In this document: positions 1 through 64,000 of the stretch, one piece after another
Position numbering within the stretch: position 1 is the first letter of the stretch
Layout: every line of letters starts with the position of its first letter
Assembly (NCBI GenBank): GCA_002878315.1
Contig: PNIW01000032.1
Location: 24,800-88,799, forward strand
Length of the DNA stretch: 64,000 bases
Source: Mesoaciditoga sp.
GTDB taxonomy: Bacteria > Thermotogota > Thermotogae > Mesoaciditogales > Mesoaciditogaceae
Reading direction: 5' to 3'
Translations under genes and position numbers: made by a program
The notes under the pieces: generated by a model
The model's input: the letters and a program-made list of their open reading frames with translations, nothing else
What the model was told of the DNA's origin: nothing
Database searches by the model: none

Positions 1-384
1 GGCCCCCTCAAATGTTGAAAGCGCTATAACGGCGGCCCAGAATCTTGGAAAATCGAAGATAGTGCCTATTCCGTAATAGACAAGAAGTATTATCACAAGC
101 AATGGAATGTTGCGAAAAATGGTAACGTAAACGCCGGTAAGATCTCTAAGGGTTTCGCTTTTGGAAACCCTCGCTATGCCTCCAAGTACTCCTATAACAA
201 AAGAAAGTAAAATACTGAATATTGAAATTTGAAGGGTTATAAGCATTCCCATCAGATAGAGTTTTAGGTAATCAAAGGGCACAATATTCCAGTGAAATGG
301 ATATTGCAAGGAAATAAGATAATACATACCTCCAAAGACCACGATCAGTATGATCGCGGTAGATAATTTTCGAAACCATCTCAT
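1..384 (-). CDS. Amino-acid ABC transporter permease (HisM/GlnP type), truncated by window edge
   Basis: Reverse-strand translation MRWFRKLSTAIILIVVFGGMYYLISLQYPFHWNIVPFDYLKLYLMGMLITLQISIFSILLSFVIGVLGGIARVSKSETLRDLTGVYVTIFRNIPLLVIILLVYYGIG..., with the typical polar amino acid permease 'VYVTIFRNIPLLVIILLVYYGIG' segment; open to window base 1. Confidence 0.88.
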   Translation of the reverse strand, partial: MRWFRKLSTAIILIVVFGGMYYLISLQYPFHWNIVPFDYLKLYLMGMLITLQISIFSILLSFVIGVLGGIARVSKSETLRDLTGVYVTIFRNIPLLVIILLVYYGIGTIFDFPRFWAAVIALSTFEGA

Positions 385-393
385 TCACATCAC

Positions 394-1170
394 CTATGAA
401 TTTGGTTTGTAATTAACAAACCATTTGTCGTAAAGTTCCTGCCATTGGCCGCTTGCCTTTATGTATGTTATGAAGGTATTTATCCAATTAAGAAGTTCCT
501 GTTCATTTTTCTTTATCGCTATTCCATAATTTTCGTTTGTAAGCGTCTCATCTACTGTGGCAAGTTGATTATATTTTTCTACCATATATCCGACGTAAGT
601 TGAATCTGCAACGGCAATGTCGGCCTTTTTCATCGCAACCTGCAATGCGGCTTCGTCCATTGTATTGAATTCAAGTATTTTTGCATTTGGGAAGATTTTC
701 TTTGCCGCATCTTCACCTGTTGTTCCTATCTCGACGGCCACCGTTAAATTTTTCTGATCTTGAAGGCTTTTAACGGTCGGATTAGTATAAACTGATTTGT
801 TGTAGAGGATCTTCTGCCCTATTGTAAAGTAAGGGATAGAGAAATCGACCATCAGCGCTCTTTTTGGAGTTATCGTCATCGCCGATATTATCATGTCGAA
901 CTTTCCGGAGACAAGAGACGGAAGAATTCCAGACCATTGTGTTGGAACTATTCTGAGTTTGACTCCAAGTTCATTCGCCATTAACTGAGCCATATCGACA
1001 TCAAATCCTACGTAATTGCCGTTTGAATCCACACCCTCAAATGGCATGTAATGTACATCCATTCCCACTGTCAGATAACCCGAAGAGATTATCTTGTCAA
1101 GTGTGTCCGCCCCTACCACCACTGTTAGAATGACAAGAGAAAGGACAAATAACGCAAAAGTTTTACCCAT
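394..1170 (-). CDS. Polar amino-acid ABC transporter substrate-binding protein (SBP family 3)
   Basis: Signal peptide MGKTFALFVLSLVILTVVVG, then SGYLTVGMDVHYMPFEGVDSNGNYVGFDVDMAQLMANELGVKLRIVPTQWSGILPSL. Start set at Met15 of the ORF track (GGGAGGTGCTGT RBS). Confidence 0.93.
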   Translation of the reverse strand: MGKTFALFVLSLVILTVVVGADTLDKIISSGYLTVGMDVHYMPFEGVDSNGNYVGFDVDMAQLMANELGVKLRIVPTQWSGILPSLVSGKFDMIISAMTITPKRALMVDFSIPYFTIGQKILYNKSVYTNPTVKSLQDQKNLTVAVEIGTTGEDAAKKIFPNAKILEFNTMDEAALQVAMKKADIAVADSTYVGYMVEKYNQLATVDETLTNENYGIAIKKNEQELLNWINTFITYIKASGQWQELYDKWFVNYKPNS

Positions 1171-1194
1171 ACAGCACCTCCCTAAGATTTTTGA

Positions 1195-1300
1195 ATATAA
1201 AAAAGGCCACATCTTTGATGTGAAACCTTCTCATGCACGATCAAGAAGCCGCTTCACCGGGCGGTTGCTTGACGTGCTTTCTATTTTCAATTATTGAAAA
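1195..1300 (-). promoter_or_regulatory. Candidate structured leader RNA with intrinsic terminator upstream of the amino-acid SBP gene
   Basis: On the minus strand: long hairpin gcacgtcaag-caa-ccgc-ccggtgaa-gcgg-ctt-cttgatcgtgc (1235-1277), then cacatc-aaa-gatgtg-gcc and a T-run (about 1196-1222), then the SBP RBS. Confidence 0.55.
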
Positions 1301-1667
1301 TTTTTTCACATTTCCCCCTTAATTCAAAGGTTTGAAATATCTTATCATTGATATTTGATCAATGTCAATTAAAAAAACATTAAATTTTGTTTTCTTATTT
1401 TTTTTACAGCAAATATAATCCAATTTGATTTTAAATAATGAAGTATTTTGGTTTGAAATCAGGTAAAATCATACTTGGTTTGAAATATTTTGACGGGATG
1501 ATTCCTTAACATAAGAAGCGTGGAGATTGACAATCTTCGATTGAAATCGCCATGCATGAGCGACTTATTATCAGTTTTTTTCATTCTTGATATTACACAG
1601 GCGGGGTGCCTTTGGCGATCTTTTCTATGTTATAATATAATGAATTAACATTGAGGAGGTCTTAAAT

Positions 1668-1991
1668 TTGGAAGTAGAGGATACCGTTAAGAAACTTATT
1701 CTTTCAGAAAAAGATGCCCGTGCCATTGTTGACAGTGCTAAAGATAAGGCAAAAAAGATACTTTCAAAGGCAAATGAAGAGGGGGAATCCCTTCTTGAGA
1801 GTAAAAAATTAGAAGCGAAAAGGGTTTCTGAAGAGATGATCCGGAAAGCCGAGGAAGAAGCCCGGGCGAAATCAAAGGAAATCATTCAAAAAGCCTTGAA
1901 TTCAGTTGAGAATCTTAAGAATCAATACGCATCGATAAGAGAAGATTTCACTTCTGAGTTTGTTAAAAAATCTTTGAATTTAAAGGTTTAA
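1668..1991 (+). CDS. Coiled-coil protein resembling V/A-type ATPase subunit G/H
   Basis: Alanine/lysine/glutamate-rich helix EKDARAIVDSAKDKAKKILSKANEEGESLLESKKLEAKRVSEEMIRKAEEEARAKSKEI; GAGGAGGT RBS, TTG start. Confidence 0.5.
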   Translation: MEVEDTVKKLILSEKDARAIVDSAKDKAKKILSKANEEGESLLESKKLEAKRVSEEMIRKAEEEARAKSKEIIQKALNSVENLKNQYASIREDFTSEFVKKSLNLKV

Positions 1992-1993
1992 AC

Positions 1994-3367
1994 TTGAAAC
2001 TGGATGAATTTGAATACGATCTTTTGAAATTCGTAAAAAAAGAGTCTTTGATAAAAGATGGTGATTTTGTCCTGTTAGCCGTTTCGGGTGGCGCAGACTC
2101 GATGGCAATGATGCATGCCTTTTCCAAAATAAGAGATCATCTTAGTGCCGATTTTCTCGTCGCGCATCTAAATCACATGATAAGAAAGGAAGCTGAAATC
2201 GAGGGAAAAGGCGTTAGCGATTTTGCAAAGAGTTTGGGATTCGAATGCGTTGTCGAATCGAGAAATGTCCCGGAATACCTTAAAACTCACAAGGGCCTTT
2301 CAATTGAAGAAGGAGCGAGAGTCGTAAGATACGATTTTTTTGAAGCAGTTGCTTCGAAATACGGCGCGAATAAAATAGCAACAGCGCATCATCTTTCGGA
2401 TCTGACTGAAAATTTCTTCCTCAGACTTTTTAGAGGAAGCGGAGTAGGCGGACTTATAGGAATGAGCCCGGCGAGAGGCAAGTATATAAAGCCCTTTTTG
2501 ATCTTTGATGAACAGAGAATAAGGAATTATGTTAAAATTTATAGAATACCTTTTTTTGAAGACAAAACAAATTTTGATACAAGATATTTGCGAAATAGGA
2601 TAAGGCATCTCTTAATTCCGGAAATAAAAAAGGATTTTTGCCCTCAGATTGAAAAGATGGTTTTTAACATTTCAACAATCCTTAGAATGTATCAGGATCA
2701 TCTGGGCAAAGAGATATCGGAAAAATTCGATCTTAACATTGTAAATGACAGGATATGTTTGAAACTCGAAGACTTAAGAAAAGAAGACGATCTCGTTCTT
2801 TCAGAACTTTTCAAAATGATTTTAAATGAAATGGGAGTAAATATATCGCATAGAAAGATAGATTCATGTGTTAAGATCGTAAAAGATAGCCGATATCATG
2901 AGTTAAACCTCGGCCAAGGCGTTTACGTGATAAAGGATAAAGACGTTTGCGTAGGAAAAAAGAAAGAAGAGATTTTCTGGAGTCCATTAGAACTTTTAGT
3001 GCCAGGGTCAGTCCAAATAAAGGAATTATCTATTAAGATATATTCTGAATTTGAAGAAGGAGAGATAAAATTAGGGGATTCTAAAAATTGCGTAACCATT
3101 GATGCTGGGAAGATAACCTTTCCACTGGTTGTTAGACCTGCGAAGGATGAAAGGATCATTCCATTTGGAATGAAGGAAGAGGTAAGAGTGAAAGATATTT
3201 TGAAAAAAAGAGGAGTTTCTGCCGAGATGAGAAGGATATTTCCTGTTGTTGCTCAAAAAGATGGTAAAATCATCTGGATAGTGGGAATAACTTTTTCAGA
3301 TGATTTGAAAGTCACAAAAAATACGCGTAAAATTTTAACGTTAATACGGGAAGGAGGCGCTTTTTGA
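1994..3367 (+). CDS. tilS: tRNA(Ile)-lysidine synthase
   Basis: PP-loop SGGADSMAM, AHLNHMIRKEAE, TAHHLSDLTENFFLRLFRGSGVGGLIGM; directly followed by ftsH. Confidence 0.93.
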   Translation: MKLDEFEYDLLKFVKKESLIKDGDFVLLAVSGGADSMAMMHAFSKIRDHLSADFLVAHLNHMIRKEAEIEGKGVSDFAKSLGFECVVESRNVPEYLKTHKGLSIEEGARVVRYDFFEAVASKYGANKIATAHHLSDLTENFFLRLFRGSGVGGLIGMSPARGKYIKPFLIFDEQRIRNYVKIYRIPFFEDKTNFDTRYLRNRIRHLLIPEIKKDFCPQIEKMVFNISTILRMYQDHLGKEISEKFDLNIVNDRICLKLEDLRKEDDLVLSELFKMILNEMGVNISHRKIDSCVKIVKDSRYHELNLGQGVYVIKDKDVCVGKKKEEIFWSPLELLVPGSVQIKELSIKIYSEFEEGEIKLGDSKNCVTIDAGKITFPLVVRPAKDERIIPFGMKEEVRVKDILKKRGVSAEMRRIFPVVAQKDGKIIWIVGITFSDDLKVTKNTRKILTLIREGGAF

Positions 3368-5271
3368 TGCCGGCACCGAATTATACAAAGCAAACAGGCC
3401 CAAATTGGAGAACCATACTGATATATTTTCTTGTCATAGTCATGTTCTTTTTACTGATAAGACTTATGTGGCCTCCAACCAATCCTGTTACACAGATAAG
3501 TTTTACCAATTTTCTCTCAATGGTAAACCAAGATCCCACTCCGATCGCTTCCGTTGTGGTTGATTCGAGTGGTAATACGACTGTAACGACAAAAAATGGT
3601 ACTATATATAATCTTTATGCTCCATGGCTTCTTACAAGCAACTCTTTGGTAGAGACGATGTCTTCAAAGGGAATCAGCGTTGTGGCAAAACCTGCCACGG
3701 ATTCGAGCGTGTGGATAAATGCGATATTTTACTTCGTCCTGCCTTTGGTCATCTTGATGATCTTCTGGTGGTGGATGATGAGAAGGATGGGTAGCGCTAA
3801 TTCGCAGGCCTTCAGTTTTACAAAGAGTCCGGCTAAGGTTTACAAGCCTTCCGACAAGAGAGTAACCTTTAAAGATGTTGCTGGAGTTGATGAGGCAAAG
3901 GAAGAATTAAAATCTATAGTTGATTTTTTAAAAGATCCTCAATCTTTTAATGTCCTCGGAGCGAGAATGCCAAAGGGTGTTTTGCTTGTTGGACCTCCAG
4001 GAACTGGAAAGACTCTCATAGCAAGAGCCGTTGCTGGAGAAGCCAATGTTCCCTTCTTTCACATGAGCGGATCTGATTTCGTTGAACTGTTTGTCGGTGT
4101 GGGTGCTGCAAGGGTAAGAGAACTCTTCAATCAGGCAAAGCAAAATGCACCTTCCATAATATTCATAGACGAAATAGATGCCGTTGGCCGTCAGAGAGGA
4201 GCGGGACTGGGCGGTGGTCACGATGAAAGGGAGCAGACTTTAAACCAACTGTTAGTTGAGATGGATGGGTTTGACAATCAAACGGCCGTCATAGTCATGG
4301 CCGCAACGAATAGGCCGGATATTCTCGATAGCGCTTTACTTAGACCTGGAAGATTCGACAAAAAGGTTATTCTCGATCCGCCCGACATAAAGGGGCGCGA
4401 GGAGATCCTGAAAGTTCACATGAGAGGAAAGCCTATCGATCCAAATGTTGATGTTAGTGTTCTTGCAAGAAGGACTCCCGGATTTGTCGGGGCAGATCTT
4501 GAAAATCTTATAAATGAAGCGGCATTGCTCGCGGCCCAGAGAAAAAAGAAACAGATAACAATGGAAGAACTCGAGGAAGGAATAGACAGAGTCATAGCGG
4601 GTCCAGAAAGAAGATCGAGAGTTGTAAGTGAGGAAGAAAGAAAGGTCGTTGCCTATCACGAAATAGGACACGCCGTTGTTGGAGCCGTTTTGCCAAATGC
4701 CGATCCTGTCCACAAAATTTCGATTGTTCCAAGAGGAATGCATGCTCTCGGTTTTACCCTTCAACTTCCAACGAGGGACAAGTATTTGATGTCAAAAGAC
4801 GAAATGCTTGACAGGCTTGCAGGAATGCTTGGAGGAAGAGCGGCAGAAGAACTCGTATTTCACCAGATAACCACGGGAGCGGCAAATGATTTGGAAGTCG
4901 CGACCAAACTTGCAAAGGATATGGTTTGCAAATACGGTATGAGCGAGACGATAGGGCCAGTTTCATGGGGAGAAGAAGGTGGCGAGGTCTTCCTTGGAAA
5001 GCAACTTGGAAGAATGCCTAATTACAGTGAAGAAACGGCTGCAAAGATAGATTATGAAGTAAAGAGGATAATTGAAGAAAGTTACAAACGTGCGATGGAC
5101 ATCTTAAAGAAATACAGAGAAAAACTCGATGAAATAGCCAAAATATTGCTTGAGAAGGAAACCATAGAAGGAGAAGAACTCGATAAACTCTTAAAGGGCG
5201 AACTTAATTTAGATCATAACGGTAACGATTCATATTCAAAGACAAAAGAGGTTGCAAGAGAAAATAACTGA
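3364..5271 (+). CDS. ftsH: ATP-dependent zinc metalloprotease FtsH
   Basis: GPPGTGKT Walker A, SRH region [24 protein letters not shown] zinc motif, two N-terminal TM segments. Confidence 0.98.
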
Positions 5272-6721
5272 AATATTTTTAAGAAAGAAGAATAGTGGCG
5301 GCATACCGGTGGCTCTTATCTTCCCAAATGAATATGCCGCCGCAATTTCAAATTTAGGTTTTAACGCTGCTTTCGCGGCGTTTGAGGATCATGGTTTTTC
5401 ATGTGAACGTTTTTTTTATTCGAATGGAGAAACAAGGTCTTTGAGTGGTAAGCGCCTCAGAGATTTCAAAATATGGGCCTTTTCGATCTCATTCGAAATG
5501 GATGTTCTAAATATTTTTGATATTTTCTCACATGAAAATGTTGAGATCCTTGCCGAGAGAAGAAAGGGAAATCCACTTGTTATTTTTGGTGGAGCGATGA
5601 CTTTTTTTAATCCAAATTCTTTCTGGCACGTCGCGGATCTCATCTTTCATGGCGAGATAGAAGGAATGGGAAATATCCTTGAAGATTTAAGAGAAAGTTT
5701 AAGAGTACAATGGCCTGAGATCCTTGAAAAAATGAGCAAATTTCCGAATGTCTCTGTCCCTGTACTCGGCAAAAAAAATGTTAATCTTTCCAAATTAAGA
5801 AATCTTTCGGCATCTTTAGGAAGTTCTGTTTTCCTTTCCGAAGAAGGGGTCTTTGGGAAGACTTATCTGATAGAGATAGAAAGGGGATGCATTCACCGGT
5901 GTAGTTTTTGTGTGGCCTCGAAGATATACAATATCGTGCGTTTTATGCCTCTTGAAGAGATTAAAGAGAGAATCTCCATGGCCACTGTACAAACAGACAA
6001 AGTTGGTCTCGTCGCATCGAGTGTTTCTGATTATCCTCATTTGATGGACTTGCTTTTCTGGCTAAAGGAGAGGGTGAAGTTTTTAAGTGTCTCTTCTTTA
6101 AGGCTTGATGCAATAAGCGTGGAACTTGTGAAGGTTCTCGAATCGATGGGAGATAGAGAGATAACGCTTGCGCCTGAGGCTGGAACACAAAAAATGAGAA
6201 ATTTGCTTAACAAAGAGATCGATGAAGAAGACATAAAAAGAGCCATTCAAAATGTCAAGGTAGCGGGCCTTAAACGCGTCAAGATGTATTTCATATACGG
6301 CTTGCCGGAAGAAGACCAGAGCGATTTAAATGGTATAATCGACGTAGTCAAAATGGTCAAAGAGGAAGGAATCATCCCATATGTGAGCCTTAATCCTTTG
6401 ATACCAAAACCGTTTACGAACTTTGAAAATTTTCAAATGCGTTCTTCTAAAGATTTAAAAGAAAGGGAGAGATATCTTCAATCAAGTCTCGGGAAGATCG
6501 GAGTCAAGAGTAAGTTTGAAAGCATAAGGCTTTCAAGAATTCAATGGGTCCTTGCTACGGCAAACGCGGAGATCTCTTATGAACTTGCGCGTAGAGATGA
6601 AAGAATGAAATTTATTCACGGTATAGAAAGGGAATGGCAAGCCGAACCATCATGGAGGTATATCGATATTTCATGGAAAAATTCAGAATTTGGAGAGTTG
6701 AAAATTTTAAAGGAGGGATAA
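5252..6721 (+). CDS. Radical SAM protein (B12-binding-like N-terminal region), function unassigned
   Basis: CIHRCSFC cluster motif (CX3CX2C), APEAGTQKMRNLLNK, KMYFIYGLPEED; overlaps the ftsH 3' end by 20 nt. Confidence 0.85.
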   Translation: MQEKITEIFLRKKNSGGIPVALIFPNEYAAAISNLGFNAAFAAFEDHGFSCERFFYSNGETRSLSGKRLRDFKIWAFSISFEMDVLNIFDIFSHENVEILAERRKGNPLVIFGGAMTFFNPNSFWHVADLIFHGEIEGMGNILEDLRESLRVQWPEILEKMSKFPNVSVPVLGKKNVNLSKLRNLSASLGSSVFLSEEGVFGKTYLIEIERGCIHRCSFCVASKIYNIVRFMPLEEIKERISMATVQTDKVGLVASSVSDYPHLMDLLFWLKERVKFLSVSSLRLDAISVELVKVLESMGDREITLAPEAGTQKMRNLLNKEIDEEDIKRAIQNVKVAGLKRVKMYFIYGLPEEDQSDLNGIIDVVKMVKEEGIIPYVSLNPLIPKPFTNFENFQMRSSKDLKERERYLQSSLGKIGVKSKFESIRLSRIQWVLATANAEISYELARRDERMKFIHGIEREWQAEPSWRYIDISWKNSEFGELKILKEG

Positions 6722-6724
6722 TTA

Positions 6725-7444
6725 ATGTTAAAAAAGCGGATACTCGTCGTTGATGATGAACCTTCGATAGTAGAACTCGTAAGTTACAACCTGAAAAAAG
6801 AAGGGTATGACGTGCTTAAAGCGTACGATGCAGAAAAGGCTCTCGAGATAATAAAGGAAGAGGAAATAGATTTATTCATCATCGACGTCATGTTGCCCGG
6901 GATGGATGGCTTTGAACTCGTTAGAACCTTAAGGAGCGGGGATAAGAATAGGGATAAGCCTGTTATATTCTTGACTGCAAAAGGTGAAGAATTCGATAGA
7001 GTGCTTGGTCTCGAACTTGGAGCAGATGACTACATAACAAAACCCTTCAGCGTAAGAGAATTGCTTGCAAGGATAAAGGCTATCTTCAGGAGAACGGATC
7101 AGGCTCTGACCAAGGTGGAAGAAAAGCCCAAAAAGATTTCTGCAAAGGATCTCGACATAGATCTTGAAAAGTATGAAGTTAAGGTTAGAGGAAAACCTGT
7201 TGGTTTGACACCTCTCGAGTTTGATCTTCTGAGATTTCTTGCCGAGAATGCCGGAAAGGTCTTCAGCAGGGACGTTTTGCTTGACACGTTGTGGGGATAC
7301 GACTATTACGGTGATACAAGAACTGTGGATGTTCACATAAGAAGGCTTAGAACAAAAATAGAAGAGGATCCTTCAAATCCCAAGTACATAGTCACGGTAA
7401 GGGGAAAAGGCTACAAATTCAAGGATCCGGGTAGCGAGGATTAA
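6725..7444 (+). CDS. OmpR/PhoB-family response regulator
   Basis: REC domain (VVDDEPSIVELV, DVMLPGMDG, LTAKGEEFD, KPFSVRELLARI) and winged-helix C-terminus (DVHIRRLRTKIEEDP...VRGKGYKF). Confidence 0.96.
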   Translation: MLKKRILVVDDEPSIVELVSYNLKKEGYDVLKAYDAEKALEIIKEEEIDLFIIDVMLPGMDGFELVRTLRSGDKNRDKPVIFLTAKGEEFDRVLGLELGADDYITKPFSVRELLARIKAIFRRTDQALTKVEEKPKKISAKDLDIDLEKYEVKVRGKPVGLTPLEFDLLRFLAENAGKVFSRDVLLDTLWGYDYYGDTRTVDVHIRRLRTKIEEDPSNPKYIVTVRGKGYKFKDPGSED

Positions 7445-7446
7445 CT

Positions 7447-8733
7447 TTGGAAGTTTTGACGATCTTTTTTGGAATTCTTTCTGTTGTTTTTTTTGGGCTT
7501 TTCATTTTCTTTTACTTCATCCATAAGAGAAATTTAAGGATATTAAACAGTATATCCCATATAGTTTCCAACTCCAAAGACGACGTACCGGTCATAAGAT
7601 TGATAGATGCCTTGAAAGAGATGAAGGAAGATCTCGAATTAAGGTATTCGGAAGCAACAAAAAGTAAAGAAAACATGAGGATAATTTTGGAAAATGTCAA
7701 TGACGGTATAGTAATAGTCAATGGAGAAGGAAAGATTATGCTGAGCAATTCCAGCGTGTGTAAGTTTATGGGAATAGAAAATTGCTCTTTGGAAGGCAAG
7801 AAGATCGTCGAAGTCTTTGAGAATTACGACATTCTTAACTTCGTCGATAAGAACCTTAAAAATTTCACGACGGATTCATCTGAATTCGCTCTCGTTTATC
7901 CACAAAAGCGTTATCTTAAGTGCGATGCGATACCAGTCATTTTGAAAGAAAATGAGAAAGCACTGATAATAGTCATAAAAGATGTTACAAACGAGAGAGA
8001 ACTTGACAATTTCAGAAGAGAGTTCATTTCCAATGTCTCTCACGAGTTAAAAACTCCTCTGACATCTATTCATGGATATGCCGAGACTCTTATGGATGAT
8101 GATTTTAAAGATGTCGAGATGGTCAGGAAATTTCTTGGGATCATAGAAAATGAATCCGCAAGAATGAGCAGATTGATAAACGATCTGCTTGATCTTCAGA
8201 AATTGGAAGAGGGAAAGGCCGAATTCAAATTCGAAGAACTCGATCTTTCAAGAGTTGTAAATTACGTTTCAAGAATAGTCAAGCCAATGACAGAATCTCT
8301 CAATGTCGATCTTAGAATATCGTGCGAGGATCACATAAAGGTTTACGGTGATTTTGACAGGCTTGTTCAGGCCGTTTTGAATCTCACAGATAACGCCATA
8401 AAGTATACTTCCCAAAAGGAAAACGGGACAAAATTAGTTGAAGTCATATGCGAAAAGATCGATGATAAGAGTTGTCAGATAAGGGTAAGAGATACAGGCA
8501 TCGGCATACCTGCCGATGCCTTATCCCGTTTATTTGAGAGATTTTACAGGGTCGATAAAGCGAGATCAAGAAAGGTGGGAGGTACAGGCCTTGGCCTATC
8601 AATAGTTAAAATGATAGTTGAAGCCCATAAGGGAAAGGTAGAAGTATCGAGCGAGGTTGGAAAAGGGAGCGAGTTCAGAATAATTCTACCCCTTTCCGAA
8701 AATGTAAATGATAGCGATTCTATCCCTGCCTGA
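7447..8733 (+). CDS. PhoR-like sensor histidine kinase
   Basis: H-box FISNVSHELKTPLTSIHGYAETL, N-box NLTDNAIKYT, G-boxes DTGIGIP and GGTGLGLSIVK; TM near N-terminus; TTG start. Confidence 0.95.
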   Translation: MEVLTIFFGILSVVFFGLFIFFYFIHKRNLRILNSISHIVSNSKDDVPVIRLIDALKEMKEDLELRYSEATKSKENMRIILENVNDGIVIVNGEGKIMLSNSSVCKFMGIENCSLEGKKIVEVFENYDILNFVDKNLKNFTTDSSEFALVYPQKRYLKCDAIPVILKENEKALIIVIKDVTNERELDNFRREFISNVSHELKTPLTSIHGYAETLMDDDFKDVEMVRKFLGIIENESARMSRLINDLLDLQKLEEGKAEFKFEELDLSRVVNYVSRIVKPMTESLNVDLRISCEDHIKVYGDFDRLVQAVLNLTDNAIKYTSQKENGTKLVEVICEKIDDKSCQIRVRDTGIGIPADALSRLFERFYRVDKARSRKVGGTGLGLSIVKMIVEAHKGKVEVSSEVGKGSEFRIILPLSENVNDSDSIPA

Positions 8734-9486
8734 TATGTCCTTTAATATTTCGTATCTTCCAAACCTTTCAAAGATTTCTTTCAAAGATTTTCTGAATGGA
8801 TGTGCTATTTCGAAGTAAAATCTGCAAGCCTTGTAATTTTTTAGAACATCAATGTAAATTTCATTTCCGCTTTCTCCGCCCACAAGTGCCTCGTATGGTT
8901 CATGCAGATCTGAACTTTTCCATTCGTCTATTGTAAGGTAGGGGGGATTTGAGACAACGGCATCGAATTCATTTTCTTCTGAAATGTGAATCCTCTCGTA
9001 AACTCCTAATTTTTTGGCGTTAGAAAGGGCCAATTTTATGGCCTCTGCATTTATGTCCTTTATCCATACGTGCGCGTCGGGGAGAAATTTAGCGATAGAA
9101 ATCGCTATGGCTCCGCTTCCCGTTCCAAAATCGAGAAATTTTTTCCATCCTTCAATTTTGGCATCTTTTATAACCTTCTCGACTAATTCCTCTGTTTCGG
9201 GACGCGGAACGAGTACATTCTCGTTGATATCGAATTCAAGTCCCATGAACTCCTTTTTTCCCGTAAGATAGGCGATAGGCACTCCCTGAGATCTTTTTTC
9301 TATCAGGGATCTGTACATTTCAAAGGTTTTTTCGTCTACTTTGAAATCAAGATGGGAATATATCCAGTTTCTTTTCTTTGAAATCGCAAAACACAAAAGC
9401 ATCTCCGCGTCTAAACGCGGAGATAAGGATTTATCCTTTAAATATTTTGTTGAAAAATCTAAAATACTTTTGATGTCAAATTCCAA
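8686..9486 (-). CDS. prmC: Peptide chain release factor N5-glutamine methyltransferase
   Basis: VLVPRPETEELVE, DFGTGSGAIAISIAK, VVSNPPYLTIDE (NPPY motif). Confidence 0.93.
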   Translation of the reverse strand: MEFDIKSILDFSTKYLKDKSLSPRLDAEMLLCFAISKKRNWIYSHLDFKVDEKTFEMYRSLIEKRSQGVPIAYLTGKKEFMGLEFDINENVLVPRPETEELVEKVIKDAKIEGWKKFLDFGTGSGAIAISIAKFLPDAHVWIKDINAEAIKLALSNAKKLGVYERIHISEENEFDAVVSNPPYLTIDEWKSSDLHEPYEALVGGESGNEIYIDVLKNYKACRFYFEIAHPFRKSLKEIFERFGRYEILKDISGRDRIAIIYIFGKG

Positions 9487-9775
9487 GTTTGGCCCTCAGT
9501 TCAGGATCGATCATATCTGGCGTCCATGGCGGATCCCACACTATCTCAACGTTAACAGATTTCACGTCTTTAACGGTCTGGATTGCATACTTGGCATCTT
9601 CTGTTATCATCGCCGTAAGAGGACAACCCATAAAGGTCATCGTCATTTTAACGTTAACATCACCATCTTCGGAAACATCCACCCCGTAAACAAGTCCCAA
9701 ACTCACAACATCAATTCCTATTTCGGGATCTATAACTCCCTTCAAGGCTTCCAAGATATCTTCTTTCTTTACCAT
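9476..9775 (-). CDS. MIP18/DUF59-family Fe-S assembly protein
   Basis: ILEALKGVIDPEIGIDVVSLGLVYGVDV, MTMTFMGCPLTAMI, WDPPWTPDMI. Confidence 0.93.
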   Translation of the reverse strand: MVKKEDILEALKGVIDPEIGIDVVSLGLVYGVDVSEDGDVNVKMTMTFMGCPLTAMITEDAKYAIQTVKDVKSVNVEIVWDPPWTPDMIDPELRAKLGI

Positions 9776-9785
9776 CTTGCACCTG

Positions 9786-10835
9786 CTATATCATTATCTT
9801 TATGTTGCTGCTGTTTTTGAATGGCTGGAAAACATTTTGTAGCCAGTTAGCCCATATCTGGGACTGTTTTTGAGAAAGCAACTGCTGGACTATCTGGGAT
9901 TGAACCTCAGCAAAGCTCTGGACAGAAGGTCCTTTTTTGCCTATGACTTTGAAGAGTTCCCATGAATTATTTACCTGAACCGGTCCTATGATGTCTCCTA
10001 TGTTGGCTCCAAAGAGTTTAACTTCAAAATCTGGCATATTTGGAGATTGTGGAATCCATCCGAGATCTCCATTTTCATTCTTAGTATTTGTATCGAGCGA
10101 GTATTTGGCCGCCGCCGATTCAAAGGTTATCTTTCCGGATTTGATGAGCGCAAGCACGCTTGCCGCCGTTGACTGGCTGCTTAAGGATATATGCTCGACA
10201 TCTATCTCTGGAGGATTCTGGAAGGAGTTGATATTTGAATTGTAATACTGCTGGGCCTCGGCCGTTGTAACAGTCGCCGAACTTGTGACTACCTTCTTCA
10301 ATTGATCGAGAGTCATTGAAAATTTCATCGTAAATAGTGAATCCTGCTCGAACTGATTTATATCTCCATATCCCTGTGACTGGAGATACTGGGAGAACTG
10401 ATCTTCAGTTATGTTGTATGCGCTAAGCATCTGGGCCACCTGTGCCTTTACCTGTGCGAGAGCCTGGGCATCTGTAACAACTATGTTGTACTTTTGTTTT
10501 GCCAACTGCTCCATCAAAACGGAATCAATAAGGTTATTCAGAACGCTTCTATTGTAGGCGGCAAGGAAGTTAAATCCGTCCTTTGTTGTCGTCATGAAGT
10601 TGTACATCTGGGGATTTATGTTTTTCAACTGGGCAAGTGTCGGAGCGACGTTTGAGGCCATATTGAGTATATTTGCGTATATGGGTTCACCGTTAACGAT
10701 TGCTACAACTGTCGTTGTTGAAGAAGAACCCAAAAGCAAAGATGTCGACGGCGCTGTCGTCGGGGTTGCATCAACTGCAAATACCGCAAGTGATGCGAAA
10801 ATTGCGATTACAAAAAACAAAACTACTTTTTTCAA
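9786..10835 (-). CDS. Secreted peptidyl-prolyl isomerase (SurA/PrsA-like, parvulin domain)
   Basis: Signal peptide; VAIVNGEPIYANIL SurA-N-like region; parvulin segment EIDVEHISLSS...AAKYSLDTNTKNENGDLGWIPQ. Confidence 0.88.
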   Translation of the reverse strand: MKKVVLFFVIAIFASLAVFAVDATPTTAPSTSLLLGSSSTTTVVAIVNGEPIYANILNMASNVAPTLAQLKNINPQMYNFMTTTKDGFNFLAAYNRSVLNNLIDSVLMEQLAKQKYNIVVTDAQALAQVKAQVAQMLSAYNITEDQFSQYLQSQGYGDINQFEQDSLFTMKFSMTLDQLKKVVTSSATVTTAEAQQYYNSNINSFQNPPEIDVEHISLSSQSTAASVLALIKSGKITFESAAAKYSLDTNTKNENGDLGWIPQSPNMPDFEVKLFGANIGDIIGPVQVNNSWELFKVIGKKGPSVQSFAEVQSQIVQQLLSQKQSQIWANWLQNVFQPFKNSSNIKIMI

Positions 10836-10841
10836 AACTTT

Positions 10842-11600
10842 TCACTCTCCTTCTTTGGATTTGTTCCAAAAATCTTCCATTACATCAAGTGGCTGGGTTT
10901 TTAAATCTATGCCTTTATTTTCTGCCATTTTATTCATCTTTTCAAATCGATTAACGAACTTTGCTGTGGATTTTCTCAGAGCGCTTTCCGAATCTATTCC
11001 AAGATGCCTTGCAAGGTTTACAACCGCAAACAAAAGATCTCCTATCTCTTCTTCTTTTTCAGAAAGACTCTTTGCATTCTTTACCTCTTCGATCTCTTCG
11101 TAGACTTTATCGTAGACTGGATCCACATCTTTCCAGTCGAAGCCGTACTCGGCCGCATTTTCTTGGATTCTTCTTGCCATCGAGAGGGCAGGGATAACGG
11201 GATTTATCTCTCCAAGTTTTGTTTTTGGCTTGCCCTTCTCCTTGGATTTTATCTCCTCCCACTTTTCGTAAGAATAACCCTTTTCGGAACCGAAAATGTG
11301 TGGATGCCTCCGTATCAATTTTTCGTTTAAATTTTCAACCACATCATAGAAATCAAAACTCTTCTCTTCTTCAGAAATTATCGCCTGAAAGACGATCTGA
11401 AGCAAAAGATCCCCAAGTTCTTCTTTGAGTTTCCCTTGATCACCCGAATCTACTGCCTCGACAACCTCAAAACTCTCCTCGACTATGTAAGGCTTAAGCG
11501 AAAGATGTGTCTGAGCTTTGTCCCATTCGCATCCATTCTTTGATCTCAAAATTCTCATTGTTTTTAGAAGTTCTTCGATTGCATTTGAATTTCCCATCAC
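10842..11600 (-). CDS. mazG: Nucleoside triphosphate pyrophosphohydrolase
   Basis: MRILRSKNGCEWDKAQTHLSLKPYIVEESFEVVEA, EELGDLLLQIVFQAIISEE; second EEIGDLLFAVVNLARHL. Confidence 0.96.
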   Translation of the reverse strand: MMGNSNAIEELLKTMRILRSKNGCEWDKAQTHLSLKPYIVEESFEVVEAVDSGDQGKLKEELGDLLLQIVFQAIISEEEKSFDFYDVVENLNEKLIRRHPHIFGSEKGYSYEKWEEIKSKEKGKPKTKLGEINPVIPALSMARRIQENAAEYGFDWKDVDPVYDKVYEEIEEVKNAKSLSEKEEEIGDLLFAVVNLARHLGIDSESALRKSTAKFVNRFEKMNKMAENKGIDLKTQPLDVMEDFWNKSKEGE

Positions 11601-12235
11601 GCGCTCATCTTCAAAATTATTATCTCTATTCTGTCAGATGCGTCTTCGGCCCTGTCTGCTATGTCTCCTATCTGCAGTGCCAGTTCCCTTAATTGGATTT
11701 TACGCGCGAGTTCAATGTTCAAAGTAAAGACTTCTTTTATAAGAGATCTTTCTATTCCATCGCCGGTATTTTCCCATCTCTCAACTTCTAAGACGGCATT
11801 TTTAGATTTGTCTACGTCTTCAAAGAGATTTTCCACGGCAGTTGCGAGTGCTTTAAAGGATTCAACGGAACACTCATACTCTTTTATGTATTTGTCTCTG
11901 AGGGAATCTGGTATTTTAAGGCTTTGGAGGTATATAACATCCGCGACAGTTTCGGCCTTATTTGCAACCTTATCGACAGCCTCTATGAGTCCTAACATAT
12001 CACCTCTTGACTGGGCAAGAAAGGCTCCAGAATACATTAAAGTTTCGGCATTTCTGCGTATCGAGTCTGCTTCGCTTTCTTTTTGCCTGACATTCTTGAC
12101 TATATCTGTGCAATCTTCGTCGCAAGATAATTTTATTATTTTAAAAGTTTCATCTATAACCTGTCCGACCATATCGAGGTGATTCTTGAATAAACTGATA
12201 ACCTCATTCTCCTTTTTACCAAAGATCAAAGACAT
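11597..12235 (-). CDS. PhoU-like DUF47 family protein
   Basis: All-helical ~212 aa, VDKVANKAETVADVIYLQ, IGDIADRAEDASDRIEIII; adjacent to PiT transporter. Confidence 0.87.
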   Translation of the reverse strand: MSLIFGKKENEVISLFKNHLDMVGQVIDETFKIIKLSCDEDCTDIVKNVRQKESEADSIRRNAETLMYSGAFLAQSRGDMLGLIEAVDKVANKAETVADVIYLQSLKIPDSLRDKYIKEYECSVESFKALATAVENLFEDVDKSKNAVLEVERWENTGDGIERSLIKEVFTLNIELARKIQLRELALQIGDIADRAEDASDRIEIIILKMSA

Positions 12236-12238
12236 TTT

Positions 12239-13180
12239 TTACCCCCAAACTTTCATTATCATGTATATTATAACAGCAATGGTACCTGTTATAAAAGGGG
12301 TAATAAGCCATCCGTTTACGATTTTCACAATCGTTTTTAAACTCACGGTTTTAAGGCCTTTTACAAGCCCGACGCCGGCCGTTGAACCCACCGACGCCTG
12401 TGCGCTCGATATCGGTATTCCTAAAAATGAAAAGATCAAAAGGGAGGTACCTTCCCCAAAGATCGCTATCGAAGAATCAAATGGCTCCATAATGGTAATA
12501 TCCTTTCCAACAGTTCTTATGACCTTTTTGCTTGCCGTCAAAAATCCCAAAGCCATCGCCAAGCCTCCGATTAAAAGTGCTTCTTCGTGACCGAAGAGCC
12601 CCTTCCCGACGAATGGACCTGTTATATTCGCAAGGTTATTTGCTCCCAAAGAATAGGACGCGTATATACTGAACGAAAATGACATTAACCTGACCATCGT
12701 TCCCCTGATCCTTAGAGATTTTAGACGGTTGTAGAAAAGTGATATTACAATGTATGAAAAAATGGCTATCACCAAAGCACCAAATGGAGTTATGATCCAC
12801 GAAGCTGCCACCTTTCCAACGATCCACCAATTAACATCGTGCTCGACAAGTCCCACGCCAACGAGGGCACCTATAATTCCCTGCGTTATCGAGGTGGGTA
12901 ATGAGTAATGTGTCATTATCAGCACAACAATTGCCGTACCGAGGGCAGCGCTCACGGAAATATCGAATGTAACATGCGTTACGGAATTCATCGTCGATAT
13001 TCCCGAATTCCCACCGATGAAGGCTCCTAAAAATATGAAAATTGCCCCTGCGATGGTGGCCGTTCTATACTTTATTATGTCGGACATTATGAGAGGGCCG
13101 AAGATCGTTGCCATGTTGTTGTAGCCTAAAGACCACCCCAAAAGCATGGCCGTTGCAATCATCAAAAGATCACGTAACAC
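12239..13180 (-). CDS. pit: Inorganic phosphate transporter, PiT family
   Basis: GYNNMATIFGPLI and SLGANNLANITGPFVG paired PiT signatures; multiple TM segments; paired with DUF47. Confidence 0.92.
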   Translation of the reverse strand: MLRDLLMIATAMLLGWSLGYNNMATIFGPLIMSDIIKYRTATIAGAIFIFLGAFIGGNSGISTMNSVTHVTFDISVSAALGTAIVVLIMTHYSLPTSITQGIIGALVGVGLVEHDVNWWIVGKVAASWIITPFGALVIAIFSYIVISLFYNRLKSLRIRGTMVRLMSFSFSIYASYSLGANNLANITGPFVGKGLFGHEEALLIGGLAMALGFLTASKKVIRTVGKDITIMEPFDSSIAIFGEGTSLLIFSFLGIPISSAQASVGSTAGVGLVKGLKTVSLKTIVKIVNGWLITPFITGTIAVIIYMIMKVWG

Positions 13181-13316
13181 GTGCTTCCCCTTCTTTTAGT
13201 TTTAAACTTTCTCTACTGCATTAACTTAAAAGTATACTCCAAAAGATCGATTTGTTCAATATAGATAGAATTCTAAACTTATCTTTTAAATTTCCGTCTA
13301 AATACAGGAGGCTAAA

Positions 13317-13402
13317 ATGAACATAGTGGAGTTGCTTTTGCGATTTTAATAGGACTTGGTTTGGTTGGCATTATGGTCGCGAGAAAAGATTCTCATAGAT
13401 AA
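13317..13402 (+). pseudogene. Small membrane-peptide ORF disrupted by an apparent 1-nt frameshift
   Basis: Good SD (AGGAGG) before ATG 13317 reads MNIVELLLRF*, but the other frame encodes HSGVAFAILIGLGLVGIMVARKDSHR*. Inserting one C (ATG AAC [C]AT AGT ...) restores MNHSGVAFAILIGLGLVGIMVARKDSHR. Confidence 0.45.
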
Positions 13403-14889
13403 TCTTCCAGTTTTTTTAAGGCTTCATCGGTTATTTCAGAGGGAAAGCCAAAGATAGAAGCGATCTTTATGGCATCTCCATATTTGACGCTGAAATCTTT
13501 TGTAAGATGGTGATCTATTTTTGAATTGATATTTTTGGCGTTTATTTCCTCGTCAAAATTTATCTTTCCTATCATGTATTTGGGGCAATTCGTCTTTTCT
13601 ATTACGCGTTTGAAATGCGTGACCATGATGGAAAAATGATTCCTGTGTGAGAGGTATTCCGCAAGAGACTGAGCAAGTGCCTCCCCCTCGTAAGGGTTTG
13701 TGCCGGCACCGAACTCATCTATGAGAATAATGCCATTCCCGTCCATTTTCAATACTTCAGAGACATTTTCTATCTGATTTGCAAAAGATGACAGATCTGT
13801 ATGATTTGAGGACATGCCTATATATCTTATCCAGTCTACTTTGGGCAACTTTGCGTATTTTGCAGGGACTAAAAATCCGTAAGTCCCGAGAGCGCAGGAA
13901 AGCGCTATAGTCTTTAAAACCGTTGTTTTTCCTCCCATATTCGGGCCAAATATGATCGTCAAGCCACCGGTAAAAGAGCCGTCTAAAGGTGTATAATTTT
14001 GGACATTCTTTGCAATTACCGGATGGAAGGCCTTTGAAAGTTCTATACGATCTCCAAAATCTGGAAATGTGTAGCCGTCATTTATTGCCTTTACCTTTGA
14101 AAAGGCGAGATCGAATTTCGAGATTTTCGATATCTCTTCTTTAACGGACGGAATCCATTTCTTTATTTCGGAAGATAACCTTTTTATTTCTCTTTCTCTT
14201 TCATCTTTTAATTTTTCTTCGAGATCTGACATTTCATTCTGAAGTGAGATTATCTCTTCCGTTGGTCTGACCGAAAGCGTGTAGGTTTTTGTTCCTTCTC
14301 TTTCTATCATTACAAGGTTGGAATTTACAAGTGGGATTCCCTTTTCCTTTTCTATTACAAACCTTTTGTCATCGATTCGGATTCCAAACCTTCGCGCTAT
14401 CAATTCTATCTGCATTCTGTAAAGGCCGTCTATTTTTTTTCCTAAATCCGTGTACTTTTTTTCCATCTCTTCTATCATTGAATTTCGAGGAGCAAATGAA
14501 AAGGAACCTGTATTTTGGGGATCGATCAGAATCCAAAGTTCCTCAAAAGATCCAAAAAAATCTTTAAGGCAAGATGCATTTTTGAGCAGCCTGTGGTAAT
14601 ATATAAATCTTTTTATTTCGAATATGTCTATTTCTGTTGCCATATCGTGTTCGATATTCGATATTGTCGTCGTAATCTCATGAAAATCCCGCAAAAGACT
14701 TTCTATTCTTGTCCTTTGTTTTTCACATTCTCTCACCTTTGAAAGGAATGAGAAATAAGAAATCATCTCTTCTTTCAAAGGTGAGAGATTGGCAAAAAGA
14801 TTCTTTCCGAATACGCTTACAGGCTTGTAAAGATCTATGACTTTGTCGAAGAGACAAAAATTTTTTGTACTTTCATCTATGAATTCCAT
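13393..14889 (-). CDS. MutS-family ATPase domain protein (MutS2-like, no Smr or nuclease domain evident)
   Basis: IFGPNMGGKTTVLKTIALSCALGTYGFLVPA Walker A, ILIDEFGAGTNPYEGEALAQSLAEYL Walker B; C-terminus ends after SEITDEALKKLEDYL. Confidence 0.85.
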   Translation of the reverse strand: MEFIDESTKNFCLFDKVIDLYKPVSVFGKNLFANLSPLKEEMISYFSFLSKVRECEKQRTRIESLLRDFHEITTTISNIEHDMATEIDIFEIKRFIYYHRLLKNASCLKDFFGSFEELWILIDPQNTGSFSFAPRNSMIEEMEKKYTDLGKKIDGLYRMQIELIARRFGIRIDDKRFVIEKEKGIPLVNSNLVMIEREGTKTYTLSVRPTEEIISLQNEMSDLEEKLKDEREREIKRLSSEIKKWIPSVKEEISKISKFDLAFSKVKAINDGYTFPDFGDRIELSKAFHPVIAKNVQNYTPLDGSFTGGLTIIFGPNMGGKTTVLKTIALSCALGTYGFLVPAKYAKLPKVDWIRYIGMSSNHTDLSSFANQIENVSEVLKMDGNGIILIDEFGAGTNPYEGEALAQSLAEYLSHRNHFSIMVTHFKRVIEKTNCPKYMIGKINFDEEINAKNINSKIDHHLTKDFSVKYGDAIKIASIFGFPSEITDEALKKLEDYL

Positions 14890-16372
14890 AGATCTTCGAA
14901 AACTTCTCTTTTATGTAATTCACAAAATATTTGTGATTCAAAGGTTCACCGCTTACTCTCACGATCAAATCCTTCGGATCGTACATGGCACCAAATTTAT
15001 GTATCTTTTCCCTTTGCCATTCTCTAAAAATCTTCAAGTTTCCATTTGAGATTTGAGATTCAAGATCGTGAATTTCTTTCTTTGCGGCAGAGAAAAATTG
15101 AGAAGCATAGAGATTTCCTAACATGTAAGACGGAAAATATCCAAACTGGCCGCCAGACCAGTGAACATCTTGCAAAACACCGTGGGCTTCATCTGGCACA
15201 TCTACGTTTAGATACTCTTTCATCTTTTGATTCCATACATCTGGCAAATCTTCAACCTTTATTCTATCATTTATGAGTGATTCTTCTATTTCAAACCTTA
15301 CCATTATGTGAAGGTTGTACGTTACCTCATCGGCCTCTATTCTTATAAGAGAAGGCTTTGTGATGTTAATGGCTTTGTAAAATTCTTCAGGCGTTATTTT
15401 TTTAAATTGTGGAAAGATTTCGGAGAGTTTGGGAAAGAAGAATTTCCAAAATTCATAAGATCTACCAACAAGATTTTCCCATGTTCTCGATTGAGACTCG
15501 TGTATTCCCATCGAAGCGCCGGTGTGGACTGGCATCCATTTGTATTCTTCGGAAATACCCTGTTCGTAGAGCGCGTGCCCTCCTTCGTGCATCGTCGAAA
15601 ATAGAGCAGATGTCATATCGTCTAAATGATAATTCGTCGTGATCCTGACATCTCCATTTCCGATTCCCGTTGTGAAAGGATGGACCGTCTCGTCTATACG
15701 GCCAGATTGAAAGTCGTATCCCATCAACTCTAAAACCTCGCGAGATAACCTTTCTTGAGAGGCTTTATCAAAGGTTCCCTTTAAAATAGAATCGTCAGGC
15801 TTTTTTCCGCTGGATAATTCTTTTATGAACGGGACAAGTTCAGATTTAAGACCTTCTATTATCCTTTTGATCTCTTCAGTTGTCGTTGAAGGTTCGTACC
15901 CTTCGAGAAGGGCATCATATTTGTTTTTTTCGTATCCGTAATATTCAACGAATTCTTTTAAATATCCGACTATCTCTTCAAGATACGGGCGGAATTTTTT
16001 AAAATTCGATTCGGCCTTTGCTTCCTGCCAGACACTTTCTCCTTTTGAACAGGCTATCGTGAATTTTTCGAACTTTTCAGGTGGGATCGAAGAGGCTCGC
16101 CTGTACTCTTTGGTCGTAAGGTAGATATTTCTTCTATCGACCTCATTCAGTTTTTCGTTTATGCGGGGCCTGTTGAAATATTCAACAAAAGCGGCCATCT
16201 TCTCAGATGTGATCATTTCAAAGATGGTTCTTGCGAGTTTACCTGCAACTTCGGCCCTGTCCATTGCCGCCTTCGGCGGCATCTTGGTTCTCATATCCCA
16301 TTCAACAAGGGCATATGCGCTCGAATATTTCGCAATTTCAGCGTAGTAATTGTAAAATTCTTTTATCTCCAC
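14873..16372 (-). CDS. Carboxypeptidase Taq (M32) metallopeptidase
   Basis: HEGGHALYEQGI (HEXXH), VHPFTTGIGNGDVRITT, ESQSRTWENLVGRS, HWSGGQFGYFPSYMLGNLYA. Confidence 0.96.
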   Translation of the reverse strand: MEIKEFYNYYAEIAKYSSAYALVEWDMRTKMPPKAAMDRAEVAGKLARTIFEMITSEKMAAFVEYFNRPRINEKLNEVDRRNIYLTTKEYRRASSIPPEKFEKFTIACSKGESVWQEAKAESNFKKFRPYLEEIVGYLKEFVEYYGYEKNKYDALLEGYEPSTTTEEIKRIIEGLKSELVPFIKELSSGKKPDDSILKGTFDKASQERLSREVLELMGYDFQSGRIDETVHPFTTGIGNGDVRITTNYHLDDMTSALFSTMHEGGHALYEQGISEEYKWMPVHTGASMGIHESQSRTWENLVGRSYEFWKFFFPKLSEIFPQFKKITPEEFYKAINITKPSLIRIEADEVTYNLHIMVRFEIEESLINDRIKVEDLPDVWNQKMKEYLNVDVPDEAHGVLQDVHWSGGQFGYFPSYMLGNLYASQFFSAAKKEIHDLESQISNGNLKIFREWQREKIHKFGAMYDPKDLIVRVSGEPLNHKYFVNYIKEKFSKIYGIHR

Positions 16373-17725
16373 TTAAATCCCTCCTCTGATCAATTTTCGA
16401 GAGATCTCATTTTGCTTCCTGACAAGGTAATCGATGTCCGGAACGTTAAGATGGCCATCTCTGACGATGAATTTGCCGTTGACGATGTTAAAATCGACTG
16501 ATTTCGCATCGCACATAAGCACGGCAGAGATCGGGTCATCAAGGCCGCCGGCAAATTCTATTTTTCCCATGTCAAAACCTATTATATCGGCCGCCTTTCC
16601 AGCCTCTATCGATCCTATGTAATCATCCATCCTCAAAACCCTTGCACCTCCGATCGACGCCATTTCAAGTGCCTTCTTCGGACTTATTGCATTCGCGCCG
16701 TATTTTACCCTCTGCAAAAGCATCGCATTTCTTGCCTCTAATATCATGTTAGAAGTGTCATTTGAAGCGCTGCCGTCTATTCCCAAAGATATTCTGAGCC
16801 CTTCCATCTTTGAGATGGGCGCTATTCCTGATCCAAGTCTCATGTTGGAAGTTGGACAATGAGAAATTCCAACATCGTTTTTGCGCATCTTCTCTATATC
16901 CGCCTCATTCACGTGAACGGTGTGAGCAAACCATACCCTCGGATTTAGCCATCCAATTTTTTCCATATAATCAACAGGCCTGAGACCAAATTTATCGATG
17001 CAGAATTTTTCTTCATCTTCTGTCTCGGCAAGATGGGTATGGATAAGCACATCATGATTTTGCGCGAACTCGAGAGTCTTTACCATTAGAGATTCGGTAA
17101 CCGAAAACGGCGAGCAGGGAGCGAGGGCTATTCTAACCATTGCGTATCGGGATCTGTCATGATATTTTGAAACAGTTCTTTCGTATTCTGAAAGAATCTC
17201 ATCTTCGCTTTGCACTACAGAATCGGGAGGAAGTCCTCCATCTTTTTTTGACATTGACATTGCGCCACGCGTCGGATGAAATCTGAGGCCGACGTGTGAA
17301 ACGCCTCTTATCTCTTCATCGAAGATCGAATTTTTGTTTTTGGGATAAAGATAAAGCATATCGCTCGAGGTCGTAACCCCGCTTAACGCCATTTCCGATG
17401 CGGCAATAGCGGCGCTTACATAAGATGCCTCTTCGTCTATGTTTTTCCATATCTCGTAAAGGGCAACAAGCCAGTCAAAAAGTTTAGCGCTCTGGACGGA
17501 TTTAACATTTCGTGTAAGTGTCTGATAAAAATGATGATGGGTGTTAACAAAGCCCGGAAGAACAATTTTGTTGGAGCAATCTATTGTCTCGTCGAATTTT
17601 CCTTCAGGTTTTGTCTTTCCAACATAGGTTATCACATTCCCATCTATCGCAATGTATCCATCTTCGATCTGACCGTCTCTTGAAAAGGTCTCCATTGCCC
17701 CTATATGACTTAGAAGATATCTCAA
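16373..17725 (-). CDS. ATZ/TRZ-type amidohydrolase; SsnA / 8-oxoguanine- or guanine-deaminase-like
   Basis: GFVNTHHHFYQTLTRN, HTHLAETEDEEKFC, AHTVHVNEADI, SHCPTSNMRLGSGIAPI, GIDGSASNDTSNM. Confidence 0.82.
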   Translation of the reverse strand: MRYLLSHIGAMETFSRDGQIEDGYIAIDGNVITYVGKTKPEGKFDETIDCSNKIVLPGFVNTHHHFYQTLTRNVKSVQSAKLFDWLVALYEIWKNIDEEASYVSAAIAASEMALSGVTTSSDMLYLYPKNKNSIFDEEIRGVSHVGLRFHPTRGAMSMSKKDGGLPPDSVVQSEDEILSEYERTVSKYHDRSRYAMVRIALAPCSPFSVTESLMVKTLEFAQNHDVLIHTHLAETEDEEKFCIDKFGLRPVDYMEKIGWLNPRVWFAHTVHVNEADIEKMRKNDVGISHCPTSNMRLGSGIAPISKMEGLRISLGIDGSASNDTSNMILEARNAMLLQRVKYGANAISPKKALEMASIGGARVLRMDDYIGSIEAGKAADIIGFDMGKIEFAGGLDDPISAVLMCDAKSVDFNIVNGKFIVRDGHLNVPDIDYLVRKQNEISRKLIRGGI

Positions 17726-19113
17726 TCATATCCCTCCTTCTTTCTGTAATCATAGATGAGTTTGTCCGTTTCCTTAACAATCGCCTGCTGTTTTTCCCAG
17801 TACGAGAGATTCATCTGTTCATTGAGCTCTTCAACGCTTTTGCCCTGTTGTTCTACCCACGTGTAGTACTTGAGGTTGTGCCATCTTCTCCTGTTCTCAA
17901 GGGTTCCTTCGAAGAACCAATCGGTCTTTACGCCCATGAAGATAGAATTGAATCTCGATTTTGCCTCGGATAGATCCATCTTTCCGAACTGTCTGTCGAG
18001 ATCTGCCATGACCGAATGGTATCTATCTATAGTGTCAGTTGCTATCGTTATGATGTTATCGTTGGGGCCGAATTTGTACTGCTTTGCAACCTTTATCGCG
18101 CCTAAAACATTTGCAACGCCGGATATTCCGAAAATCGTTGAAATTTCATCTACGGCCTTTGGCTCGATAAAGTCTTTGAGAAATCTTTTTCCAACCTCGT
18201 CCGTTAGAAGTTGAAGACCCTTTTTTGATTCCATGTCATCGACCGCGACGACGGCATCTGAATTCATCACGTTGTGAATCCATGTAACGTGTTTGTCTCC
18301 TATGCCCTGAATATCGTGCGATCCGTATCCATTCATCGAAATGGTCGGACACTGTATAGGCTCAAGCGTCACAACCTTCGCATCGCTGAAGACTTGCTTT
18401 ATTCTGTCTCCGCACGCTATCGTTCCAGCCGATCCTACGCCTGAAACCACCGCGGCAATTCTGCCATTTCCTATCTTTTCATTTTGAACAAGTTCAATCA
18501 TAGTGTTACCCGTTACGTAGTAGTGAAATCTGTAATTTCCAAATTCGCTGAATTGGTTTAGTATTCGGACTTTTTCAGGATTCTGAGACCATATTTCTTT
18601 TGATTTATCGTAAATCTCTTTGACATTTGATTCGGATCCGGGCGTCGCGATAACTCTCGCACCGTAAGAGTTTATAATTTCGAATCTTTCTTTGCTCATC
18701 CCCTCCGGTAATATTACTATCGTATCGAATTTCATTCTGCATCCAACCCAGGCACCGCCTATTCCGTAATTTCCGGTCGATGGCCATATAAGCGTGTGAT
18801 ACGAAGGATCTACCTCATTTCTTATAACCTTTTCGACGAGTATCGAATAGGTTGCGCCAACTTTATGGCTGCCGGTGGGAAAATCGCGTCCATACATAAC
18901 TATTATATTTGCGTCCACGCCAGTTAATTTTTTTGGAAGAACAACATATTTTATTTTGTTGTCCGGGCCTCGCCATGTTATGTTGAAAAAGTTTATCGGA
19001 TCTAAGGGATCCTCCTTCATCTTTTCAAGGGCAATCTTTCTTATCTTTGGATCGATTTTGTCGGGATGGAGCATTTCCTCAAAGGTAGGACCTATTATCT
19101 TTTTTGAATTCAT
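17722..19113 (-). CDS. PLP-dependent (cysteine synthase/threonine synthase fold) enzyme, substrate unknown
   Basis: PTGSHKVGATYSI (Schiff-base Lys), WPSTGNYGIGGAWVGCR, VSGVGSAGTIACGDRIK; 4-bp overlaps with both neighbours. Confidence 0.82.
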   Translation of the reverse strand: MNSKKIIGPTFEEMLHPDKIDPKIRKIALEKMKEDPLDPINFFNITWRGPDNKIKYVVLPKKLTGVDANIIVMYGRDFPTGSHKVGATYSILVEKVIRNEVDPSYHTLIWPSTGNYGIGGAWVGCRMKFDTIVILPEGMSKERFEIINSYGARVIATPGSESNVKEIYDKSKEIWSQNPEKVRILNQFSEFGNYRFHYYVTGNTMIELVQNEKIGNGRIAAVVSGVGSAGTIACGDRIKQVFSDAKVVTLEPIQCPTISMNGYGSHDIQGIGDKHVTWIHNVMNSDAVVAVDDMESKKGLQLLTDEVGKRFLKDFIEPKAVDEISTIFGISGVANVLGAIKVAKQYKFGPNDNIITIATDTIDRYHSVMADLDRQFGKMDLSEAKSRFNSIFMGVKTDWFFEGTLENRRRWHNLKYYTWVEQQGKSVEELNEQMNLSYWEKQQAIVKETDKLIYDYRKKEGYD

Positions 19114-21416
19114 AATTTATCCTCTCCTTTTTCTATCAGATCAAGCACGTATTCTTGTGTTGCCGGTATTTTTTTTACCCGTCTATTTATGGCATTAGAT
19201 ATTCCATTCGCTATTGCCGCGGGGGCAGGCATCAATGATGGCTCTCCTATACCCTTGGCACCGAAAGGTCCTTCGGAAAATTCGTCTTCGACGAAATCTA
19301 TCTTTATATTTTGCGGGATATCATTTATTGTAGGAATTATGTAAGTGTTGAAATTATCTGTCAAAATTCTTCCGTCTTTCATCTTTATCTCTTCGTAAAT
19401 CGCATATCCCATTCCCTGAACAAAACCTCCCTCAACCTGTCCGACAAGTCCAACTGGATTTAACGCCTTTCCCACATCGTGGGAGGTGAAGACATCGATC
19501 ACGGTCGACTTCCCAGTCAGCATATCAACCTCTACAACCACGATTTGTGTGGCGTAAGAGTATGTAAGATAAGCCTCTCCGAGTCCTGTCTTTGGATCCC
19601 AGTTTAATTTTGGCGATTTAAACCATCCATTTGCTATAAGATCGACATTGGAAGAATAGCAAATATTTGCCAGATCACCAAAATTCATCTCTTCTTTGCC
19701 ACCTCTTACCAAACCAGAACTTATAACCACATCCTCTTTTTCCACGTTTTTAATCTTTGAAAAAGTTGAGATCATTTTCTCCTTTATCTTTTCGCACGCC
19801 TCTTTTACAGCATTCCCGCTAAAAAGCGTTGCACGAGATGCCACCGTAGGGCCACTGTCTTGAACATATGAAGTATCGGCATTTTCAACTCTTATCCTGT
19901 CTATATTTTGTCCGAGTGTTTCGGACGCAATCATCGCGAGGACCGTCTTCATACCCTGGCCCATCTCTGTATTTCCAACATGGACAGTTACGCTTCCATC
20001 TCTGTGGACCTGAACAAGAGCGCCGGCCGCGTCAAGGGCCTGTCCCGCGGCACCGAGCGCTACGCCATAGATTATGTGGGAGACACCTATGCCTCTTTTT
20101 TTGAACCTGTTCTTTGAATTGAAGTCACGGACAGACCTCTTCAGATTTTCATAATCGGAGATCTTTACAGCATTCATTATCGTTTCAACGGCTCCGACAG
20201 ATTCTGTCAGAAGATGATCCGTCGGGGTACGGCTTCCGATCCTGAGGACATTTTTTAGCCTTATGTCCACAGGATCTATTCCAAGTTTCAAAGCGGCCTC
20301 ATCCATTATTGACTCAATGGCAAAAAGCACTTGCGGACTTCCAAACCCTCTGAAGGCACCGCATGGCACTTTGTTCGTATAAACTCCATCTATATCCACA
20401 CTGACATTCGGCACATCGTAAGCTCCGGCAGCGTGGACAAGGCTTCTGTACATGACTATAGGAGAAAGCGTTGCATATGCCCCCATATCCATGTGAGCGT
20501 TAACCTCTATTGCTACGAGTTTCCCGTCTTTTTTAAATCCGGCTCTGTAATGGGATTTTATAGGGTGTCTTTTGCTTGTGAATTGAATATCCACCTCTCT
20601 CGAATAGGAAAGTAAGACCGGCCTTTTTGTGTGATACGCAAGCAATGCGCACTGCGCGGCAACGTAAGACGGCACATCTTCCTTCCCTCCAAAAGCACCA
20701 CCGGTATCGGCCTGAACGATTTTAACGCTGTTATGGGGGATTCCGAGTACTCTCGAGACGGCATTTTGCACGTAATACGGGCATTGCATCGAGCCGTATA
20801 TCGTCATGCCGGTTGAATCAGGGATCGCGAATATTCCCTGTGTTTCAAGATAGGCATGCTCCTGGTAATCTGCAAAGAAATCGTCTTCGATTATAAGATC
20901 TGCACTGGCAAAACCTTCCTCTATTTTCCCTTTTCTTATTCTTTTGGATGTAAGGATATTTCCGCTTTCATGGACCTTTATCTCATTTTTAAGGGATTCT
21001 TCTATAGAAAGGACAGCCGGCAATTCCTCATATTCTACTTGTACAAGGCCGGAAGCCATGTTGGCTATCTTCTGACTTTCGGCCGCAACAACGGCCACGA
21101 CATCTCCGTAATACTTTGCTTCTTTTCCCACCGGTACAAGACATGGCATATCCTCAACGACTTCTCCGAGTTGATTTTCTCCCGGAATATCTAAATATGT
21201 AAGGATCGCTTTTACGCCCTTTAATTCCTTTGCCTTGCCCGTATCTATGCTTTTCACAAGTGCTCTCGCGTGTTTTGAAAAAACAACAGCGCCATAGAGC
21301 ATATTTTTGAATTCATAATCCGCAACGAATTTGTTCATGCCTTTGACCTTTTCAATGGCGTCTACCCTTTTTACTTTTTTGCCTATTACGTTCATCCTGG
21401 TATTTTCAACCTTCAC
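19110..21416 (-). CDS. Xanthine dehydrogenase family, molybdopterin-binding subunit
   Basis: ADTGGAFGGKEDVPSYVAAQCALLA, NKVPCGAFRGFGSPQ, GNTEMGQGMKTVLA, GPFGAKGIGEPSLMPAPAAIANGI; probable GTG start after GAGGGGG (track start TTG 21434). Confidence 0.92.
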   Translation of the reverse strand: MKVENTRMNVIGKKVKRVDAIEKVKGMNKFVADYEFKNMLYGAVVFSKHARALVKSIDTGKAKELKGVKAILTYLDIPGENQLGEVVEDMPCLVPVGKEAKYYGDVVAVVAAESQKIANMASGLVQVEYEELPAVLSIEESLKNEIKVHESGNILTSKRIRKGKIEEGFASADLIIEDDFFADYQEHAYLETQGIFAIPDSTGMTIYGSMQCPYYVQNAVSRVLGIPHNSVKIVQADTGGAFGGKEDVPSYVAAQCALLAYHTKRPVLLSYSREVDIQFTSKRHPIKSHYRAGFKKDGKLVAIEVNAHMDMGAYATLSPIVMYRSLVHAAGAYDVPNVSVDIDGVYTNKVPCGAFRGFGSPQVLFAIESIMDEAALKLGIDPVDIRLKNVLRIGSRTPTDHLLTESVGAVETIMNAVKISDYENLKRSVRDFNSKNRFKKRGIGVSHIIYGVALGAAGQALDAAGALVQVHRDGSVTVHVGNTEMGQGMKTVLAMIASETLGQNIDRIRVENADTSYVQDSGPTVASRATLFSGNAVKEACEKIKEKMISTFSKIKNVEKEDVVISSGLVRGGKEEMNFGDLANICYSSNVDLIANGWFKSPKLNWDPKTGLGEAYLTYSYATQIVVVEVDMLTGKSTVIDVFTSHDVGKALNPVGLVGQVEGGFVQGMGYAIYEEIKMKDGRILTDNFNTYIIPTINDIPQNIKIDFVEDEFSEGPFGAKGIGEPSLMPAPAAIANGISNAINRRVKKIPATQEYVLDLIEKGEDKL

Positions 21417-21430
21417 GGGATCACACCCCC

Positions 21431-23140
21431 TCAAACAACATCAACGAACGCACCCTTTGTAACGTCAACAAGTCCCAGATTTGTTATCCTGATCTTTGGA
21501 ATAACCGCAAGTTGAACAAAAGAAAGTACCATAAATGGATCATTTATTATACACCCAAAATCCCTTGCTATGCACTTCAATTCTTTTATCTTTTCAACGA
21601 CCTTTTCCATCGGAAGTTCGGACATAAGGCCGCCTATCGAAAGTGGAAGTTCAGAAACTATTTTTCCATCTTTCGCGATGACAATGCCGCCCTTTATTCT
21701 CAAAATCTCATTGACAGCCACTACCATATCCGTGTCATTTGTTCCGATGACTGAAATGTTGTGAGAATCATGGCCAACGGAGGTTGCTATCGAACCTTTC
21801 TTTAAGCCAAAGCCTGTGACGGCGGCCGAAAATATGGATTTTTTGGTCGAATATCTCGATACGACGGAAATTTTAATCAAATCGTTTTTTAAATCTGGCA
21901 CTTTTGATGGAGGTATATCGAAGATTTCTTCTTCTGTATAAATGCTATCGTTAAAGACGCGAATGGCCCTCGTCCTTTTACCGTCTGAAAGAATCCTTAA
22001 ATCCTCCGGTTCTATGAATGGAACTCTGAAGTTTCCTTCCATTTTTCGCTGAACTTTATTTCCCATGATCTCGGTCTGTAATTTACCGTTCCGGGCGACG
22101 ATCTTTGAGTCTTTTATGACAATCTTGGGAAAGAATTTTTCAAGAGATTCGGTTACTACCATATCGGCTTTGTATGAAGGGGCTATCGCACCCATGCTTC
22201 TTAGACCATAAAACTGAGCCGAATTTATCGTCGCCATTCTTATCGCGATTATCGGATCAACTCCTTTTTCAATGGAACGTCTTACCATGTTGTCTATGTG
22301 ACCATCTCTTTCTATGTCATCTGGATGGCGATCGTCGGTACAAAAAGAGAAGAATCTCTCGTTGTATGGCGTAACCGCGCCTATGAGATCGTCCAGATTT
22401 TTGGCAACGCTGCCTTCCCTTATCAGAACCTGCATTCCGCGTGAAATTTTTTCAAGAGCCTCTTTTTCTGTGGAACATTCATGATCCGATCTTATGAAGG
22501 CAGAAATGTAGGCATTCAAAGATTTACCGGCTAAATTTGGAGCGTGGCCATCTATCTTTTTGTAAAGATGTCTTGTTATTTCTATCTTTGTCATCAGATC
22601 TCTATCCGCGTTTATAACGGCCGGATAATTCATGACCTCTCCAAGTCCAAGGACGCGCGGATATTTCGTGATCAATCCTATTGTATCTGTGGCATCTATC
22701 GTCGCTCCATTTGTTTCCATATTGGTGGCCGGAACACATGAAGGTATCATCATGTAGATGTTAAGGGGGATTCCTTCGGTGTACTGAAGCATGTATTCTA
22801 TGCCTTCTGTCCCGAGAACGTTTGCTATCTCGTGTGGATCCGCTATTATAGTCGTTGTTCCTCTCGGCAGTATGGATCGCGCAAATTCAACCGGATCTAC
22901 CATTGAACTTTCGATATGAACATGGGCATCTATCAAGCCCGGCACTACGTAGTTCCCATCGAGATCTATTACCTCTTTTGCTTGTGTGTAATCTCCTATA
23001 CCCGCTATTCTTTTTCTGAATAGCGCTATATTTCCCTCTTCTATTTTCCCGGTAAAAACGTTGACTATTTTGCAATTTTTAAGGAGAAGATCTGCAGGCA
23101 CACTTCCTAACGATACGGGAATTATATTTTCGATTTTCAT
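21431..23140 (-). CDS. ade: Adenine deaminase
   Basis: GLIDAHVHIESSMVDPVEFARSILPRGTTTIIADPHEIANVLG, FCTDDRHPDDIERDGHIDNMVRRSIEKG, SVGHDSHNI. Confidence 0.96.
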   Translation of the reverse strand: MKIENIIPVSLGSVPADLLLKNCKIVNVFTGKIEEGNIALFRKRIAGIGDYTQAKEVIDLDGNYVVPGLIDAHVHIESSMVDPVEFARSILPRGTTTIIADPHEIANVLGTEGIEYMLQYTEGIPLNIYMMIPSCVPATNMETNGATIDATDTIGLITKYPRVLGLGEVMNYPAVINADRDLMTKIEITRHLYKKIDGHAPNLAGKSLNAYISAFIRSDHECSTEKEALEKISRGMQVLIREGSVAKNLDDLIGAVTPYNERFFSFCTDDRHPDDIERDGHIDNMVRRSIEKGVDPIIAIRMATINSAQFYGLRSMGAIAPSYKADMVVTESLEKFFPKIVIKDSKIVARNGKLQTEIMGNKVQRKMEGNFRVPFIEPEDLRILSDGKRTRAIRVFNDSIYTEEEIFDIPPSKVPDLKNDLIKISVVSRYSTKKSIFSAAVTGFGLKKGSIATSVGHDSHNISVIGTNDTDMVVAVNEILRIKGGIVIAKDGKIVSELPLSIGGLMSELPMEKVVEKIKELKCIARDFGCIINDPFMVLSFVQLAVIPKIRITNLGLVDVTKGAFVDVV

Positions 23141-23490
23141 TTTTTAAACTTCTCCTTTTTAACGGCAACCCTTACATGATCGGCCTTTGCTATGAGTTTA
23201 TCCCCGGATTTCACCTCAATTTTGAAGACGAATTTTCTGCCTGTTTTATCGACAAGTTTTGCCTTTATTTCCACTTTTTCCCCCGTCCACGCCGGGGCAA
23301 GGTGATCTAAAGTTACATGGGCTCCAACTGTTATTTCATCTTCATTTAAAAATCTTTGAGCAAGTTCGGTGGCCGTTTCTTCCATCCACGCAAGAACGGT
23401 GGGAGTTGATAGCACATCGGCGTTGCCGCTTCTTAATGAAGATGCCAGATTGGAATCTGTAACTACCTTTTCCTTTACCATCTCTTCCAT
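23137..23490 (-). CDS. Hotdog-fold thioesterase (fluoroacetyl-CoA thioesterase-like)
   Basis: LSTPTVLAWMEETATELAQRFL, TVGAHVTLDHLAPAWTGEKVEIKAKL. Confidence 0.88.
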   Translation of the reverse strand: MEEMVKEKVVTDSNLASSLRSGNADVLSTPTVLAWMEETATELAQRFLNEDEITVGAHVTLDHLAPAWTGEKVEIKAKLVDKTGRKFVFKIEVKSGDKLIAKADHVRVAVKKEKFKK

Positions 23491-23491
23491 C

Positions 23492-24364
23492 TCACATCGC
23501 CTCTATTCCAAAGCCACACATCCCCGGACCAACGTGAGTCGTTATAACCTTCCCTGTCATATGAAAGGATGCGTCAAGCACCTTATATTTTTCTTTTAAT
23601 CTTTCAAGCAATTCTTTCGCATCATTTTCCGCATTTGCGTGGATCATACAGATCATCACGTTAGATCCAAACGGAATGTATTTTCCGGATTGTTCGATAA
23701 GCATATCGTAGGCATGAGATCTCCCCCTTGCCCTTCCAAACGGGATCATCTCGCCTTCTTCATTTATCCATACCCCTACCTTGAACTTCAACACGGTTCC
23801 AAAAAATCCTTGTATCTTCGAAACCCTGCCGCCTTTGACTAAAAATGAAAAATCAGATACGTAAAAGATCGCCTGGAATTTGTTATTTTTCCTGTCTTTT
23901 TCAAGCTGTTCAACGATCTTTTTCGGATCCAATCCTTTTTCTGCAAGTTCTCTTGCCCTTCTTGCAACAAGCGGTATAACGGAAGAAGCGAGTTTTGTAT
24001 CGAAGATCTCGACAGGGATCTTCGCTTCCTTTGCTGCGGTTGCGGCAGAATTAGCCGTTCCAGACATCTTTGAAGATAAAGTAAGTACCACTATCCCCTC
24101 ATATCCCGATTGCTCTGCATTCCTGTACTTTTGTAAAAACTCAAAAACCGTAGGTTGAGAAGTCTTGGGCAATTCTGAAGCGTTCGATATCTTTTCGTAA
24201 AATTTCATTAAATCCGCAGGATCTCTTGTATCATTTTCCTCTGTACCATCAGGCCATATAACCTTTAAAGGTACCATATCGGCATCTAATTTCTCAAACC
24301 ATTCCGGAGCCATGTCTGCCGTGCTGTCCACAAATATCTTTATCCGCAAGCGGTCCACCTCCAT
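23492..24364 (-). CDS. DegV family protein
   Basis: IFVDSTADMAPEW, SQPTVFEFLQKYRNA, VLTLSSKMSGTANSA, SFLVKGGRVSKIQG. Confidence 0.95.
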   Translation of the reverse strand: MEVDRLRIKIFVDSTADMAPEWFEKLDADMVPLKVIWPDGTEENDTRDPADLMKFYEKISNASELPKTSQPTVFEFLQKYRNAEQSGYEGIVVLTLSSKMSGTANSAATAAKEAKIPVEIFDTKLASSVIPLVARRARELAEKGLDPKKIVEQLEKDRKNNKFQAIFYVSDFSFLVKGGRVSKIQGFFGTVLKFKVGVWINEEGEMIPFGRARGRSHAYDMLIEQSGKYIPFGSNVMICMIHANAENDAKELLERLKEKYKVLDASFHMTGKVITTHVGPGMCGFGIEAM

Positions 24365-24572
24365 TCATCGAAAGTTCTTATCGTTGTTTGTATTATATAG
24401 CATTTTTGGCCAGAGTGCTAATTTTGAATTAAATGTTCGTTTTTTGATCTGCTTTTAGAGTATAATTATCATGGTAACTTTGCACGCTTTAAATTAAATT
24501 AATCTGGGGATATAAAACAGGAAAATTATAAATATTAAGATTATCACGCATTGTAAAAAGGGAGGGGTTTAA

Positions 24573-25895
24573 ATGAGGAAGGTATTTCTCTTTTCGGTAT
24601 TGACGGTTTTGGCCGTTGCAATTTTTGCTGCTCCTGTGACGATTCAGTTCTGGCACGCAATGGGGGGAACAGACAGAATACAACTTTTGCAAAACTTAGC
24701 GAATGAATTCATGCAACAAAATCCAGACATAAAAGTTGATGTTCAGTACACGGGATCTTACACGGACACGATGACCAAGATGATAGCGGCCGTCAGGGCG
24801 GGTAATCCTCCGGATCTTGTCATGATATACGATATAGGAACACAGATGATGATAGACAGCGGTGTCATAATTCCAATTCAAAATATGATAGACAAGGATC
24901 CTTCTTTTGACATCAACACACTTGTGCCCGCCTCGAGAGGATATTACACGGTAGGTGGTAAACTTTACAGCATGCCATTCAACTCGTCGAATCCAGTTAT
25001 CTTCTACAATAAAACGCTTTTTGAAAAAGCAGGTCTTGATCCAAATAATCCGCCAAACACATTTGAAGAATTCATAGAGTATGCAAAGAAACTCACCGTC
25101 AAAGATGCCAATGGCAATACAATCCAGTATGGCTTTACCTTCGGAAGCGGAGAGCCCCTCGCGTGGTTTTTCGAACAGTTCATGGCCGTTCAAAATGCAT
25201 TGCTTTTGAACAACAACAACGGTCGTGATGGAAGGGCAACAAAGGCTGTCTTTGCGAATGAAGCCGGATTGAGAATTTTCAACTTTTTCAACGAGATGAT
25301 TCAAAATGGATCTGCGATAAACGCAGGACCGGGATGGGACAACGCGAGGCAGATCTTCATCTCTCAAAGGGCTGCGATGCTTATAACCTCAACTTCAGAC
25401 GTGAACATGATGGTCAAGGCGGCCCAGTCCGGCAACTTTTCACTTGGCGTGATGTTCCTTCCGCATCCTTCTGGCGTGCCTTACGGTGGCGTCATAGTTG
25501 GCGGTGCGAGTTTGTGGATGGTAAATACGAATAATGCCCAAAGGGAAGAGGCGACATGGAAATTCCTCAAATTCCTCGAAAGTACCGATGCCCAGATTCA
25601 ATGGAGCACCGGAACGGGATATTTCCCTGTCAACAAAAATGCGATAATAAAGCTCCTTTACGAAGGATATTACGCGAAAAATCCTCCTTACCTTGTTACA
25701 GTATTACAACTTCTCATGTCAAATGTTACTCCGGCAACACGCGGCGGGGCAACGGGAGCATTTCCTCAGATAAGAACTGCCGTCGACACGGCATTTGGAA
25801 AGATGTTTACGAAGGCTATGACTCCTCAGCAAGCGCTCCAATGGGCGCAGGAACAGGCAAATCAGGCAATAGCAAACTACAATTCAATGTATTGA
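24573..25895 (+). CDS. Carbohydrate ABC transporter substrate-binding protein (UgpB-like)
   Basis: Signal peptide; VTIQFWHAMGGTDRIQLLQNLANEF, YSMPFNSSNPVIFYNKTLFEKAGLDPNNPP. Confidence 0.95.
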   Translation: MRKVFLFSVLTVLAVAIFAAPVTIQFWHAMGGTDRIQLLQNLANEFMQQNPDIKVDVQYTGSYTDTMTKMIAAVRAGNPPDLVMIYDIGTQMMIDSGVIIPIQNMIDKDPSFDINTLVPASRGYYTVGGKLYSMPFNSSNPVIFYNKTLFEKAGLDPNNPPNTFEEFIEYAKKLTVKDANGNTIQYGFTFGSGEPLAWFFEQFMAVQNALLLNNNNGRDGRATKAVFANEAGLRIFNFFNEMIQNGSAINAGPGWDNARQIFISQRAAMLITSTSDVNMMVKAAQSGNFSLGVMFLPHPSGVPYGGVIVGGASLWMVNTNNAQREEATWKFLKFLESTDAQIQWSTGTGYFPVNKNAIIKLLYEGYYAKNPPYLVTVLQLLMSNVTPATRGGATGAFPQIRTAVDTAFGKMFTKAMTPQQALQWAQEQANQAIANYNSMY

Positions 25896-25901
25896 AATCG
25901 T

Positions 25902-25930
25902 GAGGGCATCCCATGGATGCCCTCTCTTTA
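25902..25930 (+). terminator. Intercistronic hairpin between SBP and permease genes
   Basis: gagggcatcc-cat-ggatgccctc followed by tcttta. Confidence 0.65.
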
Positions 25931-25941
25931 AGGGGTGAATT

Positions 25942-26811
25942 ATGGCCAAGAAGATCTTTCCTTACCTTTTACTTGTTCCCACATTTATAATAATCGCCAT
26001 TTTCATATATTATCCGGCCTTTCAGACCTTTAAATTGAGTTTTTACAGGATGTCTCCATTTGGGAACAGATTGTTCTTCGTTGGATTCCAAAATTTTTGG
26101 TCTCTCTTTACCTCCGGCCAGTACATTCAGTCAGCCTTAACAACGCTTATATTCGTAACTGTCACCGTTATTGGGGGACTTATCATATCTTTGCTTCTCG
26201 CATTGTTGCTTAACGAAAGAGTACCGGGAATAGGCATATTCAGAACGCTTATCTTTGCTCCATACGCTATTTCTCCTGCGGTTGCCGGAACCTTATGGGC
26301 CTTCCTTCTAAGCCCGGTGGCAGGATACGTCAGTTATCTATTTTTAATTCTTTTTAAAGCACAACCTCAGTGGCTTACAACATATCCGCTTGCGCTCATA
26401 GCCATAATGATAGCCACGATATGGAAAAATCTTGGCTTTAACGTTATTTTCTTCCTTGCAGGTCTCCAGTCGATTCCACAGAGTTATTACGAGGCCGCAA
26501 CGATAGATGGGGCAAATTCAGTTCACAGGCTTTTAAGAATAACTATTCCTCTGCTTTCGCCGATAACATTTTATCTTATCGTTATGAACGTCACGTTCAC
26601 GGCATTTTCAGCTTTTGCGACTATAGACGTTATGACGCAGGGAGGTCCAGCCAACACGACGTCGACTCTTATATATAAACTTTATCAAGATGGATTTGTT
26701 AACTTCAACACCGGCTTTGCCTCTGCTGAGTCAGTGGTCTTGATACTCATAATGGCAATCTTTACGTACCTTTATTTCAAATTCGGTCAAAAGGCGGTAT
26801 TCTACCAGTGA
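25942..26811 (+). CDS. Carbohydrate ABC transporter permease (UgpA/MalF-like)
   Basis: YYEAATIDGANSVHRLLRITIPLLSPITFYLIV EAA motif; 6 TM. Confidence 0.95.
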   Translation: MAKKIFPYLLLVPTFIIIAIFIYYPAFQTFKLSFYRMSPFGNRLFFVGFQNFWSLFTSGQYIQSALTTLIFVTVTVIGGLIISLLLALLLNERVPGIGIFRTLIFAPYAISPAVAGTLWAFLLSPVAGYVSYLFLILFKAQPQWLTTYPLALIAIMIATIWKNLGFNVIFFLAGLQSIPQSYYEAATIDGANSVHRLLRITIPLLSPITFYLIVMNVTFTAFSAFATIDVMTQGGPANTTSTLIYKLYQDGFVNFNTGFASAESVVLILIMAIFTYLYFKFGQKAVFYQ

Positions 26812-27641
26812 AAAAGAATAAGATGATTAGAACGATATTGATAGAGGCGCTTTTGATATTCGTTACGATCATAATATTACTTCCCCTATTTCTTGCCGTA
26901 ACTATGAGTTTGAAAAAACCATCTGAGGTTTTCGTTTATCCACCCACTATCTTTCCAAATTCATTCTACATTCAAAATTACATCAATGCCTTCAATTCAA
27001 TAAATCTTGGCAGATTGATGCTTAACAGTTTGATAATGAGCGTCGTCATAATGATCGGAAAAACGATCTTTGGAATTCTTTCAGGTTATGCCTTTTCCAA
27101 TTTCAGATTCAAAGGATCTTCTTTGCTTTTTGCCTTACTTTTTGTGACCCTTTTCATGCCGGCTGAATTGATAATGATAGTTCCGCTCTTTCAAATAATG
27201 CAGAGTCTTCACTGGGTCAACACTTACTGGGCATTAACCGTTCCATTTTTGGCGAGTGCAACGACGACATTTCTAATGAGACAACATTTTATGACTATTC
27301 CAAAAGAACTCGAAGATGCGGCCAAAATAGATGGCGCCGGACCAATGAGATTTCTTTTAGAAATCCTTATACCTCTTTCAAAATCGACAATAGGGGGAGT
27401 TGCGGTTATAAACTTCGTTTACGCATGGAATCTCTATCTTTGGCCTTTGGTTGTAACGAATTCAAACGAAATGGCAACGGCCCAAATCGGCTTAAAAATG
27501 CTCACAAACGTTGAATCAACAAGTAACTGGGGAGTTATAATGGCAGGCACTCTGATGGTGCTTGCGCCTACACTCATTCTCTTTTTCGCGGTTCAGAAAC
27601 TCTTTGTCAGAGGGATAGTTACAACGGGCCTCAAAGAGTGA
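26808..27641 (+). CDS. Carbohydrate ABC transporter permease (UgpE/MalG-like)
   Basis: PKELEDAAKIDGAGPMRFLLEILIPLSKSTIGGVAV EAA motif; coupled by overlap with upstream permease. Confidence 0.95.
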   Translation: MKKNKMIRTILIEALLIFVTIIILLPLFLAVTMSLKKPSEVFVYPPTIFPNSFYIQNYINAFNSINLGRLMLNSLIMSVVIMIGKTIFGILSGYAFSNFRFKGSSLLFALLFVTLFMPAELIMIVPLFQIMQSLHWVNTYWALTVPFLASATTTFLMRQHFMTIPKELEDAAKIDGAGPMRFLLEILIPLSKSTIGGVAVINFVYAWNLYLWPLVVTNSNEMATAQIGLKMLTNVESTSNWGVIMAGTLMVLAPTLILFFAVQKLFVRGIVTTGLKE

Positions 27642-28386
27642 TCCCGAACAAATTTTTTGCGTTCTGAGAGGTCATCGTCTCTATCTCTTCGAATGGGCGT
27701 TTGAATATCGTACAAAGATTTTCTATTGTAAATCTTACGTATTTTGGCTCATTTCTCTTTCCGCGTACAGGCTGGGGAGAAAGGTAGGGGCAATCGGTCT
27801 CTGTTAGAATTCTATCGAGAGGCGCAAAGGAAAGGATTTTTCTTAATTCCTCGTTCTTTTTGTAAGTCGACATTCCACCAACACCTATGTAAAATCCGAC
27901 ATCCAAAAAATTTTTAAGATCTTCCATTTCTCCGTTAAAACTGTGAAGCACTCCTTTTATATCGAACATTTTTACGATTTCGTATGCGTCTTTGTAAGCA
28001 TCTCTTACATGGAGGATTACAGGCATCTTGTGCCTTTTTGCGATTTCGAGTTGGATTTCGAAATATTTTCTCTGCAAATCTCTTGGAGAAAGGTCTCTGT
28101 AATAATCAAGCCCTATTTCTCCAACGGCAATTACTTTTTTTGATTCTAAAAGTTTTTCAATCTCTTTATCCCATTCGTCTTTGAGATCTTTGACATCGTG
28201 TGGGTGGACTCCTACCGAAGAGAAAACTCTTGAATGTTTTGATGAAAACTCGATACTCTTTTTGCTCGAGACTAGATCGAAGCCGATTTCGATGACAAAC
28301 TCTATCCCGTCGCCTTTAAAATTTCTGACAATCTCTTCCCTGTCCGGGAACTCGTCCATTGTCAAATGCGTATGTGTATCTACCAT
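27631..28386 (-). CDS. TatD-family hydrolase
   Basis: MVDTHTHLTMDEF, SVGVHPHDVKDL, AVGEIGLDYYRDLSPRDLQRKYFEIQL, LTETDCPYLSPQPVRGKRNEP. Confidence 0.96.
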   Translation of the reverse strand: MVDTHTHLTMDEFPDREEIVRNFKGDGIEFVIEIGFDLVSSKKSIEFSSKHSRVFSSVGVHPHDVKDLKDEWDKEIEKLLESKKVIAVGEIGLDYYRDLSPRDLQRKYFEIQLEIAKRHKMPVILHVRDAYKDAYEIVKMFDIKGVLHSFNGEMEDLKNFLDVGFYIGVGGMSTYKKNEELRKILSFAPLDRILTETDCPYLSPQPVRGKRNEPKYVRFTIENLCTIFKRPFEEIETMTSQNAKNLFGITL

Positions 28387-29666
28387 TTTATCGCCTTCGC
28401 AAATTCGTGTGCTTTGTATGTTATATTTCCAGCCCCCATAAAAAGATAAAGATCCCCATCGGTCTTTTTCAAAAGTTCTATTATTTCATCCATCTTAGAG
28501 AAGAAAGCCATTTTTCCACTTGCCTTAAGATCTTCTGCAAGTATTTTCGAATCGAGACCATTTTGATCTTCAAACGCACCAAATATCTCTGTGACGTATA
28601 TCTCATCCGCCATCGATAAAACCTCTGCGAATTGTGATCTGAATTTTGAGAATCTTGTATACCTGTGAGGTTCAAAGATCGCTATCACTTTTTTAAAATA
28701 TTTCCTTACCGAAGTAAGAGCGGATCTTATCTCATCGGGCGTGTGGGCGTAATCGTCTATCACAAAAGGATTCTTTTTTATAACTTCTAACCTTCTTTTA
28801 AGTCCTGGATAATCTTTCAAAGACTCAGCGCAATATTTTAAGGGAATCCCTAACAGGATTCCTCCGGCAATTGCCATGGTGGCATTTGACATCTGGTGAA
28901 CTCCGGCGATCGGAAGGGAAACGAAGGCCTCTTCGTTCATGTATTTAACTTTGAAATTTTGCGCGTTGAAAGTTGACTCGAGAGGTTCGTAGGACATCCT
29001 TTCACCCGGCCCTACCTTTATCGATGCGGGAAAATCAAAGTCGTAAGGCACAACCGTATATTTTGATCTTTTAAGAAAATTCGTGATCTTTTCTAATTGT
29101 AATTGCTCGCTATTTTTGTACCTGTCGAGATGATCGTATCTGAGGTTTGTCAATATTCCTATCTCCGCGCTTATCTCTTCCATCTTTGGATCAGATTCGT
29201 CGACCTCAAGGATGACTCCGTTCTTTCCAAATCTAAATGTGCTATCAAAACCTATGGGAATTGCCCCACATATCATCGAAGAATCGATCCCATTTTTCGT
29301 CGCGATCCATTGTGACATGAAGGTTGTAGAACTTTTCCCGTCAGTGCCTGTGACTCCTACCGTCGCCTTTATGTTCGAAATCACAAAATCCATTCTCTCC
29401 ATTACGCGAAATCCTTTACTCTTGAATTCCGCGACATCCTTACTCGGAACGGCTGAAGAAACGACTACCAAATCGGGGCTATCTATTATCTCATTGCTTC
29501 CTATCTTGATCTTTATTCCGTTCTCGATCAAAGTCTCTATCATCGGTCCGTTCGAAAGGTCTGAACCCGTAACTTCATGCCCGTTAGATTTTGACCATAA
29601 AGCAAGAGCGCTCAATCCCATTCCACCTATGCCTACAAAATGTATCTTCATCTCTGCTCCTCTCAA
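28380..29666 (-). CDS. murC: UDP-N-acetylmuramate--L-alanine ligase
   Basis: IHFVGIGGMGLSALA, VTGTDGKSSTTFM, DDYAHTPDEIRSAL, FEPHRYTRFSKF. Confidence 0.95.
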   Translation of the reverse strand: MRGAEMKIHFVGIGGMGLSALALWSKSNGHEVTGSDLSNGPMIETLIENGIKIKIGSNEIIDSPDLVVVSSAVPSKDVAEFKSKGFRVMERMDFVISNIKATVGVTGTDGKSSTTFMSQWIATKNGIDSSMICGAIPIGFDSTFRFGKNGVILEVDESDPKMEEISAEIGILTNLRYDHLDRYKNSEQLQLEKITNFLKRSKYTVVPYDFDFPASIKVGPGERMSYEPLESTFNAQNFKVKYMNEEAFVSLPIAGVHQMSNATMAIAGGILLGIPLKYCAESLKDYPGLKRRLEVIKKNPFVIDDYAHTPDEIRSALTSVRKYFKKVIAIFEPHRYTRFSKFRSQFAEVLSMADEIYVTEIFGAFEDQNGLDSKILAEDLKASGKMAFFSKMDEIIELLKKTDGDLYLFMGAGNITYKAHEFAKAIKW

Positions 29667-31159
29667 ATGGAAAATGCTCTTTTTCTGTACTGCATCGCTT
29701 CTGCTATGTGGGAAATCTCTATCTTTTCTGATTTTGAAAGGTCTGCTATCGTTCTTGAGACCTTGAGTATTTTCTCCATTGTCCTTGCAGTCAGTCCTAA
29801 TTTTTTCGCGGCATTTTTGAAGAATTCTTCCTCTTTCGGCCCGAGCTTACAAAATTTTGTAACCTCTAAGGCATTCATCTTTCCATTTAACTTGCCAGCC
29901 CTCTTCATTTGAATCTCTGCCGCTTCCATAACCCTTTCTCTTATCTTTGAAGAAGATTCTGAAGGTTTCATCGAAGTGTATTTATCGTAATCTACCTTGG
30001 GAACATCGATGAAGATATCTATTCTGTCTTCTATCGGGCCAGAAATCTTCTTGTTATATCTCTCGATCTGCGGAATAGTGCATGTGCAATGATGGACTCC
30101 ATCCTCGACTCCGAACCAACCGCAAGCGCATGGATTCTGGGACGCGATTAGAATGAACCTTGCGGGATATGTATGCGTTTCTTTGATCCTCGATACCGTT
30201 ATAATGCCATCTTCGAGAGGCTGCCTGAGCGCCTCGAGGACATCCCTTCTGAACTCTGGAAGTTCATCCATGAAAATCACGCCGTTATGTGCAAGAGTTA
30301 CCTCTCCAGGCTTTGCGTTATTTCCACCTCCGACTATCGATGCGAGAGAGGCGCTGTGATGCGGCGTACGAAAAGGCCTTGACGTGATTGGCTTTCCGTC
30401 AAGAAGGCCGGCAATCGAGTATATCTTTGTTGATTCGAGTATTTCGTCAAATGTCATTTCAGGTAGAATTGTCGGAAATCTTCTTGCAAGCATTGTCTTT
30501 CCCGATCCCGGAGGACCTTTCATTAACACGTTGTGAAAACCACTTGCCGCGATTTCCAACGCACGTTTTGCGATCTCCTGGCCTCTTACCTCTGAAAAGT
30601 CGAGATCGTATTTAGCCTCTATTTTAAAATCTTTGAAAGAGATCTCCTTAAACTCTCTTTCTCCAGATATTATGCTCACAGCCGTTCTTAAATTATCCGC
30701 AGCGTATATGCCTTCTCCCCTTGTAAGAGAAACTTCGGGGATATTTTCTCGAGGAATTACAGCCTTTCCTTTTTTTGATATCATAATTGGCAATGCCCCG
30801 TCAACCCTTCTAATCGTGCCATCCAAGCCAAGTTCTCCTATCAAAAGCCATTCTCCTCTTATTTCTATCTTTCCGGCTGCCATAAGAATGGAGATGGCAA
30901 TTGGAAGATCAAGCAATGTGCCTTCCTTTTTCACGTCCCCCGGTGCAAGATTGACGGTTATATAACCGTGAGGCATTTCAAATCCTGAATTCTTTATCGC
31001 GCTTATGACCCTTTTCTTGCTTTCTTTTATTGCCGTGTCTCCAAGACCGACAATTTCTAAGTCCTGCCTTACAGATCTTGTATTCAAATCGGCCTCAACG
31101 TCTACTTCCAAAACGTCAAAACCTGACAGGACTGCACTTTTAACTTTTGAGTAATGCAA
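29663..31159 (-). CDS. YifB/ComM-family Mg chelatase-like AAA ATPase
   Basis: KGPPGSGKTMLARRFPTILP, GHNAKPGEV-like GNNAKPGEVTLAHNGVIFMDELPEF, SQNPCACGW; TTG start (LHYSKVKS) after GGGGGAGGT. Confidence 0.95.
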   Translation of the reverse strand: MHYSKVKSAVLSGFDVLEVDVEADLNTRSVRQDLEIVGLGDTAIKESKKRVISAIKNSGFEMPHGYITVNLAPGDVKKEGTLLDLPIAISILMAAGKIEIRGEWLLIGELGLDGTIRRVDGALPIMISKKGKAVIPRENIPEVSLTRGEGIYAADNLRTAVSIISGEREFKEISFKDFKIEAKYDLDFSEVRGQEIAKRALEIAASGFHNVLMKGPPGSGKTMLARRFPTILPEMTFDEILESTKIYSIAGLLDGKPITSRPFRTPHHSASLASIVGGGNNAKPGEVTLAHNGVIFMDELPEFRRDVLEALRQPLEDGIITVSRIKETHTYPARFILIASQNPCACGWFGVEDGVHHCTCTIPQIERYNKKISGPIEDRIDIFIDVPKVDYDKYTSMKPSESSSKIRERVMEAAEIQMKRAGKLNGKMNALEVTKFCKLGPKEEEFFKNAAKKLGLTARTMEKILKVSRTIADLSKSEKIEISHIAEAMQYRKRAFSI

Positions 31160-31213
31160 GTGAAACCTCCCCCTTTCTAAAAAATTATACACTATTATCA
31201 AGGAGGTGGCGTT

Positions 31214-31828
31214 GTGAATTATTTAAATTTTTTAGAAGCGGTAATAATAATGATTGCCGTTACTCTTCCACTCTTGATAGGAAAGAATAAAAAGAATGAG
31301 GAAAATCTCTTTTGGGCCTCAATGGTTTCCGTAGTTCTCGCGATTATCGCAACCTTTGTTACAGGAAATGCAAATATAGGCGTTCTTAACTTCTCAAATT
31401 TTTGGGCCATTTTGATTCCTTTCATCGCTGGATTCATAACGTATGGAATTTACGGTCTCAATTTTGAAATTCAGTATTCAAAAATTTCCCCGATCACATG
31501 GCTTATCTTTATACCGATAATAGATACTCTTATTTTCAGACATATAGGCATTTTATATACATCTGAAATGAACTTTAAGATTCAGGTACTCGCCTGGTTT
31601 TTCCCCGTTAATGTCTTTTTAATATCGATAATCGCTTCCTTGATTTATTTCTTTATTTATCTAAGAAATGGTGTCAAAGAAGCGATTGTGGATGCGGCCG
31701 TCTTTTTTGTGTTTGGAATGATAGCCGGATACATATATGTGAATTATGGAATTTTGACTGCCTTTGTGTCCGAACTTGTCTTCAATTTATGGAGGATAAT
31801 CTTTGGAAGTATCAAATTTCAACGATAA
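31214..31828 (+). CDS. Multi-pass membrane protein of unknown function (weak CPBP-like feel)
   Basis: 204 aa with several TM helices; AAGGAGGTGGC RBS; no diagnostic motif recognised. Confidence 0.7.
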   Translation: MNYLNFLEAVIIMIAVTLPLLIGKNKKNEENLFWASMVSVVLAIIATFVTGNANIGVLNFSNFWAILIPFIAGFITYGIYGLNFEIQYSKISPITWLIFIPIIDTLIFRHIGILYTSEMNFKIQVLAWFFPVNVFLISIIASLIYFFIYLRNGVKEAIVDAAVFFVFGMIAGYIYVNYGILTAFVSELVFNLWRIIFGSIKFQR

Positions 31829-31853
31829 ACGCATATGTTTGGAGGAGGATAAG

Positions 31854-32627
31854 ATGATATTTTTTCTGACAGACTGGGGGAACTCTTACTACGTTGGTGT
31901 TGCCAAAGGAGTCATCAATTCAATATCTCCCGACAGTAAGATCATAGACATTTCTCACAGCATAGATCTTTTTGATATAGAAGAAACTGCCCATATCATC
32001 GAAAGAGTCTTCAAAGATCTTCCACAAAGATCAACGTTACTTTGTGTCGTTGATCCGGGTGTTGGTTCGGAAAGAAAGGCGCTTGCGGTAGAGGCCAATG
32101 AAAGGTTCATCGTTGCGCCTGACAATGGCGTTTTGACAAGAATTTTAGATTTTTATGATGTAAAGGCCAGATCGATAGAAAATCCAAAATACATGTACAG
32201 ATATCCGCCGTCTAAAACATTCCATGGAAGAGATATCTTTGCCCCGGCCGCTGCTTACATAGAAAAAGGCGTCAGAATCGAGGAATTTGGTCCTGAGGTG
32301 GATACATTTAAAAAAGTAGAAATCAAGCCTCCTTGTGTCTCGGTGGGAAAGATCGAGACATATGTCTCTTACGTGGACAGTTTTGGAAATTTAGAGACGA
32401 TCGTATCCATGAAGGATTTTTTGGATGCGGGCATTTCCGGGAAATACATTCTTTTAAACGGTAAAAGGGCGATCTTTACAGATAATTACGCCGATGGAAA
32501 GAAGGAATTCATTCTTGTTCATGTAGACAGTTCCGGATATTTTGAGATCTCCTCTTCAACCGGAAAGGCTTCCGAGATCCTCGGGTTGAAAAAAAGAGAC
32601 AAAATAACTTTTGAAAATTTCGATTGA
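31854..32627 (+). CDS. SAM hydroxide adenosyltransferase (DUF62 family)
   Basis: IFFLTDWGNSYYVGVAKGVI, VVDPGVGSERKAL, VAPDNGVLT, FHGRDIFAPAAAYI, VSYVDSFGNLET; start at internal Met after GGAGGATAAG. Confidence 0.92.
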   Translation: MIFFLTDWGNSYYVGVAKGVINSISPDSKIIDISHSIDLFDIEETAHIIERVFKDLPQRSTLLCVVDPGVGSERKALAVEANERFIVAPDNGVLTRILDFYDVKARSIENPKYMYRYPPSKTFHGRDIFAPAAAYIEKGVRIEEFGPEVDTFKKVEIKPPCVSVGKIETYVSYVDSFGNLETIVSMKDFLDAGISGKYILLNGKRAIFTDNYADGKKEFILVHVDSSGYFEISSSTGKASEILGLKKRDKITFENFD

Positions 32628-32689
32628 AGATTGAAAATTTGAATTTGATATAATCGAAGGTGAGATTCAAACATTTAGGGGGAAAATAT

Positions 32690-33421
32690 ATGGAAGAGTT
32701 TGACGAGAAATCTCTTGCAAGGTACAACGGCAAGGACGAAAAGCGAATTTACATCGCCTACAAGGGAAAGGTTTACGATGTTACCGAAAGCAAATTGTGG
32801 AAGACCGGCACACATATGAACAGGCATTTTGCGGGGAAAGACCTTACAGATGAATTGCCGGCAGCGCCGCACGGGGAGGAAGTCTTTTCAAAATTCAAAA
32901 TTGTAGGCACATACAAAACCGGTACACACAAGACTCCATCCGATGAAAGAATCCCGAAATGGCTTTCCGATCTTATCGAAAAATATCCCGCCCTTAAAAG
33001 GCATCCTCATCCCATTCTCGTTCACTTTCCGCTCGCGTTTATGATAGGCACGAGTCTTTTTGCCTTGCTTTACGCCATATTCGGCGTGAAGTCTTTTGAT
33101 ACCACCGCCTTCGATCTTATGGTTGCAGGTTTGGTATTCAGCGTTTTTGCCATAGCGTCGGGATTTTTCACGTGGTATCTCAATTACATGTCAAAGCCAA
33201 TAAAGGCCGTAATCATCAAGATTGTCTTTTCATTTGTACTCGATGCCGATGCGATAATTTTGATCTGGTGGAGATCCGCTTATCCCAACATTCTTATAAA
33301 TGTAAGGAATTTTTCCTTTGACAGTTTGATCTTTTTCATTATGACCTTGTTGCTCGCCTTTTTCGCGATGATAATAGGATACTACGGCGGAGAACTCGTC
33401 TATCCCACAGGCAAGAAGTGA
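32690..33421 (+). CDS. Cytochrome b5-like heme-binding domain fused to a DUF2231-like membrane domain
   Basis: SLARYNGKDEKRIYIAYKGKVYDVTESKLWKTGTHMNRHFAGKDLTDELPAAPHGEEVFSKFKIVG, then HPHPILVHFPLAFMIGTSLFALL and 3 further TM segments. Confidence 0.85.
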   Translation: MEEFDEKSLARYNGKDEKRIYIAYKGKVYDVTESKLWKTGTHMNRHFAGKDLTDELPAAPHGEEVFSKFKIVGTYKTGTHKTPSDERIPKWLSDLIEKYPALKRHPHPILVHFPLAFMIGTSLFALLYAIFGVKSFDTTAFDLMVAGLVFSVFAIASGFFTWYLNYMSKPIKAVIIKIVFSFVLDADAIILIWWRSAYPNILINVRNFSFDSLIFFIMTLLLAFFAMIIGYYGGELVYPTGKK

Positions 33422-33434
33422 TCGATTTGTGCTA

Positions 33435-33464
33435 TTGACAAATTCTTTCAATATGTTGTAGAAT
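33435..33464 (+). promoter_or_regulatory. Sigma70-type promoter for the tRNA/rpmG/secE block
   Basis: TTGACA - 18 nt - TAGAAT, ending 11 nt before the mature tRNA-Thr. Confidence 0.7.
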
Positions 33465-33475
33465 ACACAAGGATT

Positions 33476-33548
33476 GCCAGCGTAGCTCAGTCGGTAGAGC
33501 AACTGATTTGTAATCAGTTGGTCGGGGGTTCAAGTCCCTTCGCTGGCT
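33476..33548 (+). tRNA. tRNA-Thr (TGT)
   Basis: GCCAGCG...CGCTGGC acceptor, anticodon loop TTTGTAA, GGTTCAAGTCC T-arm. Confidence 0.95.
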
Positions 33549-33552
33549 GTTA

Positions 33553-33639
33553 GGAGAGGTGCCCGAGTGGCCAATGGGGACGGACTGTAAATCCGTTGGC
33601 GGATCGCCTTCGATGGTTCAAATCCATCCCTCTCCACCA
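33553..33639 (+). tRNA. tRNA-Tyr (GTA), class II with long variable arm and encoded CCA
   Basis: GGAGAGG...CCTCTCC ACCA; anticodon loop CTGTAAA; long variable arm. Confidence 0.95.
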
Positions 33640-33653
33640 TAGAGAGGTGGATC

Positions 33654-33812
33654 ATGGCAAAGAACACAAAAAACTTCGTTTCTCTTGAATGTACTGAATG
33701 CAAGTCAAGAAATTACGTTGTGAAAAAAAGCAGGGGACAAAAAGAAAAACTTGAATTGAGAAAGTATTGCCCTAAGTGCAAAAAGCATACGGTTCACAAG
33801 GAAGTCAAGTGA
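33654..33812 (+). CDS. rpmG: 50S ribosomal protein L33
   Basis: [52 protein letters not shown]; absent from ORF track (short). Confidence 0.95.
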
Positions 33813-33817
33813 AAAGT

Positions 33818-33893
33818 AGGCCCGTAGCTCAACTGGCAGAGCACCGGTCTCCAAAACCGGGGGTTGTGGGTTCGATCCCTACCGGGCCTGCCA
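33818..33893 (+). tRNA. tRNA-Trp (CCA), encoded 3' CCA
   Basis: AGGCCCG...CGGGCCT GCCA; anticodon loop CTCCAAA. Confidence 0.95.
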
Positions 33894-33911
33894 TATTTGT
33901 GAGGTGAAGAA

Positions 33912-34109
33912 ATGGCAGATGTAGGGAAATTTTTCAGAGAAGTCAAAAGTGAAGCCCAAAAAACGAACTGGCCTACGAGAAGCAAATTGTTCTCTTCGGC
34001 GGCCATCGTGCTTCTTATCCTTTTTGTTACCGGAGTTTACTTCTGGCTTCTTGATCTTGGTTTTTCAAACCTGACGAGTTGGATTTTGTCTGCCCTCGGA
34101 ATAAGATAA
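33912..34109 (+). CDS. secE: Preprotein translocase subunit SecE
   Basis: VGKFFREVKSEAQKTNWPTRSKLFSSAAIVLLILFVTGVYFWLLDLGF; directly before nusG. Confidence 0.95.
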   Translation: MADVGKFFREVKSEAQKTNWPTRSKLFSSAAIVLLILFVTGVYFWLLDLGFSNLTSWILSALGIR

Positions 34110-34110
34110 A

Positions 34111-35178
34111 ATGAAAAAATCATGGTACATAGTGCAGACCTACGCAGGTCTTGAGGAAACTGTTAAAGAGGCTATAGAACAAAAAAGAGATCAGTTGAAT
34201 TTATCCGAATTCATCGGGAGAGTTTTTATACCCGAGGAAAAGGTTGTAGATATAAAGAGCGGTCCGGTTGAGAAGATAAGGATACCAGCGACGGCTAAAT
34301 TTCATGTGAATTCCGGAGATGACGTTGTAAAAGATCAAATAATAGCCGAGTTACCGGAGGTCCATTCCAAACATGACGGCAGGGTTGTGGAAGTAAGGAA
34401 TATGAGAAAGCTTGTCGTTGAATCCATAGACAGAAAAAACAGCAGAACATATTACATACCAGCCTCAACCGGAATAGAAAATGGCATAAGGCTTGGTGCT
34501 AAACTTACTGAAGGAATGCCGATATCCAAAGATAAATCTTTCTTTTGCGAAATAGACGGCAAAGTTGTCCAAAATGATAGAGTGAAAAAGATCGTAATTC
34601 AGCCGGAAGGAAATGAAGAACAGGATTTTTATTTTGTTCCGATTGAATGCTTTAACAAAGAGATAAAGGTAAACAAATACGTCCGTGTCGGCGAAAAAAT
34701 AGCCGACAAAAAGGTCTTTCTCTCTCCAACTTCCGGTGTGGTCGAAATAGATGCTTTTGGCGCATACAAAGAGGTAAGAATCTCGAAGGTCATTTCAAAA
34801 AGACTCTTTCCTGGTTATGTTTTTGTCGAGATGTTTATGAACGAAGACAGTTGGGAAATAGTGAAAAATACCGAACATGTGATAAATTTTGTTTCGAATG
34901 CCGGACAGCCAATTCCTTTGAAGTCTCGAGATGTTAACGCTCTGCTTTCTTTGATGAATGAGAAGAAAACATCGAAGGCCACTGAAGAGATAAAGATAAA
35001 GATCAATTTGGAAGTTGGTGAAAGGGTTAAGATAAAAAGTGGGCCTTTTGAAGGATTTTCTGGAACTGTAAAAGAAATTAAGCCCGATAAAAAAGAGGTT
35101 ACAGTCGCTGTAACGATCTTTGGAAGAGAAACGCCTGTTGTCTTGAATGTGGCCGAGGTTGAAAAATCTGTTTCTTGA
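34111..35178 (+). CDS. nusG: Transcription termination/antitermination factor NusG with a large insertion
   Basis: KSWYIVQTYAGLEETVKEAIEQ, LFPGYVFVEMFMNEDSWEIVKNTEHVINFVSNAGQPIPL, KOW GERVKIKSGPFEGFSGTVKEI; 355 aa. Confidence 0.96.
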   Translation: MKKSWYIVQTYAGLEETVKEAIEQKRDQLNLSEFIGRVFIPEEKVVDIKSGPVEKIRIPATAKFHVNSGDDVVKDQIIAELPEVHSKHDGRVVEVRNMRKLVVESIDRKNSRTYYIPASTGIENGIRLGAKLTEGMPISKDKSFFCEIDGKVVQNDRVKKIVIQPEGNEEQDFYFVPIECFNKEIKVNKYVRVGEKIADKKVFLSPTSGVVEIDAFGAYKEVRISKVISKRLFPGYVFVEMFMNEDSWEIVKNTEHVINFVSNAGQPIPLKSRDVNALLSLMNEKKTSKATEEIKIKINLEVGERVKIKSGPFEGFSGTVKEIKPDKKEVTVAVTIFGRETPVVLNVAEVEKSVS

Positions 35179-35185
35179 CGATAAA

Positions 35186-35213
35186 GTGGGAGGGTTAAAC
35201 CCGAAATAACCAC
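35186..35213 (+). promoter_or_regulatory. rplK (L11) leader-like hairpin
   Basis: GTGGGAGGGTTAAACCCGAAATAACCAC immediately upstream of the rplK RBS; resembles the common GTGGGAGGG...TTAACCAC leader of L11 operons. Confidence 0.6.
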
Positions 35214-35227
35214 AAGGAGGTTTTTGT

Positions 35228-35656
35228 ATGGCAACTAAAAAGTTGATAAGACAGGTCAAATTGCAAATTCCGGCCGGAAAAGCAACCCCTGCTCCACCGG
35301 TAGGTCCTGCGCTTGGACAGCACGGTGTGAACATAATGGCCTTTTGCAAACAGTTCAACGCCGAAACGGCAAAACAAGCGGGAATGATTCTGCCAGTCGT
35401 AATAAACATTTATGAAGACAGATCTTTCACGTTTGTAACGAAGACTCCACCTGCCGCCGTTCTTATAAAAAAGGCTGCCGGTATTGAAAGTGGATCTGGA
35501 GAACCGAACAAAAACAAGGTTGGAAAGATAACAAAAGCGCAACTGCTCGAAATAGCGAAGATAAAGATGCCAGATCTAAATGCCAACGATCTTGAGGCAG
35601 CCGCAAAAATAATCGCTGGAACGGCCAGAAGTATGGGCGTAGAAATAGTGGGGTAA
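35228..35656 (+). CDS. rplK: 50S ribosomal protein L11
   Basis: [38 protein letters not shown]. Confidence 0.99.
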
Positions 35657-35665
35657 GGTGAGAAT

Positions 35666-36364
35666 ATGCCAAAGCATTCAAAAAGATACAACGAAATAGT
35701 AAAAAAGGTAGAAAGAGAAAAGTTTTATTCCCTTGAAGAAGCCGTTAAATTGATAAAAGAGATTGCCAACGCGAAATTCAACGAAACGATAGAACTTTCT
35801 CTCAAGACGGGAATAGATCCGAAGAAAAATGAGCAACAGGTGAGAAGTACTATTTCTCTTCCTCATGGCACTGGTAAAAATGTCAGAGTACTTGTCTTTG
35901 CAGTTGGACCGAATGCCCAGGCCGCAAAAGAAGCGGGGGCAGATTACGTTGGAGGAGAAGAACTTGCCCAGAAGATACTTTCCGAGGGCTTTACTGATTT
36001 TGATGTCGCGATAGCCTCTCCGGATACTATGGGATTCGTTGGGAAGTTGGGTAAAGTGCTTGGCCCGAGAGGATTGATGCCTTCTCCAAAATCTGGAACC
36101 GTTACGTCCAACGTTGCAGAAGCGGTTAAGTCCTTCAAGGCTGGAAGAGTAGAGGTAAGGAATGATAAGACGGGTAACCTTCACTTGCCGGTCGGGAAAA
36201 GAGATTTTGATGCCGAAAAACTTGCGGAAAATATAAAGTCCGCGGTTCAGCAGATAAATTCTTTGAGGCCACAAGGAGTAAAGGGTAGATTTTTGCAAAA
36301 GATAGTTGTGAGCCCGACGATGGGACCCGGTGTGAAACTCGATTTGAGCCAGTTTGAAATTTAA
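35666..36364 (+). CDS. rplA: 50S ribosomal protein L1
   Basis: [35 protein letters not shown]. Confidence 0.99.
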
Positions 36365-36365
36365 C

Positions 36366-36457
36366 TCACAGCCGAAGACAGCGGGTTTCTAAAATTTTCC
36401 CGCCGAGGCGCGTGATCTGATTTTTATAGATCAACGGCCTTATTGGGCCGTTTTTTT
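36366..36457 (+). promoter_or_regulatory. L10 (rplJ) leader RNA with attenuator terminator
   Basis: GCCGAAGACAGCGGG...CCCGCCGAGGC core, then acggcct-tat-tgggccgtttttttt-type terminator (about 36434-36457) just before the rplJ RBS. Confidence 0.88.
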
Positions 36458-36471
36458 AAAGGAGGTATGTC

Positions 36472-36996
36472 ATGCTAAAACAGCAGAAGTTTGAAATAGT
36501 AGACAAACTTACATCTTCTCTTTCACAGTCAAATCTCATTCTTTTTACCGATTACAAAGGCATGAATGTTGAAACTATAAGCAAATTGAGAAGAGAACTT
36601 GCCAAAGCAAATGCCGAATACAAGGTTGTTAAGAACACTCTTTTGAAAATCTCCTTGAAGAATATGGGCCTTTACGTTGATTCCATCGACGATCATCTTC
36701 AAGGAACAACGGCAATACTCTACACATCGGGAGATCCGGTACTTGCGCTTAAGAGTTTTTACAAATTTTTGGACGAGAATGGCAACATTCCAGTTGTCAA
36801 ATCTGGATTTTTTGAGAAGAAGTTCATAACGGCGGAACAGGCAAAAGAATTCTCCAACTTGCCGCCGAAAGAGGTTTTACTGGCACAACTTGTCGGCCAG
36901 ATTCAGGCTCCTATTTATTCTTTGCATGCAGTATTGTCTGGAACTTTGAGAAAGTTGCTTTACGTTTTGGATGGAATAAAAGAAAAGAAATCTTGA
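36472..36996 (+). CDS. rplJ: 50S ribosomal protein L10
   Basis: LILFTDYKGMNVETISKLRRELAKANAEYKVVKNTLLKI. Confidence 0.98.
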   Translation: MLKQQKFEIVDKLTSSLSQSNLILFTDYKGMNVETISKLRRELAKANAEYKVVKNTLLKISLKNMGLYVDSIDDHLQGTTAILYTSGDPVLALKSFYKFLDENGNIPVVKSGFFEKKFITAEQAKEFSNLPPKEVLLAQLVGQIQAPIYSLHAVLSGTLRKLLYVLDGIKEKKS

Positions 36997-37018
36997 AAAT
37001 ATCATGGAGGTGTTTTGA

Positions 37019-37414
37019 ATGACTAACGAAGAAATAATAAAGGCTATCGAAGAGATGAGTGTGGGCGATCTTGCAAAACTTGTAAAAGCCCTTGAGGAAA
37101 AATTTGGAGTGAGTGCAGCAGCTCCTGTTGCAGTTGCTGCAGTTGCGGCAGCACCGGCTGCGGACAATAAAGGCGCGGCCAAAGCCGAGGAAAAGACTGC
37201 TTTCAACGTATTGCTTAAGGAAGCTGGAGACAAGAAACTTCAGGTTATAAAGGTTGTAAGAGAGATAACAAACCTTGGACTCAAAGAGGCAAAAGATCTC
37301 GTTGACAAGGCCGGCGCCCCTGATGCTATAATCAAGCAAAATGCTACAAAAGAAGAAGCGGATCAGATAAAGGCCAAATTAGAAGAGGCAGGAGCAGTCG
37401 TAGAGTTAAAATAA
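37019..37414 (+). CDS. rplL: 50S ribosomal protein L7/L12
   Basis: [75 protein letters not shown]. Confidence 0.99.
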
Positions 37415-37463
37415 TTTGATCCCTTTCTTTCGTACAAAAAATCATATTCAAATTGAAACCTAA

Positions 37464-37494
37464 CCTCATCGGAATTGTAAATATTCTGATGGGG
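37464..37494 (+). promoter_or_regulatory. Hairpin in the rplL-rpoB intergenic region
   Basis: cctcatcggaat-tgtaaat-attctgatgggg, ~12 bp imperfect stem, then tagtttt. Confidence 0.5.
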
Positions 37495-37551
37495 TAGTTT
37501 TGCTTAAATATATTGAAGGGCATTTGCCTTTTAGAAAGGTCTGGTGAAAAG

Positions 37552-40500
37552 GTGGAAAAGAGAGAAAGATACTCTTACGGACGAATGAAAGACGCCATCG
37601 AAGTCCCTAACCTTATATCCGTTCAGTTAGATTCTTACAAGGATTTTGTCGAAAACGGGATAATGGAAGTGCTAAAGAAGTTTTCTCCAATAGAATCAAA
37701 ACCCCACAAGGCCGATGTTAAAAAGAGTGAAAAAGGTTTTAGACTGGAATTCGTAAGATCGAGAACAGGCGAGCCGAAATACACAGAGGAAGAGTGCAGG
37801 CTGAAAGACACAACTTACAGTGTGCCGCTCTACATAACCATTAGGATAAAGGACACGCATTCAAATGAAATAAAGGAAAGCGAAGCACTTTTTGGTTACC
37901 TTCCGATAATGACGGAACGTGGCACCTTTATAATAAATGGTGCCGAAAGAGTCGTCGTTCACCAACTCGTAAGATCGCCTGGCGTTTATTTCGTTCGCGA
38001 ATTTGAAGGTTCCGAAAGGATACCGACTTTTTTTGCCCATTTTCTTCCCGAAAAGGGTGCGTGGCTTGAGATCCTTCTAAACACGAAAAAAGGGCTGTTG
38101 CAGGCAAGGATCGATAGAAAGAAAAAGATAAAATTGCCGATTTTACTTAAAATCCTTGGATTTGTTACCCCAATGGAAATGCTTAAGATCTATCCAATAA
38201 TGGTAACGGCCGACGAAGATGAATTGATCTTTAGAAAAGATTCTATTATTCTTGAAGACATAAAGGATCAGTCGGGCAAGGTTATCGTGGAAGCAGGTCA
38301 GAAAATAAGCGAGGATATGATTCATTCCATCCTTGAGTCAAAGGTCCAAAATGTAACAATAGCCCATCCTTACATGCAAAAGACTTTTGAAAATTTGGAC
38401 GACAATGAAAAGAGCATGACCTCTGATGACGCGTACATAGAATTTTTCAGGAAATTAAGACCCGGTGAAATTCCGAGGATAAATGTGGCGAAAAGTTATT
38501 TTAACAGCCTTTATTTTGATCCAGAACATTACGATCTGACTGAAATCGGAAGGACGAAGATAAATGCCAAACTCGGCCTTAAGTTAGATTCGCGCGTTTT
38601 GACAAAAGATGACATAATAACGGCGATAAAGTATTTAATCGATATAGAAAACCATGAAGAAAGGCTCGATACAAAAGATCACCTCGGAAACAAAAGAGTA
38701 AGAACGGCGGGAGAATTGTTAAAACTTGAGTTCGAAAGGGGTTTTTCGAGGGTTCAGAAGATGATAGAAGATAAACTCAACATGTACAATTCTCTCGACA
38801 AGATAAACATTCAAAGTCTCATAAATGTAAGAGCAGTTATGGCAACGCTGCAGCAATTCTTCGCCTCAAGCCAACTTTCGCAATTCATGGATCAGGTAAA
38901 TCCTCTTGCCGAATTGACCCATAAAAGAAGGATATCTGCCCTTGGTCCCGGCGGACTAAGAAGAGAAAGAGCAAGATTTGAAGTCAGAGACGTCCACCAT
39001 TCTCACTACGGACGTATGTGCCCAATAGAAACTCCGGAAGGCGCCAACATAGGTCTTATAACTTCCATGTCTATCTTTGCTGAGATAGACAAATACGGAT
39101 TTTTAAGGACACCTTATAGAAAGATCGAAAATGGCAGAATAACCAGTAAAATCGATTATCTCATGGCTGACGAAGAAAGCAATTACAACATAGCGCCGGT
39201 CAACGTTAAGATAAATCCAGACGGCACGCTTGCAGATGAAAGAGTCTCTGTCAGGTTCATGGAAACTTACAGATATGTTGCAAGATCAGAGGTCGATTAC
39301 ATAGACGTTTCATCGAAGCAGATAGTCAGCGTCTCCGCCGCTCTTATTCCATTTCTTGAAAATGATGACGCCAATAGGGCCTTGATGGGTTCCAACATGC
39401 AAAGGCAGGGAGTTCCTCTTGTAAAGCCACAGGCTCCTTTGATAGGCACGGGAATGGAAAAATACGTTGCCCGAGACTCCGGTTTTATAGTTATCGCTAA
39501 AAATTCAGGAAAGGTCAAGAAGGTTTCCTCGACGGAGATAATAGTTGAAAGAGACGACGGCAGTGGCGAAGATGTGTACCACCTTATAAAATACGCAAGG
39601 ACAAACCAGGACACGTGTATAAATCAAATACCGATAGTTGATGCTGGCGAGCATGTTGAAAAGGGCGATTGCATAGCGGATGGCCCCGCAACTGATATGG
39701 GCGAACTTGCCCTCGGAAGGAATGTGCTCGTTGCTTTTATGCCATGGGAAGGGTACAATTTTGAGGATGCGATAGTCATAAACCAGTCCCTCATAGAAGA
39801 AGATGCCTTTACATCGGTTCATATAGAGGCATACGAAACGTACGCTCGAGAAACAAGGCTCGGGCCAGAAGAGATAACGGCCGACATTCCAAATGCTTCC
39901 AAGGAGTTACTTAAAAACCTCGATGAGAATGGAATTGTCAGGGTAGGCTCTCTCGTTCATCCTAAGGATATTCTCGTCGGTAAGGTTACTCCAAAGGGAG
40001 ACAGCGAATTAACGGCCGAAGAGAAGATAATGAGATCAATCTTTGGAGAAAGAGGGCGAGATGTCAAGGATACCTCCCTCAAACTTCCTCACGGTGTGGA
40101 CGGAAGAGTTATAGGCGTTCACATATTTGAAAAGGGAGACATATCAGAGTTAGATTCGAGCATTAACAAAATGGTTAAAGTTTACGTTGCAACGAGAAAG
40201 CCTCTTGCCGTTGGCGATAAACTTGCCGGACGCCACGGAAACAAAGGTGTTGTCTCCCGTATAGTTCCGAAGGAAGACATGCCATTCCTACCAGATGGCA
40301 CGCCGGTTGAAATGATATTAAGCCCTTTAGGCGTTCCTTCAAGAATGAACATAGGTCAGGTCCTCGAAACTCATCTTGGGTGGCTTGCGAAACTCAAGGG
40401 AATGTATTTTGCGACTCCCGTTTTCGATGGTGCAAAAGAAGAGGATATCTTTACGCCACTCTACGAAGAACGTAAAAAATTCAGTCTTACAGAGGGCGAT

Positions 40501-40953
40501 AATCCCGAATACCCAACTGGTAAGGTCGTTTTAAGGGATGGAAGAACGGGTGAACCTTTCAATAGTCCTGTTGTTGTTGGGGTTATGTATATGATGAAAC
40601 TCATTCATATCGCTCAAGATAAGATTCACGCGAGATCGATAGGACCTTATTCTTTGATACACCAGCAACCCCTCGGAGGAAAGGCCCAATTCGGAGGGCA
40701 GAGATTTGGAGAAATGGAAGTCTGGGCTCTGGAGGCTCACGGAGCTGCCCATACCCTTCAAGAGATGCTGACCATAAAATCTGACGATATTGAGGGGAGA
40801 AATGAGGCTTACAAGGCCATAATGAGAGGAAAAAATATACCTCTTTCGAATTTGCCCGAGAGTTTCAAAGTTCTCGTCAAAGAACTTCAAGGCCTTGCGC
40901 TTGACGTTAAGGTCTACGATGATCTCGGAAATGAAATCAAATTAGATCGTTAA
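37552..40953 (+). CDS. rpoB: DNA-directed RNA polymerase subunit beta
   Basis: [61 protein letters not shown]; likely GTG start ([10 protein letters not shown]); track start 37513. Confidence 0.98.
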
Positions 40954-40964
40954 GGAGGGGTAAA

Positions 40965-43900
40965 ATGGCAGAAGAAAGCCCCAAAATATTTTTAAGCCCT
41001 TCAAACAAAATAGGAAGGGTGAAAATAGGATTAGCCTCGTCCGAGACAATTTTGCAATGGTCAAAGGGAGAGGTGAAAAAACCAGAAACTATAAATTATA
41101 GAACCTTCAAGCCGGAACCGGACGGCCTCTTTAGCGAGCAGATCTTCGGTCCTGTGAAGGATTACGAATGCGCCTGCGGAAGGTACAAGGGCAAAAAGTA
41201 CGAAGGCACCACATGCGAAAGGTGCGGTGTTACCGTTGAATCCAAAACGGCCCGAAGAAGAAGGATGGGACACATATCTCTGGCCGTTCCGGTGGTTCAT
41301 ATATGGTATCTCAAAAACATACCCAACTATATTTCGATCCTTCTCGATATTTCTCCGAAGGATATAGAACAGATAGTGTACTTTGGATCGAGAAGAACGG
41401 TCGAAACTGTTTACATGGTAACGGATCCAAAAAATGCGAATTTCGATGTTGGAGACAAGCTTTACGCCACAGAGTACAACATATACAAAGACAAACTCGA
41501 TTTTGTCGTGGAAAATTCGGTAAGAATTAAAAGCCCCCGCGGACCTATAAGATCCGAGATCGATGGAATTGTTTCTATAAAGAAAGAGAAAACCAATACA
41601 GACAGATTTTTAACCTGGGTTACGGTTTCTCGATCTACAAGGGCCGAAAATTCCAAGAGCGAATCCTACACGATATACCGTGGGATGGAATTAAACGTAA
41701 AAAATGGCGAGATCGTTAAAAAAGGCGATCTTATAGCCAATGAATTGAAGGTCGAGCCTTTCAAGGCCCCCTTTGATGGCACCTGTGAAATAGATGAGGT
41801 AACCTCGACGATAAGGGTAATACCCTTGCCGACTTCAAAATTCCAGCCTGTGACCTATACACTTCCTTATGGGGTAAAGCCGACTGTCCAGAATGGTCAG
41901 AAAGTCAAAAAGGGAAAGGTGCTCACAAATAGCGCACATTTTGACGCGATCAAGGCCGGAATGGACGGTGTCGTCGTCTACGGCAAAAATCTTTCGGTAA
42001 CTCAGAAAGAAGACGAGAAGTTAGTTGCGAATTCGACCGACAAGATCGAAGTAGTCGAGAAGGATCAGGTCCAGAGAATCGAAAGATCCTATCCTTTATT
42101 TGAGGGCATAACACCCTACGTCGAAGATGGTCAGGAGATAAAGGCCGGCGATTACATAGCGGACAGATTTATTTACGAGGATGAGGACCTGACCGTTTCG
42201 GAACTCGATGTATTTGAAAAATATTATCCCGGCCAGTTCGAAAAAGAATTCGAGATAGAAAATGACAGAACTGTCGTCATGATAACCGATATCGCTGATG
42301 ATGTTGCGGCCGAAATAGGAAAAAAAGTCGGAGACGTTATTCTCGACAACGAGTATGACGCTTACAAAGACATCTATGGAGACAAAATACTCGCAGATGT
42401 CGGAGCATCGGCCATAAAGAAATTACTTCAGAAAATAGATCTTGGAGAGACCGAAAGCAAACTCGAGGCAGAACTTAAAAGCATTCCAGATTCAGCATCG
42501 AACAAAAAGATGAAGATTTTAAAGAGATTGCACATTATAAGGAGTCTAATCGAGAGCGATCAAAGGCCCGAATGGATGATCCTTGATGTTGTGCCCGTCA
42601 TCCCGCCAGATCTTAGGCCTATGATTCAAATAGACGGCGGAAGATTCGCCACGACAGATCTTAACGATCTTTACAGAAGGGTCATAAATAGAAATAACAG
42701 GCTCAAAAAACTTATCGAATTGAACGCGCCGGACATAATAATAAGAAATGAAAAACGCATGCTTCAGGAAGCGGTGGATTCCCTTATAGCAAACGGCAAG
42801 CGCGGAAAATCCGTTATGGACAAATCAAACAGGCCTTTGAAATCGCTTACGGATTTACTCAAAGGGAAAAGAGGAAGATTCAGAAGAAATCTTCTTGGAA
42901 AGCGCGTCGATTATTCTGGCCGTGCCGTCATAGTAGTAGGTCCTACGCTCAGAATAGATCAGTGCGGAATTCCAAAGAAAATGGCCATGGAACTTTTCAA
43001 ACCCTTCGTCCTTCAAAAACTTGTCAAAAGTGATCCAGACAAGTCGGCCAGAAAATGGGGCCGCTTGATGATAGAAAGAGAAGTTCCCGAGGCTTGGGAA
43101 GTTCTCGAAGATGTCATAAAGGGCCATCCTGTTTTGTTAAACAGGGCTCCAACGCTTCACAGGGTAAGTATTCAAGCATTTGAACCGAAATTAATAGAAG
43201 GAGATGCCATCCAATTACATCCGCTCGTCTGTCCTCCTTTCAACGCCGATTTCGATGGAGACCAGATGGCAGTCCATATACCTCTTTCGGCTGCCGCGCA
43301 GGCAGAGGCCAAATTCTTAATGCTTTCCAAATACAACACGATAAGCCCTGCAAATGGTCAGCCGCTTTCGATGCCAGGGAAAGACATAATCCTTGGGATG
43401 TATTACCTTACGATGAAAGACGATAAACTGCCAAAATACAAAACCGTTTTTTCTTCGGCCCAGGAAGCGATTCTTGCCTACGAGATGGGATATATAACGC
43501 TCCATACGCCGATAGACGTCATGATAAAATTTTCCTCCGGGGAAAAACTTGTAAAGGATACGACTGTTGGACGTGTTATATTCAACGAGGGCCTCTTGGA
43601 GGAATTGAGGGATTACACAAAAACTTACGACAAAAAAGAAATAAAAAATATAGTCTCTAAGTCCTTCAAGAGATTTGACATAGACGTTACAGCCGATGTT
43701 TTGGACAGAATAAAGGACTTTGGATTTAAATACTCCACGATTTCTGGAGTTACAATATCCGTAAGAGACGTTCTCATATCCAATAAAAAATCAGAGATAA
43801 TAAGACAATCTCAGGAAAAGATACAGATCGTAGAGGACGCATTTGAAAATGGACTTATAAATCAGCAGCAAAGATACGAACAGATAGTAAGAATATGGGA

Positions 43901-45965
43901 AGATGCGACAAAAGAGATTCAGGATGTAACCTATGCCGAACTTTCTAAAGATCTTTTCAATCCGGTCTTTATGATGGTAAGATCGGGCGCGAGAGGAAGT
44001 ATTGACCAGATAAAGCAAATAGCCGGTATGAGAGGATTGATGGCCGATCCATCAGGAAAGACCATAGAGGTGCCAATACTTTCTAACTTCAGGGAAGGCC
44101 TAAATGTCATGGAATACTTCATATCTACCCACGGTGCGAGAAAGGGATCGGCAGACACGGCCCTCAGAACCTCTAACTCTGGATATCTTACAAGAAGGCT
44201 TGTCGATGTTGCCCAGTCTGTAACCGTCAAAGAGACCGATTGCGGTACCACGAATGGAATAGAATTGAAAACTTTACGCGATGACGATGTTGTAATAGAA
44301 AAACTCGAAGATTCTCTCTTTGGGCGTGTGCTTGCCGACGATATCGTCAATCCGAAGACAAAAGAGGTCATTTATGAACGCGACACGATGATGGAAGAAG
44401 AAGATGCTCACAAAGCGGTCGGTACAATAGAAGAGGTAGAGGTTTACAGGCAGGAAGAGGTCAGTGTCGATTCAATAAACGACATAAAAGATTACGCTGA
44501 AATTGCCGAAGATCTTTACGATGATGAAAAGGGTACGTTTTCCGGCGTTCCTTCGAAGTTGATATTCAAAAGAGGCGAACCTATCAAAAATACGGTAAAC
44601 GCTTTAAAGAAACTTGGAGTTTCAAAAGTACTTGTCGATATATATCCGTGCGTTGGAGGAGTAACGGTCTCGCCGGTTGTCGCGGCCGATGGAAAGCACG
44701 AGATAGCGACTTACGAGGAGCGTATAACTCCGGAAATTGCCAAAAAGTTTGTCAAAGAGCATATAAACAGCGTAAGTTTGAGGCCTTACATAAAGATAAG
44801 ATCTCCTATGACCTGCGAACTTTCAAACGGAGTTTGCGAGAAGTGCTACGGAATGGATCTTTCAAATCACAGAATAGTACACATCGGAGAAGCGATAGGA
44901 ATAATAGCGGCCCAGTCCATAGGAGAGCCCGGTACGCAGTTGACAATGAGAACATTCCACACCGGCGGTATAGCAACAACGGGTGATATAACGCAGGGAC
45001 TTCCAAGAGCCGAGGAACTCTTCGAGGCGAGAAAGAAACTAAAGGATGTTTCCGGTATCTTCAGCTATGTTTCGGGATATGTCAAACAGATAAAACAGGA
45101 AGAGAACAAGACTTTAAAGATATACATAGAAGATGATGATGGAAACCTTCACGATTACACTGTCCCCAAAAAGACGCAGATACGTGTAAGAGAAGGCCAG
45201 CGCGTTCTCGCCGGGACCCCTCTTACGACAGGAACAATAAGGCCAAGGGATCTCCTTGAGAAGATAAATACGGAAAGTTCCTTCCAGTATCTGTTGCGTG
45301 AGGTCAAAAGAGTTTACGCCGAGCAGGGTGTCGATATACACGATAAGCATTTCGAGGTCATAATAAAGCAGATGTTCAATAAGGTAGAGGTAACAGATGC
45401 GGGCGATACGAATATACTTCCCGGCACATTGCTGTCTCTCGAAGAGGCCAAGAGGGTAAATGAAGAGATAAGAAAAGAAAATTCAAAGGTCGAAGAAAAC
45501 AGAACCAAGATCGTTGGGAAAGAACTTGTTTATTCTGTCAGCAGTTTGGATGAAAAGAACGAAGAAATAGCAAAGGCAGGAGATATTCTGACAGAAGAGA
45601 TGGTCGCCAAGATGGTCGATAAGGGAATAAAATCTGTCACAGTCAAGATCGGGGACAAAAAAGAGAGATACATAATAAATCCCAAAAACGAAATCCAGTA
45701 CAAACAGAAACTGTTAAGGATAACCACAGCCTCCCTTGAAAGTGAAGGGTTTTTAAGCGCGGCTTCATTCCAGCAAACTCCTCAAATTCTTGCCGAAGCG
45801 GCCGTCGAAGGTAGAGAAGACATGCTAAAGGGATTAAAAGAAAACGTGATAATAGGTCAGTTAATTCCTTCCGGAACAGGTCTTTCAGTTTACAACAACA
45901 TTCAGATAGAAGAGCATGCTATCGTAAAATCTAAAGAAGAGATAAAAAAGGAACAGCAGGCGTAA
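40965..45965 (+). CDS. rpoC: DNA-directed RNA polymerase subunit beta' with a large N-terminal insertion
   Basis: NADFDGDQMAVH catalytic motif, CACGRYKGKKYEGTTCERCGV zinc finger, IIAAQSIGEPGTQLTMRTFHTGG. Confidence 0.99.
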   Translation: MAEESPKIFLSPSNKIGRVKIGLASSETILQWSKGEVKKPETINYRTFKPEPDGLFSEQIFGPVKDYECACGRYKGKKYEGTTCERCGVTVESKTARRRRMGHISLAVPVVHIWYLKNIPNYISILLDISPKDIEQIVYFGSRRTVETVYMVTDPKNANFDVGDKLYATEYNIYKDKLDFVVENSVRIKSPRGPIRSEIDGIVSIKKEKTNTDRFLTWVTVSRSTRAENSKSESYTIYRGMELNVKNGEIVKKGDLIANELKVEPFKAPFDGTCEIDEVTSTIRVIPLPTSKFQPVTYTLPYGVKPTVQNGQKVKKGKVLTNSAHFDAIKAGMDGVVVYGKNLSVTQKEDEKLVANSTDKIEVVEKDQVQRIERSYPLFEGITPYVEDGQEIKAGDYIADRFIYEDEDLTVSELDVFEKYYPGQFEKEFEIENDRTVVMITDIADDVAAEIGKKVGDVILDNEYDAYKDIYGDKILADVGASAIKKLLQKIDLGETESKLEAELKSIPDSASNKKMKILKRLHIIRSLIESDQRPEWMILDVVPVIPPDLRPMIQIDGGRFATTDLNDLYRRVINRNNRLKKLIELNAPDIIIRNEKRMLQEAVDSLIANGKRGKSVMDKSNRPLKSLTDLLKGKRGRFRRNLLGKRVDYSGRAVIVVGPTLRIDQCGIPKKMAMELFKPFVLQKLVKSDPDKSARKWGRLMIEREVPEAWEVLEDVIKGHPVLLNRAPTLHRVSIQAFEPKLIEGDAIQLHPLVCPPFNADFDGDQMAVHIPLSAAAQAEAKFLMLSKYNTISPANGQPLSMPGKDIILGMYYLTMKDDKLPKYKTVFSSAQEAILAYEMGYITLHTPIDVMIKFSSGEKLVKDTTVGRVIFNEGLLEELRDYTKTYDKKEIKNIVSKSFKRFDIDVTADVLDRIKDFGFKYSTISGVTISVRDVLISNKKSEIIRQSQEKIQIVEDAFENGLINQQQRYEQIVRIWEDATKEIQDVTYAELSKDLFNPVFMMVRSGARGSIDQIKQIAGMRGLMADPSGKTIEVPILSNFREGLNVMEYFISTHGARKGSADTALRTSNSGYLTRRLVDVAQSVTVKETDCGTTNGIELKTLRDDDVVIEKLEDSLFGRVLADDIVNPKTKEVIYERDTMMEEEDAHKAVGTIEEVEVYRQEEVSVDSINDIKDYAEIAEDLYDDEKGTFSGVPSKLIFKRGEPIKNTVNALKKLGVSKVLVDIYPCVGGVTVSPVVAADGKHEIATYEERITPEIAKKFVKEHINSVSLRPYIKIRSPMTCELSNGVCEKCYGMDLSNHRIVHIGEAIGIIAAQSIGEPGTQLTMRTFHTGGIATTGDITQGLPRAEELFEARKKLKDVSGIFSYVSGYVKQIKQEENKTLKIYIEDDDGNLHDYTVPKKTQIRVREGQRVLAGTPLTTGTIRPRDLLEKINTESSFQYLLREVKRVYAEQGVDIHDKHFEVIIKQMFNKVEVTDAGDTNILPGTLLSLEEAKRVNEEIRKENSKVEENRTKIVGKELVYSVSSLDEKNEEIAKAGDILTEEMVAKMVDKGIKSVTVKIGDKKERYIINPKNEIQYKQKLLRITTASLESEGFLSAASFQQTPQILAEAAVEGREDMLKGLKENVIIGQLIPSGTGLSVYNNIQIEEHAIVKSKEEIKKEQQA

Positions 45966-45969
45966 AAAA

Positions 45970-45995
45970 GAGGCAGGAAACTGCCTCTTTTTTTA
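45970..45995 (+). terminator. Rho-independent terminator after rpoC
   Basis: gaggcag-gaaa-ctgcctc-tttttttat. Confidence 0.92.
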
Positions 45996-46703
45996 TGTGA
46001 GTTTTGTCCTTGTTATTTCGTCATTTTTTACGTATTCATTTATTTCCATGGATAATTTGACAATCAAATAAAGCCAGTATATCCCGGCAGTTATTATTGT
46101 GAATACCACGACAAGGAAGATGTTTCTTTGCGTTATCTGCAGCATATCCTGCACATTTGGAAGGCCTTTCATATTTCTGAGATATGAATAAAGCCTGGAC
46201 TTCGTTTTGTAAATCGACGACGAAGTGGAAAATATATGATAAAGGTATATCAAAAGGAAGACAAAAGCCAGAATCTCGAAGAACATCGCTATCCCCATTT
46301 CGAATATGAATAAAATGCCTAATATATAGGAGATCATATATCCCCAGAAAGGCCATCCCTTTATCATCGCGTTTTTCAATTCTAACGAGGCTGCTTCTAT
46401 CTCTGATTTTACGGATAAATCTTCGGTTCTTATTGTCGAGATCATGGATTGCGTGTTTAGAATATTTCTGTTTAACACGTCCATCCACTCTTTGAGAACT
46501 ATGAATTGAAAGATCATGTTTATGAAACTTATTATCAGGATGGTTACATAATATCCTGACCCCGCGTATAAGCTAACGTAGGCACCTTGATTGTTATAGG
46601 CAAATGACATTACCTCTCCAATTACCGTCAGGCCAACAACAAATGAGATTAAAGTAAAGATTATCACCATAACTGCAAGTGTTACATTTACTCTTCCATC
46701 CAT
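45993..46703 (-). CDS. DUF4234-like multi-pass membrane protein
   Basis: C-terminal RNIFLVVVFTIITAGIYWLYLIVKLSMEINEYV; start at internal Met (MDGRVNVTLAVM) after GGGGGAAAG. Confidence 0.7.
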   Translation of the reverse strand: MDGRVNVTLAVMVIIFTLISFVVGLTVIGEVMSFAYNNQGAYVSLYAGSGYYVTILIISFINMIFQFIVLKEWMDVLNRNILNTQSMISTIRTEDLSVKSEIEAASLELKNAMIKGWPFWGYMISYILGILFIFEMGIAMFFEILAFVFLLIYLYHIFSTSSSIYKTKSRLYSYLRNMKGLPNVQDMLQITQRNIFLVVVFTIITAGIYWLYLIVKLSMEINEYVKNDEITRTKLT

Positions 46704-46792
46704 TCTTCTTTCCCCCTTTTTGGAAGGCTCAAATTCTATTATATAATAGATTAACATTTAAATTTAAATTGCCAAAATGGCAGGAGCGAGAC

Positions 46793-47557
46793 ATGGAAAT
46801 AGAAATGGAAAGAGCCCTTGACTTCATGACAGAGGTTGCGGCATCTCTTATGAGTTATGGCTCTCCGACAACGAGGACCGAGATATGGGTTACAAGAATA
46901 GGACAAAAACTTGGATTTCAAGTTGATATTGCCATAATTTACACGGTAATATACATCACAGTAAGGGATAAAGATGGCAATTTTAAAAGCATAACAAAAA
47001 GATTATTTAGTTTACCTTCAGACTTTGAAAAGTTCATGAGGGTGGACACTCTTGTCAAGAAATTCGTCGATGGCAATATTCAACTTGCCGAGGCTCATAT
47101 CGAGTTAAAAAAGATAATAAACGATCAGAGCACATATTCCATCTTTTTAAGACTCATCGCCGCGGCTCTAACGTGTGGCGGATTCGAATACGTGCTCGTT
47201 GGAGGAACTATGAGCGCGATCGCTTCAATGGTTCTTGGTGCCGTAGTTTACGCCGCCACGAACTACGTAAAATTGCTCAACAACAGATTCTTTCAGCAGT
47301 TCACCTCCGGTATTATGATATCTATAGGAGCGTGGCTTCTTGTCCATCTTTTCAAGGGTTCTACATTGAGCGGGGTAGTTTCTGGATCGATAATGCTTTT
47401 CGTGCCGGGATTACTCATAACAAACGGTTTTTCCGAGATTTCTCAGGCGAGCGTCATCTCTGGCACCATAAAGGAAAGTGAAGCGATGGCACTTTTGATA
47501 GCGCTTGTCTTTGGAATATTTGCCGGAACTGTCTTCGTAGGAGGCATGAACTTTTGA
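46793..47557 (+). CDS. ThrE-family threonine/serine exporter, N-terminal DUF1212-type component
   Basis: ALDFMTEVAASLMSYGSPTTRTEIWVTRIGQKLGFQVDIAIIYTVIYIT plus TM region; start set to internal Met. Confidence 0.87.
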   Translation: MEIEMERALDFMTEVAASLMSYGSPTTRTEIWVTRIGQKLGFQVDIAIIYTVIYITVRDKDGNFKSITKRLFSLPSDFEKFMRVDTLVKKFVDGNIQLAEAHIELKKIINDQSTYSIFLRLIAAALTCGGFEYVLVGGTMSAIASMVLGAVVYAATNYVKLLNNRFFQQFTSGIMISIGAWLLVHLFKGSTLSGVVSGSIMLFVPGLLITNGFSEISQASVISGTIKESEAMALLIALVFGIFAGTVFVGGMNF

Positions 47558-47985
47558 ACATAATTATTAATTCCATAATCGCAGGTGTGGCGAGCGGAAG
47601 TTTTACGATCCTTTACAACGCGAGATTTTCAGACGCCTTAATCGCCGGCGCCATAGGCGCACTCGGATGGTTTGTAAACTCGACGCTCAACGGATACGGA
47701 ATGCTTACCGCTACACTCATAAGCGCCTTTACCATTGGAATTGTCGGAAGAGTTATATCGAGAGTAAGGCATATGCCCTCCCAGCCATTGATAGTAGGTG
47801 GAATAGTTGTCCTTGTTCCCGGCTTTATGGCCTTTAAAGCGATGAATGCATTTGTCGTTGGGAAAAATACCGAAGGAACGACGTTGATGCTTAATACCTT
47901 TTTGACTGCCGCCGCGATAGGAACTGGTCTTATAGTCGCCGTCGCGATCACGGCAATTATATTTAAAATAAGAATAAGGAGGTAA
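47554..47985 (+). CDS. ThrE-family exporter, C-terminal DUF3815-type component
   Basis: GVASGSFTILYNARFSDALIAGAIGALGWFV, VPGFMAFKAMNAFVVGK; coupled to the preceding gene. Confidence 0.87.
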   Translation: MNIIINSIIAGVASGSFTILYNARFSDALIAGAIGALGWFVNSTLNGYGMLTATLISAFTIGIVGRVISRVRHMPSQPLIVGGIVVLVPGFMAFKAMNAFVVGKNTEGTTLMLNTFLTAAAIGTGLIVAVAITAIIFKIRIRR

Positions 47986-47988
47986 TTC

Positions 47989-48591
47989 ATGGAAAAACTT
48001 ATTTTTTTAAGTTTAGATGGATTGAAAATAGAGGCTGAAAAATTTGGAAATTCGGATCACGCAGTCATACTTGCCCACGGAAAAGCTTTTAACATGCAAA
48101 GTTGGGAAGACTTTGCGATATACCTTCAAAAGTCCGGATTCACGGCTATACCATTTAACTTTCGCGGATACGGAAATTCAGAATCAAAAGATACGAAATA
48201 CGAACTGGACATCGCAGGGATAATAAAAACTCTTTTGAAAGATTACAAACATGTCTCTCTTATCGGTGCAAGCATGGGAGGAGCCGCCGCCCTTAGGTCT
48301 CTCGAAATAAGTGAGCCGATCGATGGACTCGTGCTTTTGTCTCCGGCAGGTTTGCCGGATGATTTTGCAAAATTAAAGGGCAAGGTTAAAAAGTCCTTAG
48401 TCGCTTTTTCGAAAGGTGATTTCGTTTTTGAAGTTGCGGAAAAGGTTGCTGAATCTCTTCCTTTCGATACGGAAAAGGTTGTTTTTGACGGAAATCTGCA
48501 CGCTCAAAATCTCTTCAGAGATCCAAAGATAAAGGCCGAACTCGAATCGAAGATAGTTAAATTTTTGAAATCGGCGGCGGAAAAGAAATGA
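47989..48591 (+). CDS. Alpha/beta hydrolase
   Basis: AVILAHGKAFNMQSWEDFAIYL, FNFRGYGNSESK, LIGASMGGAAALRSLEI (GXSXG), C-terminal DGNLHAQNLF. Confidence 0.85.
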   Translation: MEKLIFLSLDGLKIEAEKFGNSDHAVILAHGKAFNMQSWEDFAIYLQKSGFTAIPFNFRGYGNSESKDTKYELDIAGIIKTLLKDYKHVSLIGASMGGAAALRSLEISEPIDGLVLLSPAGLPDDFAKLKGKVKKSLVAFSKGDFVFEVAEKVAESLPFDTEKVVFDGNLHAQNLFRDPKIKAELESKIVKFLKSAAEKK

Positions 48592-49991
48592 AGGTAAAAC
48601 TCTCAGAATTTCTCGAAGAAAAAATCCCCATTCTCGAAGAAATAATAGAAAAATTATCTCAAAAATACAGATACGTTTCGATACTCGGAAGTGATGTGCG
48701 TGGGAAAAGATATCTTGTCACCGAAGACATAAAGATAAGCGACAGCAACTGGAATGAGAGGGGCTTTGTCGTAAGAATTTACGATGGTCTGTATTTAGAA
48801 TATTCTTTTGATGAAATCGATGATTCAATCGTAGATTCTTTGAATGAAAAAGTTATAAAGGAATTTGAAAGGTTCGAAGGCCCCGTACTCGAATGCCCCT
48901 TAATCGAAGAAGAAAAGGAAGAAGGTGTATTTGAAGGAGAAGTTGAAATTTTGCCGGAGACTGTCGATGCCGGGAAAAAGATAAAGATGCTCTCTTCCAT
49001 GAGGGATCATGCCTACTCGATCTCAGAATCTCTTGCTAATTTCTGGGCCATATACGAAGAGGTCAATGTCAGCAAAGTCTTTTTATCAGGCAAAAAGCAT
49101 TTAAATCAAAGTTATGTATGGACTCAAGGCTACCTTCAGGCCATAGTTAGAAAAGATGAAAAGACCAAGTACTCATATGAAGGATACTCTGGAATGAAAG
49201 GGGCCGAGATTCTTGAAGAGATGGTGAGCGGCGTCGATAAAGTTGTCAAAGAAGCCGAATCCCTAATCGATTCGACGAGAATAGAGCCGGGAGAATACGA
49301 TGTGATATGCTCTCCAGATGTAGCCGGTGTTATAGCCCACGAAGCCTTTGGACACGGAGTTGAAATGGACATGTTCGTCAAAGGCCGCGCCAAGGCTGTT
49401 GAATATTTAGGACGTGAAGTCGCATCAAAACTCGTTACCATGCACGATGGGGCCCGGGCCGCAAAACAAGTGGCCTCTTATTTCTTTGACGATGAAGGAG
49501 TTATTGGAAAGGATACGATTATAATAGACAAAGGCATATTAAAGGGAGGAATCTCCGATCTCATCTCATCTCTGAGACTTGGAACTAAACCGACGGGAAA
49601 TGGCAGAAGAGAATCATTCGAAAGAAAAGCATATTCAAGAATGACAAATACATTCTTTGAGCCCGGAAATGACAAACTTGATGATATGATCTCCTCTATA
49701 AAGCACGGTTATTTTCTCGAAAAAGTCTCAAGCGGGATGGAAGATCCAAAAAACTGGGGAATACAGTGCTGGATACTTTATGGCCGGGAAATAAAAGACG
49801 GTCGCCTAACTGACAGGATAGTCTCTCCAATCCTCATGACGGGCTACGTTCCAGATCTTTTGAAATCTATTTCTATGGTATCTGAAGATCTTGAACTCTC
49901 CGGAGTGGGAGCCTGCGGAAAGGGCCACAAGGAATTCGTCAAAGTCTCCTCCGGAGGGCCTTATATAAAAGCGAGAGCGAGGTTGGGATGA
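48588..49991 (+). CDS. tldD: TldD-family metalloprotease
   Basis: DVAGVIAHEAFGHGVEMDMFVKGRAKAVEYLG (HEXXXH), GRRESFERKAYSRMTNTFFEPG. Confidence 0.92.
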   Translation: MKVKLSEFLEEKIPILEEIIEKLSQKYRYVSILGSDVRGKRYLVTEDIKISDSNWNERGFVVRIYDGLYLEYSFDEIDDSIVDSLNEKVIKEFERFEGPVLECPLIEEEKEEGVFEGEVEILPETVDAGKKIKMLSSMRDHAYSISESLANFWAIYEEVNVSKVFLSGKKHLNQSYVWTQGYLQAIVRKDEKTKYSYEGYSGMKGAEILEEMVSGVDKVVKEAESLIDSTRIEPGEYDVICSPDVAGVIAHEAFGHGVEMDMFVKGRAKAVEYLGREVASKLVTMHDGARAAKQVASYFFDDEGVIGKDTIIIDKGILKGGISDLISSLRLGTKPTGNGRRESFERKAYSRMTNTFFEPGNDKLDDMISSIKHGYFLEKVSSGMEDPKNWGIQCWILYGREIKDGRLTDRIVSPILMTGYVPDLLKSISMVSEDLELSGVGACGKGHKEFVKVSSGGPYIKARARLG

Positions 49992-51235
49992 TGGTAGAAT
50001 TGATAGCGGAATTGCTTAACCGGGATGGAATAGATGATTGGAAGATACTTGAAAGAAAGGTTGAAGGTGAGGAATTCTTCTTCGTCAAAGACTCGCTCGA
50101 TATGAACCGCGCAAAGCGTACCCGCAAATTCTTTGTGACCATCTACCATGACTTCGAAAGAGAAGGAAAACTTTACAGGGGATCGTCGGATTTTACGATA
50201 TATCCCGGCATGAAAAGGGAGGAAATAAAATCCTTGATAGAAGACAACATCTTTTCCTCCAAATTCGTCGAAAATCTTTACTATCCCGTCGTGAACGAAA
50301 AGCACACGATTTCAAGAACCGTGCCTTTAGATCCTGAATCTTTAGATCGAATAATACACGATTTCCCATTTAAATCGAAAGATGTTTGGGTAAATTCGTC
50401 CGAATTTTTCCTTAACCGTGTCGAAGAAAGGATCGTCAATTCAAAGGGAGTAGACGTTTCAAATGCGTTCTACAGGCTGTACGTTGAGATGATAACAACC
50501 GCGAAATCAAAAGAAGAGGTTGAACTTTACTGGAGTTTTGAAAGATCGTACCCTGTGGTAAGGATGGAGATTGAGGAGGCCATCATGGCAACGCGCGAGA
50601 GGGCGAAGGCTATTTTCACTCCTGAGGTAAAGGACATACCTGTCATCTTGAGCGGCGAATCAGTCGGAGAATTTTTCAAATATCCCCTTTACAAAACCTC
50701 CGGGCTTTACATTTACGAACATCTCTCGAATGTCAAAAAGGGAGAAAGGATTTTGAATGGAGATTTTACAATGTGGATAGATCCGCACGTTGAAGGATCC
50801 GCCTATTCTCTAAATTACGATGAGGACGGGTTTTTGTGTAAAAAGGTAAAGGTCATAGAAGATTCAAAAGTTATGAACATATGGGCCGATGTGAGGTACG
50901 CTTACTATCTTGGAATAGAGCCTACGGGCCATCTTACGAATTTTGTTGTTGAGAGTGGAAAAGAATCTGAAAGTTCATTTGAAGATGGAAAATATCTTAA
51001 AGTCCTTTCCTTTTCAGATTTTCAGATGGATCCAGTAACGGGAGATTTTGGAGGAGAAATAAGGCTCGGCTGGTACAGCGATGGAAGAAAAAAAGTTGCC
51101 GTAACTGGAGGATCGATTTCGGGAAATATCACAAAATGCGATTTCGCCCTTTCTGCCGAATCGCAATTGACAGGCAACTTCAAAGGCCCAAAAAGTGTAA
51201 GAATAACGGGCGCGCAGATAGGAGGAAAAATGTGA
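49988..51235 (+). CDS. PmbA/TldE-family protein
   Basis: MEIEEAIMATRERAKAIFTPEVKDIPVILSG, DGFLCKKVKVIEDSKVMNIWADVRYAYYLGIEPTGHLTN; partner of TldD. Confidence 0.85.
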   Translation: MMVELIAELLNRDGIDDWKILERKVEGEEFFFVKDSLDMNRAKRTRKFFVTIYHDFEREGKLYRGSSDFTIYPGMKREEIKSLIEDNIFSSKFVENLYYPVVNEKHTISRTVPLDPESLDRIIHDFPFKSKDVWVNSSEFFLNRVEERIVNSKGVDVSNAFYRLYVEMITTAKSKEEVELYWSFERSYPVVRMEIEEAIMATRERAKAIFTPEVKDIPVILSGESVGEFFKYPLYKTSGLYIYEHLSNVKKGERILNGDFTMWIDPHVEGSAYSLNYDEDGFLCKKVKVIEDSKVMNIWADVRYAYYLGIEPTGHLTNFVVESGKESESSFEDGKYLKVLSFSDFQMDPVTGDFGGEIRLGWYSDGRKKVAVTGGSISGNITKCDFALSAESQLTGNFKGPKSVRITGAQIGGKM

Positions 51236-52545
51236 AAATCCTTGTCATAGATGACAGTGAATTTTGGAGAAAGGTCATTGGTGATATCTTTAAGGAGCAC
51301 GAAGTTGAATTTGCCTTCGATGGTTTGGATGGATACTTCAAGATTCAGGAATTTTGCCCCGATCTTGTCATCTCGGATCTTGTCATGCCCGGTCTTAATG
51401 GATACCTGCTTTGCAGAATAGTAAAGAATACAGAACTCAGAGACATACCATTTGTCATCATGACCGCCTCTTCCGATTCGATCGACAAGTTCTGGGGAAG
51501 GTATGCCGGCGCATCCGAATACATTCAAAAGGATTCTGAAGATGGAATAAAAAGGCTCAAAAATTACGTCGCGTCTTTTACACCGCTTCATGAATGCAAA
51601 AGATCGAAGGACAATTTCAAGTCCTCCTTCGAAAGGGCGCTAAATGGTTTGCTTGTCAAATCGACGATTGAAAATGAGATAAGAAAGTTCTTCGTTCACA
51701 TAGAAGATATGAATTACGTCGTGAGAAAAATCTTCGACTTTTTAAAATCGATGTTCGAGATCGATGATGGAATGCTCCTCATCTTCAAGCCGGATTCAAT
51801 GGATGTATACACAACATTTGAAGATTTTGAAGAGAAGATGAAAAAGATATTTGAAGGCCTGAAAACACCTTTCAATCTTGAAAGAAAGATCATCTATCTC
51901 GATAAAAGGATCTATGAAAGCGTTGACGAAATGTTATGGGTGTTTCATCAGGACAGAAAAGAAAATGGCGCGATACTTGTGGCGAGAAAGCGCGAATTTT
52001 CGAGCGGCGAAAAAGAGATCTTTTCCAACGTTATGATCGAGGTTGAAAACCTTATAAATGTCGGGCTGAATTTTGAAATTTACAGACAATATTCATTTAC
52101 CGACAAACTCACAGGCCTAAACAATTTAAGAGCCTTGAATGATTATCTTGATGGATTGTGGAAAAAGCATGAGGAATTTTTCTTCTGCATGATAGACATA
52201 GACAACTTCAAAAAGGTAAATGACACCTACGGCCATGAGATTGGAAACAAAGTACTTTCAGGAATAGGAAGCATAATAAAGAATTTGCCGTCTGATCTCT
52301 TTTCGGCCAGATACGGAGGAGAGGAGATCGCGATAGTTTCGAAAAGAAATGATCTTGCTCAGATAATAGATTCTTTAAGATCGCAGATAGAATCTGCCAG
52401 GTTTGGACCGGCCAGTGTTACGATAAGCGCCGGCATTGTCCCGTCGATCGGAGCTAACAGTTACACGGAAGTGATAGAAAGGGCAGACGCGGCGCTGTAC
52501 CGCGCAAAGCGTGAGGGGAAAAATAGAGTCGTTTTTGCGAAATAA
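51232..52545 (+). CDS. Response regulator-diguanylate cyclase (REC-GAF-like-GGDEF)
   Basis: MKILVIDDSEFWRKVIGDIF, DLVISDLVMPGLNGYLL; FTDKLTGLNNLRALNDYL...ARYGGEEIAIVSKR (GGEEI). GTG start gives a GTGA overlap with the preceding stop. Confidence 0.93.
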   Translation: MKILVIDDSEFWRKVIGDIFKEHEVEFAFDGLDGYFKIQEFCPDLVISDLVMPGLNGYLLCRIVKNTELRDIPFVIMTASSDSIDKFWGRYAGASEYIQKDSEDGIKRLKNYVASFTPLHECKRSKDNFKSSFERALNGLLVKSTIENEIRKFFVHIEDMNYVVRKIFDFLKSMFEIDDGMLLIFKPDSMDVYTTFEDFEEKMKKIFEGLKTPFNLERKIIYLDKRIYESVDEMLWVFHQDRKENGAILVARKREFSSGEKEIFSNVMIEVENLINVGLNFEIYRQYSFTDKLTGLNNLRALNDYLDGLWKKHEEFFFCMIDIDNFKKVNDTYGHEIGNKVLSGIGSIIKNLPSDLFSARYGGEEIAIVSKRNDLAQIIDSLRSQIESARFGPASVTISAGIVPSIGANSYTEVIERADAALYRAKREGKNRVVFAK

Positions 52546-52566
52546 AGTTATAATTTGGTGGGGGTG

Positions 52567-52896
52567 ATGATTTTGAATTCTGCCGAGGAGATGGCCCAGG
52601 CGATAGACGAAATAACCTGTGAAATGACAGAAAATGTTAGGAACGGAAAGATCGAAAAGGTCTTCGAACTTATGAGAGTGCGGGAGAAACAGATCGAATC
52701 TTTGAAAAATTCGGATGGGCGCATATCTCAGGCAACGGCTTCAAAACTCTTGGATGACTTAAAAACGTTCCAAGAAGAATACAAAAAGCGAATGAAAGAT
52801 TTAGACGGTAAGATCTCGGATATTTCAAAAGCCATTGAAATGCTTCAAAGTTATTCGCAAAGCAAAAGTTCAAATATATTTGACGAAAGAAGGTAA
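52567..52896 (+). CDS. Small helical/coiled-coil protein (FliT-like feel), unknown function
   Basis: Charged helical sequence, GGGGGTG RBS, between the GGDEF gene and the aldolase gene. Confidence 0.6.
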   Translation: MILNSAEEMAQAIDEITCEMTENVRNGKIEKVFELMRVREKQIESLKNSDGRISQATASKLLDDLKTFQEEYKKRMKDLDGKISDISKAIEMLQSYSQSKSSNIFDERR

Positions 52897-52901
52897 GCAA
52901 T

Positions 52902-53549
52902 ATGAAAGAGAGCATAATTTTGCTTGATGCCTGTCAGGAGATAATCGACCTTAAACTCGTTGCGGGCACATGGGGCAACGTTTCTTTAAGACTTGAAAAT
53001 GGCAATATACTTATAACCCCAAGCGGGATTCCTTACGATGCGATAAAGGAAGAAGATCTCGTCTTATGCGACAGATACGGAAATGTCGTCGAGGGGAACC
53101 TTCTCCCATCGAGCGAATTAAAAATGCACGTGTCGATTTACGCATCGAGAAAAGACGTTAACGCGATAGTTCATACCCATAGCCTTTACGCCTCGATAGC
53201 CTCGGCAATTTTCGACGAAGTTCCTTTGTTGGTTGAAGACGTTGCAATGGTAATAGGCGGAAGGATAAAGGTCACATCCTATAAATATCCGGGCACTCAG
53301 GAACTCGCCGATGAAGTTGTCAAGGGGCTTGGAGATAGAATGGCTGCCATAATCGCAAATCACGGTCAAGTCGCAGTCTGTCCCACAATGGAGGATGCGC
53401 TTCTTGCGGCACAGATGTGCGAAAAGGCCGCCCAGATGTACGTTATAGCATCGCAATATCCAAAGGTAAATGCCTTGCCAGATGAAGATATAAGATCCCT
53501 ATACGATAAATACGTTAAATCATACAAAAAACTGAGGGATCTCAAATGA
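52902..53549 (+). CDS. Class II aldolase/adducin family protein (FucA/MtnB-like)
   Basis: GTWGNVSLRLENGNILITPSGIPYDAI, SSELKMHVSIYASRKDVNAIVHTHSLYASIAS, IIANHGQVAVCPTMEDAL. Confidence 0.92.
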   Translation: MKESIILLDACQEIIDLKLVAGTWGNVSLRLENGNILITPSGIPYDAIKEEDLVLCDRYGNVVEGNLLPSSELKMHVSIYASRKDVNAIVHTHSLYASIASAIFDEVPLLVEDVAMVIGGRIKVTSYKYPGTQELADEVVKGLGDRMAAIIANHGQVAVCPTMEDALLAAQMCEKAAQMYVIASQYPKVNALPDEDIRSLYDKYVKSYKKLRDLK

Positions 53550-54790
53550 GTCTTGTTCTCAAAAATGCCACCGTCCTCGGAAAAGATATGTCCCTGAAAA
53601 AAACCGATATATTCGTGGAAGGGGACAGAATTGTTGATTTTGCAATGGGCGATGAAATGAACCTCGATGGAATGATCGTAATGCCCGGTCTTATCAACAC
53701 GCATACCCATGCCGCAATGACGCTCTTTAGAGGAATTGCCGAAGACGTCGATCTCAACGACTGGTTATTCAATTACATCTTTCCTCGGGAGGATAAGTTA
53801 ACAGAGGATGATGTCTACATAGGAAGTCTTGCCGGTTTCATGGAGATGGTCAGACACGGCATAACGACTTTTGTTGACATGTATTTTCACGAAGACGCGA
53901 TATATCAGGCAGCGAAAGACATTGGAATAAGGGGAATTGTGGCGCGCGGCCTTGCCGATACAGACGGAAAGGGAGAGAGAAAACTCCATCTCGCAGAGGA
54001 TTTTGCGAAAAAACATATCGATGATCCGCTTGTAAAGGGAGGATTTGGCCCCCACGCGCTCTACACCTGCTCTATGCCTTATTTCAAAGATGCGGTGGAT
54101 ACGGCAAAAAAATACTCTCTTCCTCTTACCTTCCATCTTCTCGAATCTCCTAAAGAGAGGGAAAATTTTAAAAAGAACGGTATGGAAGCCGTTGATTTTT
54201 TGGATTCGATAGGCGCATTTTACGAAAGAACGATAATAGCCCATGGCACGCATCTCGACCGTAAAGAACTCGAATTGATCTCTGAAAGAGGATCAACACT
54301 TTCTTACAATCCTTCCTCGAACGCGAAACTTGGAAATGGAATAGCCCCGATAATTCAGGCTCTCGATCTGGGAGTCAACGTGACATTCGGAACGGATTCG
54401 GCCGCTTCAAACAATGCCTTAAACATATTCGATGAGATGAAATTTGGGATACTCCTTCAAAGAGCCAAAGAAAGAGATCCAAAACTCATAAAAGTTGAAG
54501 AAGCGATAAAGATGGCAACATCGAATGCGAAAAAGGCATTGCCATTTGATATAGGCTCTCTCGAGGCCGGAATGCTTGCGGATCTTATCGTCATAGATCC
54601 ACACGATATTTCGACAATTCCGTCGGACAAAATACTTTCCCATATCGTTTATTCTTTTGACACGCCTGCCATAAAAAAGGTTATGATAGGTGGTAGATGG
54701 ATATACGATGAAGGTTTTATTACCGTCGATGAAAAGAAGGTGATAGAAGATTTCGAAAAAGTTTATACCGATCTTAATTCTCGGATTTGA
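53546..54790 (+). CDS. mtaD: Amidohydrolase, MTA/S-adenosylhomocysteine deaminase-like
   Basis: MPGLINTHTHAAMTLFRGIAEDVDLNDWLFNYIFPREDKLTEDDVYIGSLAGFMEMVRHGITTFVDMYF, GTDSAASNNALNIFDEMK. Confidence 0.92.
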   Translation: MSLVLKNATVLGKDMSLKKTDIFVEGDRIVDFAMGDEMNLDGMIVMPGLINTHTHAAMTLFRGIAEDVDLNDWLFNYIFPREDKLTEDDVYIGSLAGFMEMVRHGITTFVDMYFHEDAIYQAAKDIGIRGIVARGLADTDGKGERKLHLAEDFAKKHIDDPLVKGGFGPHALYTCSMPYFKDAVDTAKKYSLPLTFHLLESPKERENFKKNGMEAVDFLDSIGAFYERTIIAHGTHLDRKELELISERGSTLSYNPSSNAKLGNGIAPIIQALDLGVNVTFGTDSAASNNALNIFDEMKFGILLQRAKERDPKLIKVEEAIKMATSNAKKALPFDIGSLEAGMLADLIVIDPHDISTIPSDKILSHIVYSFDTPAIKKVMIGGRWIYDEGFITVDEKKVIEDFEKVYTDLNSRI

Positions 54791-54800
54791 AACGCTTTTT

Positions 54801-55250
54801 TTGATGACGATTTTAAGCGGCTGTTTTTTTGACAAGTACAATATAAGCACGATGAGAAATTTTGTCCCGTCCAATTACAAAGTTAAGACTTACGAGATAA
54901 TAGTGAAGCCCTCTCAGTTTATGGGATACAGATCGAAGGGAATAATAAGAAGTGTCTTTGCAACGTACGTTTCGACATCATCTACCGTCTCTCTCCACGC
55001 CGCGGAATTTCAAAGCACATTTGAAATGCACGATCTCTGGTATGCTTTTGCAAAAAAGGAGAGCGGCACATGGAATGCGCTCAACAGCAGTTTATGGTGG
55101 TTTTCGGGAGGGTTAAAAACTTCGAAATACCTTGCATGGTACACGCATTACACGATCTTCATTCTCGAATCTGAAGATCCGTCATCACTCTATCCCGTCA
55201 AAGACCAGATTCAGAATTTCATGAGCGTGTTTGGAGGCGCAAATAATTGA
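54801..55250 (+). CDS. Putative lipoprotein of unknown function; real start may be ATT at 54750
   Basis: LSGC lipobox; extending the frame upstream gives KISKKFIPILILGFETLFLMTILSGC, a complete lipoprotein signal peptide. Confidence 0.6.
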   Translation: MMTILSGCFFDKYNISTMRNFVPSNYKVKTYEIIVKPSQFMGYRSKGIIRSVFATYVSTSSTVSLHAAEFQSTFEMHDLWYAFAKKESGTWNALNSSLWWFSGGLKTSKYLAWYTHYTIFILESEDPSSLYPVKDQIQNFMSVFGGANN

Positions 55251-56233
55251 TATACAGAGAACTTTCTCATTATCTCAAAGAAAGATACGGCACGAGAGTC
55301 CAGAGGGTCTCGATATCTTATTTTAGAACGTGTCCCAACAGAGACGGAACGGCGGGATTTGGCGGATGCACCTTTTGCGAGGAGACTGGAAGCGGTTTTG
55401 GGAACAAATTCAGGAATTTGGACGTTCGCGCCCAGATCTTAGAGGGAATGAAGATCGCGCGGCAAAAGTACAAGGCGGAAAAATTCATGGCGTACTTTCA
55501 ATCATTCACAAATACCTACGGCCCTCTCGAAGAATTGGAAAAGGTCTACAACGAGGCTCTTGTCGAAGGCGTTGTGGCGCTTGATATCTCGACAAGGCCC
55601 GATGCCTTCTCTGAAGAGATTGCCGTTCTGCTTAAGAAGATCTCCGATGAAAGGCACGTTGATATATTCATCGAATTCGGCCTTGAATCGATAAATGAGA
55701 ATACGCTCTCATACGTAAATCGCGGTCATTCGGTCGGAGAGTTCATAGACGCGGTCCTTAGAGCCAAAAGGTATAACTTCGAAGTTATCGCTCATGTTAT
55801 ACTTGATCTTCCAACGGATACGATAGAAGATGAGATAGGATGTGCGAAGATTCTTTCGGCTTTAAGGGTAAATGGCGTCAAGATGCATTCTCTCTACATA
55901 GTCAAAGGCACAAAAATGGGAATTGATTACCTTGAAGGAAGGCTGAAGCCATTCGGCGCCGATGAATACATAAAAAGGGCGCGTGCCTTTCTTTCATATC
56001 TCGATCCTTCAATCGTTATACACAGGATAATATCCACTCCCCCGCAAAATGCGCTTTATTCAATAGGATTAACCTATACCGATGCGAAAAAATTGATAGA
56101 GGAAGAGATGATGAAAAATTCAGAATATCAGGGAGTAAAATTCGATTACCTTAATGGAGGCAACTGGAGAAAAAAATTCGTTGAAAGGAGAAATTCAGAT
56201 GGATTACGTTCAGATGGTCAAAGAATCGGTTGA
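55247..56233 (+). CDS. YhcC/TIGR01212-like radical SAM protein
   Basis: TCPNRDGTAGFGGCTFCEETGSGF (extended Cys motif), YFQSFTNTYGPLEELEKVYNEAL, EFGLESINENTLSYVNRGH. Confidence 0.93.
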   Translation: MIYRELSHYLKERYGTRVQRVSISYFRTCPNRDGTAGFGGCTFCEETGSGFGNKFRNLDVRAQILEGMKIARQKYKAEKFMAYFQSFTNTYGPLEELEKVYNEALVEGVVALDISTRPDAFSEEIAVLLKKISDERHVDIFIEFGLESINENTLSYVNRGHSVGEFIDAVLRAKRYNFEVIAHVILDLPTDTIEDEIGCAKILSALRVNGVKMHSLYIVKGTKMGIDYLEGRLKPFGADEYIKRARAFLSYLDPSIVIHRIISTPPQNALYSIGLTYTDAKKLIEEEMMKNSEYQGVKFDYLNGGNWRKKFVERRNSDGLRSDGQRIG

Positions 56234-57032
56234 TTTTTTAAAGAAAAGGGTGAGATCAAACCCAAAGATTGCGATTGTCCTCGGATCCGGTCTTTCTGTC
56301 ATAAAGGAAAGCCTCACTGATCAAACCAAAATAAAGTATTCTGAAATTCCGCATTTTCCCGTTTCAACGGCGCCCGGCCACGCCGGAGAGTTGATCTTCG
56401 GAAAATGGAAAGGTATCGATACGGTCCTTATGAATGGAAGATTCCATTTTTACGAAGGATATTCCATGAAGGAAGTAACGATGGCAATAAGGGTTTTCCA
56501 GATAATGGGCGTCAAATACCTTTTTCTGACGAATGCTGCCGGCGGGCTAAACCACACATTTGAGCCGGGCCATCCGATGATAATAACCGATCACATAAAT
56601 TTCATGGGAGACAATCCGCTCATAGGCAAGAACATAGATGAATGGGGAGTGAGGTTCCCTGATATGTCCGAGGCTTACAACGCGGAACTCATCTCAATTG
56701 CCGAAGAGGCGGCGAAGGAATTGCTTATCCCTTATTACAAAGGCGTATACGTTGCCGTTTCAGGCCCTTCCTTTGAAACGCCGGCCGAGTTGAGAATGTT
56801 TAGACTTCTCGGAGCGGACGCTGTTGGAATGTCAACAGTGCCCGAGGTGATAGTCGCAAATCACGGAGGAATAAAGGTCCTGGCTGTCTCCGCGATAACG
56901 GACAGAGCCATACCGGAAGGATTGAAACCCCTCACCGCCGAAGAGGTTTTAGAAGTCGCAAACAAAACGGGCATTCAGATTGCAAAGATCTTTGAATCAG
57001 TCATAGAGCGCCTTGGAGAGGAATTGAAATGA
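56199..57032 (+). CDS. Purine nucleoside phosphorylase family (paralog 1, Asp at base-recognition position)
   Basis: IAIVLGSGLSVIKESL, VSTAPGHAGELIFGKW, NAAGGLNHTFEPGHPMIITDHIN, SFETPAELRMFRLLGADAVGMSTVPEVI, SAITDRAIPEG. Confidence 0.95.
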   Translation: MDYVQMVKESVDFLKKRVRSNPKIAIVLGSGLSVIKESLTDQTKIKYSEIPHFPVSTAPGHAGELIFGKWKGIDTVLMNGRFHFYEGYSMKEVTMAIRVFQIMGVKYLFLTNAAGGLNHTFEPGHPMIITDHINFMGDNPLIGKNIDEWGVRFPDMSEAYNAELISIAEEAAKELLIPYYKGVYVAVSGPSFETPAELRMFRLLGADAVGMSTVPEVIVANHGGIKVLAVSAITDRAIPEGLKPLTAEEVLEVANKTGIQIAKIFESVIERLGEELK

Positions 57033-57835
57033 TAGAAGAAAGCGTTGATTTTTTAAAGTCAAAGATTGGGAAGGTCGACGTTGCGGTAATACTCGGATCC
57101 GGCCTCGGGAAACTCGCCTATGAAGTTGAAGAGGCGGTAAGAATTCCTTACTCGCAAATACCTAACTTTTTGAGATCAACGGCGCCCGGCCACGCCGGAG
57201 AACTGGTCTACGGAAAGGTAAGCGGGAAATATGTCCTTCTTATGAACGGGCGCTTTCACATGTACGAAGGTTATAAGCCCCGCGACATAGTTTATCCGGT
57301 AGAGGTCATGAAGTTAATAGGAATAAAAAAACTCATCGTCACCAATGCGGCGGGCGGAATAAAGCTTTCATTCAAACCAGGCCAACTTGTCTTCATAAAG
57401 GACATAATAAATCTTTCCTTTAGGAATCCTCTTATCGGTCCCAACGACGAAAAGATAGGGCCGAGATTTCCAGATATGTCCTCGCCGCTTTCTGCATTGT
57501 GGATCGAGAAAGCCAATAATGCGATTTACGAAAGCATGAAAGAGAGACTCGAAAGCGGCACATACGCATCGATGTTAGGTCCGAGTTATGAGACGCCGGC
57601 GGAGATAAGAATGTTAAGAAAGATAGGAGCGGACATGGTCGGAATGTCAACGGTCCCCGAAATCATAAAGGCTAACCATGTTGGAATCGAAACTCTTGGG
57701 ATCTCCTGTATTACGAATATGGCTGCCGGCGTCCTTCCGCAGCCTCTTTCGGAAAAAGAAGTCCTTGACGTTGCAAACAGTGTTTCTAAGCGCTTTATAT
57801 CCATTGTTAAGGTAATAATCGAGAAAACATGCTGA
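57029..57835 (+). CDS. Purine nucleoside phosphorylase family (paralog 2, Asn at base-recognition position)
   Basis: VAVILGSGLGKLAYEVEE, RSTAPGHAGELVYGKV, NAAGGIKLSFKPGQLVFIKDIINL, SYETPAEIRMLRKIGADMVGMSTVPEII, SCITNMAAG. Confidence 0.96.
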   Translation: MIEESVDFLKSKIGKVDVAVILGSGLGKLAYEVEEAVRIPYSQIPNFLRSTAPGHAGELVYGKVSGKYVLLMNGRFHMYEGYKPRDIVYPVEVMKLIGIKKLIVTNAAGGIKLSFKPGQLVFIKDIINLSFRNPLIGPNDEKIGPRFPDMSSPLSALWIEKANNAIYESMKERLESGTYASMLGPSYETPAEIRMLRKIGADMVGMSTVPEIIKANHVGIETLGISCITNMAAGVLPQPLSEKEVLDVANSVSKRFISIVKVIIEKTC

Positions 57836-57844
57836 GGTGATACC

Positions 57845-59149
57845 GTGAGAGCATACGATGTGATTTTGAAAAAGAGAGATGGCCATGAACTTTCAAAAGA
57901 AGAGATAGGATTCATGGTGAATGGTTTTGTGAAGGGTGAGATTCCCGACTATCAAATGGCAGCCTTTTTGATGGCCGTCTATTTCAGGCACATGAATGCC
58001 GAAGAGAGGTACAACCTTACCGAGGTAATGGCAAGATCCGGAGATACGATAGATCTCTCCTTTATACCGGGAGTAAAGGTAGACAAGCACTCGACGGGAG
58101 GAGTCGGAGACAAGACAACGCTTGTGCTCGCCCCGATGGTTGCTTCGTGCGGTCTGCCTGTTGCGAAGATGTCTGGACGCGGTTTGGGCCATACGGGAGG
58201 AACTGTCGACAAATTAGAATCGATTCCGGGCTTCAGGACAGCCTTAAGCGAAGAAGAATTCAAGAAGTGTGTTAAGGAACATCTCATAGCCGTGGTCGGC
58301 CAGACTGCCAATTTAGCGCCGGCAGACAAAAAGATATACGCGCTCAGAGACGTTACGGCCACAGTTGACGAGATATCCTTGATATCCTCAAGCATCATGA
58401 GCAAGAAACTTGCCGCCGGTGCGGACGCGATAGTGTTAGACGTGAAGGTAGGGTCTGGAGCTTTCATGAAGGATATATCTTCGGCGACAGACCTTGCGCG
58501 CGCGATGGTGGATATAGGGAAAAGGCATGGGAAGGCCATGGTCGCGCTTATAACTGACATGGATAAACCTCTCGGATATACGGTCGGAAACGCGATAGAA
58601 GTAGAGGAGGCAATAGAGACACTTAAGGGAAAAGGTCCCGATGATCTCGAAGAACTGTGCATCGAACTTGGAGCCCAGATGCTCAAACTTGGAAAGATAA
58701 GCGATAACCTTTCTCAGGCGAGAGAGATGCTCAAAAACTCTATAAAGTCAGGGAAAGCCCTTGAGAAGATGCGCGAGATGATAATGGCGCAGGGAGGAGA
58801 TCCGCGCGTTGTCGATGACACGTCTTTGCTTGGGATATCGAAGAAAACGTACGATTTAAGATGCGAAAGTTCCGGGTATGTAGGTGGAATGGACGCGGAG
58901 AAGATAGGAATAGCCTCGATGAAATTGGGTGCAGGCCGCGAGAAGAAAGAAGATGTGATAGATCTGTCTGTGGGGATCCGACTGAGAAAGAAGACAGGAG
59001 ATGAGGTGAAGCACTCAGATGTGCTTTGCACGCTTTATTACAATTCCGAAGAAAAGCTTCAGGAGGCAATAAAACTCGTTAAGGAATCTTACAAAATCTC
59101 AAAATCCAGACCAAAAAAGGTGGAGATAGTGCACGGTGTCGTTGATTAA
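57845..59149 (+). CDS. Pyrimidine-nucleoside/thymidine phosphorylase
   Basis: MRAYDVILKKRDGHELSKEEIGFMVNGFVKGEIPDYQMAAFLMAVYFRHM, KHSTGGVGDKTTLVLAPMVASCGLPVAKMSGRGLGHTGGTVDKLESIPGF. Confidence 0.97.
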   Translation: MRAYDVILKKRDGHELSKEEIGFMVNGFVKGEIPDYQMAAFLMAVYFRHMNAEERYNLTEVMARSGDTIDLSFIPGVKVDKHSTGGVGDKTTLVLAPMVASCGLPVAKMSGRGLGHTGGTVDKLESIPGFRTALSEEEFKKCVKEHLIAVVGQTANLAPADKKIYALRDVTATVDEISLISSSIMSKKLAAGADAIVLDVKVGSGAFMKDISSATDLARAMVDIGKRHGKAMVALITDMDKPLGYTVGNAIEVEEAIETLKGKGPDDLEELCIELGAQMLKLGKISDNLSQAREMLKNSIKSGKALEKMREMIMAQGGDPRVVDDTSLLGISKKTYDLRCESSGYVGGMDAEKIGIASMKLGAGREKKEDVIDLSVGIRLRKKTGDEVKHSDVLCTLYYNSEEKLQEAIKLVKESYKISKSRPKKVEIVHGVVD

Positions 59150-60686
59150 AGGGTTCGCTTTGTTTTTTATACTCTTTCCGGTATTCTTGTTCGCCTCGTC
59201 TCTTTACGTTGTCGATGGGCAGAATATCACGAAAGTTTCGGATATAATTTACTGGAAAGGCACTCCGTTTGTTCAACTTAAAAAAGTCGCGGATTTTTGG
59301 AATATGAAATGGTCTGTAAAGGGTAATATGGGCGTTGTGGAGTGGAATCAAAATTTTGTATCTTTCAATGCGTCAAGCGGAGAAGGACTCTATGATGCCA
59401 TTTACGCGCTTTCAAATGCCGCGAGCAATGCTCAGAATCCTCTCATATCGGTTGAAAGCCTTTCACTTCTGCTTGGTGCCGGCTACACTCAAGAGACAGA
59501 TGGCATCTTCATAATAAAAAGACCTCCGGCACTCGAGATAAATGGCGCGATACTTTACGGTCACCAGTTCACGATCTTTTTCAATACAATTCCTCCGGAC
59601 GGAATCATTAAAGTTTCCCGTAGCGGGATTCTAACAGACATAAAGATCTTTCCCGTAAAATTTTCTCCTGATTACATCCATCCAGACTCTCCTCTTGTCG
59701 TTGAGAAAGATGGAAAGTTTTCCGTCGAATATCTTGTAACTTTTTATTCTACACTGACCGTGAAAACATCCACAGGTACGCCAACGCTGCCTGTTCAGAA
59801 TGCGGAAAGAATAGACTTTGGAAATGGACTCGTGTACAAAACAGCCATCTCGACATTGCTTTCTGGAAAGAGCGTGCATTTGAAGATGATCGAAATTCCT
59901 CCGTCGGCCAATTTGAAGATTAACTATTCCGGCGCGAATTCGATGATTTCTTTGGCTGGAAATAACAGTTTGGCCGTTGTGGGGTTTAAATCGTCCACTC
60001 CGTTGATATACGCGAATAATCGCCTATACGGTGTGCCATCTAATGGATCCCCTATTTTGACATGGAATGGACAAAAATTTGATATAATTGAAACAGATCA
60101 GGTCATAACGGTTAACATAGGAAACATTCCATTTGTAATAGACGGAGTAAATTCAAATTCTGGTAACGTGATCCTTTACACGCCGGGACAGGAGGTTTTC
60201 GATTCTTCAAACAGGCTCTACGTTCAGATAAAAGATGGTCGGGTTATATCGACAGATTATATTCCAAGATCGAATTATTATGTGCTCTCTATAAATAAAA
60301 GTTCTACTATTTTCTGGAATGACGTAAAGACAGGACAAATGGTGAATTTTTTTGTACCATTTTACATAAAGAGTTCTGTTTTTACGCTTCAGGGCAAAAT
60401 CATGATGATTCAAGATTCGTCTAAAATGCCTTTGCTGAATTCGATTTATTCGAAGGATTTTTACGTCGTTGCAACTAAGAATGGGAAACTTTATTTCATC
60501 TACATTCAGGGAGAACAGGATCTTGGAACTGTTTCGGACATTCTTTTAAACATGGACTTTTCAAATGCTTTCTATCTTGGTCGGGATATATTTATGATTG
60601 TTGATGGAAAGGTCGTCAATGGCAATCTTGGTGTCGGTCTATTCTGGATTGAAATCGATAAAACAACTGGAGGTGTTGACAGGTGA
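59136..60686 (+). CDS. Secreted protein with copper-amine-oxidase-N-terminal-like (stalk) domain, unknown function
   Basis: Signal peptide FALFFILFPVFLFASSLYVVDGQ; PFVQLKKVADFWNMKWSVKGNMGVVEWNQNFVSF...LISVESLSLLLGAGYTQETDGIFII; GTG start overlapping the previous gene. Confidence 0.7.
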   Translation: MSLIKGFALFFILFPVFLFASSLYVVDGQNITKVSDIIYWKGTPFVQLKKVADFWNMKWSVKGNMGVVEWNQNFVSFNASSGEGLYDAIYALSNAASNAQNPLISVESLSLLLGAGYTQETDGIFIIKRPPALEINGAILYGHQFTIFFNTIPPDGIIKVSRSGILTDIKIFPVKFSPDYIHPDSPLVVEKDGKFSVEYLVTFYSTLTVKTSTGTPTLPVQNAERIDFGNGLVYKTAISTLLSGKSVHLKMIEIPPSANLKINYSGANSMISLAGNNSLAVVGFKSSTPLIYANNRLYGVPSNGSPILTWNGQKFDIIETDQVITVNIGNIPFVIDGVNSNSGNVILYTPGQEVFDSSNRLYVQIKDGRVISTDYIPRSNYYVLSINKSSTIFWNDVKTGQMVNFFVPFYIKSSVFTLQGKIMMIQDSSKMPLLNSIYSKDFYVVATKNGKLYFIYIQGEQDLGTVSDILLNMDFSNAFYLGRDIFMIVDGKVVNGNLGVGLFWIEIDKTTGGVDR

Positions 60687-62743
60687 TCGCTGTCGAGAAG
60701 AAAAGAGTCATTGCATTCATAGGTCATAACGGAAGTGGGAAGACAACCCTGTGTGAGTCTATACTTTTCAACAATAAAATTACAGAAAGAATGGGAAGTG
60801 TAGATCAGGGAAATACCGTCATGGATTTTGATCCCGTTGAAATTGAAAGAAAAACGAGTATCAACGCGTCAATCGCCACTTTTGAAAAGGAAGGGTACAG
60901 GTACTTTTTGATCGATACGCCTGGATTTTCCGATTTCATAGGCGAAGTAATACTTACAACACTTGTTGCCGATAACGTGTGCTCGGTTTTGGATTCGGCA
61001 AGTGGCGTCGAGGTCCAGACGGAAAAGACATGGAGAATTGCCCAGGATTACAAAAAACCAATGATGATCTTTGTAAATGGCATAGATAAAGAATTTTCCA
61101 ATTTCGATAAAACCGTTGAACAGTCCAAAAAACTCGCGAAGAAAAATGTTGCCGTTATAAACTTTCCGCTTGAAGAGGGGCTGAAGGTTAAAGGTATCGT
61201 TGACGTTATATCCCAGAAAGCCTATCTTTATTCGGGTGATAAGGTATCTGTCTCTGAAATACCGTCCGATTTAAAAGAAAAAGTCGAAAAGTACAGAACT
61301 GAATTGATCGAGGCAGCCGTCGAACAGGACGAAGGCCTTATGGAAAAGTACCTTTCAGATCAGCCGATAGACAATGCCGATCTCCTTAAAGCCCTTTCAA
61401 AAGGGTATAGAGAAAATCAGATTGTGCCGGTCTTTTGCGGATCGGCGGTAAAAAGAATGGGAATAAACGAATTCATGGAAGGCCTTCAGAAATTTGGCGC
61501 ATCCCCTCTCGACGTTCCTCTGAAATTGGAAGGTGCAGACATAAAGCCAGATGTGGCGGGTCCTTTTGCCGCTTTGATCTTCAAAGTCACAGTCGATCCT
61601 TTCATAGGAAAACTGACATACGTCAAAGTCTTAAGAGGCCAAATAAAGGCCGGAGACACTATATACAACGGCACAACGCAATCAAGTGAAAGGATAAACC
61701 ATCTTTACGTGCCATTTGGAAAGAAGCAGAATGAAGTGCCAGAACTCACCGTCGGAGACATAGGGGCGGTGCCGAAACTCAAAGACAGCAAGGTTGGAGA
61801 CTTCTTAAGCGATACCGCAAATCAGATAAGCGTTAAAAAGATATACCAGTTCCCAGATCCGATGATATCTAAATCCGTAAAGGCCAAAAACGCGGCCGAA
61901 ATAGACAAGATAACGAATGGCCTTACGAGACTCGCGGAATCAGATCCGACCTTCCACGTGGAATTCAATCCGGAGACTTCCGAAATAGTCATATCGGGAA
62001 TAGGAAATGTTCATCTTGAGGCTACCCTTGAGAAATTGAAGAAGAACTTTGGAGTTGAGGTCGAACTTGGAAAGCCAAAGATAGCGTATCGCGAAACGAT
62101 AACGAAAAAATCTAATGCCGAATACAAACACAAAAAGCAGACCGGAGGTCACGGCCAGTACGGCCACGTCAAAATAGAACTCGAGCCGCTCGAGAGAGGA
62201 AAGGGATTCGAATTCGTTGACAAGATCTTCGGCGGCGCCATACCAAAGAATTTCATTCCTTCCGTTGAAAAGGGTATAAGAGAGGCCCTAAAGGCGGGAG
62301 TGCTTGGCGGATATCCTGTTGACGACGTAAGGGTAATCCTGTACGACGGATCCTACCATGAGGTTGACTCTTCGGATATAGCCTTCCAGATAGCGGCTAT
62401 TCAGGCATTCAAGATAGGAATGCAAAATGGCAATCCAACGCTTTTAGAGCCCATAATGAGCGTTGAGATTTACGTGCCGGACAGGTACGCTGGAGACATA
62501 ATGGGAGACGTTAACTCGATGCGCGGAAGAATTCAGGGAATGGAATCCGTTGAAAATGGGTATCAGGTCATAAAAGCCGAAATTCCTCTTGCTGAGGTGC
62601 TTGACTTCTCTTCTAAATTGAATTCGATGACGAGCGGCCAGGGATATTTCACCATGAAATTTTCGAGATACGAAGAGGTGCCGAGGAACCTTCAGGACAA
62701 GATAATTCAGGAAAGGAAGGCCGAACTGGCGGCAAACAAATAA
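60683..62743 (+). CDS. Elongation factor G-like translational GTPase (EF-G paralog)
   Basis: GHNGSGKTTLCESILF, FLIDTPGFSDFIGEV, KKQTGGHGQYGHVKIELEPLERGKGFEFVDKIFGGAIPKNFIPSVEKGIREAL; G4 position reads NGID. Confidence 0.94.
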   Translation: MIAVEKKRVIAFIGHNGSGKTTLCESILFNNKITERMGSVDQGNTVMDFDPVEIERKTSINASIATFEKEGYRYFLIDTPGFSDFIGEVILTTLVADNVCSVLDSASGVEVQTEKTWRIAQDYKKPMMIFVNGIDKEFSNFDKTVEQSKKLAKKNVAVINFPLEEGLKVKGIVDVISQKAYLYSGDKVSVSEIPSDLKEKVEKYRTELIEAAVEQDEGLMEKYLSDQPIDNADLLKALSKGYRENQIVPVFCGSAVKRMGINEFMEGLQKFGASPLDVPLKLEGADIKPDVAGPFAALIFKVTVDPFIGKLTYVKVLRGQIKAGDTIYNGTTQSSERINHLYVPFGKKQNEVPELTVGDIGAVPKLKDSKVGDFLSDTANQISVKKIYQFPDPMISKSVKAKNAAEIDKITNGLTRLAESDPTFHVEFNPETSEIVISGIGNVHLEATLEKLKKNFGVEVELGKPKIAYRETITKKSNAEYKHKKQTGGHGQYGHVKIELEPLERGKGFEFVDKIFGGAIPKNFIPSVEKGIREALKAGVLGGYPVDDVRVILYDGSYHEVDSSDIAFQIAAIQAFKIGMQNGNPTLLEPIMSVEIYVPDRYAGDIMGDVNSMRGRIQGMESVENGYQVIKAEIPLAEVLDFSSKLNSMTSGQGYFTMKFSRYEEVPRNLQDKIIQERKAELAANK

Positions 62744-62762
62744 GGCAGGTTTTTCCTGCCTT
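62742..62762. terminator. Hairpin between the EF-G-like gene and the convergent tRNA-Ala
   Basis: aaggcagg-ttttt-cctgcctt. Confidence 0.6.
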
Positions 62763-62765
62763 ACA

Positions 62766-62841
62766 TGGTGGAGCCGATGGGATTTGAACCCACGACCTCT
62801 TCCTTGCGAAGGAAGCGCGCTCCCAACTGCGCCACGACCCC
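62766..62841 (-). tRNA. tRNA-Ala (CGC), encoded 3' CCA
   Basis: Reverse strand GGGGTCG TGGCGCAGTTGGGAGCGC GC TTCCTTCGCAAGGAA ... GTGGGTTCAAATCCCAT CGGCTCC ACCA; anticodon loop TTCGCAA; G3:U70 alanine identity pair. Confidence 0.93.
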
Positions 62842-62918
62842 GGATACTTTCTTAGTTTATCATATAAGATCGCTAACGGTCAAGATTCGGAATGCATTTT
62901 AAGAAGGGAGAGATCAAA

Positions 62919-63431
62919 TTGAAAATTCATTACAAGGCAAGAAATATCGAAATAAGTGACGCGATGAAAAACTACTTTGAGAAAAAAGTCGAAAAAATAG
63001 AGAGAATAATAGACGATCCTTCGGCCGACATAGAAGTAAAGTTTGAAAAAGAACGCGAAAGTAGCATTGTAGAGGCGACCCTGAAACTTAGATCGATAAT
63101 AATAAGGGCCAAAGAAACGACAACTGATTTTTACGCCTCAATCGACGGTTGCATCGATACAATAGAAAAAAGATTCAAAAGGCTCAAGGAAAGGTACACA
63201 ACTCTCAAGAGAGAAAAGGTTCAGCCTCCGGTAAAGGAAGTTGAGGAGGAAGAACAGAAGATCGTCAAAGTTAAAAAATTTGTTCTGTCTCCGATAGATG
63301 TCAATGAAGCGATTGTCGAGATGGAAATGCTCGGCCACCAGTTTTTCGTTTTTAGAAATGTCGAGGATGGCCAGATAAATGTGCTCTACAAAAGAGAAGA
63401 CGGGAATTACGGTCTGATAATTCCTCAATAA
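62919..63431 (+). CDS. hpf: Ribosome hibernation-promoting factor (long HPF/RaiA type)
   Basis: MKIHYKARNIEISDAMKNYFEKKVEKIERII N-domain and VKKFVLSPIDVNEAIVEMEMLGHQFFVFRNVEDGQINVLYKREDGNYGLIIP C-domain; TTG start. Confidence 0.95.
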   Translation: MKIHYKARNIEISDAMKNYFEKKVEKIERIIDDPSADIEVKFEKERESSIVEATLKLRSIIIRAKETTTDFYASIDGCIDTIEKRFKRLKERYTTLKREKVQPPVKEVEEEEQKIVKVKKFVLSPIDVNEAIVEMEMLGHQFFVFRNVEDGQINVLYKREDGNYGLIIPQ

Positions 63432-63532
63432 GCATGTCCGAATACTTGTATTTAGGGGTTAAGTTGATCGAACACAAAAAAGCAAATTTGAAATTTGGCT
63501 AAAATAGGATATATTCTCAGATTAACGATGTT

Positions 63533-63578
63533 TAAGAGCAAATAAGCGTATAAAGCGCGCGTTTGCTCTTTTTTTCTA
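63533..63578 (+). terminator. Rho-independent-type terminator downstream of hpf
   Basis: agagcaaa-...-tttgctct-ttttttc. Confidence 0.7.
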
Positions 63579-63612
63579 TGATATTTAGCGTTTTTACAGT
63601 AATAAAGGATAT

Positions 63613-63641
63613 TTGACAACTTTCAAATTTTGTTGTATATT
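63613..63641 (+). promoter_or_regulatory. Sigma70-type promoter for the HU gene
   Basis: TTGACA - 17 nt - TATATT. Confidence 0.75.
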
Positions 63642-63717
63642 TAAGCAATACGTGAAGTATGCTTGATTTTAGCGATAATTATGGAAATTTCCAACATCCG
63701 ATGAAAGGGGGAACAAC

Positions 63718-63990
63718 ATGAACAAGAAGGAACTGATCGATAAGGTAGCGGAAGAGACGGGATATCACAAGAAAGAGATCAAAGACGTAGTCGAGGGAGT
63801 TCTTACCAGCATAACAAAAGCGCTCGCCGATGGTGAAAAAGTTCAACTTGTAGGATTTGGGACATTTGAAGTTGTCAAGAGATCTGCTCGCGAGGGCAGA
63901 AATCCTCAGACTGGCAAGAAGATAAAGATCTCCGAAAGAAAAGTTCCGAAATTCCGTCCCGGAAAAGCGTTCAAGGAAGAAGTGAAATGA
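63718..63990 (+). CDS. hup: HU family DNA-binding protein
   Basis: MNKKELIDKVAEETGYHKKEIKDVVEGVLTSITKALADGEKVQLVGFGTFEVVKRSAREGRNPQTGKKIKI. Confidence 0.98.
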   Translation: MNKKELIDKVAEETGYHKKEIKDVVEGVLTSITKALADGEKVQLVGFGTFEVVKRSAREGRNPQTGKKIKISERKVPKFRPGKAFKEEVK

Positions 63991-64000
63991 AAAACGCGCC

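Follow-up and report, generated by a model that had tools for sequence, protein, structure and literature searches.

A probable family of leader-peptide attenuators with gene-matched control codons in the Mesoaciditogaceae

The 64,000-nucleotide stretch of Mesoaciditoga DNA analysed here (the window) carries on its minus strand a stable hairpin and an intrinsic terminator ahead of an amino-acid ABC importer, and the question raised by this locus is what kind of sensor, a ligand-binding RNA or something else, the hairpin might belong to. The initial annotation described a riboswitch-like leader, and the parts that it listed are all present as described: a two-tier hairpin, here called hairpin 1 (1277-1235, minus; GCACGTCAAG-CAA-CCGC-CCGGTGAA-GCGG-CTT-CTTGATCGTGC), a terminator stem (1223-1207), a T-run (1204-1199) and the Shine-Dalgarno sequence of the substrate-binding protein (SBP) gene. 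Hairpin 1 pairs GCACG.TCAAG with CTTGA.CGTGC and, in its inner tier, CCGC with GCGG; it has a folding energy of -18.6 kcal/mol and is supported by covariation in relatives. The terminator (1199..1223, minus; TCACATC-AAA-GATGTGG-CC-TTTTTT) was identified by folding and by a terminator scan that found one site against 0.1 expected, and the SBP-gene Shine-Dalgarno sequence comes next. The leader as a whole (1330-1180, 151 nt) folds with a minimum free energy of -42.9 kcal/mol, compared with -30.0 +/- 3.7 kcal/mol for 200 dinucleotide shuffles (z = -3.46), just one of which folds as well. Downstream lie the genes that the leader would regulate, encoding a family 3 SBP (394..1170, minus), whose top named match, a lysine/arginine/ornithine SBP, falls below cut-off, and an ABC permease (1..384, minus) with a profile match to HEQRo_perm_3TM, truncated by the window edge.

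The proposal that this is a terminator-type leader outside the known Rfam families was upheld by covariance-model scans, which gave no match for it at the gathering threshold and unrelated weak matches only when relaxed to E values of up to 10. Within the window there was no match at the gathering threshold to the lysine riboswitch (RF00168) or any other known riboswitch and none to the T-box model, and the known leader-peptide families (His, Leu, Thr and Trp leaders) matched neither the window nor 15 related loci. Elsewhere in the window, a ribosomal protein L10 leader (RF00557; 36354-36466, plus) scored 46 bits, barely above its cut-off of 44.

What the initial annotation had overlooked is an open reading frame around the hairpin, with a Shine-Dalgarno sequence of its own. 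This leader ORF runs from GTG to TGA (1309-1241, minus) and encodes a 22-residue peptide rich in basic amino acids, VKKFSIIENRKHVKQPPGEAAS; its Shine-Dalgarno sequence, AAGGGGG (1314..1320, minus), lies 4 nt 5' of the GTG and was assigned from the sequence and a frame test. Farther upstream is a weak promoter-like site, TTGACA-18-TAAGAT (1339..1368, minus), which has 10/12 consensus matches where about 1.6 such sites would arise by chance in an AT-rich region. Hairpin 1 is formed by the 3' half of the ORF, and the TGA (1243-1241) sits in its 3' arm; 70 nt separate this stop from the importer gene, with the terminator in between. A further pairing, predicted by folding at -12.1 kcal/mol, joins GTGAAGC to GTTTCAC and CTTCTTG to TGAGAAG as a putative antiterminator (1220..1257, minus). 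The candidate control codons AGA AAG CAC GTC AAG, for Arg10 Lys11 His12 Val13 Lys14 (1268..1282, minus), were recognised from their placement relative to the antiterminator and from the match to the downstream gene across the classes described below. NCBIfam and Pfam scans of the 22-residue peptide and a full-text literature search with its sequence gave no match.

A peptide search located a second place in the window's genome and three places in one genome of the same genus, ahead of different genes. All of the latter three loci have the hairpin, the terminator GGCCACATC/GATGTGGCC and a segment, TYCACCGGGCC, whose sequence is complementary to the loop of the hairpin. Besides the copies in the genus, the peptide search of 60 relatives gave chance matches, of which L004 and L005 were inspected and rejected. 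A first covariance model, built from five copies in three Mesoaciditogaceae genomes, independently recovered the other seven genomes, and a second was built from 23 copies. With these models the element was found in 10/10 genomes of the Mesoaciditogaceae (phylum Thermotogota) searched, a sample that includes Athalassotoga saccharophila NAS-01 and Mesoaciditoga MAGs, in 24 copies altogether; E values with the second model range from 1e-20 to 3e-9, and one copy at a contig edge has 2e-5. Three model matches (G004:C3, G007:C62 and G000:C68) were rejected as resembling terminators near other genes and not leaders. A pattern scan for the strict form across one genome per species (84,980 species) returned 13 matches, in Mesoaciditogaceae and a few unrelated genomes. 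Five of these, from Streptomyces, Natronomonas, an Actinomycetota MAG and Serinicoccus, were taken as chance on the organism alone, their loci unread; one Streptomyces stretch matched the pattern on both strands.

The reading frame is retained in every copy. In the frame of the core codons (CCC GGT or GCT GGT), 24/24 copies have a start codon 16-24 codons 5' of the core, preceded by a Shine-Dalgarno sequence that matches over 4 nt or more, and a stop in or at hairpin 1; in the two other frames a start with a Shine-Dalgarno sequence occurs in 0/48 cases. This result is to be read with the loose Shine-Dalgarno criterion in mind and with the copies being few, related and non-independent (six target classes). 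Copies differ in length by whole codons, and one such difference is a 3-nt insertion in the loop of the hairpin.

The genes behind these leaders differ, and so do the nine codons 5' of the core. A polar amino-acid ABC importer follows eight of the 24 copies, and its leaders read ENRKHVKQP, NKKHHVKYS or NRKHHVKYP; three further copies, reading LNRKHIKYL, precede an APC amino-acid permease. Lysine synthesis accounts for the dapF leaders (4/24; KNKKYVKCP or ENKKYVKQP), followed by dapA-like and dapB-like ORFs where the locus was read (G002), and the lysC (aspartate kinase) leaders (2/24; FNKKQVKYS), the next ORFs in G006 being dapB-like and dapA-like. Two copies precede an oligopeptide-binding protein (Opp) gene and read NERRHHRVL, with zero lysine, and five precede a gene for an Xaa-Pro dipeptidase-like amidohydrolase, with an Opp-type binding protein next in G004, and read IIYVVLILP or VVYIVLILP, one His being the sole basic residue. 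The names DapF and aspartate kinase rest on scores above curated cut-offs; at the level of substrate, those of the transporters and the dipeptidase fall below such cut-offs and are predictions, and the DapA/DapB genes and the Opp-type neighbour were recognised by sequence alone. The control codons can thus be sorted into KKxVK for lysine synthesis, [RK]KHxxK for importers, [RK]KH for importer or permease, RRHHR for Opp and IIxVVLIL for the dipeptidase-like gene, and, as far as sequences can tell, they follow the target gene while the scaffold stays constant. Each leader has just two to four Lys codons, below the number of control codons in classical his or thr leaders, a point that weighs against classical attenuation. 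A weak match (L159, G004:C25:30792-30903, minus; E = 0.01) encodes KFNNNNNPLDIGRWG, with five Asn codons (NNNNN), and is followed by a terminator and an asparagine synthetase A-like gene.

Conservation and compensatory changes ahead of orthologous genes were looked for and found. The element can form three mutually exclusive helices, namely hairpin 1, an antiterminator (GCCCGGTGRA:TYCACCGGGC) and the terminator, with energies of -18.8, -27.7 and -18.2 kcal/mol, respectively, in the importer leader of A. saccharophila; in five folded relatives the antiterminator ranges from -19 to -32 kcal/mol. For hairpin 1 and the terminator, 16 cells were changed on both sides compared with 7.1 +/- 2.2 in shuffles (0/500), and 91.5% of cells were paired compared with 34-48% when slid. 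At three positions the antiterminator pairs are of compensatory types. Three dipeptidase leaders differ in all three arms at once, with C to T in the 5' arm of the antiterminator, G to A in the segment that the two helices share and C to T in the 3' arm of the terminator, which fits both alternative helices being of importance.

The locus is therefore very probably a ribosome-mediated transcription attenuator that senses lysine or basic amino acids through its leader peptide. From the anatomy, the conservation, the reading frame and the codon-to-gene match we infer stalling, switching and the direction of switching, which would proceed as follows. The ribosome would initiate at the GTG at 1309 with RNA polymerase ahead of it. 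If charged Lys, Arg and His tRNAs were scarce, it would stall at Arg10-Lys11-His12 and cover the 5' arm of hairpin 1, so that the next segment could pair with the segment that opens the terminator, and transcription would enter the importer genes. If they were ample, the ribosome would reach the UGA (1243-1241) and cover the 5' arm of the antiterminator, the terminator would form and transcription would end; termination would likewise be allowed if the leader went untranslated and hairpin 1 formed. Read from the sequence, the distance from the doubled control codons to the antiterminator arm on their 3' side is about 14-27 nt, and a ribosome stalled there would, given the size of its footprint, leave the arm free. 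The same scaffold with other control codons would sense Lys ahead of lysine synthesis, Arg/His ahead of the oligopeptide importer and Ile/Val/Leu ahead of the dipeptidase-like gene.

Three other explanations have to be weighed against attenuation. Of the riboswitch-like leader originally proposed, the part that stands is a conserved, terminator-based leader upstream of the importer; the ligand-binding aptamer finds no support. That hairpin 1 is an amino-acid aptamer directly controlling the terminator, and thus a new metabolite riboswitch, would agree with a stable, conserved and covarying structure ahead of a terminator and amino-acid genes, and since Rfam gives no match the idea contradicts no known family. 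However, the stem-loop is short, antiterminator pairing accounts for its conserved loop, and the hairpin occupies the 3' half of an ORF whose frame is held in 24/24 copies and whose codons 5' of the antiterminator vary with downstream function. No single aptamer could control genes for Lys, Arg/His and Ile/Val/Leu alike, where codons vary on a fixed scaffold; a ligand-binding RNA would be expected to have a fixed core and would offer no reason for a frame, so the combination of a kept frame and codons that vary with gene function favours a sensor read by the ribosome. We regard the riboswitch as extremely improbable.

Nascent-peptide arrest of the TnaC or SpeFL type, in which a peptide ending in xVKYxPGGxA would halt its ribosome in response to a free small molecule, would also use the reading frame. 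The PGGxA end is similar across all classes, and Pro-Pro-Gly is a slow sequence for the ribosome. The PGG part, however, overlaps the arm of the antiterminator, and RNA pairing can account for its conservation; the residues beyond this end differ strongly among classes, and PGG is missing from the attenuator-like leaders found in other families of Thermotogota, all of which makes peptide arrest very unlikely. It could also be argued that the leader is unregulated, a constitutive terminator with a short ORF whose sole effect is to help ribosomes initiate or reinitiate at the importer gene. A general role of short leader ORFs in reinitiation has been proposed (PMC4833913), and the switch of the window copy is weak, but that proposal concerns leaders that stop about 10 nt from the gene, in contrast to the 70 nt and intervening terminator found here, and it would leave the covarying alternative helices and the gene-matched codons unexplained; we give it hardly any credence.

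If the window copy is an attenuator, its switch appears to have been weakened. Compared with A. saccharophila (L003) it is 11 nt shorter between the antiterminator and the terminator loop (window 1217-1222), and because of the missing 11 nt its terminator stem is CACATC/GATGTG and its antiterminator is short and in two parts. In an equilibrium fold of the free segments the terminator is preferred over the antiterminator, and antitermination in this copy must therefore be kinetic, depending on the order of synthesis, or weak. The genome assembly is a draft in 126 contigs; a sequence error is possible, though nothing points to one.

Weaker model matches in other Thermotogota families, read locus by locus, resemble attenuators of this kind that are either distantly related or of separate origin. 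In families f2, f11 and f4, the hisZ-like genes of five loci (L136, L130, L133, L141 and L127) stand behind HHH or HHHH leaders that overlap a hairpin and terminator, the hisZ-like gene of L136 having a hisG-like gene next to it downstream; an Rfam scan of the leaders of L136, L133, L141 and L127 gave no match. Three f2 loci (L093, L094 and L095) have an Arg-codon leader ORF (RRTRCRW, RRTKCRW) and a terminator ahead of argG. Family f7 has AGG AGG CGC (RRR) in a candidate frame before a terminator and argJ (L134, L142), in front of an amino-acid SBP the leaders RHHSRCGLR or RHRSRCGF (L126, L131, L138), the SBP of L126 being 44% identical to that of the window, and a leader reading NTLNNQPEPK, with Asn, Gln, Pro and Glu codons, and a terminator before citrate synthase (L128, L135, L140), which is perhaps a sensor of the Glu family.

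The picture that we favour, with some reserve, is that a single homologous scaffold spread from operon to operon by copying and gained new specificities through changes in a few codons (Lys, Arg/His, Ile/Val/Leu, perhaps Asn), that in Mesoaciditogaceae the lysine form takes the role of the lysine riboswitch, and that leader-peptide attenuation is general for amino-acid control in Thermotogota, with His, Arg and perhaps Glu-family leaders elsewhere. Under stricter filters the lysine riboswitch (L-box, RF00168) was found in 31 of the 61 genomes searched, and in none of the 10 Mesoaciditogaceae genomes. Of 18 such loci read, 17 precede an asd-like gene, recognised by sequence, and one precedes an SBP 52% identical to that of the window. 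Homologous importers are thus preceded by a lysine riboswitch in one family of Thermotogota and by a leader with Lys/Arg/His codons in Mesoaciditogaceae, which supports lysine as a signal. This distribution suggests that one sensor may stand in for the other, with either direction of change. If so, a family of attenuators that read lysine codons in thermophilic Thermotogota, which complements the L-box in its occurrence and stands before homologous genes, would be a clear natural case of sensor substitution, its paralogues would suit the study of attenuator re-targeting by codon change, and tight coupling of transcription and translation in thermophiles would be implied.

In the literature searched, leader attenuators are on record for Proteobacteria, Actinobacteria and some members of the Firmicutes, and lysine control at the level of RNA is that by the L-box. 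Naville and Gautheret (PMC2965389) added Bacilli to leader-peptide systems earlier known just from Proteobacteria and Actinobacteria, and Seliverstov et al. (PMC1262725) listed lysine under the L-box, with no lysine leader in Actinobacteria. Our search for a lysine leader or Thermotogota attenuators returned nothing beyond a Thr/Lys leader suggested in Sinorhizobium meliloti (PMC10117765); Lopatovskaya et al. 2010 (cited in PMC4833913) may hold Thermotogae predictions. The S. meliloti leader, SEP5, resembles the present one in being an ORF with lysine codons and a suggested regulatory role, but is a single suggestion with mainly Thr codons, in an unrelated organism and before an unrelated gene. 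The Salmonella speF leader orf34, with two Arg codons, is likewise a short ORF on which amino-acid-dependent ribosome position alters RNA folding (PMC6386406), although its architecture and outcome are different, it concerns polyamine synthesis and RNA stability, and its sequence is unrelated. The lysine riboswitch governs lysine genes and, in one related genome, the homologous importer, but is a ligand-binding RNA of about 180 nt with no leader ORF. Closest are the classical attenuators (trp, his, ilv, leu, thr and phe in Proteobacteria; trp, ilv and leuS in Actinobacteria; hisS/hisZ in Bacilli), which likewise carry pathway control codons in a leader ORF and alternative helices 1:2, 2:3 and 3:4 with an intrinsic terminator before the operon. 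The mechanism proposed here is thus an ordinary one; what is unusual, compared with those systems, is the use of Lys or mixed Lys/Arg/His codons, the Thermotogota host with leaders outside the Rfam leader families, and a single homologous RNA scaffold that, by a swap of codons, is shared across operons of different amino acids.
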